A DNA stretch of 54,306 nt from Aneurinibacillus terranovensis DSM 18919 (GTDB lineage Bacteria > Bacillota > Bacilli > Aneurinibacillales > Aneurinibacillaceae), in the NCBI RefSeq assembly GCF_000430625.1, contig NZ_AUMJ01000045.1, forward strand, positions 1 through 54,306, in the 5' to 3' direction. Shown piece after piece: positions 1 to 54,306 of this stretch (position 1 is its first letter; the number at the start of each line of letters is the position of its first letter). The translations under genes were made by a program, and so were the position numbers. Under the pieces are notes generated by a model. The model was not told the DNA's origin, did not search any database, and was given only the letters and a program-made list of their open reading frames with translations.

Positions 1-2
1 TG

Positions 3-314
3 CCAAGAACAAATAATGATCATGAACTTTTCTTCCGTACCATAAAGCGTAGGCACCGTCGTATAACGGGGTTAAGATCTTGGAATCGTTACATAATGCG
101 GCACGGTGAATATATCGTTTTTGCTGAAGATGCAATTTCAGATCCTTGTATTCTCTCAAGATTAGCTACTGTACCTTTTGATGCCTACATCAATGAAATG
201 AAAAAATGGGAAGAAAGAACAAAAGAGCATATTCAACGATTTCAATTTAAAAGAGATCCAGACCAATACCTTAAATGCGTAGAAGAAAAATGGCTTAATC
301 AACGATTGTGTTAG
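3..314 (+). CDS. C-terminal part of an IS transposase, cut by the window edge
   Basis: The reading frame is open from the first bases to a stop at 312-314; an internal ATG at 96 is only a default start because the frame continues upstream with RTNND, FFRTIKRRHRR and TGLRSWNRYI. The basic RTIKRRHRR stretch and the closing acidic/aromatic part are typical of the C-terminal end of DDE transposases, but I cannot name the IS family with certainty. Whether the left part is intact cannot be judged because it lies outside the window. It is followed 16 bases later by a strong hairpin shared with the convergent CDF gene. Confidence 0.5.
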   Translation, partial: PRTNNDHELFFRTIKRRHRRITGLRSWNRYIMRHGEYIVFAEDAISDPCILSRLATVPFDAYINEMKKWEERTKEHIQRFQFKRDPDQYLKCVEEKWLNQRLC

Positions 315-330
315 TTAAGCCGTCTAAGAA

Positions 331-384
331 AAAAAATGAACATTCCACTGGCATGTTAATGTACCTGTGGAATGTTCATTTTTT
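331..384. terminator. Bidirectional intrinsic terminator between transposase stub and CDF gene
   Basis: An 18-bp perfect stem (331-348 with 367-384) encloses an 18-base loop and has A/T runs on both flanks. It can end transcription from both convergent genes. The right arm lies inside the last codons of the CDF gene, whose stop is at 356-358. Confidence 0.8.
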
Positions 385-1267
385 TACTCTGGTTTCTGTA
401 GATGCCCTCGGTCTGAAGCTGTATCGTTGTGTGGGCTATTTTAAACTCTTTAAATAGAACCTCTTCAATATGGTTTAACAGCGCTGCCGTGTCTTTTACC
501 TCCATATTTGCAATCTGGATATGGGCGCTGAGAGACAGATGTTCGTTTGAAAGGCTCCAAATATGCAGGTCAAGAACTTTCTTGATATCCTCTTCCTGCA
601 GAAGGCGTTCCTCTACCTCTTGTATCGATACTTCCTGCGGGACAGCTTCCAGCAGAATAAGGCCGGCTTCTCTTGTAATTGTCCATGCATTTTTCAAAAT
701 AATAACGGCAAACAGGCTGCTTAACAGCGGGTCAATCCAGGTTAAGCCGGTAAGCCCAATGAGCAACCCTCCGGCAAGAATTCCGAGGTAAGAAAATACA
801 TCTCCCAAAAAATGGAGAAGGGAACTTTTTACGTTGATATTGTCCCCCCCGCTCTTTAACACGAGCACAATAATAAATGTGCCAATAAAACCAACGCCGG
901 CGAGCGCCATCATTCCCGCGGAATGAACCGGAGCCGGGTGCAAAAACCGGAGTACCGATTGGTACACAATGAACAGGGAAATGCCAATCAGCGCAAGTCC
1001 ATTGATAAGCGCAGCCAAACTTCCAAACCGATGGTACCCGAATGTATGTGTATCATCCGCCGGTTTCATCGTTTGCCGTATGGCATACCAGCTAAGGAAA
1101 AGAGCAAGCATGTCGCTCATCAGGTGCCAGGCGTCCGACATAATCGCGAGGCTGTTTGTCACAAGCCCGCCAATTAATTGGCTCACAAACATGAACACGG
1201 TAATCAACGCAGACAAACGAAGACGTTTTTCATTTCCCTGTGGCGTATAATGCGCATGATCCTTCAT
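356..1267 (-). CDS. Cation diffusion facilitator (CDF) family metal exporter
   Basis: A 303-residue inner-membrane antiporter of the CDF (CzcD/ZitB) type that exports a divalent metal in exchange for protons. Six membrane segments are visible, then a cytoplasmic C-terminal domain with the LHIWSLSNEHLSLSAHI stretch typical of CDF dimerisation domains. The metal site follows the HxxxD/HxxxD pattern: H48/D52 in segment 2 (SDAWHLMSD) and H152/D156 in segment 5 (LHFLGD), which in this family usually means zinc. Unlike the paralogue at 27518 it lacks a long His-rich N-terminus (only DHAHY). The promoter region holds three Fur-type 7-1-7 boxes, so the real substrate could be iron or manganese; the sequence alone does not settle it. 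The last codons are also the arm of the terminator. Confidence 0.9.
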   Translation of the reverse strand: MKDHAHYTPQGNEKRLRLSALITVFMFVSQLIGGLVTNSLAIMSDAWHLMSDMLALFLSWYAIRQTMKPADDTHTFGYHRFGSLAALINGLALIGISLFIVYQSVLRFLHPAPVHSAGMMALAGVGFIGTFIIVLVLKSGGDNINVKSSLLHFLGDVFSYLGILAGGLLIGLTGLTWIDPLLSSLFAVIILKNAWTITREAGLILLEAVPQEVSIQEVEERLLQEEDIKKVLDLHIWSLSNEHLSLSAHIQIANMEVKDTAALLNHIEEVLFKEFKIAHTTIQLQTEGIYRNQSKKMNIPQVH

Positions 1268-1369
1268 TTTTTGAATTCTCCTCTTTTACGTTTTTCCTAT
1301 CCCGTCACTATCTTAATCGCTTTTTCAAAAGAAAACAAGAGTAAATTTAAGATATGACAAGATATACAG

Positions 1370-1452
1370 AGATAATGAGTATCAGTTTCTATAAATGGGG
1401 TTATTTAACCGAAAATGATAGTTATTATCGCTAAAAATGCGAATCGTTCTCA
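1370..1452 (-). promoter_or_regulatory. Three Fur-type 7-1-7 boxes upstream of the CDF gene
   Basis: Three 15-mers resemble the Fur-family core TGATAATnATTATCA: AGATAATGAGTATCA at 1370-1384 (12-13 of 14 informative positions), TGATAGTTATTATCG at 1416-1430 and TGCGAATCGTTCTCA at 1438-1452 (weaker). A possible promoter on the minus strand (TTCGCA, 17 bases, TATCAT) overlaps boxes two and three, so bound regulator would block it. Fur, PerR and Zur boxes share this layout; the GAT/ATC edges favour Fur. Confidence 0.55.
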
Positions 1453-1490
1453 TAAAAAACAAAACCGTCGACTAAACCTCCGTCAACGGC
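1453..1490 (-). terminator. Intrinsic terminator of ykuK
   Basis: On the minus strand an 8-bp stem (1482-1489 with 1465-1472, one G-T pair) is followed by a T-rich run, 19 bases after the ykuK stop codon. Confidence 0.65.
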
Positions 1491-1508
1491 CTTCCATTCT
1501 ATCTATCC

Positions 1509-2078
1509 TCACATATTCGAACTGACTTTAAGCCCGGACTGAACCTTGGTAAACCGGTTCGCATAACTTGAGGCAACATACGACTCCGGTTTTATCTTCG
1601 CGGTAAATCCGATCGCGTTTATCCGGCTAACCATCTCTTTAATTAAGTCTTTCGTAGCTCCATTTGTCCCAATGTCAAGATGAATCGAAAGACTAAAATC
1701 AGCCTCTTTATCGACATAAGGCAGTAATATATCAGTAATCGCATCCAACCTATCCGCTGTGAAATAACAGGCAATTTCCTCGCTTAGCGTTGTTTCCAGC
1801 GATATTTTCTCACGAAGGCTTTTCATTTTCCGGGGTACAATGTAATCCCGCAGGCATCCCCACGCCCCCCTTCCCACTCGATGGACAAGAATCGCTGAGG
1901 TAAACTTTGTATACTTCTGATACACTTGAGAATCTGTTCCAATCGCCATCGCATAACGGGCGGCCGGTTCCTGCTCCACAAATCGCAAAATCCGCTGAAA
2001 CACTTCTTCAAATCCGATAAAGCGCTCGCTTGTGTTATAGAAAGCACCTTCCTCCGGACAGGGCCGTTTGCTTCTCAT
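1509..2078 (-). CDS. ykuK: YkuK-family RNase H-like protein (DUF458)
   Basis: A protein of about 189 residues that matches the YkuK/DUF458 family, predicted to have an RNase H-like fold and no established reaction. Recognisable features are the acidic motif MAIGTDSQVY (about residues 44-53), the central LREKISLETTLSEEIA stretch and the acidic LDIGTNGATKDLIKEM segment, which place Asp residues where an RNase H fold would put them. An AGGAGG ribosome-binding site at 2089-2094 lies 10 bases before ATG 2078 and 7 before an in-frame TTG at 2081, so either could be used. It is a single-gene unit ended by its own terminator. Family assignment is firm from pattern; function is unknown. Confidence 0.85.
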   Translation of the reverse strand: MRSKRPCPEEGAFYNTSERFIGFEEVFQRILRFVEQEPAARYAMAIGTDSQVYQKYTKFTSAILVHRVGRGAWGCLRDYIVPRKMKSLREKISLETTLSEEIACYFTADRLDAITDILLPYVDKEADFSLSIHLDIGTNGATKDLIKEMVSRINAIGFTAKIKPESYVASSYANRFTKVQSGLKVSSNM

Positions 2079-2113
2079 CAACAGACAACCTCCTGATCCA
2101 AGTATTAGGTAAT

Positions 2114-2150
2114 AAAAAAGACCATCCCCACTGCGTTTGGGAATCGTCTA
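2114..2150 (-). terminator. Intrinsic terminator downstream of the crotonase gene
   Basis: On the minus strand a stem of about 12 bp with small mismatches (2136-2149 with 2119-2130) is followed by six T residues. It lies 160 bases beyond the crotonase stop codon, leaving a long 3' tail. Confidence 0.7.
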
Positions 2151-2309
2151 TTTTGTCAACAAGAGGGGGATCAATCTTTACCCATTAGGCTTTCCCTCTC
2201 TACAAGCTCACCGATAATTCGTCTTGTATATATTCTATGTTTTGCAGATTGAAAGAAGTTAAACGTTTTATAAAGATTTTACAAATGTTTTCAGGATAGG
2301 CAAAGCCGT

Positions 2310-3101
2310 TTATTTCGTAAACCGCGGTTCACGTTTCTGGATAAAGGCCGCTACCCCTTCCGGAAAATCCACAGGGTCGACATACTGTGGAAATCCCCGG
2401 TGCCCGAAAGCCACTTCCGTAAAGGGGACGCAGCGGGCAACCGATTCTTTGGCCGCCTGAAGTGAATTAGGGGAAGCCTTCTTCATGGTTTCCGCCAGAT
2501 TCAGTACAAAATCCGTCACGTTTTCTTCAGCCGTTATATAATTGAGCAAACCGAGTTGATACGCTTCTTCTCCTTTAAAAAAACGCCCGGTAAAAATCAA
2601 ATCCTTTGTCCGGCTGGGTCCAATCAGATTGACCAAACGCTGCGCAAACCGCTGGCTGATCGTAATGCCTAAACGGCCAATCGGAATCCCCATGGTCGCT
2701 TCTTTTGTCCCAACCCGCAAATCGCAGGATAGGGCCAGTTCCAGCCCAGCTCCCAAAGCCGGACCGGTGATCACGGCTATTGTGGGAATACGTAAATACT
2801 CGAAGGTGGTAATCGCCTCCTCCATATACCCAAAAGCCGCGTCCGCCTCCTGAATCGACATCGTGTGAAAGGCTTTAATATCCGAACCGACTGTAAATTG
2901 CTGTCCTTCTCCACGGAGAATGACGACCTTAATTTTTTTATTGTCTTCAATTTTTCGGCCAATATTGGCGAGTGATTGCCACATGACCGGGGTCATTGCA
3001 TTTTTTACGTTTTCCCTCTTTATCGTAACAATCGAAATTCCTGCTGTTTCCTGCCAGACAATTTTAGCTCCATCGTCGAATACAATATTTTCAATTTTCA
3101 A
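2310..3101 (-). CDS. Enoyl-CoA hydratase/isomerase (crotonase) family protein
   Basis: A 263-residue crotonase-fold protein of the usual family length, expected to act on an acyl-CoA thioester in the cytoplasm. The oxyanion-hole segments are present: GSDIKAF (about residues 72-78) and GPALGAGLELALSCD (about 113-127), the first glutamate of hydratases being kept in GLELAL. The second catalytic region, normally FxxPExxLG, reads MGIPIGRLGI, so the second glutamate of true hydratases is missing. It may therefore be an isomerase, a CoA hydrolase/decarboxylase-like member or a crotonase of unknown chemistry. It starts 32 bases after the UspA gene ends and may be cotranscribed with it; no other beta-oxidation gene is near. 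Confidence 0.85.
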   Translation of the reverse strand: MKIENIVFDDGAKIVWQETAGISIVTIKRENVKNAMTPVMWQSLANIGRKIEDNKKIKVVILRGEGQQFTVGSDIKAFHTMSIQEADAAFGYMEEAITTFEYLRIPTIAVITGPALGAGLELALSCDLRVGTKEATMGIPIGRLGITISQRFAQRLVNLIGPSRTKDLIFTGRFFKGEEAYQLGLLNYITAEENVTDFVLNLAETMKKASPNSLQAAKESVARCVPFTEVAFGHRGFPQYVDPVDFPEGVAAFIQKREPRFTK

Positions 3102-3133
3102 GTAATCACCTTGTTTCTTTGTATCATCAATTT

Positions 3134-3574
3134 TTATTGATTGGAATCAGACGGCACAATCATAACCGGACACGGCGCTTCATGGAGCACCCCATAGCTC
3201 ACACTCCCTAGCACACCGCCTATAACCGGAGTCATTCCGCGTGAGCCCATAACAATGCAGCGGACATCCCCATCCCTTGCTTCGCCGCATATTTCATCTT
3301 TTTCAATCCCGATACGCACCTTAGAAGTAAAAGGAACCCCGGATTGCTTTAGCGTTTCAATGGCAGATTGAAGAGCTTCCTGGCCCAAATCGGCCTCGTA
3401 CTCTTCAATTTCTTTATCGGTAACAAATCTCCCTGTGTGAATCATCGTATAATCCGATTGAACGGTCAAAAGTATGATGCTGTCGCGAAACGCCTCTGCC
3501 ATAGCAATGGCAGTTCGAAGCGCGTGATTTGCGTGTTTCGAACCATCTGTTGGAACTAAAATATTTTTCGCCAT
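3134..3574 (-). CDS. Universal stress protein, UspA family
   Basis: A 146-residue cytoplasmic nucleotide-binding protein. It opens with the beta strand NILVPTDGS and closes with the ATP-binding signature VMGSRGMTP...LGSVS...PVMIVP, that is G-x2-G followed by G-S at the usual spacing, so it should belong to the ATP-binding class. The start chosen is ATG 3574 because AGGTGG lies 8 bases upstream; an upstream in-frame start at 3655 would add 27 unrelated residues without a ribosome-binding site. The next gene on the same strand is the crotonase, 32 bases downstream. Confidence 0.9.
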   Translation of the reverse strand: MAKNILVPTDGSKHANHALRTAIAMAEAFRDSIILLTVQSDYTMIHTGRFVTDKEIEEYEADLGQEALQSAIETLKQSGVPFTSKVRIGIEKDEICGEARDGDVRCIVMGSRGMTPVIGGVLGSVSYGVLHEAPCPVMIVPSDSNQ

Positions 3575-3704
3575 TTCTTTTATCCACCTCAACTGTAATA
3601 ATGTAATATACCCATTACCAAGAAGTATGCACGTATACTCATAATACTCATCCATACTTTATTCTACATTCGGCCTTTTAACCCTTTAACAGGTTTATCA
3701 TCAT

Positions 3705-3740
3705 TAACAAAAGCCCGTTTCCTCAACAGGAAGCGGGCCT
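3705..3740 (-). terminator. Intrinsic terminator downstream of the ASCH gene
   Basis: On the minus strand a 12-bp stem (3728-3739 with 3712-3723, one mismatch, loop of four) is followed by TTTTGTT. It lies 30 bases after the ASCH gene. Confidence 0.8.
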
Positions 3741-3768
3741 CGCACCATTTGGGCAATGGTGAAAAGAA

Positions 3769-4107
3769 TCAATCATGTCTTTCTTCTTCAAATTCATGCA
3801 CCCACATCGGCATTTGCGGCATCCACGGCATTCCGGGGTGCATGGACAATATGTATTGTTTGTATGTCTCCACGTCTTGATAACCTTCCCGCTCTGCATC
3901 CGCATCGGTAAGTTCGCCAATAAGCTGCCGATATACATTGGTCACTTTGTATCTTTTTCCCCCCAGCTCCATAATTTCACCAGGGTCAGCGTAACGGCCG
4001 TTTCGGCGCGTAGCGGTTTTCTTTCCTTCCATCACAAGCTTAACATCCTCAAGCTGCGTAATCATACGGTCAATCGAACACGTTTTCGGCGGTAAATTTT
4101 CACTCAT
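3769..4107 (-). CDS. Small ASCH-domain-like protein
   Basis: A 112-residue protein with the pattern of small ASCH/PUA-like RNA-binding proteins: an N-terminal MITQLEDVKLVMEGKKTATRR segment carrying the GxKxxxxR motif, then PGEIMELGGKRYKVTNVYR, where a basic beta-barrel motif is expected, and a tail rich in Met and Trp (HPGMPWMPQMPMWVHEFEE). ASCH proteins are thought to bind RNA or act in RNA modification; this member has no assigned job. ATG 4107 has the ribosome-binding site AGGAGTG 7 bases upstream, better than an in-frame start at 4134. It forms its own unit with a terminator. Confidence 0.7.
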   Translation of the reverse strand: MSENLPPKTCSIDRMITQLEDVKLVMEGKKTATRRNGRYADPGEIMELGGKRYKVTNVYRQLIGELTDADAEREGYQDVETYKQYILSMHPGMPWMPQMPMWVHEFEEERHD

Positions 4108-4185
4108 AGAACACACTCCTATTTTAAATAACATTTATATCTTAATTATACGTTAAAAACCGTTTAATACCTGTGCTTTATTGCT

Positions 4186-4729
4186 TCATTGCTTTAGCTG
4201 CTTTGAAACGGATGTGAACGTATCACGAACCAGTGCCCCGGGAATCGTCAGTTCCCAATTGGTATGCCCTGAGAAGAAGATCACTTCTGGATGCCTGGAG
4301 AAGATGCTTTTTAATTTGGCATGCTGAATAACTGCCCTTTTATTTCCCCAAACAAAAAGAACCTGAAACGGTGTCGGGTAACGGCTGATGCAGAAAAATA
4401 AAGGTTGGCCGCTTCCTATCTCCTTCTTTAAGCTTTGTCCGCAGCCAATCTAACTGCTCGTCCGATAAGTACGCATCTTCATAATTATATGGATTGGACT
4501 GCCTGTATTGTTCGGACCCTAAAAAAATAAAATGGTAGCCTTTGATCCACTTATCATAGAACAATTGATGATACCCCGCAAAATCAAGGAATCGTCGGAT
4601 CGAATCCTGCTCCGTTTCCACGTTTGGGAAAGCTTTCTCATTTCTTTTTCCTGTCTCATCGAACCAGGCTTTATGAAATTCATGATTGCCAATTGTATAA
4701 AATGTATTCTCAGGTTGCTGTTAGTATGC
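4186..4729 (-). pseudogene. Metallophosphoesterase fragment, truncated and frameshifted
   Basis: Minus-strand remnants of a calcineurin-like phosphoesterase. The frame opens only after a TAA at about 4727 with ENTFYTIGNHEFHKAW, where GNHE is the family's metal-binding motif; it continues through SDEQLDWLRTKL and FIFLHQP to a stop at 4340, but the family's last part (SGHTNWELTIPGAL, with the GH motif) continues in another frame, so a frameshift lies near 4355-4362. The true C-terminal stop is at 4186-4188. The N-terminal third, with the first metal ligands, is missing and its place is taken by a hairpin element at 4764-4896. Confidence 0.8.
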
Positions 4730-4763
4730 CACAACGCTACGGGACGCATCGAAATCCGTTGTA

Positions 4764-4896
4764 TTTTTGCGAGTTTTCCCTTGCGGGGAAGCGTTGACTG
4801 TCCGTGCTTCTCTTTCGTTTGGGGACAGGGTCTCCCTTTTTGGCAGAACACGGACAGATTAGATTACACTTACCCGTAAGGAAAGATCTCGCAAAA
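4764..4896. repeat. MITE-like element with nested inverted repeats
   Basis: A stretch of about 130 bp has imperfect terminal inverted repeats of about 25 bp (TTTTTGCGAG at 4764-4773 answering CTCGCAAAAA at 4888-4897) and an inner pair CTGTCCGTG (4798-4806) with CACGGACAG (4849-4857). The whole would fold into one long hairpin. No coding frame explains it, and it sits where the N-terminal part of the phosphoesterase should be. Confidence 0.5.
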
Positions 4897-4934
4897 AAGA
4901 AAAATGGCCCATTCCATGAACGTTGAGGGTAAAT

Positions 4935-4988
4935 CAAAAAAGATAGCCCGTCATCACTATAGAAGCAAAAGTGATACGGGCTATCTTC
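4935..4988 (-). terminator. Intrinsic terminator of sleB
   Basis: On the minus strand a long stem (AAGATAGCCCGT at 4976-4987 with 4940-4951, extended by TATCAC/GTGATG) ends in six T residues. It is 56 bases past the sleB stop. Confidence 0.85.
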
Positions 4989-5043
4989 GTAATGAATTGT
5001 CAAAGTTAATTTGGGCTTGGTTCGCCACATTGGCATATCGTTT

Positions 5044-5691
5044 TCAGCGGGCAAAAATATGGTGCCCAATTCTCACTGTCTGTGGACGGGACCAAATCCA
5101 ACCGGATGTGGCTGTAGCCGGATTAAAATAATACAGCGAATGATGGGAAGGGTCCCATCCACGAACAGCTTCTAATGCGGCCTTATAGGCTTCCGCATTA
5201 GGTGTAAGCCAGTATTGGCCGTCATCAACCGCGGTAAATGCCCACCGTTGAAAGATTACACCTTTCACAGATTCAGGGAATACGTGGGACTGAACGCGAT
5301 TCATGACGACAGATGCTACAGCTACTTGTCCTACAAACGGTTCACCACGTGATTCGCTGTAAACAAGCCTGGCGAGAGCATCTAATTCCGATGCATTCAC
5401 AGAAACTTTCTTTAACTTATCCCGCATTTGCGGACCGGCTATTCCATCGATTCTCAGCCCGTAATTGCGCTGGAAATTACGAACCGCTGCCGCCGTGCGT
5501 GTATCATAAACACCTGTTATCTTCCCGGAGAAATACCCGCGGGTACGTAAGCGAAATTGCAGGTCCCAAACATCTCCTGATTTACTTCCGTAGCTGAGAG
5601 CAGGCGTGGCAGCTTCCACTTTACCAATGGGAATAAAAGAAAAGGACACTAACAAACCCAATAGAATAGGGACCAAAGTAAATTTTTTCAT
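5044..5691 (-). CDS. sleB: Spore cortex-lytic enzyme, SleB type
   Basis: A 215-residue secreted hydrolase. Residues 1-27 are a signal peptide ending GKVEA; about 33-92 form a PG_binding_1 domain (GSKSGDVWDLQFRLRTRGYF...DGIAGPQM); about 105-215 form the SleB hydrolase_2 domain, with the catalytic Glu in the LVYSESRGEPFVGQVAVA motif and the characteristic NPATATSGWIW and C-terminal IGHHIFAR. SleB is a lytic transglycosylase that degrades cortex peptidoglycan during germination, so the host should make endospores. It is slightly short against the B. subtilis protein (about 300), mainly in the linker. Ribosome-binding site AGAAGGAGG lies 10 bases before ATG 5691. The usual partner ypeB does not follow, so it could also be the SleL-independent paralogue CwlJ/YkvT type. 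Confidence 0.85.
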   Translation of the reverse strand: MKKFTLVPILLGLLVSFSFIPIGKVEAATPALSYGSKSGDVWDLQFRLRTRGYFSGKITGVYDTRTAAAVRNFQRNYGLRIDGIAGPQMRDKLKKVSVNASELDALARLVYSESRGEPFVGQVAVASVVMNRVQSHVFPESVKGVIFQRWAFTAVDDGQYWLTPNAEAYKAALEAVRGWDPSHHSLYYFNPATATSGWIWSRPQTVRIGHHIFAR

Positions 5692-6477
5692 TTTGCTCAG
5701 ACCTCCTTCTATCTTTCCTCATTTTATAGAGGACAAAATACGGATTCAATCTGAGATCATAGGAAAGAAAGGAAGTACATGCTATTCGGGTTCACCACCA
5801 ACCTTTTTCCTTGAAATAAAGGACAATCGAACGACCGACAGTCAGAAGCAGAAGGAGGACATAAGCATAACCAAACCGCCATCTTACTTCGGGCATATCA
5901 AAATTCATGCCACCCTGCGTCTTCATTAATAAAAGGAACGTCGGAACGGCCAATTTTCTTTATCACGATTTCTTCCGCCTCAACGATCTGCCTTAAATTA
6001 TGTAATCTTCCCTTCCATTCAAAATTTTATCCCAAAGGTATCTGCGCTAATGTTTGCGGGCAATGTCGTTATACCTAATAGTCGGTATGCAGTTTCCACG
6101 TTTATTGTCAGGTACTATACGAGTACTATACGAGCCTTCGGTTGTAGCATAATATAGTCCTATTGTTTCTTTGCTTAAGCCCAGTACAGTACAGTAGAAT
6201 AGAAAATAGGTAATATCGTCTGTATCATATCTTGACCTAAACCATTGAAAAAGGCTATCCAGCCTAAAAGTTTAATTCATAATTAATTTGCGGGTGGTAC
6301 AAATGTTGGCGATACCCCTACTTAGGATCTGCTGAACTGTCCAGTTAATGAGATTGCTTGTTTAACAGACACTAAATAGCTTACCATAAATGAAATTAGA
6401 TATTTTTCCTACTTTTCACCCATGCTTTTTTGAACAACTTTATTTTACTAGAGAAGGAGTTTATTTAACGTATACAG
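5692..6477. other. 786-bp gene-poor interval
   Basis: No frame here has a credible start, ribosome-binding site and family pattern. A short plus-strand frame at about 5960-6150 reads VSALMFAGNVVIP and might be a scrap of a transporter, but it is too short to name. There is an exact 11-bp tandem duplication (tactatacgag) near 6107-6128. The interval separates ppaC from sleB, both on the minus strand; no clear terminator for ppaC was found. Confidence 0.5.
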
Positions 6478-7404
6478 TTAGTTCAAAATATTGGTTAGTA
6501 CAGGCACAATTTGCAATTTGCGCGATACAACGCCTTTTAGAAAGGCTTTGTTTTCGACCAACGTAACATTGAAAGCTTTCTCAACAACATCTGCTGCGCG
6601 GCCAAGAGCTAATGCAACAGAATCATTATTTAAAATATCTGTCACAACGAAGACAAATAAGTCTAATCCCTTCTCCGAGATAAGATTTGAAAGGGCTTCC
6701 TCCAATTCTGATTGGCGTGCAAGAACATCTTTCGTATCCACAGCATTTACTTGCGCAATTTCAACCTTGAAGCTGCCCATTTGGAATGCTTTGCAATCAA
6801 GGGAAATCAGTTGGCTAATCGTTTTATTGCTTAAATCGGCACCGGCTTTCAGCATGTTTAAACCGTAGCTTTCGGCATTCACCTCGGCGATTTCAGCCAA
6901 CTCACGAGCTGCCACCACATCTTCTTCGGTACAAGTCGGCGATTTGAATAGAAGAGAATCAGAAATAATCGCAGATAACATTAAACCGGCAATTTCTTTT
7001 CGGATAGTAATCCCGTTTTCCTTATATAATTTTTTTAGAATCGTCGCTGTACATCCGACCGGTTCCGCACGATAATACAAAGGACCACTTGTTTCAAAAT
7101 TTGCAATACGGTGGTGGTCAATTACTTCTAACACGCGAACTTGATCAATATCGATCGCACTTTGTTGGCGTTCATTGTGGTCGACGAGAATGACGGCATT
7201 CACTTCATTTGCTACCGTTTCAACAAGGCGAGGTGCCTCTACCTGGAAATGGTCCAATGCAAATTGCGCTTCCCCATTAATGCTCCCTAAACGGACAGGT
7301 TCAACATTGAGTCCCAACCTCGTTTTTAATTCGGCGTACGCAATGGCAGAACAAATCGAATCTGTGTCTGGATTTTTATGCCCGAAAACAAGTATCTTCT
7401 CCAT
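6478..7404 (-). CDS. ppaC: Manganese-dependent inorganic pyrophosphatase
   Basis: A 308-residue family II pyrophosphatase (DHH superfamily) that hydrolyses pyrophosphate to phosphate in the cytoplasm with Mn or Co. All signature parts are visible: [17 protein letters not shown] at the N-terminus (H9, D13, D15 as metal ligands), ILVDHNE near residue 74, the DHH motif in [10 protein letters not shown] (about 96-105), and the C-terminal DHHA2 domain ending [10 protein letters not shown]. Length equals the family norm. The second of two adjacent ATG codons (7404) is preferred because AAGGAG sits 7 bases before it. Its Mn dependence fits the Mn transport genes elsewhere in the window. Confidence 0.96.
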
Positions 7405-7487
7405 CATTTTTCTCCTTATTCATTGTTTTAGCGAAACCATATTCCATAGAAAGTTATTTGCAAATTAGATTATACCGTGAAATTTTC

Positions 7488-7517
7488 AATATTCCCATTC
7501 ATTTAATGGGAATATTG
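7488..7517. repeat. Perfect 12-bp palindrome between bcrC and ppaC
   Basis: CAATATTCCCAT (7488-7499) and ATGGGAATATTG (7506-7517) form a perfect stem with a 6-base loop. It has no strong T run, so it is either a weak terminator for bcrC or an operator upstream of ppaC (84 bases from its start). Confidence 0.45.
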
Positions 7518-7672
7518 TGCACTTTTGCGTAAATTCTAATTATATTTAATACATCAAAGCCCTCTCTGCTACAGACCAACCTGCCGATTGTCCCATGTTC
7601 TTGCTAATAACATTTTAGGATTTGGAAGTACTTCAAGAACATAGGGCAGGGAAAATAAAACGACCTCGGACG

Positions 7673-8206
7673 TCAACCCTCCAAATAAGCCTTTCTTCTT
7701 TTCATTAAATTGGAGAATACTTGCAAGGTAATCTGCGCCGAGATTGCCCCAACTACAAATCCTCCTATTACATCTGTAGGATAATGGTGGCCAACAAATA
7801 TACGTGAAATTCCAATCATGATCGAGATAAATAAACATATTTTTCCTAACATCGAATTAAATCGCCATAAAGCAAATGTAATTGCGAAAGCCCCTGTGGT
7901 ATGGTCACTCGGAAACGAAGAATCAGGTGCATGGGATAATAAAAGATGAACATGATGTGTTATAAAAGGACGGGAACGATAAAAAATATGCCCGATAATA
8001 AAATTTGCCCCCAATCCAATTACTCCAGAAACACCCCCGATTAATCCGGCTATTCTCACTACTTTGGATTTCGAAAAGACAATCATGACAAGTAATATCA
8101 GCGCAAATACATAAGGGCCATAAGATGTGAAGCCTTTCATAATCCCATCCGTAATACTATTTTTCCCAGCAAGACCGTTTATTAACATAAATAAATGATA
8201 ATCCAT
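7673..8206 (-). CDS. bcrC: Undecaprenyl-diphosphate phosphatase, BcrC type (PAP2 family)
   Basis: A 177-residue integral membrane phosphatase that dephosphorylates undecaprenyl diphosphate on the outer face of the membrane, recycling the lipid carrier of wall synthesis and giving bacitracin tolerance. PAP2 motifs are seen in order: SRP of motif 1, PSDHTTGA (motif 2, about residues 97-104) and SRIFVGHHYPTD (motif 3, about 133-144). The pattern of B. subtilis BcrC (HAPDSSFPSDHTTGA, VGHHYPTDV) is closely followed. The start is ATG 8206, with GGAGG 5 bases upstream; an upstream TTG lies inside that ribosome-binding site. It stands alone. Confidence 0.92.
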   Translation of the reverse strand: MDYHLFMLINGLAGKNSITDGIMKGFTSYGPYVFALILLVMIVFSKSKVVRIAGLIGGVSGVIGLGANFIIGHIFYRSRPFITHHVHLLLSHAPDSSFPSDHTTGAFAITFALWRFNSMLGKICLFISIMIGISRIFVGHHYPTDVIGGFVVGAISAQITLQVFSNLMKRRKAYLEG

Positions 8207-8411
8207 AATTTCCTCCAACCATCTTTAAACTCAATTCTAATAAAAAGACTAATGAATGACTCAAGAAGTTCATTAACTCATAAAAAGTTTTTATTTTGGT
8301 CTCATTTTGAAGTTAGCTTCAAAAGGATAAGACGAATGATGGAGGTCTTTGGAAACAATACTTTCCTTTTCCGTCGGGCTAAGATTAGGAACCTCTCATA
8401 GTCCGGTGTAA

Positions 8412-8710
<299 letters not shown>

Positions 8711-8769
8711 TTACCATCCTTTTTGTTTTAGTCTACGTCAAATTTTACTGCTAAGTATTGCCCAGCCGT

Positions 8770-9426
8770 TCAACTATCCAATTCCACATCGACCGGAATG
8801 GTTATCACTAGTCCGTCTTTGATTCTCTTCTTAAGTTCAGGGATTAGCTTTTTAATCACATCGGTTTTTCCTACCGATTCAATTAACACCGGAACCTGTG
8901 AGGATAAGGAAAATAATGAGGATTTATGAATGACATGATCTCTGCCGAATCCCTCGATTCCACGGCTTAAAACTGACCATCTTAAGTCGTGTTTTTGCAA
9001 AAACTCAAGAAGTTCCTCATACAAGGTTCTTCCCAACCAATTAGACTTTTCCTTCACATAAATTTTCAGCATAAGAAAATCATGATCTTGCATCGAATCC
9101 TCCTCCTCAAAAAGGCTATAAGCGGGCATGATTACTATTCGGCCATGAAACCCTTTATTTTTTAACTTTGGTAAAACAGCCTGAATCTTATCCTGATTCT
9201 CGAAAGTCTCAATGACAATGGGAAGATTATTAAATGAGATATTTTCTAAAACTAAAGAGCGTAGGCGATTCTCTTCATCAAGTCCTTCATCCGCACGACA
9301 AGCGGTGAGGCCGGAAAAGCCCTCACGCCATAACAGTTGGACAATATCCTGGTATAACAACCTCCATTGTGTTTCACCTTCTTGAAATTCACCCAGCACC
9401 ACTTTCAATAAAGCCGATTTCGTCAT
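8770..9426 (-). CDS. Tandem DUF190 protein of the fluoride operon
   Basis: A 218-residue soluble protein made of two DUF190 copies (about residues 1-105 and 112-215), each with a ferredoxin-like pattern: WRLLYQDIVQLLWREGFSGLTACR in the first, GRTLYEELLEFLQKHDLRWSVLSRGIEGFG in the second. DUF190 resembles PII-like signalling proteins and is often encoded beside crcB/fluC. Here it is the last gene of a fluoride-riboswitch operon, 21 bases after the second fluC, with GGGAGG before ATG 9426. By position it should help or regulate fluoride export; the biochemical role is unknown. Confidence 0.85.
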   Translation of the reverse strand: MTKSALLKVVLGEFQEGETQWRLLYQDIVQLLWREGFSGLTACRADEGLDEENRLRSLVLENISFNNLPIVIETFENQDKIQAVLPKLKNKGFHGRIVIMPAYSLFEEEDSMQDHDFLMLKIYVKEKSNWLGRTLYEELLEFLQKHDLRWSVLSRGIEGFGRDHVIHKSSLFSLSSQVPVLIESVGKTDVIKKLIPELKKRIKDGLVITIPVDVELDS

Positions 9427-9447
9427 TTTTATTCCTCCCTCGCCTCC

Positions 9448-9810
9448 CTATTTTTTCAATTCATTTCCAAGAAAAAACCCGAGTGCCGCCAATAAAATCC
9501 CGGCTATCACACTGACCCCCACATAAAGAAATACAGTTTTCCAATTTTTCTTTTTGCCCAATTGAACATTTTCGTATTGAAAGGTGGAAAAAGTAGTGAA
9601 CGCCCCTAAAAACCCAGCTCCTAACATTGCTGTTACATGGTGATTAAGTTTAGTGCCGTAAAGAAACCCCAGCAAAAATGAACCGATAAGATTAACCGTT
9701 AAAGTTCCAAAAGGAAAGGGCGATGATGTTCTCTTCCCCACACTTTCAACAACAACAAAACGACTGATGGCGCCGATAAAACCACCGAGGCCAATTAAAA
9801 ATATATCCAT
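9448..9810 (-). CDS. crcB: Fluoride channel FluC/CrcB, subunit 2
   Basis: A 120-residue membrane protein with four hydrophobic segments, the exact size of Fluc fluoride channels. The signature GAFTTFSTFQYE (about residues 70-81), which lines the pore with the phenylalanine ladder, and the N-terminal GLGGFIGAISRF are intact. Fluc proteins work as antiparallel dimers; Bacillota often encode two different subunits that pair, and this gene starts 3 bases after the other fluC stops, so a heterodimer is likely. Together with the riboswitch this makes a fluoride resistance operon. Confidence 0.93.
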   Translation of the reverse strand: MDIFLIGLGGFIGAISRFVVVESVGKRTSSPFPFGTLTVNLIGSFLLGFLYGTKLNHHVTAMLGAGFLGAFTTFSTFQYENVQLGKKKNWKTVFLYVGVSVIAGILLAALGFFLGNELKK

Positions 9811-9813
9811 TTT

Positions 9814-10212
9814 CTACTCACTTTCCTGTCGTATTTCCGCTTTTTCATACTCGCCTAATGAAATTCCCAAAAATGTAAATAAATAACCTCCGAGCAGACT
9901 TGCCGCTATGTAGACACACGCAGTTAAATAATGGCCGGCAATAAAGAGTGTGTTGGTCTCCTGGCTAAATGTAGAAAAGGTAGTGAAGGAACCAACAAAC
10001 CCTGTGCCAAACGAGGTTCGAAAATGCGGATGGACCGTAATTCGTGTAGTGGTGAGTGTATAGAAAAAAGAAAGAACAAAACAGCCTATCAGGTTAATAA
10101 CCAACGTAGGAAAGGGAAAAGAATAGTTTTCGTGCCCCCCAACCCAGGCTCCCAGCAAAAATCGGCAAATAGCGCCAATCACTCCGCCAATCCCAACAAA
10201 ATAATAAATCAT
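9814..10212 (-). CDS. crcB: Fluoride channel FluC/CrcB, subunit 1
   Basis: A 132-residue four-segment membrane protein of the Fluc family. GGVIGAICRFLLGAW opens segment 1 and GSFTTFSTFSQE (about residues 74-85) is the pore signature. ATG 10212 has GGGTGA 6 bases upstream; a TTG two codons before is less well placed. It is the first gene after the fluoride riboswitch and is followed almost without gap by the second subunit and then by the DUF190 gene, all on the minus strand. Confidence 0.93.
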   Translation of the reverse strand: MIYYFVGIGGVIGAICRFLLGAWVGGHENYSFPFPTLVINLIGCFVLSFFYTLTTTRITVHPHFRTSFGTGFVGSFTTFSTFSQETNTLFIAGHYLTACVYIAASLLGGYLFTFLGISLGEYEKAEIRQESE

Positions 10213-10267
10213 GTGCAATCACCCTTCTTATTGTCGACAACATGTTTGTAAATGTTACCCAAAAATA

Positions 10268-10303
10268 AACAAACTCCTACCAGAAAAATGATCTGGTAGG
10301 AGT
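10268..10303 (-). terminator. Terminator of the fluoride riboswitch
   Basis: On the minus strand the 3' end of the aptamer (ACTCCTACCAG, 10293-10303) can pair with CTGGTAGGAGT (10273-10283) followed by a T-rich stretch. Folding of this hairpin competes with the aptamer's pseudoknot, so fluoride binding should allow read-through. Confidence 0.85.
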
Positions 10304-10346
10304 CATTAGCTAAAATTAGCGGTTATGGCGAACTCCATCACCTATA
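10293..10346 (-). ncRNA. Fluoride (crcB) riboswitch
   Basis: The minus strand reads GGTGATGGAGTTCGCCAT, then AACCGCTAATTTTAGC, then TAATGACTCCTACCAG, which is the crcB-motif aptamer: conserved GGxGAUGG, UUCGCCAUAACCGC and the pseudoknot UAAUGACUCCUACC. It lies 80 bases upstream of the first fluC, directly in front of a terminator, the classic transcription-control layout. Confidence 0.95.
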
Positions 10347-10357
10347 GGTTTATGCTA

Positions 10358-10386
10358 ATAATACCCAAGTACAAAAGAAAAATCAA
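10358..10386 (-). promoter_or_regulatory. Sigma-A type promoter of the fluoride operon
   Basis: On the minus strand TTGATT (10381-10386) and TATTAT (10358-10363) are exactly 17 bases apart, and the aptamer begins about 12 bases downstream of the -10 box. Confidence 0.7.
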
Positions 10387-10445
10387 TTACAGATTATATT
10401 TTTACGACTTTCAAATTAAAATAAGTTCAACCCCGATGTCTGCTC

Positions 10446-10474
10446 TTGACAAAAATTAAATCATCTCATACTCT
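10446..10474 (+). promoter_or_regulatory. Sigma-A type promoter of the MFS gene
   Basis: TTGACA (10446-10451) and TACTCT (10469-10474) are 17 bases apart, 62 bases before the start of the MFS transporter. Confidence 0.65.
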
Positions 10475-10535
10475 TGGTTACATTCAAAGTAAGGGAAATA
10501 ATTTATAGCAGTTAATTTAAGATATGAGGTAAACC

Positions 10536-11726
10536 ATGAAAACTGACACAGAAAACGGACAAAAGGGGATTTTAGGCATCCATCCAGTCGTTTTTGTCAC
10601 CGGCTTAGTAAGTTTATTTACCGATCTATCCAGCGAGATGATTGTTCCCATTCTCCCACTATTTCTTACTTCCATACTCCACGTTCAAGTCTCAGAGGTT
10701 GGTATCATTGAAGGAATTGCAGAAAGTACTGCGAGTGTACTCAAACTGTTTTCCGGCTGGATTTCTGACCGGCTTGGGAGAAGAAAGCCCCTCATGATAG
10801 TAGGCTATGGTTTCTCCAACCTCGTAAAACCGCTTTTCGCATTAAGCACGTCCTGGGGACAAGTTCTTGCGGTTCGATTTGCTGACAGGTTTGGGAAAGG
10901 AGTACGCGGTGCTCCGCGGGATGCGCTTATCGCAGACTCAGTGACCAAGGAAGAACGCGGTAAAGCCTTTGGTTTTCACCGGGCCCTTGATACACTTGGA
11001 GCAGCCGTTGGGCCTTTTACGGCATTTTGGATATTAACATGGTTTCACAATAATTATCGTATCGTTTTCTGGATATCGGCGATTCCAGGGATTTTGGCCA
11101 TTATTCTACTCGTTTTTTTCTTAAAAGAAAAACAGAAACAGGTACAGCGGAAAAGCAACTCCAGGCTGCCGAAGATTGGCTTTAAGGGGTTAGGCAGGCG
11201 TTTTATATGGTTTACTCTGGTGTCCACACTCTTTGCGTTAGGAAACTCTTCTGACGCTTTTCTCATTCTGCAATCACAAAATGCCGGAATGGCGCCAAGC
11301 TTAATTCCACTTGCATACTTTGCCTTTAATCTAACCTACAGCCTCTTTGCTATGCCTGCGGGAATATTGTCTGATCGTATTGGCAGGCGTTCTGTTTTGG
11401 TAGCCGGGTATTTAATTTTTGCCCTCATTTACTTTGGATTCGGCATTGCGAATAATGCTACTTGGATTTGGGTTTTATTTATTATATACGGACTTTATTA
11501 TGCTACAACAGAAGGAATTCAAAAAGCTTATATCGCCGATTTAGTACCAGAAGGACAAAGAGGAACGGCAATGGGTACTTTCAATGCCTTAACAGGGATA
11601 GCAGCATTACCGGCAAGCATTGCCGCCGGTTTTTTGTGGCAATCTTATGGCCCCTTGGCTACTTTTGGTGTGAGCAGTTTGTTTGCGATTGCAGCTGCTA
11701 TTTTGATGGTAGTTTTCCGAATTTAG
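10536..11726 (+). CDS. Major facilitator superfamily transporter
   Basis: A 396-residue, 12-segment MFS carrier. The loop 2-3 signature appears as SGWISDRLGRRKPLMIVGY (about residues 74-92) and its second-half echo as AGILSDRIGRRSVLVAGY (about 275-292); RFADRFGKGVRGAPRDALIAD in segment 4/5 is typical of a group of MFS proteins related to efflux carriers. Substrate unknown. GAGGTAAACC precedes ATG 10536 and a good promoter lies upstream. It is monocistronic and diverges from the fluoride operon. Confidence 0.88.
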   Translation: MKTDTENGQKGILGIHPVVFVTGLVSLFTDLSSEMIVPILPLFLTSILHVQVSEVGIIEGIAESTASVLKLFSGWISDRLGRRKPLMIVGYGFSNLVKPLFALSTSWGQVLAVRFADRFGKGVRGAPRDALIADSVTKEERGKAFGFHRALDTLGAAVGPFTAFWILTWFHNNYRIVFWISAIPGILAIILLVFFLKEKQKQVQRKSNSRLPKIGFKGLGRRFIWFTLVSTLFALGNSSDAFLILQSQNAGMAPSLIPLAYFAFNLTYSLFAMPAGILSDRIGRRSVLVAGYLIFALIYFGFGIANNATWIWVLFIIYGLYYATTEGIQKAYIADLVPEGQRGTAMGTFNALTGIAALPASIAAGFLWQSYGPLATFGVSSLFAIAAAILMVVFRI

Positions 11727-11799
11727 ACGGATGGTTATTTGTGATGATTGCATGGGGCTGTCGAAAAAGTCATGAGAATAACTAAGGAGTCGCTTTTTT

Positions 11800-11982
11800 T
11801 TTCCCAAAGGACAGTATGCCAAGGCATTGACGAAAAATATTCCACAAGGCTATGTCAAACTGCAACACTACTTTCTCGACGGGACAAAAATCGAAGCCGA
11901 TGCCAATCGGTATACCTTTGTTTGGAAGAAAGCGGTGAAGCAAATTCGCAAGGACTTCCTTTCTGCACAAAGGCGGCAGTAG
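11800..11982 (+). pseudogene. IS1182-family transposase, internal fragment
   Basis: The frame reads KNIPQGYVKLQHYFLDGTKI followed by EADANRYTFVWKKAVKQIRK and a stop at 11980-11982. FLDGTKIEANANRYTFVW is a hallmark of IS1182 transposases, including an Asp of the DDE site. No start codon with ribosome-binding site and no C-terminal catalytic part remain, so it is dead. Confidence 0.8.
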
Positions 11983-11997
11983 ACCAAAGCCGAAGAG

Positions 11998-12040
11998 CAG
12001 TCGGGCAGAAATAACTCTGTGCCCGACTGTTTTTTTTTTT
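11998..12040 (+). terminator. Intrinsic terminator inside the IS1182 remnant
   Basis: CAGTCGGGCA (11998-12007) pairs with TGCCCGACTG (12020-12029), loop of 12, followed by eleven T residues. Confidence 0.85.
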
Positions 12041-12110
12041 GCGAAGTGAGCAAAAATTAACGAATGAGAGGCTACCCCCCAGTAGAAAAACTACTTTTGG
12101 GACAGCCCCA

Positions 12111-12309
12111 CTGAGAAAAACTCGCGGGCGTTGCCGCTCGTCCTTTTTCTGCAGGGAAGCGAAACGGCCGCTTAGTGACCGGAAGGTCGGACCGACAAAA
12201 CATCCGGGTACCTCAATGATGGAGACAATTGTCGGTCTGATCGACCTTCCGGCCACACGCTCCACATCGAAAAAGCAACGTTCGGCACACTCCCGCGAGT
12301 TTTTCTCAG
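12111..12309. repeat. 199-bp MITE-like element with perfect 18-bp terminal inverted repeats
   Basis: CTGAGAAAAACTCGCGGG (12111-12128) is the exact inverse of 12292-12309. Inside, CCGGAAGGTCG...GACCGACAA (12180-12198) mirrors TTGTCGGTC...CGACCTTCCGG (12229-12252), so the whole can fold into one long cruciform or RNA hairpin. It has no credible coding frame. It fits a non-autonomous transposon or a palindromic repeat element. Confidence 0.65.
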
Positions 12310-12316
12310 GTGACCC

Positions 12317-12373
12317 ATGGAGGAAAGTATATGTTGCTTTAACACTGTAAAGCAACATATACTTTCCTTAACG
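12317..12373 (+). repeat. 57-bp palindromic repeat, copy 1
   Basis: Identical over 57 bases to 14710-14766, in the same orientation. Its core is a perfect 19-bp stem (GGAAAGTATATGTTGCTTT and its complement) with an 8-base loop AACACTGT. Its right end touches the T run of the terminator of the minus-strand gene at 12417. Confidence 0.9.
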
Positions 12374-12374
12374 T

Positions 12375-12405
12375 TAAAAAAGGTGGGGTTAATTTCTCCC
12401 CACCT
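12375..12405 (-). terminator. Intrinsic terminator of the 72-residue gene
   Basis: On the minus strand AGGTGGGG (12398-12405) pairs with CCCCACCT (12381-12388), followed by six T residues; it starts 12 bases past the stop codon. Confidence 0.85.
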
Positions 12406-12416
12406 CTCTCCGATTA

Positions 12417-12635
12417 TTAACGGTATGCAATATGATGATTTAACTTTTTCTGAAGTTCCTGTTTCGTCACGCTACTCGGTTCACGAAGAGAAGGATCCTT
12501 ATCAATCGCCTCTTTTACCATATTAAGATAATCTACGTAAAAAAATCCGCGTGGATCTTTGAGCAGCACTTCCTGTAGAATTTTCACTTCCGCTTTCATC
12601 GCCATCTTTTGATGGTCCCTAGTCCGGGTTGACAT
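12417..12635 (-). CDS. Small hypothetical protein (72 aa)
   Basis: A 72-residue, highly charged, probably helical cytoplasmic protein (MSTRTRDHQKMAMKAEVK at the start, DYLNMVKEAIDKDPSLREP in the middle). I recognise no family. The gene looks real: ATG 12635 follows GGAGGAGAAT, and a strong intrinsic terminator closes it. It sits between mobile-element debris and a broken MFS gene. A start four codons further up is possible but would put the ribosome-binding site inside the gene. Confidence 0.65.
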   Translation of the reverse strand: MSTRTRDHQKMAMKAEVKILQEVLLKDPRGFFYVDYLNMVKEAIDKDPSLREPSSVTKQELQKKLNHHIAYR

Positions 12636-12796
12636 ATTCTCCTCCACCTTTGCAGCCTCCTTTATTTGTCGATAGTCTGAATGCTAGTATAGTACCCTTT
12701 CCCGTGTTGAAATGCAAACCTGGATTTCACACATCCGGCTTTTTTCAAGGGCTTACTAATAATAAATTAAGCAGAAAAAAGACACTGAATCAAGTC

Positions 12797-13730
12797 ATGG
12801 CTCAAACGCGTCTACCATACCTGCCCATTTTTCCCGGGTGCCAAATATACCAGTCACGCTTCAGATTATCTGTAGAAGAACCTTCCTATGCGGATTCGCA
12901 TCCGGTTTTTGGTCTATGTTTTTATTTCGTTTTCTCGCAGGAATGAGTGCTGCCTTCACTGCCCCACAGGTATGGGCCGCGATTGCTACCTTAGTTCCTC
13001 CCGATAAGATGGTAAAAGCAATGGGAGTGGCAACGGCAGGTCTTGCTGCTTCGCAGGCACTCGGCGTTCCTATTGGCAGCTACCTGGCCGCAGCCCATTG
13101 GCCCACTCCTTTTTTTGTTATTGGATGCGGGGCAATTATTCTCGTTATTTTGATCTTAGTTCTTATACCTCACTCACCTCCCGCACTTCAAAACCGTAAA
13201 CCTGCTATTTTTAAACGTTACCGCACACTGGTGGCCGATGGAAGAGCAAAAAAAGCCTTCCTTGCGTATTTTGTGTTCCAGACAGGAAATTTTGCCGCCT
13301 TCTCGTTTATTGGCCCATGGCTATCCGACAAATATGAATTAAGCAGTGCAGGAATAGGAACGGTAATGATTTTTCCAGGACTCGGAAACACAGTGGGAAG
13401 CTTCTACGGTGGAACTTTCACGCAGAAAATTGGGCACTGGCGGGCGTTGACTGTCGGAATTCTACTCTCGCAATTATATACATACTTGTTCCCTTGACGA
13501 TCTTGCAATCACTTTCCGTCCAATCACGAGGGACGATCGCCAGCCTTGCCAGCGCCGCCATGTACGGAGCCACAACGTTAGGGGCTTATATTGCCGGAAT
13601 ACTTTATACCAACATAGCCGGTTTCCTGTCCATCAGTATTTTTACAGCCTGTTGTTATGTACTGTCCCTGCTGCTGTTTATGAGTGGAAGTTTAATTGGC
13701 AGAGAAATTTCCGGGCAATTAAGCTCATAA
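12797..13730 (+). pseudogene. MFS transporter gene with frameshifts and internal deletion
   Basis: Remains of a 12-segment drug-type MFS carrier. ATG 12797 opens MAQTRLPYLPIFPG, the usual N-terminus, but the next part (VPNIPVTLQI) continues in another frame from about 12838, and about 40 residues around segments 1-3 appear to be missing. The long middle (FRFLAGMSAAFTAPQVWAA ... AAFSFIGPWL, 12838-13497) is well preserved; near 13465-13475 another shift moves AIIYILVPLTILQ and the last segments to the frame ending at 13730. At least two lesions, so no working product. Confidence 0.8.
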
Positions 13731-13847
13731 TCCTCACCATATTTTTCATACAAAAGGAAGCATTACATTTTTAGTATTATAAACCGTTTTTTAGTATATG
13801 TCTTGAAATAAATCTATGTCTTTTTGAATTTAAAGATCAATGGAACT

Positions 13848-14309
13848 ATGATAACATTATGTGGTAAAATAGTAAAAAAAAGGTGGTTACATGATTTGGA
13901 GGAAGATAAAAACTCAAAGTTCACTAAACCGGGGCATTCATTTAAAAGTTTAAGTACCTTAGCTAAGTTGACTGTTATATGTGGAACAGGACTGGTTATA
14001 TTGTTTGCCATTAGTTTAGTAAGTTCCCTTTGGTTTTTTTTAATTAGTGGTGCATTCAGTATATTAGATATCCGTATTAGAACTTGGGATTCATTCACGT
14101 GGTTTGTTTGTATATTTTTAGTTATCATTTGTTTTATCAGTTTTATTACATTAATTTTGAGGTTAATGAATAAATTTTGGTTTCCCAATATTTCTCAATT
14201 TTCATATAATTTTTTTATTTACTTGTTACAGTTTAGTGTATGTTTTGGGTTTATTAAATTAACAATTGAAAATTTGAAAGGTATTGAATTCGAAACCTAT
14301 CCATACTAA
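13848..14309 (+). CDS. AT-rich hypothetical membrane protein
   Basis: An open frame of about 150 residues with three to four strongly hydrophobic segments (LAKLTVICGTGLVILFAISL, WFVCIFLVIICFISFITLIL, FFIYLLQFSVCFGFIKL). No family is recognised. Base composition is clearly more AT-rich than the neighbours, suggesting transfer. The start is uncertain: ATG 13848 lacks a ribosome-binding site, a TTG at 13824 is no better, and the best site nearby (AAGGTGGTTAC before ATG 13894) opens a different frame that stops early, so the N-terminus may carry a frameshift. It converges on the remnant at 14478, sharing a terminator. Confidence 0.45.
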   Translation: MITLCGKIVKKRWLHDLEEDKNSKFTKPGHSFKSLSTLAKLTVICGTGLVILFAISLVSSLWFFLISGAFSILDIRIRTWDSFTWFVCIFLVIICFISFITLILRLMNKFWFPNISQFSYNFFIYLLQFSVCFGFIKLTIENLKGIEFETYPY

Positions 14310-14427
14310 TTCTAAGCGCTATTGTACCTATTTTAGATGTATTGGGTAATTTAATTACACATAAGAAAGAAAAAAAGTAAGATTACTACCGCTAATCAAA
14401 ACTCAAACTTTATACGTTACCCTTGCT

Positions 14428-14475
14428 ATATGCTAAAACAACCAACCAAAATTTAGGTTGGTTGTTTTAGCATAT
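14428..14475. terminator. Bidirectional terminator with perfect 20-bp stem
   Basis: ATATGCTAAAACAACCAACC (14428-14447) is exactly complementary to 14456-14475, loop of 8. It lies between two convergent frames and overlaps the flanks of both. Confidence 0.75.
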
Positions 14476-14477
14476 AA

Positions 14478-14709
14478 TTAAAGTAGAGATACTAAGAATT
14501 TTGCAATTTCTTTTGCTACATCCGGTGGAGCACCAAGTTTTTGTATTCCAGAAGCCAGAGCATTTTCAGTCCAAGTAACGGTTGTATCAAGAAAGTCTGC
14601 TAGTTTAATAGAGTTATATCTGATCCAAATACCCGTCCTTGGACTAAACCAGCTAACTACTTCACCAAGAGCTGCACCCCCAGCTCTTAAAGCTACTTTT
14701 AAAGCCTTT
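14478..14709 (-). pseudogene. Beheaded small amphipathic protein gene
   Basis: The minus-strand frame encodes about 76 residues: KALKVALRAGGAALGEVVSW, a short turn SPRTGIWIRYN, then KLADFLDTTVTWTENALASG and a closing helix PDVAKEIAKFLVSLL. The helices are amphipathic and the peptide is Trp- and Gly-containing, as in small membrane-active peptides, but I cannot assign it to a family. There is no start codon or ribosome-binding site: the frame runs straight into the 57-bp palindrome at 14710, which seems to have replaced the 5' end. Convergent with the AT-rich membrane protein gene. Confidence 0.4.
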
Positions 14710-14766
14710 ATGGAGGAAAGTATATGTTGCTTTAACACTGTAAAGCAACATATACTTTCCTTAACG
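14710..14766 (+). repeat. 57-bp palindromic repeat, copy 2
   Basis: Same 57 bases as 12317-12373. It joins the beheaded gene on its left and, seven bases further right, the terminator of the transporter at 14794. Confidence 0.9.
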
Positions 14767-14772
14767 ATAAAG

Positions 14773-14797
14773 AAAACCCCCGCGAAGCGGGGGTTAT
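14773..14797 (-). terminator. Intrinsic terminator of the ACS-family transporter
   Basis: On the minus strand ACCCCCGC (14786-14793) and GCGGGGGT (14775-14782) form a GC-rich stem with a 3-base loop followed by TTTCTTTAT. It overlaps the stop codon region of the gene. Confidence 0.85.
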
Positions 14798-16125
14798 TCA
14801 ACAACTGTATAGGAACCGTTGATCTGTTTGTTTACATATGTTTTCCCTGGTCTCACAAAAACCATGCAAAGCATTCCGATTGCGGCCGCAATAGCAGCCG
14901 CAATAAACATTGCTTTATACCCGCTGCCTGCGACAAGAACACCTGTTAAGGTCGGTGCAACAATCGTCGCAATATTGGTAAAGAAGTGAGTCACTCCACC
15001 GAATGTTCCCGCTTTAGATGGCTCTGTATCAATAATAACGGTCCAATATACGGAGTTCGGCAGGAAGTTAAACGCATTTCCGATAGCCATTAACGTGAGA
15101 ACCGCTCCAACACTATGAACGGTCGGGATAAACAGGAAGCAAACAGCGGTTAACAGGAGAGAAACAACCGCAAGCCCTGAACGCGCAATCCGGAGGCTTC
15201 CCGTTTTGCGCCGCAGCGCGTCCGAGACTTTTCCGCCGATAAGTACTGTAAATACTGCACCGATCCATGGGATCATACCTAAATACCAGAGAGAAGCCAG
15301 TTTAAAATGAAACACGTCCTGCAAATATTTCGGCGTCCATGTAAGAATCAGGAAGTTTACATATTGAAAAGAAAAGTAACCGATTGCATTAAATATCAGC
15401 GTCGGATTTTTAAAGAAATCATACCAGGGAACATGAGCTTCTTCCGATTCTTTAAGCGTTGTTTCCGACTGCAGCAAATCTTTGGACGAGCGAATTTCTG
15501 CAAGCTCTTCCCTGGATACACTCGGATGTTCTTCCGGCAAATTTGTAAACAATTTGCCCCAAACCAATACCCAGATAAGTCCGATGACCCCGAGAATCAC
15601 GAACATAATTTTCCACGTTGTAATAGAAAGAAGGGCAACCGCAACAGGAGCCGTTAATAACGCGCCAAGAGGGGTGCCGAGCAAACCGACAGAAGCGGCA
15701 AATCCTTTTTCCTTTGGGGCCGCCCAGTTAGCCATCGTACGGTTAATAGTAGAAAATATAGGTCCTTCCGACAAACCAAATAAGATACGAAATAGTGCAA
15801 AACCAGCTAAAGCGGAACCACCGAATAAGGCAAGCCCTATATTCCCGGCAAAAGCGGTTCCAATCTCAAAAATCGACCAGGCCGTTCCTGCCAATAACCA
15901 GACAAATTTAGGTCCCTTTCGATCAGAAAGCGCTCCCCCAAATAAAGCACCGAACATATATCCATACCCAAAGTATCCTAAAACCTCTCCCCATGACTTT
16001 GGATTAAGATGAAACAACTTAATAATAGATTCCTGGGCATAGGAGATAGCTCCACGGTCAATATAGTTAATAACGGTCATAAAAACAATCATGCCCATAA
16101 TTAAATGGCGAAAATTACGTTTCAT
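14794..16125 (-). CDS. MFS transporter, anion:cation symporter (ACS) family
   Basis: A 443-residue, 12-segment carrier with the pattern of the ACS family that imports organic anions such as hexuronates, glucarate or phthalate together with protons. Typical landmarks are NYIDRGAISYA in segment 1 (about residues 20-30), GGALSDRKGPKFVWLLAG (about 63-80), the segment-4/5 FRILFGLSEGPIFSTINR (about 112-129) and GTFGGVTHFFTNIATIVAP near the end. Substrate cannot be read from sequence, as no catabolic gene is adjacent. A promoter with a palindrome over the start point lies at 16291-16350, so a dedicated regulator is likely. Confidence 0.88.
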   Translation of the reverse strand: MKRNFRHLIMGMIVFMTVINYIDRGAISYAQESIIKLFHLNPKSWGEVLGYFGYGYMFGALFGGALSDRKGPKFVWLLAGTAWSIFEIGTAFAGNIGLALFGGSALAGFALFRILFGLSEGPIFSTINRTMANWAAPKEKGFAASVGLLGTPLGALLTAPVAVALLSITTWKIMFVILGVIGLIWVLVWGKLFTNLPEEHPSVSREELAEIRSSKDLLQSETTLKESEEAHVPWYDFFKNPTLIFNAIGYFSFQYVNFLILTWTPKYLQDVFHFKLASLWYLGMIPWIGAVFTVLIGGKVSDALRRKTGSLRIARSGLAVVSLLLTAVCFLFIPTVHSVGAVLTLMAIGNAFNFLPNSVYWTVIIDTEPSKAGTFGGVTHFFTNIATIVAPTLTGVLVAGSGYKAMFIAAAIAAAIGMLCMVFVRPGKTYVNKQINGSYTVVE

Positions 16126-16290
16126 TAATTTGCCCCCTCACTCTTTCTATCTACCTTCTACTTACCACTCCCACAAACTACCCCAATCTTTTAATCTTTA
16201 ACTCATAAAACAAATCGCATAACGAATCAAGATTTACACAGATGTATTTTCTCTTATCCCACCCTTCAATTGGTAAAATTTTCGGTCAAT

Positions 16291-16350
16291 TACAAGAAAA
16301 ATGACATGTCATTTCTTGTATAGTATAACCTTTTTAGTTTTACAAATCAA
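16291..16350 (-). promoter_or_regulatory. Promoter and palindromic operator of the ACS transporter
   Basis: On the minus strand TTGATT (16345-16350) and TATACT (16322-16327) are 17 bases apart. Directly downstream, 16291-16320 is a 30-bp near-perfect palindrome centred on ACATGT (outer arms TACAAGAA/TTCTTGTA, inner ATGACATGTCAT). Its place over the start point fits a repressor, for instance of the GntR type. The rest of the 575-bp gap to mntH holds no gene. Confidence 0.6.
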
Positions 16351-16573
16351 TTATTAGTGTTTTATATGTATAATCCATAATTTAATCATCCTAATACACT
16401 GTCATATAGACCAATTAGAATTTTCTATTTGCACAGTGTAAAAAAGTTATTTATACGGTAATGGCTATTTTCTCATGCGTATACCTGTGCTATACTTTAG
16501 ATAAGGATTTTTCGAAATGTAACCATCTCCTATTTCCCTGCATAGTAATGTAGAGAAATATTTTTTTAGCAAA

Positions 16574-16593
16574 ATGTTTCCCTTGGGAAACAT
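16574..16593 (+). promoter_or_regulatory. MntR-like operator upstream of mntH
   Basis: ATGTTTCCC-TT-GGGAAACAT is a 9-2-9 palindrome 107 bases before mntH. Its core TTTCCCTTGGGAAA resembles the B. subtilis MntR box (TTTGCCTTAAGGAAA) and recurs identically before the CDF gene at 29862-30761. Confidence 0.6.
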
Positions 16594-16700
16594 TGATAGC
16601 TGAAACTAATTTCTTTGGTTTAATAGAAAACTTGTCCAGTGCCAAGCTAGAGCGCTAACGAAAGCCGTAGTTACACTTATGTCTTAAGGAGGGGATAGCT

Positions 16701-18062
16701 ATGTTAGAACTGACCGGGAAAAAAGAACATCTTTCTCTTCCGGAACAGAACGCCTGGAGAAAAGAAAACTCCGCGCCAAGCCTGCAAGATGTGCATAAAA
16801 GCGTACCCGTCCCAAACAAAGTGGGCTTTTTTCGCAAACTGTTAGCTTTTGCGGGACCGGGATATTTGGTTGCCGTTGGCTATATGGACCCGGGAAACTG
16901 GGCGACCTCGCTCGCTGGCGGCTCGATGTATAATTACACTCTGCTGTCTGTTATCCTGCTATCAAACATAATGGCCATTGTTTTACAAGCGCTGGCTGCC
17001 AAACTTGGCATTGTGACAGGACGGGATTTGGCGCAGGCATGCCGCGATCATTTCAGCAAACCAGTCTCCTTCTTTTTATGGATCATTTGTGAACTGGCCA
17101 TTGCTGCCTGTGATCTGGCGGAAGTTGTCGGCTCCGCAATAGCACTGAATTTATTGTTTGGCCTTCCGCTTATTTATGGAGTTTGCCTCACGGCATTTGA
17201 TATTTTGCTTATTCTACTGCTACAGAACAAAGGATTTCGCTATATGGAAGCGATTGTCATCGCTCTTATTTCCACGATTGCGGGCTGTTTTGCCGTCGAG
17301 TTATTTTTGTCCAAACCGGAGATGAGCAGCATAATACAGGGCTTCATTCCCAGCTCCAGCCTCATTTCAAACCCGAGTATGCTGTACATTGCACTCGGGA
17401 TTCTGGGAGCCACTGTTATGCCGCATAACCTCTATCTCCACTCATCGATCGTGCAGACCCGAAAATACGAAGATACACCGGCGGGAAAACGCACAGCGAT
17501 TAAGTTTTCCACTCTCGATTCCACCGTTGCCCTTACGCTTGCACTTTTCGTTAACGCGGGGATTCTTATTTTGGCTGCCTCTACCTTTTACAAGACCGGC
17601 CATACGAGTGTAGCTTCCATTCAAGACGCCTACCTGCTGCTCAATCCCCTGATTGGCAGTGGAATAGCTAGTGTTCTGTTTGCCGTCGCCCTGCTGGCAT
17701 CCGGGCAGAACTCCACGTTAACCGGAACACTTGCCGGGCAGATTGTAATGGAAGGATTTCTTAACATTCGCTTACAACCGTGGTTGAGACGTTTGATTAC
17801 CCGGCTGATTGCCATTGTTCCAGCCGTTATTGTCACTCTCCTCTACGGGGAAAAAGGGACGGGAGATTTGTTGATATTAAGCCAGGTGATTTTATCACTT
17901 CAACTTTCCTTTGCGGTCATCCCTCTCGTCATGTTTACAGGAGACAAAAAGAAAATGGGTGAATTCGTAAACCCCCTGTGGCTGAAATCGATCTCCTGGT
18001 TTATTGCCATTCTAATCGCGTGCCTCAACGTATTTTTACTGTGGGGCACATTCTTCCTGTAA
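16701..18062 (+). CDS. mntH: Manganese transporter, Nramp family (MntH)
   Basis: A 453-residue, 11-segment proton-coupled importer of Mn(II) (and Fe(II)). The metal-binding motifs are present: [13 protein letters not shown] in segment 1 (D-P-G-N near residue 64) and [12 protein letters not shown] in segment 6 (about 236-247, with the A-x-M-P-H of the site). The 50-residue hydrophilic N-terminal extension is longer than in E. coli MntH. AAGGAGGGG precedes ATG 16701 by 6 bases. It is monocistronic with an MntR-like box upstream, so Mn-dependent repression is expected. Confidence 0.95.
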
Positions 18063-18074
18063 TCTATAAAACGC

Positions 18075-18120
18075 AAACAAGCAACCGGTTAAGAGAGGCA
18101 GACCGGCTGCTTGTTTATTT
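18075..18120 (+). terminator. Intrinsic terminator of mntH
   Basis: A 15-bp stem with one mismatch (18075-18089 with 18102-18116) is followed by TATTTTC. Confidence 0.8.
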
Positions 18121-18241
18121 TCATTCCTTGTGAACGTTTAATTGGCTATTTTAGATAGTTACACTGTTCTTGAATTTAAATCATGTTCAATTGGACACTT
18201 ACCGGTTCATGAGCTATACTGAAAATACAATTTCATTGTAG

Positions 18242-18388
<147 letters not shown>

Positions 18389-18525
18389 ATTGCTGCAGGC
18401 GGGAAAGAGCCGTTTGTTTGTGTTGCCAGCGTTATTTGCACTGCCATTTTACGGCAATTCAGATAATCCGGTACACAGGCAGGTCTCCACGCAAACGTCA
18501 ACGGCAATTTGTCTTTTCACAAATA

Positions 18526-18574
18526 AAAGGGCCCTGAAAGCGGAATAATTTCCGTGCTTCAGGGCCCTTTTTTA
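18526..18574 (+). terminator. Terminator of the RFN element
   Basis: AAGGGCCCTGAA (18528-18539) pairs with TTCAGGGCCCTT (18558-18569), with CGGAA/TTCCG continuing the stem, then a T run. It ends 17 bases before the ribD start. Confidence 0.9.
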
Positions 18575-18590
18575 TAGGGGTGGATGTATA

Positions 18591-19718
18591 TTGGCTGAAA
18601 ATCAAAGCCCTCAGCATAATCGGTATGAAAACGATGAGCATTATATGAAGCTTGCTCTTCAGCTTGCTGAAGCAACAAGGGGGCAAACCAGCCCTAACCC
18701 GATGGTTGGTTGTGTCATCGTGAAGGATAGAACGATCATAGGGGTCGGAAGCCATTTGAAGGCCGGAGAAGCGCATGCGGAAATTCTTGCGCTCGCCATG
18801 GCCGGAGACAAGGCTCGGGGGGCAACCGCCTACGTTACGCTCGAACCATGCAGCCACCATGGCCGAACACCGCCGTGTGCTGAAGCGCTTATTCGCGAAG
18901 GTGTGAGCCGGGTGGTTATCGCTATGCTGGACCCGAATCCCCTTGTAGCGGGACAAGGAGCACAAAAACTGGAGGAAGCAGGCATTCAGGTTATTACCGG
19001 CGTCTGTGAAGCCCAGGCCAGGCAGTTAAACGAAGTGTTTAGTAAATTTATTACGACCGGACTTCCTTTTGTTACGGTTAAGACAGCGATGACGCTCGAT
19101 GGAAAAGTGGCGACAGAAACCGGAAACAGCCGCTGGATTACAGGGGAAGCGGCCCGCCTTGATGTACACCGGATACGACACGAACACGATGCCATCCTCG
19201 TGGGGATCGGGACCGTGTTACAGGATAATCCTCAGTTAACGACACGACTGCCAAACGGCGGAAAGAACCCGCTGCGGGTGATTCTGGATTCCGCCCTGCG
19301 CGTGCCCCCGGAAGCCCATGTCGTTCGGGACGGACAGGCTCCTACATGGATTTTCACGACCAGCCGGGCCTGTCCGGATAAACGGAAATTACTGGAGAGA
19401 CAAGGTCTCCGCGTCCTATCAGCAGGGGCCGGGGATCAAGTCGACATCGCAGAGGTGATGCGAATACTTGGCAAAGAAAATATCACGTCTTTATTCGTGG
19501 AAGGAGGAAGCCAGATCAACAGCGCCTTTCTCCATGCCCGGGCCATTGATAAAGTGATCACATATGTAGCCCCGAAAATCGTAGCCGGACAGACAGCCCC
19601 CTCCCCTTTTGGCGGCCCGGGTATTGAAGAGATGTCCCGCGCTATTTCGCTGGCTGATATCACAGTAGAAAAAATTTCCGAAGATATTAAAATATCGGGA
19701 TACCCAGTCTGGAGGTAG
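18591..19718 (+). CDS. ribD: Bifunctional riboflavin deaminase/reductase RibD
   Basis: A 375-residue enzyme for steps two and three of riboflavin synthesis: deamination of the pyrimidine made from GTP, then NADPH reduction of the ribosyl side chain. The N-terminal deaminase (about residues 15-145) has the zinc site HAE (62-64) and C87/C96 in EPCSHHGRTPPC; the C-terminal RibD_C reductase (about 155-370) has TLDGKVATETGNSRWITG and LFVEGGSQINSAF. The start is TTG 18591, with GGGGTGG seven bases upstream. First gene of ribD-ribE-ribBA-ribH. Confidence 0.97.
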   Translation: MAENQSPQHNRYENDEHYMKLALQLAEATRGQTSPNPMVGCVIVKDRTIIGVGSHLKAGEAHAEILALAMAGDKARGATAYVTLEPCSHHGRTPPCAEALIREGVSRVVIAMLDPNPLVAGQGAQKLEEAGIQVITGVCEAQARQLNEVFSKFITTGLPFVTVKTAMTLDGKVATETGNSRWITGEAARLDVHRIRHEHDAILVGIGTVLQDNPQLTTRLPNGGKNPLRVILDSALRVPPEAHVVRDGQAPTWIFTTSRACPDKRKLLERQGLRVLSAGAGDQVDIAEVMRILGKENITSLFVEGGSQINSAFLHARAIDKVITYVAPKIVAGQTAPSPFGGPGIEEMSRAISLADITVEKISEDIKISGYPVWR

Positions 19719-19722
19719 GGCA

Positions 19723-20373
19723 TTGTTTACAGGAATTATTGAAGAGATTGGCTATGTCCGCCGCATTACGCGCGGTGATAAATGGTGTGTCCTGGAGATA
19801 TCAGCGGCCAAAGTCCTGCGCGGTGTTAAGCTTGGAGACAGCATCGCCGTCAATGGTACGTGTCTGACCGTTACGCAGTATTCTGACCATCACTTTTCGG
19901 TGGACGTCATGCCGGAAACGCTTGATAAAACGAGCCTTTCCCTTCTCTCTCCCGGTTCACCCGTTAATTTGGAAAGAGCTCTGGCAGCGGGTGACAGATT
20001 CGGCGGCCATTTTGTTTCCGGCCACATTGACGGAACAGGAACCATTACAGCAAAGAAACCATACGGGAATGCGGTATTGTTCGAAATTGAAGCACCGGAA
20101 GAAGTCCTGCGCTATATCCTTCCTAAGGGATCGATAGCGGTTGACGGAATCAGTCTGACGGTTGTATCGACGACAGATTCCCATTTTACGGTGTCCATTA
20201 TTCCCCATACTGTAAAAGAAACGTTGCTGCAGTATAAAAATCAGGGAGATATCGTGAACCTGGAATGCGACATGATCGGAAAATATATCGAACGGTTTGT
20301 CAGCGCACGGGAACACGAAAAGAGGAAGGCACCGATCACGATTGACTTTCTTAGTGAACACGGCTTTGCGTAA
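19723..20373 (+). CDS. ribE: Riboflavin synthase alpha subunit
   Basis: A 216-residue enzyme that converts two 6,7-dimethyl-8-ribityllumazines into riboflavin and a pyrimidine. It has the two lumazine-binding repeats: [10 protein letters not shown] at the N-terminus and [15 protein letters not shown] (about residues 95-110) opening the second barrel, each with the [11 protein letters not shown] / [11 protein letters not shown] motif. TTG 19723 follows GGAGG with 7 bases between, and lies 4 bases after the ribD stop, so translation is probably coupled. Confidence 0.97.
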
Positions 20374-20420
20374 AGAAAATTGCTATAGTGCTAAAAGATG
20401 TAAGGAAAGGTGTGCAGGAT

Positions 20421-21614
20421 ATGTTTCATTCAATTGAAGAGGCGATTTACGAACTGAAGCAAGGACGGCCTGTTATCGTCGTGGACGATGAAAACCGGGA
20501 AAATGAAGGTGATTTTATCACTCTCGCCGATAAAACAACCGCTGAAACGATCAATTTTATGATTACGCACGGCCGCGGACTCGTATGCGTGCCGATAACA
20601 GAAGAACGAGCAGCCGAATTACATTTAACTCCAATGGTTGAACATAATACGGATAATCATGGAACGGCATTTACCGTATCGGTGGATGAAATCACAACAA
20701 CTACCGGCATCTCCGCGCATGAACGGGCATTAACGGTGCAGGCGCTGGTTGACCCTAAGAGATCCCCGGCAGATTTCCGACGGCCGGGCCATATTTTCCC
20801 CCTTGTGGCGAAAAAAGGAGGCGTTCTGCAGCGAGCGGGCCATACGGAAGCAGCGGTTGACCTGGCTGTGTTATGCGGTTCGTATTCTGCCGGTGTCATT
20901 TGCGAAATTATCAAGGAAGACGGTTCCATGGCCCGGGTACCCGATTTGGAGCAAATCGCTGCGGAACACAACTTGAAGATGATTACTATCGCCGATTTGA
21001 TCCACTATCGGACAAGCAAAGATCAACTGGTTACTCGAGAGGTAGAAGTTCAACTGCCAACCGCTTATGGAAACTTTCGTCTCATTGCTTATTCCAATGA
21101 AATTGACAATAAAGAACACCTCGCCCTTGTCAAAGGAACCATTCGTCCGGATGTTCCCTGCCTTGTCAGAGTCCATTCCGAATGTCTGACAGGTGACGTA
21201 TTCGGCTCACACCGCTGTGATTGCGGGCCCCAGCTGCACGATGCTCTGCGCCAGATAGAAGAAGCCGGAACCGGTGTTCTTCTCTATATGCGCCAGGAGG
21301 GCAGAGGGATTGGCCTGATGAATAAGCTAAGAGCTTATAAATTTCAGGAAGAAGGCTACGACACAGTAGAAGCGAACGAGAAACTCGGCTTCCCACCCGA
21401 TTTGCGGGAATACGGAATTGGCGCTCAGATTCTTTGCAATTTGGGAGTGAAGAAGATGAAATTGCTCACCAATAATCCGAGGAAAATCACAGGAATTGAA
21501 GGATACGGACTGGAAGTTGTGGAACGCGTCCCCCTGCAGATTGGCCGCGTCCCGGAAAACGAAAATTACTTACGTACCAAAAAATCCAAACTTGGCCATA
21601 TGTTAAACTTGTAA
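20421..21614 (+). CDS. ribBA: Bifunctional DHBP synthase/GTP cyclohydrolase II RibBA
   Basis: A 397-residue fusion that supplies both precursors of riboflavin. Residues 1-200 are 3,4-dihydroxy-2-butanone-4-phosphate synthase with [10 protein letters not shown] (Mg/substrate site, about 24-33) and the PGHIFPL motif; 205-397 are GTP cyclohydrolase II with the zinc cysteines in [19 protein letters not shown] and the catalytic [13 protein letters not shown] 20421 is chosen because AAGGTG lies just upstream and the protein then begins FHSIEEAI as in homologues; a GTG at 20388 would add 11 residues. Confidence 0.97.
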
Positions 21615-21699
21615 AGAAAACTTAGGCTATTGCGAAGTCATAGGCGCAGGCAAATAACCCTAATGATACTTATGTTCGAACACAAAGGGAGGAAGTAAA

Positions 21700-22167
21700 A
21701 TGGGAAAGCAATATGAAGGGAATTTAATAGGAACGGGCTTACGAATCGGTGTGGTTGTCGGGCGTTTTAACGAATTTATTACGAGCAAATTGCTCGGCGG
21801 AGCCCTTGATGCCGCCAAACGGCACGGAATTGCGGAAGAAGATGTGGATGTAGCCTGGGTGCCGGGGGCGTTTGAAATCCCGCTCATCGTAAAAAAGATG
21901 GCGGAATCCAATAAATATGATGCTGTCATCGCCCTTGGTACCGTCATTCGCGGATCTACCCCCCACTTTGACTATGTGTGCAACGAAGTGGCAAAAGGAG
22001 TGGCAGCCGTTGGACTGCAAAGCGGCATACCGGCGATTTTCGGGGTTTTAACAACGGACTCGATTGAACAGGCGATTGAACGAGCCGGTACAAAAGCTGG
22101 AAACAAAGGATGGGAAGCAGCTTCTGCCGCCATCGAAATGGCCAATCTCGTCAAGAACCTCGGATAA
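21700..22167 (+). CDS. ribH: Lumazine synthase (riboflavin synthase beta subunit)
   Basis: A 155-residue enzyme joining the RibBA and RibD products to 6,7-dimethyl-8-ribityllumazine; it builds 60-subunit capsids, in Bacillus with RibE inside. Seen are [17 protein letters not shown], the ribityl-binding VPGAFEIPL (about residues 52-60) and the catalytic His of [12 protein letters not shown] (about 85-96), then [29 protein letters not shown] precedes ATG 21700. It is the last gene of the operon, 85 bases after ribBA. Confidence 0.97.
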
Positions 22168-22201
22168 AAAAATAAACATTCTCAGATGTGTATTTTTATT
22201 T
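22166..22201 (+). terminator. Weak AT-rich terminator of the riboflavin operon
   Basis: AAAAATAAACAT (22168-22179) pairs with ATGTGTATTTTT (22186-22197) with one mismatch, directly at the ribH stop codon. Confidence 0.5.
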
Positions 22202-22256
22202 GACAGGTTATATCATTCGGGATAATCTAATAACATACAATTAAATATGCCAACTA

Positions 22257-22346
22257 TGCGGGAGCTTGGAGAACCAGGCTGAGAGGATAGCTACTCTGCT
22301 ATCGACCGTTGAACCTGAACTGGATAATGCCAGCGGAGGAAGACAT
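22257..22346 (+). ncRNA. TPP riboswitch (THI element)
   Basis: GCGGGAGCTTGGAGAACCAG, GGCTGAGAGGAT, then GACCGTTGAACCTGAACTGG and ATAATGCCAGCGGAGGAA are the conserved THI-box blocks. It precedes thiC by about 175 bases with a terminator in between, so thiamine diphosphate should end transcription. Confidence 0.97.
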
Positions 22347-22353
22347 ACAATAA

Positions 22354-24303
<1,950 letters not shown>

Positions 24304-24307
24304 ACGG

Positions 24308-24358
24308 GAGAGCGTCCTGCTGCGCCTCATACCTGGCTCAGACACGGACGCTCTTTTC
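24308..24358 (+). terminator. Intrinsic terminator of thiC
   Basis: GAGAGCGTCC (24308-24317) pairs with GGACGCTCTT (24346-24355), followed by TTTC. The remaining bases to 24565 hold no recognisable gene. Confidence 0.8.
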
Positions 24359-24565
24359 TAGCTCCGCAGAAGAAAAAAGCAAAAATAGGACTCCGGGGTA
24401 ATCTTTTTATATTTGTACTGTATATTTTATGGGTAGTTGTTATTGGTTTGATATGGGGAAGGCCCTAAGGTACAACTGTAAGAAAAAGTGCGGATGCTTG
24501 TCCCAAAACTTTTTTCCACCCCGGTATAAATTGAAATCACAAAAAATGTTATGTTTATAGCCCCA

Positions 24566-24606
24566 AAAAAGAGACAGTCAGCGCCATTCATCGGTATGAC
24601 TGTCTT
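24566..24606 (-). terminator. Intrinsic terminator of the glycosyltransferase gene
   Basis: On the minus strand AGACAGTCA (24597-24605) pairs with TGACTGTCT (24572-24580), then CTTTTTTGG. Confidence 0.8.
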
Positions 24607-24617
24607 ACTGGTTACAC

Positions 24618-25769
24618 TCATGCCTCATTAGCCTGAGTTTCCTCGTCAGATACATTCTGTAATATAACATCCAGAGCATCAAAAACAGCATGTTTCTGAT
24701 TGATTTTTTTGGCATGATTCCTCATCAAAGCCAACCTTTGAGGATCGGCCAGCATCTCGGAGAGCTTTGTCAGCATATCGGCGGTATTTTCCGTTTGAAG
24801 AGCCACTCCGAGTTCGAGTAGCAATCGGGCATTATCCTGTTCCTGACCGAGCAGCGGTTTATACAGTAGCATGGGCAGTTCCATAGCTATGGCTTCGGAA
24901 ACGGTCAATCCACCGGGTTTTGTGATAAGAATATCGGATATCGCCATTAACTCATGAATATAGTTCACATGCCCTGTAATAAGCACCCGGTGTTTGGAAT
25001 ATTTTAATGCCTTGTCCAATTGCTTTTTCAATCTGTGATTGTTCCCGCAAACAATAATGAGCTGGACTGGTTGGGGTAATTGATCTAAGGCGAGAAAGCT
25101 TTCTATCCCATCTCCCATAATCCCCCATCCGCCACCCATCATTAACAATGTCGGCACACAGGGGTTAATGTTATATTTTTGCATTAAAGCTGTGGAGCGA
25201 TAGGACATGCCGAACGCAGGCCGAATTGGTATTCCGGTGACAGAAATGTTAGCATCAGATATGCCAAGGTGTTTTAAATTCTGTCCAACTGTTTCCGAAC
25301 CGACAATATAATGGTTAGTGTGAGGATGTATCCATGAGTTATGCTCCGTATAATCAGTAATAATCGTGACACTGGGAATGTTCGTTAGCCCAAGCTCCTT
25401 CAATACAGAGACCGCCCCGGCAGCTAATGGAAATGTATTAACGACCACCCGGGGACGCAGTTCGTGTATCATTTCATACATTCTTTTAATCCCAATATAA
25501 TTTAATTTTCTCAGGAGAGACGGCAGGACATGCCCGCTGTGTGTTCTGCGATAAAAATACCTATATATTGAAGGAAACTTTTTGACGCCTTGATTAAAGA
25601 GTGAACGGCTAAGAGGGTAAACAAGCGGATGTGCGATTTCCATATAATCTTGAATAACGGGCTCCAGTTCAAAATGGCGTAACTGTATCGCTTCGGAAAT
25701 TGCGCGAGCAGCTTGTTGATGTCCCTCCCCGTAATTCCCGCTAAGAATGAGAATTTTTTCTCTTTTCAT
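24618..25769 (-). CDS. UgtP/MGDG-synthase-like glycosyltransferase
   Basis: A 383-residue GT28-type enzyme of the monogalactosyl-diacylglycerol synthase family, which transfers sugar from a UDP-sugar to diacylglycerol at the membrane. The N-terminal MGDG_synth domain shows ILILSGNYGEGHQQAARAI (about residues 6-24) and VVNTFPLAAGAVSVLKE; the C-terminal nucleotide-sugar domain shows LLMMGGGWGIMG and the GT28 signature ITKPGGLTVSEAIAMELPML (about 290-309). It could be the glycolipid synthase UgtP or the related YkoN; length fits both. Monocistronic. Confidence 0.85.
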   Translation of the reverse strand: MKREKILILSGNYGEGHQQAARAISEAIQLRHFELEPVIQDYMEIAHPLVYPLSRSLFNQGVKKFPSIYRYFYRRTHSGHVLPSLLRKLNYIGIKRMYEMIHELRPRVVVNTFPLAAGAVSVLKELGLTNIPSVTIITDYTEHNSWIHPHTNHYIVGSETVGQNLKHLGISDANISVTGIPIRPAFGMSYRSTALMQKYNINPCVPTLLMMGGGWGIMGDGIESFLALDQLPQPVQLIIVCGNNHRLKKQLDKALKYSKHRVLITGHVNYIHELMAISDILITKPGGLTVSEAIAMELPMLLYKPLLGQEQDNARLLLELGVALQTENTADMLTKLSEMLADPQRLALMRNHAKKINQKHAVFDALDVILQNVSDEETQANEA

Positions 25770-25842
25770 GGACGTATGGCTTCCTCTCTTTCCATGTAAA
25801 ATACTTAGTATTTTACTTTACCCCATTAATGAAAAGGTGATA

Positions 25843-26358
25843 CTAACGAAGCAATTTCTTAATTTCTTTAAGGTCTTCTTCGATTTCATGCAAATGATTT
25901 TTTACGCTGCGAATTTCCTGTTCCGCTTTGTAATTGATCGCATAGTCTATGATAGCCTCATCCTTATCCCGCAACGCCTGCCGATTCTGGGTCATCATAA
26001 TAACGGGTGCCTGGAAGGCTGAGATAAAGGAGAGCATTAAGTTCAGTAATATAAAAGGAGCTTCATCAAAATGCTTTGTAAAGCTTAGGCTATTCCAAAT
26101 AATCCACCCGAAAAGAAACGCGGTGAAGCAAATGATGAATTTCCAGCTCCCGCCGAATGATGAAAGTTCGTCGGCAAGGCGATCTGACCAGGTTGTATTC
26201 TTATCATATTCATTATCTATGCGGGCCAGTATATTTTTCTTATAATTATCCACCAAAAAATCAATTTGATCGATACGCCGTTTATTGGACTGAATTTTTT
26301 CTTCTTCTGTAACAAACACGTCCGTTTTTTGCAGCTTCGATCCCGCTTTTTTTTTCAA
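25843..26358 (-). CDS. DUF1003 membrane protein
   Basis: A 171-residue protein with two membrane helices (FGGSWKFIICFTAFLFGWII and EAPFILLNLMLSFISAFQAP) and a coiled-coil tail (EQEIRSVKNHLHEIEEDLKEIKKLL). The pattern RLADELSSFGGSWKFI...FDEAPFILLNLMLS...APVIMMTQNRQ is that of DUF1003, a family without known function. TTG 26358 is preferred because AAGGGAGG is 8 bases upstream; a GTG three codons earlier lies within that site. Confidence 0.85.
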   Translation of the reverse strand: MKKKAGSKLQKTDVFVTEEEKIQSNKRRIDQIDFLVDNYKKNILARIDNEYDKNTTWSDRLADELSSFGGSWKFIICFTAFLFGWIIWNSLSFTKHFDEAPFILLNLMLSFISAFQAPVIMMTQNRQALRDKDEAIIDYAINYKAEQEIRSVKNHLHEIEEDLKEIKKLLR

Positions 26359-26497
26359 GACTTCCACCTCCCTTGCTTTTCAAAAATGTAAGATACTATA
26401 GAATATGTAAAGTTGCATAATTATGAATTAAACAGGTGACTTTATAAGGAAAAAAACACACTTGTCCATCCTATACGCGAGCAAGCCTGGCTAGCAT

Positions 26498-26529
26498 CAA
26501 AAAAGCCTCCTTAGCTTTAAGGGGGCTTT
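26498..26529 (-). terminator. Intrinsic terminator of the YkoP-like gene
   Basis: On the minus strand AAGCCCCCTT (26519-26528) pairs with AAGGAGGCTT (26503-26512), one mismatch, followed by six T residues. Confidence 0.85.
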
Positions 26530-26532
26530 AAC

Positions 26533-27081
26533 TTATAAATACTTATTCAATAGCTGTTCTTTGGAGAGGACTAAAATCTTAGGAATTAAATTTTTGTTTT
26601 TCCAAAACTTCTTCTTATCCAGATAACATAAGATGAACATCGGTTTCATATACAATTGCTTTAACTTCTTATAATAAGGGTTAGTGATGTCCTTCACTTC
26701 GAATCCAAGACGGCTAACTCCACGCGATAACAGGGTAATCCCGATAACACCTCTAATAATGTCTTTTTTCGGATGGCGGGAAATAAATACCGCCAGCCCG
26801 GGCAGTGATGTTTCCACCCGACTGTATACATAAAAAGCACGTTTAATATCATTTTTTATATTGACCATTTCTTTCATAAGCAAGCTGTTATGCAGGTGGA
26901 TTTTAAGGAGCACATCATTGGGATGGATAAAGGCCCCGTTTGATAAGCAGAGGCTTTTTCCACGATAGGTGATAAGTTTGACGCGGAAGATATTTTTTTC
27001 CTGTCTGTTTACATAAGATAAATTGGAACAATAAAAATAAAGCCAGTCTAACAGGGACCAAATTTTTGTAAACATTTTCAA
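26533..27081 (-). CDS. YkoP-like hypothetical protein
   Basis: A basic 182-residue protein. FRVKLITYRGKSLCLSNGAF, HPNDVLLKIHLHNSLLM and the closing FILCYLDKKKFWKN segment recall the YkoP domain found in Bacillus, sometimes next to the YkoN glycosyltransferase; here a YkoN/UgtP-like enzyme lies about 760 bases downstream on the same strand. Function unknown. The start is a TTG at 27081 (AAAGGA 9 bases before) or ATG 27075. It is more AT-rich than its neighbours and ends with its own terminator. Confidence 0.5.
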   Translation of the reverse strand: MKMFTKIWSLLDWLYFYCSNLSYVNRQEKNIFRVKLITYRGKSLCLSNGAFIHPNDVLLKIHLHNSLLMKEMVNIKNDIKRAFYVYSRVETSLPGLAVFISRHPKKDIIRGVIGITLLSRGVSRLGFEVKDITNPYYKKLKQLYMKPMFILCYLDKKKFWKNKNLIPKILVLSKEQLLNKYL

Positions 27082-27229
27082 TTTGGTTGTTTCCTTTCAT
27101 CATGGTATGTGATGATCGATGCAGTTTTATTTATGTGTATTTACTTCTACAAGTATGTATTTCTTTTCATTTTGGTTCCGTAGTGCAGGCAGCAGATGAT
27201 GACACTCAAAAAAACCGTACCCACTGTAA

Positions 27230-27430
27230 AAGTGGAACAGTCTATTTATTACCGCTCGCCTCCCAACGCTGATTATCGGGGGAGCGGTGTCCGCTATCGA
27301 TAATCATATACGGCAGGCAATTTTTAACCTTCGCTCTCTTCCCGATGATTACTGGCTTACGTATCTGGAAAACCGCGTACAGTTAGCTGCTTATGCTGTC
27401 CGGCACGGTTTAACTTCAAGTAAACCATAA
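27230..27430 (+). pseudogene. Unidentified gene remnant without start codon
   Basis: An open stretch of 66 residues after a stop at 27227-27229: LFITARLPTLIIGGAVSAID, then NHIRQAIFNLRSLPDDYWLT and YLENRVQLAAYAVRHGL. It has protein-like composition and the closing ENRVQLAAYAVRHGL recalls the C-terminus of LuxR/NarL-type regulators, but there is no start or ribosome-binding site. The surrounding 27082-27517 interval contains nothing else I can name. Confidence 0.3.
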
Positions 27431-27517
27431 TGTTATGTAGAAAGTAGAACTCATATATTATATGATACAAGAAGGCGTATTCGGCGCCATCCATTAACAG
27501 GGAAGGAGAAAACATTC

Positions 27518-28546
27518 TTGGTGGACAATCACGACCCTAAAAATTACGATGATACGGGTGAACATTCTTTTACCATAAGAGACCACCATCATTCCCACGA
27601 TTCTCATGATCATCATAGTCACGATGACATTTTCCATTCGCACGCACCCGTGGGAAAAATGAAGTGGGCTTTCTTTCTTACTGTCATTATTTTGCTTGTT
27701 GAACTTGCGGGAGGTTTCCTATCCCACAGTCTGGCCCTTTTGTCCGATGCGGGGCATGTGTTCACCGATATTATAGCCATTGGTCTTTCCTGGTACGCTT
27801 TGAATTTAACATTAAAGCCCCCGAGCGAAAACATGACTTACGGGTATCACCGTTCGGGAATCCTGGCCGCCTTTATCAACGCCGTTACCCTTATCGTTAT
27901 CGCCCTGCTGATTGGGTGGGAAGCTTATCACCGCTTTCAACACCCACAACCTGTTGAAAGTACATGGATGTTCGTAAGCGCAGGCGTTGGATTGGTGGTA
28001 AACCTCTATCTGGGCCTTGGACTTACGAAAGAAGATAATATTAATGTAAGAAGCGCGGTGCTGCACATGCTGGGGGATGCTGCCGCTTCCGCAGGCGTCA
28101 TCATCGGCGGGATTATTATTTCGCTGACCGGCTGGTACTCCGTTGATCCGATACTAAGCATTCTGATTGCCGTCCTCATCGCTTTTGGAGCGTGGAAAAT
28201 TGTGAAGCAGACCCTTGTAGTATTAATGGAGGGGACACCACAAGGTATTAACATTCAAAAAATCGCGGACAAAATTCGTTCCATCAAAGGAGTCGATAAT
28301 ATTCATGATCTGCATATCTGGAGTATTACAAGCGGCAAGAATGCACTTTCCTGCCATATCGTTCTCGACGGGAATATGACCCTGCGTGAAAGCCAATTAA
28401 TTCTGCGGGACATTGAACATGAGCTGATACATCTGGGGATTAGCCACGTTACCATCCAACCTGAAGACAAAAGTCATTCTCATAAGGAATCTTTGCTCTG
28501 CTGTGATGACGGTTCCGATACCCATGTGCACCATCACGAGCATTAA
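27518..28546 (+). CDS. czcD: CzcD-type CDF zinc/cadmium/cobalt exporter with His-rich ends
   Basis: A 342-residue CDF antiporter. The first 45 residues are His/Asp-rich (DHHHSHDSHDHHSHDD), as is the C-terminus (HVHHHEH), which should collect metal. Six membrane segments follow, with H80/D84 in segment 2 (SDAGHVFTD) and H183/D187 in segment 5 (LHMLGD), the HD-HD site of zinc carriers, and a C-terminal domain with HDLHIWSITSG. TTG 27518 is chosen because AAGGAG lies 9 bases upstream; GTG 27521 is possible. Closest in kind to B. subtilis CzcD. Monocistronic. Confidence 0.92.
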   Translation: MVDNHDPKNYDDTGEHSFTIRDHHHSHDSHDHHSHDDIFHSHAPVGKMKWAFFLTVIILLVELAGGFLSHSLALLSDAGHVFTDIIAIGLSWYALNLTLKPPSENMTYGYHRSGILAAFINAVTLIVIALLIGWEAYHRFQHPQPVESTWMFVSAGVGLVVNLYLGLGLTKEDNINVRSAVLHMLGDAAASAGVIIGGIIISLTGWYSVDPILSILIAVLIAFGAWKIVKQTLVVLMEGTPQGINIQKIADKIRSIKGVDNIHDLHIWSITSGKNALSCHIVLDGNMTLRESQLILRDIEHELIHLGISHVTIQPEDKSHSHKESLLCCDDGSDTHVHHHEH

Positions 28547-28553
28547 ATGTAGA

Positions 28554-28592
28554 GAAAGCCGGCTATTGAATTTCCCTGGGCCGGCTTTCTTT
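28554..28592. terminator. Terminator between czcD and the winged-helix gene
   Basis: GAAAGCCGGC (28554-28563) pairs with GCCGGCTTTC (28580-28589), followed by TTTATAT; it separates convergent genes. Confidence 0.85.
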
Positions 28593-28612
28593 ATATAAAA
28601 ATGAAAAATCGC

Positions 28613-28936
28613 TTATATACGTGCGTTAACATTATGGGTAAGAACTAAATGTTTCTCCCGTAAAATATGTGTAACAGGAAGTAATTCATAGTAATTTTTG
28701 TTTTTATATTTATGAATTTTAATAACGCCCTTTTCCTCTAGACTCTTGATTTTCTTTTCAGCCGTATTCTTGTTTATATTACAAACCGTGGCAATTTTCC
28801 TGATGGTAGAGAATATTTTCGCATTTCCATCGTTAAAAATCTTTATTAAATAACAGTAGATGACAAACTCAGTCGGATCAAGACCTAATGAGAAGATATC
28901 ATCCGACAATTTAAAAACCTCATTAAGTAAATCCAT
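28613..28936 (-). CDS. Winged helix-turn-helix protein (HTH_36-like)
   Basis: A 107-residue DNA-binding protein. LDPTEFVIYCYLIKIFNDGN followed by IFSTIRKIATVCNINKNTAE and KKIKSLEEKGVIKIHKYKNKN is a winged helix with the helix-turn-helix at about residues 42-66 and the wing at about 70-85, as in HTH_36 and replication-initiator-like proteins. Such small proteins regulate plasmid, phage or sporulation-type functions; no target is indicated here. AT-rich. Start ATG 28936 has GGGAGG upstream. Confidence 0.7.
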   Translation of the reverse strand: MDLLNEVFKLSDDIFSLGLDPTEFVIYCYLIKIFNDGNAKIFSTIRKIATVCNINKNTAEKKIKSLEEKGVIKIHKYKNKNYYELLPVTHILREKHLVLTHNVNARI

Positions 28937-29114
28937 ACGTTCCTCCCTCTCATTTAGTTTAAATCACTTAATATTTCGCACAAAAAAATAATAGCATCCC
29001 CTTTATTATATCAATTTTTTGCCGTTTACAAAATCCTTTACAGGGGTGTTATCGGTTAAAAACGATAATTTTATTTTGAATCGACTCCATATCGAAGTAC
29101 CGCTGCGATCAAAT

Positions 29115-29156
29115 AAAAGCCGATGAATGACTAAGAAGTAGCAATTCATCGGCTTC
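29115..29156 (-). terminator. Intrinsic terminator downstream of the Gly/Ser-rich protein gene
   Basis: On the minus strand AAGCCGATGAAT (29144-29155) pairs with ATTCATCGGCTT (29118-29129), followed by TTATTT. Confidence 0.85.
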
Positions 29157-29185
29157 CAATACTTCTACCATTAACCCATTAACCA

Positions 29186-29650
29186 TTAATAACGTCTGAA
29201 AAATAATCTGCCTATCACCTTAAACACGATCCACAATATGATAAGGTCAACCAATAAGCCTATGAGGGAGAACGAGTGAAATCCGCCCATCCCGTATCCA
29301 TACCCACCGCCAAATGGATGAAGCATGCTGCCAATGAATGTCCCTGCTCCAAAAGCCGCTGCATGGGACCAAAAGCCACCCGTTGTCCGATTCGAGTTGT
29401 TTGAGTAATTGTAGCCGTTATTGTTTAAACTGTTGCTGCGCCCTACGTTTGAAGAGGGAGAGCGGTATCCTGAATGGTACGTACCACTTGAAGAGCTTCC
29501 ACTGTGGATCGAGGAAGACCCTCCACTATAACTCCGGCTGTATGAACTTCCTTTGCTGTATGACCCACCGCTAAATCCCTTTGCATAAGCGGAAGCGGGA
29601 GCAAGCACCATCACGCCTATTATAATAAGGGACACCCATTTTTTAATCAA
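29186..29650 (-). CDS. Secreted or membrane Gly/Ser/Tyr-rich protein
   Basis: A 154-residue protein with a signal peptide (residues 1-23, cleavage after ASAYA), a long low-complexity Ser/Gly/Tyr/Asn stretch (about 24-88), a Gly-rich hydrophobic part (AAAFGAGTFIGSMLHPFGGG) and a C-terminal membrane helix (LIGLLVDLIILWIVFKVIG) ending in FFRRY. I recognise no family with a function; similar architectures occur in uncharacterised Bacillota membrane proteins. It is monocistronic with its own terminator. Confidence 0.7.
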   Translation of the reverse strand: MIKKWVSLIIIGVMVLAPASAYAKGFSGGSYSKGSSYSRSYSGGSSSIHSGSSSSGTYHSGYRSPSSNVGRSNSLNNNGYNYSNNSNRTTGGFWSHAAAFGAGTFIGSMLHPFGGGYGYGMGGFHSFSLIGLLVDLIILWIVFKVIGRLFFRRY

Positions 29651-29861
29651 CGATATACCCTTCTTTCTTTCTGTCTTTCATTCTATTCTACTTTATTCAT
29701 CAAACTCGGAATGGTTTCTCCCATCCTATGAATCATAGGCAAACAAATGAGGAGCGCTCATTTGCTTATATCGATATTTTACTCAAACATGATCAATATT
29801 TCAATATGGTGACGGTTTCTAATGATTACATACCCGGCAGTAAGGGGTAAGAAACCGGTTC

Positions 29862-30761
29862 TCACTCCGCATCCTCGTCATACCAGGGATTCAAGTGGAT
29901 GAGTACTTCCTGCACATCTTTGTCAGCCTCCATAATTTTATATTTAATCTGCCGGCTCACATCATGGCCCTCTTGAATCGTAAGGTTGCCAGGAACGCTT
30001 ACCCGGACATCCACAAGGACATAATGCCCGTGTTCGCGTGCCCGAAGCCGGTCAATCCTTTTTACCTGCGGAATATCGCGGACGAGCGCCGCAAATTCCG
30101 CCATTTTTTCTTCCGATATGATTCCTTCCATCAGGATATCAATCGATTCTTTCCCCATGTTCATCGCCAGTTTGATAATAAAGAAAGCAACGATAATCCC
30201 TGCAATCGGATCCCCGTAGGAAGTAAAAGGTATATATAAATAATTACCAACCAATGCTATTCCAATCCCGAGCACGGCAGCCAAGGAGGCATAAACGTCA
30301 GCAAGGTGATCATAAGCTGTAGCGAGCAGCCCTTTACTTCTAACTTTTTTCCCCACGCGAAACGTGTACATGTAGAGAGCCTGCTTCCAGGCCAGTGAGA
30401 TAAATGCTGCAACGAGGGCAAGGATACTTTCTGTTACAGCCGGTTTAAATAATGTCTCTATAGATTTATATGCAATCATAACGGCAGCAAGCGCAAGAAT
30501 CACAGCGACAATACCGGAAGCAATCACTTCCGCTTTACCATGACCATACGGGTGATCTTCGTCTGCAGGCCTGCCCGATATTCTCATGGAGCCAAGAGAC
30601 GCGATCGATGCTGCCACATCAGCCGCATTGTGGACTCCGTCTGCTACAAGCACCTGACTATTAAATAGAACACCTACCCATATCTTAATAATGGTAAGAA
30701 ATATATTGCTGATTAAACTAATCCATCCCGCCACCAGTGAAGCTTTTTTATCTGCGCCCAA
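29862..30761 (-). CDS. CDF family exporter, probable manganese type (MneP/MneS-like)
   Basis: A 299-residue CDF antiporter of the group marked by DEDHPYGHGKAEVIAS (about residues 62-77), which includes the B. subtilis manganese exporters MneP and MneS. Metal-site candidates are D41/H44/D48 in segment 2 (ADGVHNAADV) and YDHLADV in segment 5, different from the HD-HD pattern of the two other CDF proteins in the window. The start is TTG 30761, with AGGGGG eight bases before it; an upstream frame to 30818 would cross two hairpins. A copy of the mntH operator core lies 25 bases upstream of the start, which supports manganese. Confidence 0.87.
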   Translation of the reverse strand: MGADKKASLVAGWISLISNIFLTIIKIWVGVLFNSQVLVADGVHNAADVAASIASLGSMRISGRPADEDHPYGHGKAEVIASGIVAVILALAAVMIAYKSIETLFKPAVTESILALVAAFISLAWKQALYMYTFRVGKKVRSKGLLATAYDHLADVYASLAAVLGIGIALVGNYLYIPFTSYGDPIAGIIVAFFIIKLAMNMGKESIDILMEGIISEEKMAEFAALVRDIPQVKRIDRLRAREHGHYVLVDVRVSVPGNLTIQEGHDVSRQIKYKIMEADKDVQEVLIHLNPWYDEDAE

Positions 30762-30785
30762 CGTTCTTCCCCCTCTCAATCTTTC

Positions 30786-30799
30786 TTTCCCAAGGGAAA
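30786..30799 (-). promoter_or_regulatory. MntR-like operator before the CDF gene
   Basis: In gene sense the site reads TTTCCCTTGGGAAA, the same 14-mer as in front of mntH, here extended to TTTCTTTCCC/GGGAAAGAAA. It is only 25 bases from the start codon. Confidence 0.55.
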
Positions 30800-30805
30800 G
30801 AAAAT

Positions 30806-30845
30806 AAATAGCCTCCAACCGTGAGATTGGAGGCTATTTTTTGTT
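30806..30845. terminator. Hairpin upstream of the CDF gene
   Basis: ATAGCCTCCAA (30808-30818) and TTGGAGGCTAT (30827-30837) form a perfect 11-bp stem with T-rich sequence on both sides. It may end HD-GYP transcription, or attenuate the CDF gene. The remaining bases to 31133 are AT-rich and hold no gene that I can support. Confidence 0.6.
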
Positions 30846-31133
30846 CTTGTATAGGGCCGTGGCTTTTTATTTTCATAAAATCACTCGCTTATAATCCGTA
30901 ATTTTGTGTAGGGTGAGTCTCATGAGGGCGTTGTATAATACCAGAATATAATTATAAAGCTTTTTTTATCTTTTTGTACATTGGAAACAGCATGTTCCCG
31001 TTACAATTATTTTAACATTCTATGGCATCTCTAATACATACAAAAACAAAGTCACAATTGATTATATAATGAAAAAAGTCCTGCAGGAAGAAATAAACGT
31101 CCCTGTTGCGAAGAAATGTGGCTGACGCCGCGG

Positions 31134-32117
31134 TTACACACTGTGCGCCAGGCCTTTTACCACGATGGTCGGATTGTCAGCGAGGGAGATTTCTTTATCG
31201 GTGGAAAAAATCCGTACAACCGGACGCTGCATATGTGTGGTAATCTGTGTGACGATCGCTTCTTCACCATTATGCAGCAACAGTTTTGTTCCCGGCGGAT
31301 AAGCTGGAACTTTTCTCACAAAAGCTTCAATAATAGATGGCAGATACGCACTCCCACTCAATGCCATGATTCTTTCAATCGCCTCATGGGGCGGCATGTG
31401 CTGAACCGAAATAAAATTTTCAAAAAGGTTGGTCACTGCGCAAATTTGGGCAAATTCAAGAAATTCTTCCCCACGAATGCCGCGCGGATATCCTTTTCCA
31501 TCCATCGTTTCATGATGCTGATAGGCAATGTGCGCGGAAAGCAAACTAATTTCCCGCATTTTTCGCAAAATAGAAAATCCCGCTTCACAATGTTTTTCCG
31601 ATTCACGCCCGTGTGCCTTGCCGATATCATGAAGCAAACAGCCGATAGCCAAATCGTGCAGCTGCAACTCGTTGTATTGTAAATGCCTGGCGACCTGCAA
31701 AGAGAGCAGTGTAACATTGACAGCATGGGCATAAGGAAATAACTCAATCGGAAGGGAGGAGGTAGGAAATAATAGAATAATTCTTCTTTGTTTGACTTCA
31801 GCTACCAATTTACTTACCATTTTTTGAATTGCTACGAGAGGAATTGGTTTATTGGATGCAACGTTTTCGTATACATCCCGGACAATTTCGATGGCATCCA
31901 TCCACGTGGGCATGTCCACCATTTCTTCCAACGTAATACCGGTAGACTCCATATCTTCCACGATTAAAGTCGATATTTTCAACTCTTTCAGCTTTTCTAA
32001 GTACACAGGATGAATTGTTCTGCCTGCCGCCAAGAGAATTCTTCGTTTTCCGTCGTAGACCGGTTTTGCCAACTCCATCTTATTCTGGTCATATTGTGAG
32101 ATATGAATCATTCGCAC
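31134..32117 (-). CDS. HD-GYP domain cyclic-di-GMP phosphodiesterase
   Basis: A 327-residue protein with an N-terminal region common in Bacillales HD-GYP proteins (DGKRRILLAAGRTIHPVYLEKL, about residues 22-43) and a C-terminal HD-GYP domain (about 125-265). The catalytic motifs are intact: LLHDIGKAHG and HHETMDGKGYPRGI (HHE-x2-DGxGYP). It should hydrolyse cyclic-di-GMP to GMP. The start is GTG 32117 (GGGTGG 6 bases upstream), with ATG 32111 as alternative. A cyclic-di-GMP-I riboswitch lies in its 5' leader. Confidence 0.93.
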   Translation of the reverse strand: MRMIHISQYDQNKMELAKPVYDGKRRILLAAGRTIHPVYLEKLKELKISTLIVEDMESTGITLEEMVDMPTWMDAIEIVRDVYENVASNKPIPLVAIQKMVSKLVAEVKQRRIILLFPTSSLPIELFPYAHAVNVTLLSLQVARHLQYNELQLHDLAIGCLLHDIGKAHGRESEKHCEAGFSILRKMREISLLSAHIAYQHHETMDGKGYPRGIRGEEFLEFAQICAVTNLFENFISVQHMPPHEAIERIMALSGSAYLPSIIEAFVRKVPAYPPGTKLLLHNGEEAIVTQITTHMQRPVVRIFSTDKEISLADNPTIVVKGLAHSV

Positions 32118-32173
32118 GTTTTTCCACCCTTTTCCCTGTCTTACTAGTATTAGTCATGTAGAACCGGACAAAT

Positions 32174-32210
32174 ATAAAAAAGTGGCTATTCAAGAAGAGA
32201 ATAGCCACCG
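32174..32210 (-). terminator. Terminator of the c-di-GMP riboswitch
   Basis: On the minus strand GTGGCTATTC (32199-32208) pairs with GAATAGCCAC-type arm 32182-32190, followed by six T residues, 57 bases before the HD-GYP start. Confidence 0.85.
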
Positions 32211-32242
32211 GTACCTTTCATACTAACAAAAAAGTATTACTT

Positions 32243-32335
32243 TTTCGGTAACCCGGCTGTCATAGTCCGCATAACCTTAGACCCGTGGCTTTGCGCCCTT
32301 ACCTTTCAGTAAGTTTGCCGTTATCGATGTAAGTA
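32243..32335 (-). ncRNA. Cyclic-di-GMP-I riboswitch (GEMM)
   Basis: On the minus strand the blocks follow the GEMM-I consensus: GGCAAACTTACTGAAAGGTA, then GGGCGCAAAGCCACGGGTCT, then AAGGTTATGCGGACTATGAC and AGCCGGGTTACCGA. The GCAAAGCC...GGGTCTAAGG element and the AGCCGGGTTACC tetraloop-receptor strand are diagnostic. It is followed by an intrinsic terminator and then by an HD-GYP gene. Confidence 0.92.
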
Positions 32336-32397
32336 TAATTTAAAGGACTGATTATTACAATCATCATACCTCGATATAGATGCAACTTCAATCACTT

Positions 32398-32801
32398 TTA
32401 CTCGAAATCAAGCATCAGATCCACCACTTCCGCATCAAATAATCTGGCACTTCTGCATCCGATGAGAAGAACTCCTAAAACGCATTCGTGGAACATAATC
32501 GGAACCCCTACGACGGATGTCAGGTTTTCCGCGAGAAGAATGGGATATTCCCGCGGGTCATCTCTACTTTTGGGCGAGAAGGAATCGAGAACAATCGGTC
32601 TTCCGGAGCGCATCACTTCCCCGGCTATCCCTTTTCCCGGCCGAAGTATGATGCGTTTATAGCGCTGATTTCGATTTCCGGATACGTATTTCCACCGAAT
32701 GGTTTAATCATTCTGATTCAAACTGGCAACGCCACAAAGTCTGCGGCAGTCAAACGTCTAAGTTCACTGAGTTCCGACTCAATATTCTCTAGACTTTCCA
32801 T
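32398..32801 (-). pseudogene. nreA: NreA-like nitrate-sensing GAF protein, broken
   Basis: ATG 32801, with GGAGGAA upstream, opens MESLENIESELSELRRLTAA (then DFVALPV), which ends at a TGA; the protein goes on in another frame (CGVASLNQND), meets a TAA near 32703, and continues as TIRWKYVSGNRNQRYKRIIL, RPGKGIAGEVMRSGRPIVLD and VVGVPIMFHECVLGVLLIG to the stop at 32398. This is the GAF domain of NreA, which reports nitrate to NreBC in staphylococci. One frameshift and one nonsense codon make it inactive. It is the last gene of the nar operon, 39 bases after narI. Confidence 0.75.
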
Positions 32802-32840
32802 TGTTTATTCCTCCAAACGTTTGACATCCTGCCGGTTCTC

Positions 32841-33545
32841 TCACTTGACATGAAATACTTTTTCAGGGTTTCTGCTCCGGTATACAATATAGCTTCTCCG
32901 AAAGTATTCAATAGGAAAACTCCAAACATGGACCAAACGGGTAAATGGCCAAATCCCAAAAATCGCAAACGAAAAGATAACGTGCATCTTAAAGAATAAC
33001 GGTGCTCCGTCCATAAGAGAAGGATTCGGAGTAAACGTCAGTAGCCCTCTAATCCAGGGTGCAATCGTTTCCCGATAGTCATATTCTCCAACAAGTAAAT
33101 TATATCCCAACGTGTTATATACACCCATCCCAATCACGATAAGCAGCAACACCGCTACCAAAATATCACTGATGCTGCTGGTCACCCGGACGCGTGTAAC
33201 TGTCACGCGCCGGAATAGCAGTATCGCAATGCCCGCCAGTGTAACGATCCCTACCAGACCTCCGCCGTATACAGCACCTTTGTGGTAGAGTTCTTCGGTG
33301 ACGCCCATGTTTTCAAGCGCCCATTTTGGAACGAGCAGCCCCACAAGGTGACCGCCAAGCACAAGGAAAATGCCGATATGAAACAGCATGCTTCCCAACC
33401 GCAGCTGTTTCTTTTCCAAAAACTCGCTTGATTTGGCGGTCCATGAAAGCTGATCTGTCTTATACCGATAAATATGTCCTACCAGGAAAACGGTTAGCAT
33501 CAAATACGGGTAAACGACCCATAGAAATTGGCTCCCATAATTCAT
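32841..33545 (-). CDS. narI: Respiratory nitrate reductase gamma subunit (cytochrome b)
   Basis: A 234-residue, five-helix membrane protein that takes electrons from menaquinol through two b hemes and hands them to NarH. Haem-ligand histidines are visible in SMLFHIGIFLVLGGHLVG (about residues 53-70) and in the C-terminal FFKMHVIFSFAIFGIWPFTRLVHVW (about 186-210). Length is the family norm. It follows narJ by 13 bases in narG-H-J-I order. Confidence 0.96.
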   Translation of the reverse strand: MNYGSQFLWVVYPYLMLTVFLVGHIYRYKTDQLSWTAKSSEFLEKKQLRLGSMLFHIGIFLVLGGHLVGLLVPKWALENMGVTEELYHKGAVYGGGLVGIVTLAGIAILLFRRVTVTRVRVTSSISDILVAVLLLIVIGMGVYNTLGYNLLVGEYDYRETIAPWIRGLLTFTPNPSLMDGAPLFFKMHVIFSFAIFGIWPFTRLVHVWSFPIEYFRRSYIVYRSRNPEKVFHVK

Positions 33546-33558
33546 AGTCCCACCCCCA

Positions 33559-34113
33559 TTACTTAATCATTTGGTCGATCGCAATCAGGCATGCTTGCAT
33601 GACCTTTGAATACGGGCTTTTCGCTGTTTCCAGTTCGGACTGCAAGATGTCCAGCGGCCCTGTAAAGTCCTGTAACATGTCACGTGCCATTTCCAAAGGT
33701 GCAATCGAAATAAACTCCAGAAACAATGGGACATAATCTGAAAGTTCACTTGTTGTCATATCGAAGCCGGCTTCCGCGTAAATTTCTTTGAGCGAAATGA
33801 GAATTTGGCCTCTCTCTCTTTCTTCACCGGCGGCTAAATACGTTAAATAAAGATTTGTTTTCGCGTTGAAATCAAACGTTTCGACATAGTTTATCGTCAA
33901 CTCTTCCAAACTGTGAGCTTCAAGATAGTCAACAAAGCCGTTAAGAAGCTGCCGGATATCCTTATTTACCAGACCGTTTACTTCTTCGCGTACATCATCT
34001 GCGCCCAACCACTCTTCAGACGGATATTGCAGCAGCAATGAAATAAGCTGAAGGGTACGCTGGCTATCTTCCGTCTCTGGTGTTAAATGAAGGATAGAAG
34101 AATTCGTTGTCAC
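33559..34113 (-). CDS. narJ: Nitrate reductase assembly chaperone NarJ
   Basis: A 184-residue cytoplasmic chaperone that holds apo-NarG during molybdenum-cofactor insertion and is not part of the final enzyme. The all-helical TorD/NarJ pattern is seen, with LLLQYPSEEWLGAD, the family's ELTINYVETFDFN motif (about residues 71-83) and LTYLAAGEERERGQ. GTG 34113 is chosen: GGAGG lies 8 bases before it and the size then fits NarJ; it overlaps the end of narH by about 50 bases. A longer frame to 34251 lies wholly within narH. Confidence 0.95.
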   Translation of the reverse strand: MTTNSSILHLTPETEDSQRTLQLISLLLQYPSEEWLGADDVREEVNGLVNKDIRQLLNGFVDYLEAHSLEELTINYVETFDFNAKTNLYLTYLAAGEERERGQILISLKEIYAEAGFDMTTSELSDYVPLFLEFISIAPLEMARDMLQDFTGPLDILQSELETAKSPYSKVMQACLIAIDQMIK

Positions 34114-35587
34114 CCTCGTAACCTCCCACTTCACAGGACTGGCATCCTCCAAAATCATAGCCGGCCATTCCCTGTTGATAGTACAAATCCATTCCATTTT
34201 CTTTATGAGCAGGCGGAATGATAAAGCGGTCTTCATATTTGGCAATCGCAAGCAGTCGGTACATTTCTTTCAGTGTTTCTTCCGTCATGCCAAGGGACGT
34301 AATCATATTTAAATCGGCCTCTTTTCCTGTGCTGACCGCACGTATATAATGGCGCATCGCTGCCATTTTGCCTAATACAAGACGAATCACTTTCGTATTA
34401 CCGGCGGTCAACAAATTAGCCAAGTACTCGACGGGAATCCGCATCTGGTCAATCGCCGGGAAAATCCCTTCCCAGTCAAATGCGCTGCCTTTTCCTTCGA
34501 ATACATTCATAATCGGGCTGAGCGGCGGAATATACCAGACCATCGGCAGCGTCCTGTATTCCGGATGCAGCGGGAGCGCAACGCCGTATTTAATGGCCAG
34601 CTTATATACAGGTGACTTACGGGCCGCTTCCAGCCAGTCGTCAGGAATTCCATCTCTCCCTGCCTGTTCAATCACAACCGGGTCTTCCGGATCGAGGAAA
34701 ATACTCAACTGTTCCTTATACAAGTTCTTCTCATCCTGTGTGGATGCGACTTCCTCGACACGATCCGCATCATACAGCAGCAGCCCAATGTATCGAATGC
34801 GGCCGGTGCATGTTTCGGAACAAACCGTTGGCAATCCGGCTTCAATCCGTGGAAAACAGAAGGTGCATTTTTCCGCTTTTTGCGTTTGCCAGTTGAAATA
34901 AATTTTCTTGTACGGGCAGCCAGACATACAGAAGCGCCAGCCGCGGCATGCTTCCTGGTCAACGAGTACGATTCCGTCTTCATCCCTCTTATAAATGGCT
35001 CCGGAAGGACAGGAAGCCATGCAGGACGGATTTAAACAGTGTTCGCAAATCCTCGGCAAATACATCATAAATGTTTGCTCGAACTCCAACCGGATGGACT
35101 CTTCCATCTTAACAACGTTAGGATCACGCTGTCCTGTTACATTCCCGCCGGCGAGGTTATCTTCCCAGTTAGGTCCCCACTGAAGATCCATATATTCGCC
35201 GGTAACGACCGACTTCGGGCGGGCGACCGGCTGGTGTTTTTTCTGCGGGCTGTTTATTAATCTTTCGTAATCATATGTCCACGGCTCATAATAATCATCC
35301 ATCGTCGGCAAATCAGGGTTGTGAAAGATGTTCGCCATCTTTGTCATCTTATCCCCTGCACGCAGTTCCAGCTTTCCATTTTTAAGGACCCAGCCGCCTT
35401 TGTGCTTCTCCTGATTTTCCCATTCGACAGGGTACCCGACACCAGGTTTCGTTTCCACGTTGTTAAACCAGATGTATTCTGCACCCGGACGATTTGTCCA
35501 GGTGTTTTTGCATGTCACACTGCATGTGTGACAACCGATGCATTTGTCCAGATTCATGACCATTGCCATTTGCGCTTTAATCTTCAA
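34064..35587 (-). CDS. narH: Respiratory nitrate reductase beta subunit
   Basis: A 507-residue iron-sulfur subunit. Four clusters are indicated: CIGCHTCSVTCKNTW (C16, C19, C22, C26), CEHCLNPSCMASCPSGAIY, CRGWRFCMSGCPYKK, where Trp replaces a Cys and gives the 3Fe-4S cluster, and CTFCFPRIEAGLPTVCSETC. It passes electrons from NarI to NarG on the inner face of the membrane. The start is TTG 35587, with AGAGGTGA seven bases upstream, overlapping the end of narG by 11 bases, which suggests coupled translation. Confidence 0.97.
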   Translation of the reverse strand: MKIKAQMAMVMNLDKCIGCHTCSVTCKNTWTNRPGAEYIWFNNVETKPGVGYPVEWENQEKHKGGWVLKNGKLELRAGDKMTKMANIFHNPDLPTMDDYYEPWTYDYERLINSPQKKHQPVARPKSVVTGEYMDLQWGPNWEDNLAGGNVTGQRDPNVVKMEESIRLEFEQTFMMYLPRICEHCLNPSCMASCPSGAIYKRDEDGIVLVDQEACRGWRFCMSGCPYKKIYFNWQTQKAEKCTFCFPRIEAGLPTVCSETCTGRIRYIGLLLYDADRVEEVASTQDEKNLYKEQLSIFLDPEDPVVIEQAGRDGIPDDWLEAARKSPVYKLAIKYGVALPLHPEYRTLPMVWYIPPLSPIMNVFEGKGSAFDWEGIFPAIDQMRIPVEYLANLLTAGNTKVIRLVLGKMAAMRHYIRAVSTGKEADLNMITSLGMTEETLKEMYRLLAIAKYEDRFIIPPAHKENGMDLYYQQGMAGYDFGGCQSCEVGGYEGDNEFFYPSFNTRDGR

Positions 35588-38500
35588 GCCAGGTCACCTC
35601 TTTCATTTTCCTCACCACTACATACAGGTCCCGCTGATTTCCAATCGGTCCGTAGTAATTAAATCCGTAACTTAACTGTGCATATCCGCCGATCATTTGC
35701 GTCGGCTTCAAATGAATTTTGGTCGGGCTGTTATGCGTACCGCCGCGTTCATTTGTAATCGTCGAACCCGGTACGTTAATGTGCCGGTCCTGCGCATGGT
35801 ACATATAGACGGTACCGCGCGGCATCCGGTGGCTAACAACCGCCCTTGCCGTTACAACCCCGTTGCGGTTGAACACTTCAATCCAATCATTATCTTTAAT
35901 ACCGGCTGCTTCGGCGTCTTTATTATTGATCCATACGTTCGGCCCGCCGCGGAACAGGGTGAGCATGTGCAAATTATCTTGATACATGCTGTGAATGTTC
36001 CATTTTCCATGGGGAGTCAAATACCGCAGCACGATATCTTTTTCTTTGGACTCCGGCTGACGATCCTTTGGCTCAAACACCGTTTTCGGCAGCGTCGGTT
36101 TATAAATCGGGAATCCTTCGCCATATTCCAGCAGAATCTCGTGGTCCAGATAAAAGTGCTGGCGCCCTGTTAACGTACGGAAAGGAACCAAACGTTCAAT
36201 GCTCGTGGTAAAAGGCGAATACCGCCGTTCTCCTTTATTGGAACCGCTGAATACAGGAGTTGGGATGACCTGTTTTGGCTGCACCGTAATATCAGCAAAC
36301 GTAAAGTGTTCAGCAGCCCGGTCTTCCGCCAGATCCTTTAATGGAACTCCTGTTTTCTTTTCCTCTGCCTCCCAGGCTTTCATGGCAATTTTGCCGTTCG
36401 TGGCGCTGGAGAGCCGCAGCATCGTTTCCGCCGCATCACGGCCGGTTTCAAGGCGGGGCAGCCCCTGGGCAATTCCTTCCTTTTCAACGGTTCCGTTGAT
36501 TTTCTTCAATTCTTCATATTGTTCTTTCACTGAAAATGATATCCCGTGCGCTCCGATTGGATTTTTCTCTACCAGCGGCCCCACCGATGTATACTTGTCA
36601 TAAATTTTCGTGTAATCCCGTTCGACAAACACGAGCTTCGGCATGGTCTTTCCTGGGATCGGTTCTACTTCTCCTTTACTCCAGTCAAGCACTTTACCGA
36701 ATGGCTGTGCTAATTCTTCCGGTGAATCGTGCATCAATGGAACGGTTACAATGTCCGTTTTTGGTTCGGGCAAATAGTCTTTCGCCATATCGGAAAAGCT
36801 TTGCGCAAGTCCTTTGAAAATGTCCCAATCGGATTTTGCTTCCCATGGTGAATGAATGGCCGGATTGAACGGATGTACGAACGGGTGCATATCGGTACTG
36901 CTTAAATCGTGTTTTTCATACCAGGTTGCAGCAGGCAAAACAATGTCGGAGTGCAGGGCGTTTCCGGCCATCCTGAAATCTAAACTCACCAGCAAATCCA
37001 GCTTTCCTTCCGGTGCCTTTTCATGCCATTTGACTTCGGTCGGCCTGTGTTCAGTGTTCTCCTCAGACAGCACACCGTTCGATGTTCCCAGCAGATGCTT
37101 AAGGAAATACTCATGTCCCTTCCCCGAACTGGAAAGCAGATTTGAGCGCCATACAAACAACATTTTGGGATGGTTCACCGGGTTATCCGGGTCTTCTACG
37201 GCAAAATGCATGTTTTTCTCTTTTAATTCGTTTACGATATACTGCGTTACTTCTTCCGGGTGTTTGGCTCCCTGGCTCTGTGCCTGTTCATACAAGTCGA
37301 GAGAATTGCGGTCAAACTGTGGATAAGAAGGCAGCCAGCCCAAGCGCACCGCCATTACATTATAATCGGCAGCATGCTGGTATCTTGGTTTGTCCACAGT
37401 AGCGGAAGAAAGTTGATTCATCGGAAGCTGGTCATATCTCCACTGGTCTGTTGCAAAATAATAGAACGAAGTCGCGTTTTGGTGACGGGGAGGCATTGAC
37501 CAATCACGGCCGAAAGCAATGGTTGACCAGCCTTCAATCGGACGACATTTTTCCTGGCCGACATAATGGGCCCAACCGCCCCCGTTGACCCCTTGTGAAC
37601 CCGTTAACAAAACGAGATTTAAGACGGCACGGTAAATGGTATCACTGTTAAACCAGTGATTGATGCCCGCTCCCATAATAATCATCGAACGACCTTTTGT
37701 ATCCACAGCGTTCTGGGCGAACTCACGGGCAATTTGAATAACAAGGTTTGCGTCAACGCCTGTTTGCTGTTCCTGCCATGTCGGGGTATACGGCTTCGGA
37801 TCGGTATAACCCGCCGGATAATCTCCCGGTAAGTTCCGATTCACCCCATAATTGGCCAGCATTAAATCAAATACCGTGGTCACATATACGGTATCGCCTG
37901 CACGGTCGATTTGCTTGACCGGAACACCACGCTGTATAGTTCCCCGCTCTGCGTCCTCAAAATATGGAAAATCGACAGGTAAAACGTCATCTTCCCCTCC
38001 AAGCAATGAAAGAACAGGTCGGTAAATATTCCCATTATCATCTTCTTGTTTGAGATTCCACTTCCCATGGTCTGCCCAGCGGTGTCCGATACTTCCATTC
38101 GGTACGACGATTTCGTTTGTATTTTCGTCCAGGACAACAGGTTTCCAATCGGCATTTTGCAGTGACATGCCAAGATCACTCGACAGAAGGAAACGGTCTG
38201 TGACAAAGCTGTTTCCTTGCTTCTTCAATGTAATTAAGTAAGGTAAATCGGTATATTTCTTTGCGTAATCCGTAAAATACTCCGTTTCCTGGTCAACATA
38301 GAATTCTTTAAGAATGACATGCGTCATCGCCTGTGCCAGAGCTCCGTCCGACCCCGGATTTGGTGCGAGCCAGTTGTCGGCGAATTTCACGCTTTCCGCA
38401 TAGTCAGGGCTTACGGAAACCACTTTCGTTCCTTTGTAGCGCACCTCTGTCATAAAGTGTGCGTCCGGCGTACGCGTCAACGGCACGTTTGAGCCCCACA

Positions 38501-39263
38501 TCATAATATAGCCGGCGTTGTACCAGTCGCTGCTCTCCGGCACGTCCGTTTGATCGCCCCAGATTTGCGGGGAAGCCGGAGGAAGGTCCGCATACCAGTC
38601 ATAAAAACTAAGCATCGGAGAACCGACAAGAGAGAGGAAGCGGGCGCCTGCCGCATAACTGACCATGGACATAGCCGGGATCGGCGTAAAGCCGGCAATC
38701 CGATCCGGACCGTATTTTTCAATCGTGTAAATCATGGAGGCGGAGATGATCTGATTAACTTCGGCCCAGGACGCACGGGCGAACCCACCCTTACCACGAA
38801 CTGATTTATATTGTTTTGTTTTTTCCGGGTTTTCTACGATGCGTTTCCATGCTTCAACCGGATTATTGGTCTCCTTCAGCGCTTCCCGCCAAAGATTCAG
38901 CAGCACTGACCTGATATACGGGTATTTAACGCGCAGCGGACTGTAAACATACCAGGAAAAGCTGGCGCCACGCGGACATCCACGCGGTTCGAAATCAGGC
39001 ATATCGGGCCCTGTTGTCGGATAATCGGTTTGTTGATTTTCCCAGGTAATAATCCCACCCTTCACAAACACTTTCCAGCTGCATGAGCCGGTGCAGTTCA
39101 CGCCGTGGGTGGTCCGAACGACTTTATCATGCTGCCAGCGGCGGCGGTAAACTTTTTCCCACTCGCGATCTTTAGGCGATAATTCACTCCATCCATCCGA
39201 ATAATGTTCACGGGGTTTAAAGAAATTTAATTTCTTCAGAAAAGGGGAGGATTTTTTTTTCAT
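35577..39263 (-). CDS. narG: Respiratory nitrate reductase alpha subunit
   Basis: A 1228-residue molybdopterin enzyme, the same length as B. subtilis NarG, reducing nitrate to nitrite at a bis-MGD molybdenum centre. The N-terminal cluster site H53-x3-C57-x3-C61 (HGVNCTGSCSWK) is present, followed by GCPRGASFSWY and PAMSMVSYAAGARFLSL. No Tat signal, as expected for a cytoplasm-facing NarG. ATG 39263 (AAGGAATC 9 bases upstream) is preferred to a start at 39302. First gene of narGHJI-nreA. Confidence 0.98.
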   Translation of the reverse strand: MKKKSSPFLKKLNFFKPREHYSDGWSELSPKDREWEKVYRRRWQHDKVVRTTHGVNCTGSCSWKVFVKGGIITWENQQTDYPTTGPDMPDFEPRGCPRGASFSWYVYSPLRVKYPYIRSVLLNLWREALKETNNPVEAWKRIVENPEKTKQYKSVRGKGGFARASWAEVNQIISASMIYTIEKYGPDRIAGFTPIPAMSMVSYAAGARFLSLVGSPMLSFYDWYADLPPASPQIWGDQTDVPESSDWYNAGYIMMWGSNVPLTRTPDAHFMTEVRYKGTKVVSVSPDYAESVKFADNWLAPNPGSDGALAQAMTHVILKEFYVDQETEYFTDYAKKYTDLPYLITLKKQGNSFVTDRFLLSSDLGMSLQNADWKPVVLDENTNEIVVPNGSIGHRWADHGKWNLKQEDDNGNIYRPVLSLLGGEDDVLPVDFPYFEDAERGTIQRGVPVKQIDRAGDTVYVTTVFDLMLANYGVNRNLPGDYPAGYTDPKPYTPTWQEQQTGVDANLVIQIAREFAQNAVDTKGRSMIIMGAGINHWFNSDTIYRAVLNLVLLTGSQGVNGGGWAHYVGQEKCRPIEGWSTIAFGRDWSMPPRHQNATSFYYFATDQWRYDQLPMNQLSSATVDKPRYQHAADYNVMAVRLGWLPSYPQFDRNSLDLYEQAQSQGAKHPEEVTQYIVNELKEKNMHFAVEDPDNPVNHPKMLFVWRSNLLSSSGKGHEYFLKHLLGTSNGVLSEENTEHRPTEVKWHEKAPEGKLDLLVSLDFRMAGNALHSDIVLPAATWYEKHDLSSTDMHPFVHPFNPAIHSPWEAKSDWDIFKGLAQSFSDMAKDYLPEPKTDIVTVPLMHDSPEELAQPFGKVLDWSKGEVEPIPGKTMPKLVFVERDYTKIYDKYTSVGPLVEKNPIGAHGISFSVKEQYEELKKINGTVEKEGIAQGLPRLETGRDAAETMLRLSSATNGKIAMKAWEAEEKKTGVPLKDLAEDRAAEHFTFADITVQPKQVIPTPVFSGSNKGERRYSPFTTSIERLVPFRTLTGRQHFYLDHEILLEYGEGFPIYKPTLPKTVFEPKDRQPESKEKDIVLRYLTPHGKWNIHSMYQDNLHMLTLFRGGPNVWINNKDAEAAGIKDNDWIEVFNRNGVVTARAVVSHRMPRGTVYMYHAQDRHINVPGSTITNERGGTHNSPTKIHLKPTQMIGGYAQLSYGFNYYGPIGNQRDLYVVVRKMKEVTWLED

Positions 39264-39355
39264 AATCAAGATTCCTTTCCTAAATCTATCTGTTTTCATC
39301 AAATCTATTTTGGTTTCTATACTACAAAATCTATCTATTACCGACGATTTTCGAC

Positions 39356-39395
39356 ATCAGGGAACTCCCCGATATCCTTAGGGAAGTTCCCTGAT
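39356..39395 (-). terminator. Hairpin between narK and narG
   Basis: ATCAGGGAACT (39356-39366) is the exact inverse of AGTTCCCTGAT (39385-39395). A second stem (AGTGAGC 39429-39435 with GCTCACT 39454-39460) lies nearer narK. They may end most narK transcripts, with partial read-through into narG. Confidence 0.6.
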
Positions 39396-39500
39396 TTTAA
39401 ATTCTTCATGCAAAGCGGGCTTATACCGAGTGAGCACTCACCTGATTGATAGAGCTCACTGGAGTTTATCTAAGAGTTTTAGTTAAACATCATTTCTGTT

Positions 39501-40697
39501 TCACACGGCTTTGCTTTTAACAGCAGTGGTGCTTCCGTTTCTACTCTTTGAGTCGAAAAATCTCTTATTCAATAGCAAGCAGAAAAGAGCGAAGGCAACG
39601 AAGAAGATAAATCCCATAAAGTAATTTCCCGTCATATCTTTTACCGTCCCCATAATAAGCGGTGGGAAATAGCCGCCCAGACCGCCTGCTGCGCCAACAA
39701 ATCCGGTGACAGCTCCTGTATTTCCAGGAAATACAGTCGGCACGATTTTAAACACGGCTCCGTTACCCACACCGGCAAGAACGGCAATCGCAAGACATCC
39801 GACAGAGAACCCGACCATACTGCTTGGTGTAAATGCGATGAGTACTCCGCATACAGCCATGAGAAGAAAGATAATGGTAAGGATACGTCCGCCGCCGATT
39901 TTATCTGCAAGGTTCCCCCCGACAGGACGAAGCAAGGTTGCAATGATGACAAATCCTGCAGCGCGCAGACCGGCATCCACCGGGGATATTTTAAATAAAT
40001 CCTGCAAAAGAGTCGGCAGGTACATACTAAAAGCAACAAAGCTGCCAAACGTTAAGAAATAGAAAGCCGAAAGAATCCACGTATTTTTAAACTTCACTAC
40101 AGACAATGCCTGCTTGAACGTTTTTACCTCGGCAGGTCTTGGCAATTCCTTTGTGGTAAACCAAAAGATTAATGTTGTAACAAAAACGGCAACAGCAAGA
40201 ACAAGAAATACGCTGTGAACGCCATACGCTTTCGCAATGGAAGGAACGGCAAACCCTGCTATCGCGGTACCGATATTCCCCATCCCTGTAATCCCTAGCA
40301 CAGTTCCCTGCTTTTCAGCCGGATACCAGCGAGATACATACGCGATGGCAATGGCAAAACTGGTGCCGGCCATCCCAATAAAGAAGGCCCAAAACAAATA
40401 AGAGACATAACTGTTCGCCAAACTGATGCCAATGAGCGGAATAAGGATGAACAACATTAAATAGGTGTACATTTTCTTTCCGCCAAACTTGTCGGTCATA
40501 ATTCCCAGTGGAATCCTCATAACGGAACCGAGTAAAACCGGAGTCGCCACAAGAACGCTTTTTTGAAATCCTGTCAAATGAAACAGTTCTTGCAGCTGGG
40601 AAGCTATAGGAGATAAACTGGCCCAAACAGCGAAGGCAATCGCCATCGCAACGGTCGACATAACAAGAGCTGATGTTTGACCTTTCTGATTTATCAT
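39501..40697 (-). CDS. narK: Nitrate/nitrite transporter NarK
   Basis: A 398-residue, 12-segment MFS carrier of the NNP family that brings nitrate in and takes nitrite out. The nitrate-binding Arg is in LLGSVMRIPLGIMTDKFGGKK (about residues 55-75) and the Gly-rich nitrate signatures are GITGMGNIGTAIAGFAVP (about 139-156) and GFVGAAGGLGGYFPPLIMG (about 330-348). Upstream is a class-II Fnr promoter. It precedes narGHJI on the same strand, 237 bases away, as expected for anaerobic nitrate respiration. Confidence 0.95.
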   Translation of the reverse strand: MINQKGQTSALVMSTVAMAIAFAVWASLSPIASQLQELFHLTGFQKSVLVATPVLLGSVMRIPLGIMTDKFGGKKMYTYLMLFILIPLIGISLANSYVSYLFWAFFIGMAGTSFAIAIAYVSRWYPAEKQGTVLGITGMGNIGTAIAGFAVPSIAKAYGVHSVFLVLAVAVFVTTLIFWFTTKELPRPAEVKTFKQALSVVKFKNTWILSAFYFLTFGSFVAFSMYLPTLLQDLFKISPVDAGLRAAGFVIIATLLRPVGGNLADKIGGGRILTIIFLLMAVCGVLIAFTPSSMVGFSVGCLAIAVLAGVGNGAVFKIVPTVFPGNTGAVTGFVGAAGGLGGYFPPLIMGTVKDMTGNYFMGFIFFVAFALFCLLLNKRFFDSKSRNGSTTAVKSKAV

Positions 40698-40785
40698 TGT
40701 ACATACCCCTCTTCCAAAGGTTTTTTTCTCTCTGCTACTTTAAGGCCTTGGACACAACTACTACTTGATGCTTTTTGTTATTGTC

Positions 40786-40828
40786 ATTGTAGAGAATTAT
40801 GCAAGAGAAAAATGTGATTTATTTCACT
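40786..40828 (-). promoter_or_regulatory. Fnr-dependent promoter of narK
   Basis: TGTGATTTATTTCACT (40813-40828) matches the Fnr box TGTGA-N6-TCACT. On the minus strand a -10 box TACAAT (40786-40791) sits exactly where it should if the Fnr box is centred at -41.5. The rest of the gap to 41174 has no gene. Confidence 0.8.
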
Positions 40829-41174
40829 TAATCAGTAAGGTTCAAAATTTGTTCACAGGTTAAAAAAACATATTAACTTCTTTATTTACCAGAATTACAA
40901 TATGATGTAGTGATAAAAGAAAGCAATACAATAGTAAGTTCCTAAACGGTAAATGTTAGCAAAACCAATGCAAACGGATTAAATAGACCATCCCAGTTCA
41001 TACTGACTACGCCCCCCCTGTTTATTCTGACAACCATCCTTTTTTTGGATTATCCATATAGGGCGAACTTTCCTCCCCTATTTCAAGTCCCTTTACTTGA
41101 TTGCGTTGAAACACTTAAATTACACCAAAGAAAACTTGGCACTATATTTTTAACAAGAAGGGGAGAACAGTAAA

Positions 41175-41789
41175 TTGCATCATTTAGTGGAAGGACTTAC
41201 ATCCTTTGTCACACATATCATTTCATCGTTTGGTAATATAGGCATCTTTCTGTCAATGGCTCTAGAAAGCGCCTGTATTCCTCTTCCAAGTGAAGTGATC
41301 CTGCTTTTCGGCGGGTTTCTGGCTGCACGCGGAACATTAACGTTCTGGGGTGTTGTGTCAGCCGGCGTTCTTGGCAATGTAGTCGGTTCTGTCTTAATCT
41401 ATTGGATTGGCTCCTATGTCGGCCGGGCTTTTCTTGAGAAGTATGGCAAATATGTTTTACTAAATGTTGGCCACTTGGCGAAAGCGGAGAGTTGGTTTGC
41501 ACGGTACGGTGAATGGGCCGTCTTTTTCGGCCGAATTTTACCGGTCATTCGCACGTTTATTTCCCTACCGGCAGGCGTCGCACGGATGAATTTTTCTAAA
41601 TTCCTGATGTTTACCCTGTTCGGGTGCATTCCCTGGAATATTGCTCTTACGTATTTCGGGCTAAAACTCGGACAGAACTGGCAATCAGTCGAGCCGTATT
41701 TCCATCCCGTAAGTTATGTCATTTTGTTTATCGTGGCCGTTGCCATTCTACGTTTTTTCTATAAACTCGTTCGCACCCGCACATCTTAA
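41175..41789 (+). CDS. DedA family membrane protein
   Basis: A 204-residue multi-spanning protein of the DedA/SNARE-associated family. The signature ESACIPLPSEVILLFGGFLA (about residues 30-49) and GRILPVIRTFISLPAGVARM (about 119-138, with two conserved Arg) are intact. Some DedA members (UptA) return undecaprenyl phosphate across the membrane, others handle phospholipids. TTG 41175 follows GGGGAG with nine bases between. The SEDS gene starts 15 bases after it, so an operon is likely and wall-lipid recycling is an attractive but unproven role. Confidence 0.9.
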   Translation: MHHLVEGLTSFVTHIISSFGNIGIFLSMALESACIPLPSEVILLFGGFLAARGTLTFWGVVSAGVLGNVVGSVLIYWIGSYVGRAFLEKYGKYVLLNVGHLAKAESWFARYGEWAVFFGRILPVIRTFISLPAGVARMNFSKFLMFTLFGCIPWNIALTYFGLKLGQNWQSVEPYFHPVSYVILFIVAVAILRFFYKLVRTRTS

Positions 41790-41804
41790 TAAAAAGGTGA
41801 AATG

Positions 41805-42965
41805 ATGAAAACACATACACCATTACAGCGCCGCCTAAGAAAAGTGGATATAATCCTGCTGTTCTCGTTGATTGGCATTTCTATCTTTTGCACGATAGCC
41901 ATTTATTCAGCGACCATTACGAGAACCGGCTTGCAAAATACGTATATCAAGGAAATAATCTGGCAGGTTTTATCTTATATCGTAATGATTGCAGTGATGC
42001 TATTTAATTATCGAGCCCTGAAAAAAACGATACCATGGGCGGGGTATGTCCTCAGTCTTGTACTGCTGCTTGTCGTATTTGCCTTTCCATCGGTCAATGG
42101 ATCGCATAGTTGGATTATTATTTCCGGATTTCAAATTCAGCCGTCTGAATTTGCAAAGCTTTTTATTATTATGGTCATATCAAGTTACATGGAAAAGGCG
42201 AAAGAGAAGAATGAGAGTTTCGGGTGGAAGCATTTCGGGTTCATTATGCTTATCGTTGGAGTTCCCTTTGCTCTTATTTTAAAGCAGCCTGCGCTGGGCC
42301 AGGCTCTCGTGTTATTGGGCATCGTCGGTTCCATGATGATTCTATTTCTGGAAAAACGGCAATTTATCCTTTTTCTTGTTATCGGATTCATTCTCGGAAG
42401 CAGCCTCTTTCTGGCAAAAGCCGTATTTCCTGATCAATCGATTCATTTCATTGATAAGCTGCCGATAAAAAGTTATCAAAAAGGACGACTGGTTACCTTT
42501 ATTAGCCCTGAGGCGTTACAAAAGGGAGCAGGATACCAGGTAACACAGGCAAAAATTGCGGTTGGCTCCGGCGGATTATTGGGAGAAGGATTGTTAAAAG
42601 GAACGCAAACACAGGGGAACTGGATTCCCGAACAGTGGACCGATTTTATTTTTTCTGCGATAGCTGAACAATTCGGTTTCATTGGCTCAAGCATTCTCAT
42701 CTTCCTTTTTTTCTTACTGCTGCAGCGAATGATTTTGGTCGCCACCCATGCGGCTGATTATTTTTCCAGTTATTTTATCGCCGGAGTGGTGGGAATGTTC
42801 TCCTTTCAAATCTTTGAAAACATCGGGATGAACCTGTCTATTATGCCGGTCGCCGGTATTACCCTGCCTTTTGTTTCTTACGGGGGCAGTTCGCTCTTAA
42901 CGAATTTCGTTCTGGTTGGCATTGTTCTCTCGATGGAGATATGGCGGAATCCCCTGACCTTTTAA
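41805..42965 (+). CDS. SEDS family protein (FtsW/RodA/SpoVE-like), divergent
   Basis: A 386-residue, ten-helix SEDS protein; relatives are peptidoglycan glycosyltransferases using lipid II. Family features: NGSHSWIIISGFQIQPSEFAKL (about residues 99-119), VGSGGLLGEGLLKGTQTQ, the extracellular loop-4 Asp in WTDFIFSAIAEQFGFIG (about 280) and VSYGGSSLL near the end. Two strongly conserved places differ: QPDxGT reads QPALGQ (about 161-166) and H-T-D reads W-T-D. The second of two ATG codons has the better distance to AGGTGA. Not paired with a class B PBP here; probably an accessory paralogue. Confidence 0.85.
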   Translation: MKTHTPLQRRLRKVDIILLFSLIGISIFCTIAIYSATITRTGLQNTYIKEIIWQVLSYIVMIAVMLFNYRALKKTIPWAGYVLSLVLLLVVFAFPSVNGSHSWIIISGFQIQPSEFAKLFIIMVISSYMEKAKEKNESFGWKHFGFIMLIVGVPFALILKQPALGQALVLLGIVGSMMILFLEKRQFILFLVIGFILGSSLFLAKAVFPDQSIHFIDKLPIKSYQKGRLVTFISPEALQKGAGYQVTQAKIAVGSGGLLGEGLLKGTQTQGNWIPEQWTDFIFSAIAEQFGFIGSSILIFLFFLLLQRMILVATHAADYFSSYFIAGVVGMFSFQIFENIGMNLSIMPVAGITLPFVSYGGSSLLTNFVLVGIVLSMEIWRNPLTF

Positions 42966-43020
42966 CCGTCCTATCGATTCACACACCAATAGAAGTTCTA
43001 AGTTAAAAATCCACAGTTAC

Positions 43021-43072
43021 AAAAAGCCGGTGACCATCTATATGTTTTAGAGTGGTTTGCCGGCTTTCTTCT
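43021..43072. terminator. Bidirectional terminator between SEDS gene and znuA
   Basis: AAAGCCGG (43023-43030) pairs with CCGGCTTT (43060-43067); A and T runs flank both sides. Confidence 0.7.
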
Positions 43073-43074
43073 TA

Positions 43075-44049
43075 TTATTTTACATTTAGAGCTTTCTCAA
43101 CGTCCTGTAACTGGCCTACCATCCATTGAAGATAATCCTTACCCATGGGTTCTGTTTCCGTCACCTGTACGATTGGAACACCGGAGGATTTTGCCAAATC
43201 AACAATCGTTGATATGGTAGAGTTTTGCGCCTGGCTGTTCACAATAAACATCTTAACTTTTTTCCCTTGTATATCACTTTGTATTTGGCCGATATCTCTT
43301 GGAGACGGGTCGTTCCCCTCTTCAATCGATTTTGCAAAGGTTGGGTTGTTCACTTTAAAATTCAACGCTTTAGCCATATAATCGAATACCGGTTCAGAGA
43401 CATCAATTGAAACGCCCTCTGACTTTTTGAGTTTTTCCACCTGGTTTTTCAGCGGGCTTAATGAAGCAATATATTGATCTGCTCTTTGCTTAAATGAATG
43501 GGCCTGGCCTGGGTTAAGTTTAGCCAAATCGTCGGCAATAGCGGCAGCTACCTTAGGTATGGTATTCGGATCGTACCATACGTGAGGATTATCTCCCTCT
43601 TTCTTACCCGCTAAGTCACTTCCTACATTAATGATCGACTTTCCTTTTGAAGTAGAGCTGGCTTTTAGAAGTTTATCCATCCAACTGTCGTACCCAATCC
43701 CATTATAAATAACAAGCTGGGAGTCATTTACGGTTTTTGAAGCGTCGGGTGTCGGTTCATAATCATGCGGATCCACGTTTGGATTCGTTAAAATGGACTG
43801 GACCTCAACCTGATCCCCACCTACTGCTTGTGCCACTTCTCCATAAAAATTCTCGGCAGCAACAACTTTAATTTTGCCATCGGGCGCTTTAGATGAAGCA
43901 GATTGAGGAGAATTCGCTGCTGAGGGTTGTTTCTGATCGCCGGTATTAGGCGCGGTAGATTGTCCGCATCCGGACAGGGGAAATACCGCAGTCAAAGTCA
44001 ACAAACAACCGGTTATAAACCTAATGAAGGTACGATTTTTCTTATCCAT
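43075..44049 (-). CDS. znuA: Zinc ABC transporter substrate-binding lipoprotein
   Basis: A 324-residue lipoprotein of the cluster A-I (TroA/ZnuA) type that catches zinc outside the membrane. Lipobox PLSGC gives lipid anchor Cys28; a Ser/Pro/Gln-rich linker follows. Metal ligands are H95 (DPHDYEPT), H156 (NPHVWYDP), probably E219 (VSEPVFDY, where ZnuA/TroA have His) and an acidic residue near the C-terminus. The set resembles Mn/Zn binders, but operon and Zur box argue for zinc. Last gene of znuC-znuB-znuA. Confidence 0.9.
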   Translation of the reverse strand: MDKKNRTFIRFITGCLLTLTAVFPLSGCGQSTAPNTGDQKQPSAANSPQSASSKAPDGKIKVVAAENFYGEVAQAVGGDQVEVQSILTNPNVDPHDYEPTPDASKTVNDSQLVIYNGIGYDSWMDKLLKASSTSKGKSIINVGSDLAGKKEGDNPHVWYDPNTIPKVAAAIADDLAKLNPGQAHSFKQRADQYIASLSPLKNQVEKLKKSEGVSIDVSEPVFDYMAKALNFKVNNPTFAKSIEEGNDPSPRDIGQIQSDIQGKKVKMFIVNSQAQNSTISTIVDLAKSSGVPIVQVTETEPMGKDYLQWMVGQLQDVEKALNVK

Positions 44050-44068
44050 TAACGATGATTCCTCCCCA

Positions 44069-44902
44069 TTAATTTGTTTTATTTGCTTTATTTGTTTCAG
44101 GTACAGTCATACGTTCGCGTAAGCGATCCCAACCTAAGGCCATAAAATAAATGACACCTTCAATAGCTGTAATAAAGAAACTCACAGGAAGGTTTGTATA
44201 ATATCCCAATGAAAGTCCTCCCCAGACCCCGACCACAGCTATAAAAGAAGAAACAAGAATCATTTTGAAAACAGATTGGGTTAGATACCGGGCGGAAGCT
44301 GCCGGTATGGTCATCAATGTAAATACAAGAAGCGCGCCGATAATCTGAACGGCCTCGGAAACAGCGATAGCCATCAGCAGCAGAAAACTAACGGAAATAA
44401 ACCGTACAGGCAATCCGGCCGCCTGTGACCCAAGCGGGTCAAAAGAATCAAAAGTAAGCATTTTAAAACCGATGATAAGAAAAATAAGAACGCCAATTGA
44501 CAACCCCGCAATTTGCCGTACGTCTTGCGCGCTAATCCCTACCACACTACCAAACAACAGGGAAAATACTTCCGTGGATTGTTTATTGGTCATAGATAAA
44601 AATAATAATCCTAATCCTAAACATATACTAAGCACCACGTTTATGGAGGCATCCCTTCGAAAAACCTTGACCCCAAGTTGGCCAATCGTCAGCGCGCTGG
44701 CACACGTAAAAAAAAGCAGGCCATATAAAGGATTCCAGCCTATGTAAACAGCGAATGCCGCACCTGAAAATCCAATATGGGAAAAAGTATGGGCGATAAA
44801 GGAAAGCCCTCTGGCGATAACATATACACCGATTGCACCGCACATAATAGCTACGGCTGTTCCTGCCAAAAACGCATGCTGCATGAAATCATATTCAAAC
44901 AT
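44069..44902 (-). CDS. znuB: Zinc ABC transporter permease
   Basis: A 277-residue ABC-3 family permease with about eight membrane segments. AHTFSHIGFSGAAFAVYIGW (about residues 37-56) and LLVFTLMTIPAASARYLTQS (about 190-209, holding the ATPase-contact region) are family marks. It begins 14 bases after znuC ends and is followed 19 bases later by znuA. Confidence 0.93.
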   Translation of the reverse strand: MFEYDFMQHAFLAGTAVAIMCGAIGVYVIARGLSFIAHTFSHIGFSGAAFAVYIGWNPLYGLLFFTCASALTIGQLGVKVFRRDASINVVLSICLGLGLLFLSMTNKQSTEVFSLLFGSVVGISAQDVRQIAGLSIGVLIFLIIGFKMLTFDSFDPLGSQAAGLPVRFISVSFLLLMAIAVSEAVQIIGALLVFTLMTIPAASARYLTQSVFKMILVSSFIAVVGVWGGLSLGYYTNLPVSFFITAIEGVIYFMALGWDRLRERMTVPETNKANKTN

Positions 44903-44916
44903 CGTCTCATTTTCTC

Positions 44917-45720
44917 CTAATTAACTTCGTGATGGAAACAAATTGAGGGAACATTTTCTGTAACATCCGCTGATGACATGAAAACTTTTGATCCGATTTG
45001 GACCGTCTCAATAGGAAAACCATATAATTTCGACAAAACGGGAGCCTGGATGATTTCATCTGCCGTTCCAAGTGCATAATGCCCGGGAGTGAGATATAGT
45101 ATTCGATCAGCGTATTGTCCAACCAAATTAACATCATGACTGACAAACAAAATGCTAATTCCCTCTTCTCTGCAAATACGGTTTACCACCGCCGTAACCT
45201 TCTCTTGAGCGGCAGGATCCAAATTAGAAGTCGGTTCATCTAATAATAAAATTTTAGGTTTTTTAACAAGTGCTTGCGCCAAATATAAACGCTGCCTCTC
45301 TCCGCCGGATAATTTTCCAATCGGCTTATAAGCATATTTCTCGGAATCAGTCAGTTCCAAGGCATTCTTTACAATCTTCCGATCCTGATCGGTCAACCAG
45401 GGCCTGAATTTATGAGGCAAACCAAAACTTACGAAGTCCCACGCCCGTAACGGGGTTTCAGGGTCAATTTGCCGGGACTGCGGAACATATCCTAAAATAG
45501 AACCCTGGTCCGTTTTGTCCGCTTCTATAATCTTGACCGTTCCAGTTTGAGGGCGCTGCATTCCCAGCAGTACTTTAAATAACGTTGACTTCCCTGCTCC
45601 GTTCGGACCTAAAATTCCCATAAATTCACCTCGCCGGACGGAAAACGAAAGATTCTGTAAAATGTGTTTTCCGCCCAGGTACACATTGATGTCTTTTACC
45701 TCTAGCACATTACTATCCAT
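44917..45720 (-). CDS. znuC: Zinc ABC transporter ATP-binding protein
   Basis: A 267-residue ABC ATPase energising ZnuB. Walker A GPNGAGKST (about residues 37-45), Q-loop GYVPQSRQ, signature LSGGERQRL (about 136-144), Walker B KILLLDEP (about 155-162) and the switch His in VSHDVN are present. AAGGAGG lies upstream of ATG 45720. First gene of the operon, with a Zur box about 100 bases before it. Confidence 0.95.
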   Translation of the reverse strand: MDSNVLEVKDINVYLGGKHILQNLSFSVRRGEFMGILGPNGAGKSTLFKVLLGMQRPQTGTVKIIEADKTDQGSILGYVPQSRQIDPETPLRAWDFVSFGLPHKFRPWLTDQDRKIVKNALELTDSEKYAYKPIGKLSGGERQRLYLAQALVKKPKILLLDEPTSNLDPAAQEKVTAVVNRICREEGISILFVSHDVNLVGQYADRILYLTPGHYALGTADEIIQAPVLSKLYGFPIETVQIGSKVFMSSADVTENVPSICFHHEVN

Positions 45721-45820
45721 CCGCTACCTCCTTTCTCTGCCACTACAATATCGATTTTTACCAAAAAGCCGGCAAAAAATGCGTTTTTCTTTCTCTATTA
45801 CTATGAAGCCAACAACTAAT

Positions 45821-45843
45821 TAATTCGTAATGATTCCAGTTAA
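45821..45843 (-). promoter_or_regulatory. Zur box upstream of znuCBA
   Basis: TAATTCGTAAT-G-ATTCCAGTTAA matches the B. subtilis Zur consensus (TAAATCGTAAT-n-ATTACGATTTA) at about 17 of 22 positions, with the left half nearly perfect. Confidence 0.65.
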
Positions 45844-45951
45844 AAACGCAAACTTTTTCCAAGAAACCTATCATCCCACTTAAAATAATACTTACTCTTA
45901 TTTTAAATGTCAATCTGCAGCTATATTTAAAAAGAGAATCATTCCGTTTTA

Positions 45952-46392
45952 TCACGGTTGATGTGTATGAGGAACGCCTTTATTTGAACATGCTTCACAC
46001 TGCCCATAAATCTCAAATTTATGTCCTGTAATATTAAATCCCGGGGGCGTTCCAAAAATTGAGCTCATCGGGCATAAATCTAATTTCTGCGTTTTACCAC
46101 AAACGGTACAGATAATATGATGGTGGTGGTGGGATTCAGGACAGGAAAGACTATATAATCTCTCCCCCTTAAACTCAGTTACCTCCAGTATTCCCAACTC
46201 CTCGAACAGAGAAAGATTCCGGTACACTGTATCAAAACTGAGCTGAGGATAATCTTTTTGCATAAGTTTCAAGATTTCCTTGGCAGACATATACCGGTTT
46301 TCTCTGGCAAAGGCACGGACCATAGTTTCCCTCTTCCCTGTATATCTATATCCTTTGTCCTTTAATAAATTTAAAGCTTCACTTACATTCAT
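45952..46392 (-). CDS. zur: Fur family regulator, zinc-sensing Zur
   Basis: A 146-residue Fur-fold repressor: winged helix at about residues 1-82 (RYTGKRETMVRAFARENRYM, LSFDTVYRNLSLFEELGILE), then a dimerisation domain with the structural zinc site C95/C98 and C132/C135 and a striking run of five His (88-92) at the sensing site. GAGGTGG precedes ATG 46392. The neighbouring znuCBA operon and two Zur-like boxes identify it as Zur rather than Fur or PerR. It is 231 bases upstream of znuC with a Zur box between, so it can be regulated separately. Confidence 0.92.
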   Translation of the reverse strand: MNVSEALNLLKDKGYRYTGKRETMVRAFARENRYMSAKEILKLMQKDYPQLSFDTVYRNLSLFEELGILEVTEFKGERLYSLSCPESHHHHHIICTVCGKTQKLDLCPMSSIFGTPPGFNITGHKFEIYGQCEACSNKGVPHTHQP

Positions 46393-46451
46393 CTAACCAC
46401 CTCAACCTATTGCTAAAAGAATAAGCGTAAATAAATTTAGTTTCCATATCC

Positions 46452-46474
46452 CTAATCGTAATCATTTCGATTCT
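46452..46474. promoter_or_regulatory. Zur box upstream of zur
   Basis: The centre ATCGTAAT-C-ATTTCGATT matches the Zur consensus almost fully (about 17-18 of 22 overall). It lies 60 bases before zur and about 160 bases before the divergent DUF1980-like remnant, so it could serve both. Confidence 0.7.
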
Positions 46475-46631
46475 ATTAATTAGCTACAGTATAGATAGTA
46501 ATGGATTTTTTGTCAAATTCAAATAATAATAAACACGATTTTCAGTTCAGCCAATAGCATGTTTCTGCTAATGAACACATATTCATATCCTACATAAAAT
46601 TATTTTTTTATTAGTAAAGAGAGGAACGGTC

Positions 46632-46780
46632 ATGCTGCCAGTTAAATGGAATGCTCCGCGATTTATCCAAAGTTTAATCCTGCTTAGTTTTTCCGTGTAT
46701 CTTTATAAATTAACTCACTTTGACTATATTTACCGTCTTGTTTCAACGAACATCGCTTTGCTGGTAAAAGTCATGTGGTA
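46632..46780 (+). pseudogene. N-terminal remnant of a DUF1980/TIGR03943-like membrane protein
   Basis: ATG 46632 with GAGAGGAACGG upstream opens MLPVKWNAPRFIQSLILLSF, then SVYLYKLTHFDYIYRLVSTN and a second hydrophobic stretch. This resembles the beginning of the TIGR03943/DUF1980 (YcgQ-like) proteins, which pair with a permease and often belong to Zur regulons. After about 50 residues the sequence becomes the 3' end of the opposite-strand TIM-barrel remnant, so the gene is cut off. Assignment rests on a short pattern. Confidence 0.4.
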
Positions 46781-46804
46781 TGTGGTATGTACTTTGCCCT
46801 CTTA

Positions 46805-47363
46805 CACTATATAAGCTTTATTACGTCCTTTTTCCCGATTCACAATAACGAGAAAGAGATGTGCTGCAATCACGACCACACGGTAACCCCACGTTGGCTC
46901 GATTGCAAGAGTGATCCCTTTTTTCTCCGCATAAGAAGCCACTTCTGCCAGCGCAACCTCTTCCCATTCTAACGCCTGGTCTTATGCAGTACCGAACACT
47001 GTCCAGCCGCCGAGCCAGATTACCATAGGACAATTTAAATCGTGAGCAAGATCAATGCATTCCTTGTTATATACGATGGATGCTTCGCGTTCCCTCTCAA
47101 TCGAACTAACCGGATTGTATCCCGGTCCGCCGCCATATGCCGGGCATATAGCAGACACGACCATATTTTGTTCTTTTAGCAACTGGCGGATGCGCGTGAA
47201 GTCACTTTCGGATAAATAGCAGGAAAAGCCTGGGGAGCGGCGGCCCGATTTCAATCCCATCATATCCAATCTTAGCTAATCTGCTAATCACTTCCTCTAA
47301 CATATAAGACGGAAGCCAGCTGGGAAATGAATTGTACACCCATGTGTTAAATGAAAATTTCAT
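46805..47363 (-). pseudogene. Sugar phosphate isomerase/epimerase (TIM barrel), broken
   Basis: ATG 47363 (AAGGAGAGAATC upstream) opens MKFSFNTWVYNSFPSWLPSY and reaches GYDGIEIG, then shifts frame to YLSESDFTRIRQLLKEQNMV, SAICPAYGGGPGYNPVSSIE and CPMVIWLGGWTVFGTA, stops at about 46982, and shifts again to LEWEEVALAEVASYAEKKGI and TLAIEPTWG. This is the AP_endonuc_2-type barrel of sugar isomerases up to the EPTW metal-ligand strand; the last quarter is absent. Two lesions plus a deletion make it dead. It belonged to the sugar cluster downstream. Confidence 0.8.
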
Positions 47364-47377
47364 GATTGATTCTCTCC

Positions 47378-47446
47378 TTACTTGATATATCCGGCCTGTG
47401 TAAGAAGCTGGGTAACATTAGATGCAGCCTGGTCAAGGTTAGATTT
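47378..47446 (-). pseudogene. C-terminal tail of a sugar-binding protein
   Basis: The minus strand encodes KSNLDQAASNVTQLLTQAGY-IK and a stop at 47378-47380, followed 15 bases later by the start of the TIM-barrel gene. This is the sort of last helix found in periplasmic sugar-binding proteins. Only 22 residues remain, so the identification is weak. A 16-bp perfect palindrome (47462-47477) lies just upstream. Confidence 0.35.
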
Positions 47447-47570
47447 CAATCGCCTTTTCCTGTGACAATATTGTCACTTTTTGCATCATCATAAACGGAG
47501 CGGCGTGTTGGATGAAGCTGTTCTTTTAACATAAGGGATGATCAACACAGTTTACGATTTATATCTTTCT

Positions 47571-47852
47571 TTATACTTCATATTTTTCTACATGAATGGG
47601 TTCAAGCTGATAGTCTGGCAGGCAATTTATAAAGTTGATAAAATGAGGAGTCTCTTCATGTTCTTCAATGGCTGTTTGATTTTTCCATATCTCTAACATA
47701 ACAAAAGTATTGGACTGTTCGACATCTTCATACAATTGGTAGCTAACATTTCCTTCCTCAGCTTGAGAAGCGGCCGCTGTTATTTTAGACAGTTCAAGAA
47801 ATTCTGTACGGTGTTTTGGATCCACCTTGATAAATGCATGAATGATGATCAT
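47571..47852 (-). CDS. Antibiotic biosynthesis monooxygenase (ABM) domain protein
   Basis: A 93-residue dimeric alpha/beta-barrel protein. MIIIHAFIKVDPKHRTEFLE, EEGNVSYQLYEDVEQSNTFV and LEIWKNQTAIEEHEETPHF show the ABM/YgiN fold with its conserved E-W and H-x2-T/S-x-H-F. Members are cofactor-free monooxygenases, quinol oxidases or heme-degrading enzymes; in sugar clusters the job is usually unknown. ATG 47852 is used, with AGGTGG seven bases upstream. Follows the ROK kinase by 48 bases. Confidence 0.85.
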   Translation of the reverse strand: MIIIHAFIKVDPKHRTEFLELSKITAAASQAEEGNVSYQLYEDVEQSNTFVMLEIWKNQTAIEEHEETPHFINFINCLPDYQLEPIHVEKYEV

Positions 47853-47899
47853 GTTCACTCCACCTTTTTTAATCCTTTTGAATCTACCACAGAAGAAAT

Positions 47900-48862
47900 C
47901 TATGCTTCGAGGGCTAATTTCGCCGCACCAATTACCCCAGCATCATTGCCCAACTTCGCCGGAACAATTTGACATGCCTCAATCACCCGCGGCAGTGCCC
48001 CTTGTTCAAATCCCTTTCGGATGAATTCAAAAATGATTTCTCCGGCTTTTGATACACCACCGCCGATAACGATTCTTTGTGGATTCAATGTGTTTCCTAT
48101 ATGCGATAAGGCAATACCAAGGGTCTCCATTGCCTGTTTAACAATGGCATAAGCGACTTTATCATCTAAACGAGCTGCATCTATTACATCCCGCGTAGTT
48201 AAACTATCGAGTGCGAATTGAGATAATGTGGTCTGTGCCCCTTCGCGAACTGCCTCTCTTGCGCTTCGTAACATAGCGGTTGCTGAGCTGATGGTTTCTA
48301 AACATCCATGTTTTCCACAATTGCATAAACGGCCATGCTCCCGTTCCATTAACAGATGCCCAATTTCTCCGACCATCCCGTTTGCGCCTCGAACAATGTG
48401 GCCATTAATGATAAAACCACCTCCAATCCCAGTCCCGATCGTAGCAACAGCAACATGATCAAACCCTTGACCTCCACCAACCCAGGCTTCTCCAATAGCA
48501 GCAGCGTTTGCATCATTATCAAAATAAACCGGTATGCCCATACTTTCACTCAGAACGGAAATAATCGCGGTATTCTTCCAACCAAGGTTAACAGCCTGTT
48601 CAACAACGCCTGTACGAAAGTTTAAAAACCCCGGCAGTCCAATGCCCATTCCAGTAACTTCCGCCCAATTCCATCCGGCCTCTTCTGCCACTGTATAAGC
48701 GATTTTCTGGAGCCTGTTAATGACATGCTCCACACCCTTATCTGCCTCTGTGGCCCACTCTACTTTTGTGACCACTTGCCCCGTTTTTGTAATCGCGGCA
48801 GCTTTAATGTTTGTACCACCGAGATCGACACCAATCACACGTGCTTCTCTACTTTCTCTCAC
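47900..48862 (-). CDS. ROK family glucokinase-like sugar kinase
   Basis: A 320-residue ROK sugar kinase. VIGVDLGGTNIKAAAI is the phosphate-binding motif (about residues 9-24), FDNDANAAAIGE carries the catalytic Asp (about 115), and the ROK zinc site is GEIGHLLMEREHGRLCNCGK with the following HGCLE. The size and motifs fit glucokinase (GlcK). GTG 48862 is chosen, since a longer frame to 48928 runs into the terminator region. It likely phosphorylates the sugar brought in by the adjacent ABC transporter. Confidence 0.9.
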   Translation of the reverse strand: MRESREARVIGVDLGGTNIKAAAITKTGQVVTKVEWATEADKGVEHVINRLQKIAYTVAEEAGWNWAEVTGMGIGLPGFLNFRTGVVEQAVNLGWKNTAIISVLSESMGIPVYFDNDANAAAIGEAWVGGGQGFDHVAVATIGTGIGGGFIINGHIVRGANGMVGEIGHLLMEREHGRLCNCGKHGCLETISSATAMLRSAREAVREGAQTTLSQFALDSLTTRDVIDAARLDDKVAYAIVKQAMETLGIALSHIGNTLNPQRIVIGGGVSKAGEIIFEFIRKGFEQGALPRVIEACQIVPAKLGNDAGVIGAAKLALEA

Positions 48863-48896
48863 GTTAAAACCACCATCCTTTACTTTCTTATACGCG

Positions 48897-48936
48897 AAAA
48901 ATAAGGGGTGTTGAATCCATTTATTCAACGACCCCG
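48897..48936 (-). terminator. Terminator between the sugar permease and the ROK kinase
   Basis: On the minus strand GGGGTCGTTGAAT (48923-48935) pairs with ATTCAACACCCC (48905-48916), followed by TTATTTTT. It should lower expression of the kinase and ABM genes relative to the transporter. Confidence 0.8.
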
Positions 48937-48970
48937 TATATATTTTTCATTTATTATACCCACCCTGCTC

Positions 48971-49951
48971 TTAACGGGATTTCTTACCGAAGGCTACAGC
49001 TAAGATGATAATTGCACCGCTTACAACCATCTGCTGGCTAACATCCAGTCCCATAATAATCAAGCCATTATTAATGGTACCAATCATCAATGAACCTATC
49101 ACCGTACCAATAATCGAACCATTGCCTCCGTTTAAACTACTGCCCCCTAATATGACAGCTGCAATTACATTCATTTCATCGCCTTGTCCAAAACTATAAC
49201 GAGCGCTTTGCATCATGCCGCTGTACAACATCCCTGCAATGGCTGCGGCTATACCGGTAAGTAGAAGCGCCGTAAACTTAATACGCCCTGTATTCACCCC
49301 GGAATATTCTGCCGATTGACGATTCCCCCCGGTTGCGAGAATTTGGCGTCCGAAAGGGGTCTTCTTTAAGGCGAAATGCCCTATAATCAAAATCACTATG
49401 GACCAAAAAAACAGCGAAGGAATCGGTCCCACATTACCAGAACCAAATATATTATTAAAGGGCATATTGAGAATAGGAACCGGGTTGGTATGCGTAACCC
49501 ACATATCCACACCCCGTACCAACTGCATCATCCCTAACGTTACAAGAAAGGATGGAATGGCTACTTTGGTGGTGAGAAAACCATTTATCGCTCCCACCAC
49601 TACCCCTGAAATTAATCCGACTACAACCCCGCCAAAGAAACCGAAACCTGCTTGCATGGCTAACGCAGACATTAATGCGGCTAAAGCCGTTGTAGACCCA
49701 ACCGATAAATCGATTTCACCGGATGCAATCACAAATGTCATGGCCACTGCCATGATTGAAATCATGGTTGTTTGCCGAACGATGTTCAACAAATTCGAGG
49801 GTAAAAGGAATCCCTGGTCTCCCAAAGTAATACCGAAGAAAATTAACACAATAACAAAAGCAAAATATACAATATAGTTACGCCAGTCAAGTTTTTTATA
49901 ACTCAATTTCGTCTTCATATGGGTTTTTTCATCAATAGCCTTGGATAGCAT
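48971..49951 (-). CDS. Sugar ABC transporter permease, RbsC type
   Basis: A 326-residue permease with eight to ten membrane segments of the BPD_transp_2 family. VIASGEIDLSVGSTTALAAL (about residues 72-91), VLGGSSLNGGNGSIIGTVIG (about 265-284) and GRQILATGGNRQSAEYSGVN are the RbsC marks. ATG 49951 overlaps the end of the ATPase gene by 20 bases and has GAGGAGG five bases upstream. Confidence 0.93.
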   Translation of the reverse strand: MLSKAIDEKTHMKTKLSYKKLDWRNYIVYFAFVIVLIFFGITLGDQGFLLPSNLLNIVRQTTMISIMAVAMTFVIASGEIDLSVGSTTALAALMSALAMQAGFGFFGGVVVGLISGVVVGAINGFLTTKVAIPSFLVTLGMMQLVRGVDMWVTHTNPVPILNMPFNNIFGSGNVGPIPSLFFWSIVILIIGHFALKKTPFGRQILATGGNRQSAEYSGVNTGRIKFTALLLTGIAAAIAGMLYSGMMQSARYSFGQGDEMNVIAAVILGGSSLNGGNGSIIGTVIGSLMIGTINNGLIIMGLDVSQQMVVSGAIIILAVAFGKKSR

Positions 49952-51428
49952 GATGAAGCTCCTCCTCGGATTCAATATTCTTTCTGTAGATTTCTTTGAA
50001 AATCGTTCCGTTATATAAAACTAAAATTCTATCACTAACCGCAAGTAATTCCTCTAGCTCCGACGAGATAACCAAAATAGCCATCCCCTCATTCGCCATG
50101 GATCGGATAATTTCCACAATCTCAGATTTTGCTCCAATATCTACGCCGATTGTCGGTTCATCCAAAATTAATACCTTAGGATGTTGAGCAAGCCATTTGG
50201 CCAGCACTATTTTTTGTTGATTTCCTCCGGAAAGGAGCTTAACAAGCTTAGAAACTCCGTCTGTTTTAATGTTTAATTTTGCAATGAATTCTGCAGTAAG
50301 TGAATTACCTCTACTATCGTCCACAAACAATCCTTTAGTCAGCTGTTTTATCATAGGCAGCATCATATTATCGCGGACAGTATGGTCTAAAACAAGTCCC
50401 TGTTTCCTTCTATCTTCCGGCACAAGAGCGATCCCGTTACGAATCGCATCTTTCGTGCGTTTTACTCTGTTTCCCTCTATTAAAACTTCGCCTGAATCCG
50501 GATGATTCATCCCAAATAAACATTGGGCGATCTCCGTCCGGCCGCTCCCCATTAATCCGGCCATTCCCACAATTTCCCCGGGATATAGCTCAAACGATAC
50601 ATCTTTCACTCGGTGACCATATGACAAGTTTTTCACTTCAAGAATAGGGCGATCGGGTCTGTCGAAAGTACGCTCAATCCATTCAAAGGACTTTCCGGCT
50701 TCAACCCCCATCATGCTTTCTACCACTTTATCCATCGTGAGATTTTTACATTCTTCCGTTAAAATGGTACGCCCATCTTTTAACACGGTTACCTTATCAC
50801 ATATTTCAAAAATTTCCGCCATTCGATGCGAAATATAAACAATGGATATGCCGCTGTCTTTAAGCTGCTTAACGAGTTTAAACAGAGACACCGTTTCTGA
50901 TTCTGATAAGGAAGAGGTCGGTTCATCCATAATTAAAATTTTAGCATTTTTAGATAAGGCCTTGGCAATTTCAACCATCTGCCAATATCCGACACCTAAA
51001 GAGTCGACGGTTACATTCGGGTCAATATCCACGTTGAGTTTTTTCAGGATATCCTCTGCAGCCCGAATACATTCTTTATCATTGATGAATGTTTTACCTG
51101 TCCGGGGTTCTCGTGCCAAAAAAATATTTTGAGCTACCGTTAACGTTGGTATTAAACTAAATTCTTGGAAAATCATCGCAATTCCATTTTTCTCAGCATC
51201 CTGAGTCGAATTAATCTGCACACTATCGTTGTCAATGGTAATCGTGCCATCGTCTTTCGTATAAACACCGGTTAATATTTTCATTAAGGTAGATTTACCA
51301 GCACCATTTCCCCCGCATAGTGCGTGTATCTCCCCTTTAGCCAAGAAAAAGTCAGCCTTTTTTAAGACAGGAACTCCATTGAATGATTTTTCAATATTCT
51401 CCATCTTTAAAACATAGTTTTCACTCAT
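49932..51428 (-). CDS. Sugar ABC transporter ATP-binding protein, RbsA type
   Basis: A 498-residue ATPase with two ABC domains in tandem (about 1-240 and 255-495). Domain 1 has GGNGAGKST, VDSLGVGYWQMVEIAKAL and ILIMDEPTSSL; domain 2 has GLMGSGRTE, LSGGNQQKIVLAKWL and LILDEPTIGVDIG. The degenerate second Walker A is normal for RbsA/MglA. ATG 51428 is used, with AGGTGA seven bases upstream. Probable importer of a monosaccharide or cyclitol. Confidence 0.94.
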   Translation of the reverse strand: MSENYVLKMENIEKSFNGVPVLKKADFFLAKGEIHALCGGNGAGKSTLMKILTGVYTKDDGTITIDNDSVQINSTQDAEKNGIAMIFQEFSLIPTLTVAQNIFLAREPRTGKTFINDKECIRAAEDILKKLNVDIDPNVTVDSLGVGYWQMVEIAKALSKNAKILIMDEPTSSLSESETVSLFKLVKQLKDSGISIVYISHRMAEIFEICDKVTVLKDGRTILTEECKNLTMDKVVESMMGVEAGKSFEWIERTFDRPDRPILEVKNLSYGHRVKDVSFELYPGEIVGMAGLMGSGRTEIAQCLFGMNHPDSGEVLIEGNRVKRTKDAIRNGIALVPEDRRKQGLVLDHTVRDNMMLPMIKQLTKGLFVDDSRGNSLTAEFIAKLNIKTDGVSKLVKLLSGGNQQKIVLAKWLAQHPKVLILDEPTIGVDIGAKSEIVEIIRSMANEGMAILVISSELEELLAVSDRILVLYNGTIFKEIYRKNIESEEELHHAIQGY

Positions 51429-51556
51429 GTGGTCACCTACTTTGAAGGGTTGAATTGGAGCAAACCATTTCAAAAACTATCCGTATGACTTACTCCAATT
51501 CCTTTTTTAGTTAAAAGATTAGAAAAACCTTATCCCATAACCCTTATCTTTCGTTC

Positions 51557-52729
51557 CTATTCTATCGAACTGATTTTAACCCATTCTTTCCGTTGACCTG
51601 ATTCTAAGACCGCATCGCAAATTCTTTCAATTTGATACCCATCGTAAAAGTTTGGTGAAGGTTGAGTTCCGTCAACGATTGCCTTGAAGAAATCGTAACA
51701 CTCTACGATTTTGGTTTCACTATACCCGATTCCCAGTGCCGGGATTGGCCATAGACCTTCACCATAAGGATGAGCCGGTCCCGTATAAATGGTTCTAAAA
51801 CCTTTCACATCCGCCGGATCATCCGCAAAGCAAACTTGCAGCTCGTCTCTTCTTTCGTAATTGAAGAAAATGGAACCTGTTTCTCCGTGTATTTCAAACG
51901 TGATATAGTTATTACGTCCATGAGCGTTACGTGTAGATTCAATACTTCCGATTGCGCCGCTCTCAAAGTTAATCAAAAAGCTAACTTCGTCATCCACATC
52001 TACAACGCCTTTAGGGGTATCAGCAGAAGATTTAACCGTACCTAACTTATCCAATCCACCTTGCTGGATCGGCCGTTCGGGAATCCACGTTTTAACCATG
52101 GCGTTCACACTTTCGAACTCCCCAGTTAAATAGCGGGCCATATCGATGACGTGAGCAGCTATATCCCCAAGTGCACCCGAACCTGCAATATCTTTTTTAA
52201 AGCGCCAGGAAAGCGGTGATGCCGGATCTGCTGACCAATCCTGTAAATAAGTCCCCCGGAAGCTGAGAATTCGGCCAATTCGCCCTTCTTCTATAAATTT
52301 TTTAGCTAGCTGTACGGCTGGAGTTCGGCGATAGTTAAAGGCAACCATATGAATCACACCAGCCTTTTCTACCGCATCCAACATAGCTTTTGTTTCTTTG
52401 GAAGTACGAGCCAACGGTTTTTCACATATAATGTGTTTACCAGCTTTCGCAGCGGCGATTGCCATCTCGGCGTGAACATTATTCGGTGTAACAATGTCAA
52501 CAATATCAATTTCAGGGTCAGCAATCAGCTCTCGCCAATCCCCATACGCTTTTTCAAAGCCAAATCTATTTTTAGCATCTGTAGCCAGTTCCAAATTAAT
52601 ATCTGCCACTGCCTTACGTACGGGTATGGCAGGTGCAGGCCAGAAAAACATCGGCATTGTAGCATAAGCGAGTGAATGAGCCTTTGCCATAAATCCTCCA
52701 CCGATTAAACCTACATTTAACTGTTTCAT
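51557..52729 (-). CDS. Gfo/Idh/MocA family oxidoreductase
   Basis: A 390-residue NAD(P)-dependent sugar or inositol dehydrogenase. The Rossmann motif is VGLIGGGFMAKAHSLAYAT (about residues 6-24), and EKPLARTSKET (about 98-108) has the catalytic-site lysine of the family; the C-terminal alpha/beta domain includes GDIAAHVIDMARYL with the active-site Asp/His. Between the binding-protein and ATPase genes, so its substrate is probably the imported sugar, as with inositol dehydrogenase-like enzymes. Exact substrate unknown. Confidence 0.92.
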   Translation of the reverse strand: MKQLNVGLIGGGFMAKAHSLAYATMPMFFWPAPAIPVRKAVADINLELATDAKNRFGFEKAYGDWRELIADPEIDIVDIVTPNNVHAEMAIAAAKAGKHIICEKPLARTSKETKAMLDAVEKAGVIHMVAFNYRRTPAVQLAKKFIEEGRIGRILSFRGTYLQDWSADPASPLSWRFKKDIAGSGALGDIAAHVIDMARYLTGEFESVNAMVKTWIPERPIQQGGLDKLGTVKSSADTPKGVVDVDDEVSFLINFESGAIGSIESTRNAHGRNNYITFEIHGETGSIFFNYERRDELQVCFADDPADVKGFRTIYTGPAHPYGEGLWPIPALGIGYSETKIVECYDFFKAIVDGTQPSPNFYDGYQIERICDAVLESGQRKEWVKISSIE

Positions 52730-52785
52730 ATTTGATTCCCCCTTGTTTAATTAATCATTTCCATTCCATAAACATTCCTGACGAT

Positions 52786-53979
52786 TTACTTCAGTGCATT
52801 GGTAACATCTGCAGGCGGAGCGGCATGATAAACCGTTTGATAGGATTGGGCTAAATTCGATCGATCTACAGCTAATGAAGCAACTGCAACATAGGGATGT
52901 GTCTCTCCGCCAATAAGTGCTAATGCCGCTTCTTTGGCCTCAGCTACTCCCTGATCGTAAGGACGTTGTGCTCCCAACCCTTTAACAAATCCATTTTGCG
53001 CCATATTCAATGCTGCTTCATGACCTAGATCTTCACAGACAATCTTAAAATCACTCGGATTCTTACCGGCAATCCTGGCTGCGGAAACAGCTCCCATTGT
53101 TGGAATATCCCATGCCACCCATAATCCTTGAAGATTAGGTTGTTTTGTAAGCAGAGCGGAAGCGACACTCTGCGTTTGGTTTGGATCCTGGAATCCTTCG
53201 GTAGCAACAAGATGAATGTTGGGATATTTTGCCTTGAGACGTGTTACAAAACCTTCATAGCGCTGGTTTGTCACATAGAAATTGGAGGCATAATACAAAG
53301 CGGCGATATTTCCTTTTCCATCTAACGCTTTGGCTAATTCATCGGCCGCTACCATACCATTACCGAAATTATCAGCAGACACAACCGAAACATAGTCTTT
53401 TCCAGCCGTCATTCCAGGTACGGGCTGGTCCATAAATACGATCTTCACTCCGGAATCAGCAAGCTTTTGATAGGCGCTTTTTTCAGTTTTTGCATCTACA
53501 GGGATACTGACGAGAATGTTAGGTTTTTTCGCTGAGATCGCCTCTAAATCGGCAACTTGCTGTGTATTCTTGAAGTTGGCATCGGTTACGGCGACAATCG
53601 TAATACCCAGCTTTTGAAATTCGGATTTTAGTCCCTCAATTTGCTGCTGGGACCAGTCATTGCCTGAATAATGCATCGAGATAGCGGCTGTATAATGACC
53701 GGCTTTAATTTTGGCCAACTGTTGATCTGTGATCTTAATTTGTTCAGCAGGAAATGCTTTTTCTCCATTCGGCCCGCTGCTTAAAATCACACCAGCGACG
53801 GTATCTTGCTGCGCTTGCTTTAACTGATCGGCGGTAGGCTCCTGGTACCATGCAGGTTGTGCAACACTTGCCGAGTTAGATCCTTGATTGGCTTGTGTTC
53901 CACATCCAAACAGCGAAACTGACAGTAACGCCGTTGCCGCCAAGGCGCCTACTTTCCTAATGCTCCCTTTCTTTTTCAC
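52786..53979 (-). CDS. Sugar ABC transporter substrate-binding lipoprotein
   Basis: A 397-residue periplasmic-binding protein type 1 (RbsB-like, Peripla_BP_4). A lipoprotein signal ends SVSLFGC (Cys at about residue 26); the two-lobed domain starts about 85 (YTAAISMHYSGNDWSQQQIE) and contains PNILVSIPVDAKTEKSAYQK, GVKIVFMDQPVPG and GLWVAWDIPTMGAVSAARIA. First gene of the operon, 56 bases before the dehydrogenase. Ligand not readable from sequence. Confidence 0.92.
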   Translation of the reverse strand: MKKKGSIRKVGALAATALLSVSLFGCGTQANQGSNSASVAQPAWYQEPTADQLKQAQQDTVAGVILSSGPNGEKAFPAEQIKITDQQLAKIKAGHYTAAISMHYSGNDWSQQQIEGLKSEFQKLGITIVAVTDANFKNTQQVADLEAISAKKPNILVSIPVDAKTEKSAYQKLADSGVKIVFMDQPVPGMTAGKDYVSVVSADNFGNGMVAADELAKALDGKGNIAALYYASNFYVTNQRYEGFVTRLKAKYPNIHLVATEGFQDPNQTQSVASALLTKQPNLQGLWVAWDIPTMGAVSAARIAGKNPSDFKIVCEDLGHEAALNMAQNGFVKGLGAQRPYDQGVAEAKEAALALIGGETHPYVAVASLAVDRSNLAQSYQTVYHAAPPADVTNALK

Positions 53980-54306
53980 GTATTAACTCCCCCTTGTATA
54001 TTAAGAGCAGCGAATGATTTGGTTAACATAAAACCGAATTGTCGTTGCTCTTTTTAGATTTTTGATCTTTGAAAACATAATAGAAAATGTGGATTTAAAG
54101 TCATGTCTAGTGGTGGAGGATGTAGCCCCGAAGGGAACCGAGGAACCGAAGGTTCCGAGTGTTCACAAAGGGGGAACAAGCGTAGCGCGTGGCTTGTTTC
54201 CATCCATCACCATCATCAGTTAAAGGGTTTACGATCTTGGGCTGTCTTTGGGAAAATGGCCTTAGGTGTCTACCAAGGGAAGGTTCCGTTTCCCCCTGTT
54301 GCCCCT
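53980..54306. other. Upstream region of the sugar operon with two small hairpins
   Basis: The first 120 bases should hold the operon promoter, but no convincing -35/-10 pair or cre box was found. From about 54130 on the sequence turns GC-richer and has GGAACC-GAA-GGTTCC (54142-54156) and GGGAACAAGC/GCTTGTTTCC (54172-54201), suggestive of the edge of another element beyond the window. No gene is supported. Confidence 0.4.

Follow-up and report, generated by a model that had tools for sequence, protein, structure and literature searches.

The Cd1 (Cdi-1-3) RNA of the flgB operon of C. difficile, which controls flagella and is a proven OFF switch, has a class I c-di-GMP aptamer and a downstream terminator that coexists with the aptamer and competes with an antiterminator built from strands of both (PMC9262584). 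In the ON switch pilM, the terminator is itself built with an aptamer strand (PMC9262584). The functional class I switches of C. difficile have been described as uniformly OFF (PMC6366702), and for one class I-linked gene in this species an increase of >30-fold with c-di-GMP is given (PMC6200980). In Bacillus, Bc2-Bc5 are ON (PMC6366702, PMC4759541), with Bc4 needing P1/P3 nucleotides for its terminator state (PMC4759541), and Bc1, which has two terminators and precedes mcpE, was ON in a reporter and later unresponsive (PMC11218506). An association of GEMM RNAs (Weinberg, Sudarsan) with DGC and PDE genes downstream of them is stated in a review (PMC12564702), and control of c-di-GMP enzymes by c-di-GMP riboswitches is said in a review to be rare (PMC6366702). 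In the double positive feedback of E. coli PdeL, c-di-GMP lowers the expression of an enzyme that hydrolyses it; there the enzyme itself is the transcription factor and no riboswitch is part of the circuit as reviewed (PMC12564702). In C. difficile, a GGDEF-EAL PDE gene goes down 5.1-fold at high c-di-GMP, and it is not among the riboswitch-linked genes in Table 1 of that report (PMC6200980).

The window, by which we mean the whole 54,306-nt stretch of Aneurinibacillus terranovensis DNA analysed here, carries on its minus strand a c-di-GMP-I (GEMM-I) aptamer, a 34-nt linker, an intrinsic terminator, a further 58 nt and the GTG start of an HD-GYP gene, in this order of transcription (Table 1). 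A class I aptamer with an intrinsic terminator in a Bacillota leader is common to this locus and to Bc1 and Bc3-Bc5 of Bacillus thuringiensis, and the GEMM RNAs mentioned above likewise place this class of RNA ahead of genes for c-di-GMP turnover. The coexisting downstream terminator is shared with Cd1, but the window RNA precedes an HD-GYP gene, and its antiterminator, made as in Cd1 from aptamer and terminator strands, is a predicted one. The reading that we hold to be on balance the probable one is a transcriptional c-di-GMP-I OFF riboswitch for the HD-GYP protein, with positive feedback if the enzyme is active. In a literature search confined to open-licence papers we noticed no publication on this pair of riboswitch and HD-GYP gene.

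Table 1. Features of the riboswitch leader and the HD-GYP gene, in window coordinates.
Feature	Position	Strand	Basis
Second candidate promoter, TTGTAA-17-TATACT	32332..32360	-	consensus match only; 2 nt before aptamer
Candidate promoter, TTGAAG-17-TATGAT	32363..32391	-	consensus match only; -10 ends 33 nt before aptamer
c-di-GMP-I (GEMM-I) riboswitch aptamer	32244..32329	-	Rfam RF01051, 83.9 bits, complete
Aptamer P3 5' strand, proposed antiterminator partner	32279..32290	-	predicted, MFE and centroid of 131-nt transcript
Proposed switching strand GGUACCGGUGGCU (linker end and start of terminator 5' arm)	32203..32215	-	predicted pairing with P3 5' strand
Intrinsic terminator, 11-bp stem 32181-32209 and U run	32176..32209	-	terminator search, folding
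Putative ribosome-binding site AGGGTGG	32124..32130	-	sequence
HD-GYP domain protein, 327 aa, GTG start	31134..32117	-	ORF; GTG aligns with orthologue starts

A preliminary description of this DNA had placed a GEMM-I aptamer at 32243-32335. The covariance model RF01051 recovers it at full length (model 1-87) with a slightly shorter extent, 32244-32329, at 83.9 bits (gathering cut-off 35, E 3.9e-15), a score by which a chance aptamer is ruled out. The folding energy of the aptamer sequence alone is unremarkable, with 34 of 200 shuffles as stable, and its identity therefore rests on the covariance model. In the alignment to this model GGCAAAC, GCGCAAAG and UUACCGAA match the consensus, and AGCC is present in P3 of both the consensus and the window aptamer. 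The nucleotides G20, A47 and C92 (Vc2 numbering) are contacts of the c-di-GMP-type ligand, as opposed to the cGAMP variant. We take position 20 of the window aptamer to be a G in this numbering.

The search for orthologues covered whole genomes and a named genome collection, in which the order of the source genome is represented by 15 genomes. With the weaker matches set aside as presumed paralogues, this gave 21 orthologous loci (the window, L009-L016, L067-L071 and L075-L081). A c-di-GMP-I aptamer precedes the gene in six of them: the window, L009, L010, L013, L016 and L069. None was found at a permissive threshold at L011, L012, L014, L015, L067, L068, L070 and L071, or at L075-L081, where the gathering threshold only was applied. 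In every one of the six leaders an intrinsic terminator lies between aptamer and gene and does not overlap the aptamer, the gaps measuring 34 (window), 44, 13, 47, 44 and 45 nt. Four of these loci fall in one family, L013 belongs to another order and L069 to an unplaced MAG. The alignment of aptamer, terminator and HD-GYP gene, already pointed out in the preliminary description, is thus borne out, and because the order is seen in six of the 21 orthologous loci the three elements are likely to lie on one transcript.

In a tree of 20 orthologues and three outgroup rows, three aptamer-bearing rows of one family cluster (98/98); the other two are unplaced, and a single gain of the riboswitch is not decided by this tree. 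Of 398 genomes sampled from the class, 16 have the protein at E 1e-70, and of 398 sampled from the phylum one has it, the source genome being counted in both. The 20 other orthologous loci, most of them extending about 1.5 kb per side, were screened for eight window proteins (nar genes, a GAF fragment, a CDF protein and two others), and no shared neighbourhood was found; the sole match was to an unrelated ORF in L075. The L016 locus (genome G005) keeps aptamer and terminator, and an internal deletion has apparently disrupted its HD-GYP gene. Promoter-like sites upstream of the window aptamer are no better than those of shuffled sequence (best score reached in 25%, P 0.25). The best such sites in L010, L016 and L013 lie 39, 39 and 43 nt before their aptamers, that of L013 being near-consensus (11/12 match, 0/300 shuffles).

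The encoded protein matches Pfam HD_5 (4.2e-13) and HD (7.5e-11) and NCBIfam HDIG (1.2e-8), and a profile search puts solved HD-GYP structures on top, with 5z7c, 4r8z, 4mcw and 3tm8 first. HDIGK starts at residue 163 and HHETMDGKGYP at residue 201, so that the HD diad, HDxGK and HHExxDGxGYP are all present. By alignment and counting, PmGH residues H189, H221, D222, K225, H250 and H276/H277 correspond to H131, H163, D164, K167, H176 and H201/H202. The position of PmGH D305 is occupied by N230, that of D308 by E233 and that of E185 by F127, and D183 falls on E125. Six of the eight PmGH metal ligands (H131, H163, D164, H176, H201, H202) are kept, short of the full set, and the PmGH substrate residues R314 and K317 are not kept. 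A structure model (mean pLDDT 74, pTM 0.67) gave in Foldseek four chains of Bd1817 as the best matches, with PmGH next; the query TM-scores are low (0.35-0.48) and the rmsd large, so this ranking is only a guide. The HD-GYP fold is common to all three proteins, with 17-19% identity for the window protein in the structural match. The intact catalytic motifs of the preliminary description therefore stand as far as the HD and GYP signatures go, but the PmGH metal ligand D305 is replaced by N230 and D308 by E233, and inactive Bd1817 is ranked first.

These departures bear on the strongest competing reading, in which the riboswitch is real and the protein is no phosphodiesterase but a degenerate HD-GYP receptor or scaffold for c-di-GMP, its amount being set by c-di-GMP. 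In its favour are the Foldseek ranking, since Bd1817 is an HD-GYP protein without activity (PMC4159591), the loss of the R/K substrate residues, and the position of D305, which is Asn in 16 of 20 orthologues (Asp in three, pattern not found in one), as it is in the Bd1817 alignment. Asn also stands there in all three outgroup HD-GYP proteins, and we therefore regard it as a trait of a wider group. The mutants of PmGH speak in part against such a degenerate protein: D305A lowers activity without abolishing it, and GYP, R314 and K317 mutants retain most activity, while D308A, D183A and K225A are hit like most metal-ligand mutants (PMC4159591). Seven of the eight PmGH-type ligands are common to both subfamilies, E185 being the variable one, and the predicted binuclear Y/F subfamily is naturally without it (PMC4159591), as is the window protein. 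The HD pair, both histidines of HH, K167 and a complete GYP are kept, unlike in Bd1817, which lacks the Tyr of GYP (PMC4159591), and in DvhD, which has SQ in place of HD. The protein is likely to hydrolyse c-di-GMP, and we consider the receptor or scaffold rather unlikely, if the most serious of the alternatives.

The terminator, noted earlier at 32174-32210, was found again by terminator search and folding. Its stem has an energy of -16.5 kcal/mol (z -6.6), and none of 200 shuffles is as stable. The hairpin uses no aptamer base and, with the 34-nt gap, it is a separate terminator of the Cd1 type. In folds of the growing transcript at 130 and 140 nt, where the terminator 3' arm is absent, the MFE structure pairs 32279-32290, the 5' strand of P3, with 32203-32215. 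In the 131-nt transcript, which ends at the terminator 5' arm, this antiterminator is also the centroid (MFE -36.4, 4/200 shuffles as stable). The MFE then drops from -36.4 at 140 nt to -45.1 at 150 nt, and the terminator is part of it in every transcript examined from 150 to 210 nt. Compared with Cd1, the P3 5' strand is the energetically best partner predicted for the window.

Tests against shuffled sequence support this pairing unevenly. Pairing of aptamer with downstream sequence gains 10.2 kcal/mol in the window, a value equalled by 16 of 200 shuffled arms (22/200 in L009), and the gain is small and unremarkable in the other four orthologous leaders. The predicted partner of the terminator arm varies among all six. 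The window strand duplex (-17.6 kcal/mol) is not above shuffles (arm plus 12 nt 135/1000; arm only 217/1000), nor are the duplexes over the six orthologous leaders (Fisher 0.59), and the pairing probability of the window terminator arm with the aptamer is matched by 126 of 200 shuffled arms. Duplex statistics and arm-aptamer pairing probability were therefore dropped as strong arguments for the window antiterminator.

We also compared 72 c-di-GMP-I leaders (seven of the source genome, 60 of relatives, four of orthologous loci, and L069); 71 of the 117 c-di-GMP-I matches in G000-G015 were used, chosen among the matches listed. A terminator lies within 300 nt in 55 of the 72, at 0-60 nt past the aptamer in 36, overlapping it in five and further away in 14. 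GGCU, the complement of the AGCC of P3, occurs in the 5' arm of 21 of the 36 near-aptamer terminators against 38 of 413 other terminators, and GGCUAU in 15/36 against 3/413; the comparison set, in part overlapping, comes from scanning the window and 42 loci on both strands under a slightly tighter limit on stem-loop length. The compared leaders are paralogues and not independent, so that Fisher p-values for this enrichment overstate the case. Three of the six orthologous leaders (L010, L016, L069) have no GGCU core in their terminator arms. When set against shuffled arms, the 36 arms pair better with aptamer plus linker (Stouffer p 0.002), and with the aptamer alone the value is p 0.067.

In the OFF reading, at low c-di-GMP the linker end and the terminator 5' arm would capture the P3 strand as an antiterminator, and transcription would read through into the gene. 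At high c-di-GMP the P3 strand would stay in the aptamer, locked there by the ligand, the terminator arms would pair and transcription would stop. A terminator without aptamer bases, as in Cd1, together with the predicted pairing of P3 and terminator arm, suggests that the ligand should cause termination, and c-di-GMP would then repress its own hydrolase. Should the HD-GYP protein be an active c-di-GMP hydrolase, as is usual in its class, the physiological outcome would be positive feedback, in which low stays low and high stays high, and hence bistability.

The opposite direction, with the ligand preventing the terminator and rising c-di-GMP making more hydrolase, had been put forward in the preliminary description, and would mean negative feedback and homeostasis. 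Several c-di-GMP-I switches of Bacillus are ON (PMC4759541, PMC6366702), a precedent against the OFF reading. In the predicted 157-nt fold, moreover, a second helix, in which aptamer GGGUUACC pairs with GGUACC of the linker, is present alongside the terminator, so that aptamer bases are not wholly idle when transcription is terminated. However, the window terminator needs no aptamer base, in contrast to pilM or Bc4, in which strands of the aptamer help to form the terminator state, and it is not among the five of 55 terminators that overlap their aptamer. Given the Cd1-like layout and the predicted fold we regard the ON direction as improbable and the earlier proposal as probably wrong, the direction being one that we infer. 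A terminator that is effectively constitutive although the aptamer binds its ligand, as reported for Bc1 (PMC11218506), so that expression would hardly follow c-di-GMP, has on its side the very stable hairpin and its presence in the MFE of every transcript folded from 150 to 210 nt but runs against an aptamer-terminator order kept in six orthologous loci of two orders and one unplaced MAG, and seems to us quite improbable.

The source genome holds six c-di-GMP-I RNAs besides that of the window, and family RF01051 is present in 44 of 61 genomes searched (source genome included); these switches, earlier thought uncommon, are thus common here. Behind the remaining six lie a FapA-like gene, an MCP gene in two cases, a CheX-CheW-MCP cluster, a PAS-GGDEF gene and, in one place, no clear gene. 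Chemotaxis genes therefore stand behind three of the seven leaders, and as high c-di-GMP usually turns motility off, such targets fit OFF switches. This argument is only a lean, since Bc1 before mcpE was first ON and then unresponsive (PMC11218506).

The PAS-GGDEF gene (L142, G000:C52:3369-8000, ORF 99-2081) has an intact GGDEF motif, and its c-di-GMP-I aptamer abuts the ribosome-binding site. With the HD-GYP gene of the window, a maker and a breaker of c-di-GMP thus both carry the RNA. The two might act at different levels and differ in sign or affinity, and so give a memory of the c-di-GMP state by positive feedback through RNA alone, an idea that we offer as speculative and hold to be doubtful. 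The arrangement of RNA and gene is in itself of a known kind, and the interest of the locus lies in the likely sign of the loop and in the presence, in the same genome, of a GGDEF gene that is also linked to such a riboswitch. Control of a c-di-GMP enzyme by a c-di-GMP riboswitch is described as uncommon (PMC6366702), and a case that recurs and has a simple leader is therefore convenient for testing how RNA exerts feedback on a second messenger.

Among the 60 leaders of relatives, six (L100, L103, L107, L113, L119, L124) run from the aptamer directly into a ribosome-binding site and a similar protein of 54-61 aa. Three of these proteins were scanned and have a helix-turn-helix of the HTH_Tnp_1 type; from sequence, c-di-GMP seems here to control a small DNA-binding protein. 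Two further small ORFs (L131, L140) gave no convincing family. A 200-aa HD-GYP protein, a GGDEF-EAL protein and two EAL proteins stand behind the c-di-GMP-I aptamers of L129, L095, L083 and L084.

Elsewhere in the window, an NreA/GAF-like gene between narI and the riboswitch (32398-32806, minus strand) extends across two reading frames, contains a premature stop and is, as its frames read, a decayed gene or an assembly error. Upstream of the CDF efflux gene, also on the minus strand, a promoter match (10/12) at 30980-30951 is followed about 110 nt on by a strong hairpin at 30806-30839, which was called as a plus-strand terminator; by eye, a T-rich stretch follows on the minus strand too. No Rfam family reaches its cut-off in 30806-30980 (minus strand), which is possibly an uncatalogued metal-responsive leader. 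Further riboswitches of the window are FMN (18240-18390), TPP (22249-22360, barely over its cut-off at 54.8 vs 54.3 bits) and fluoride (10290-10351).
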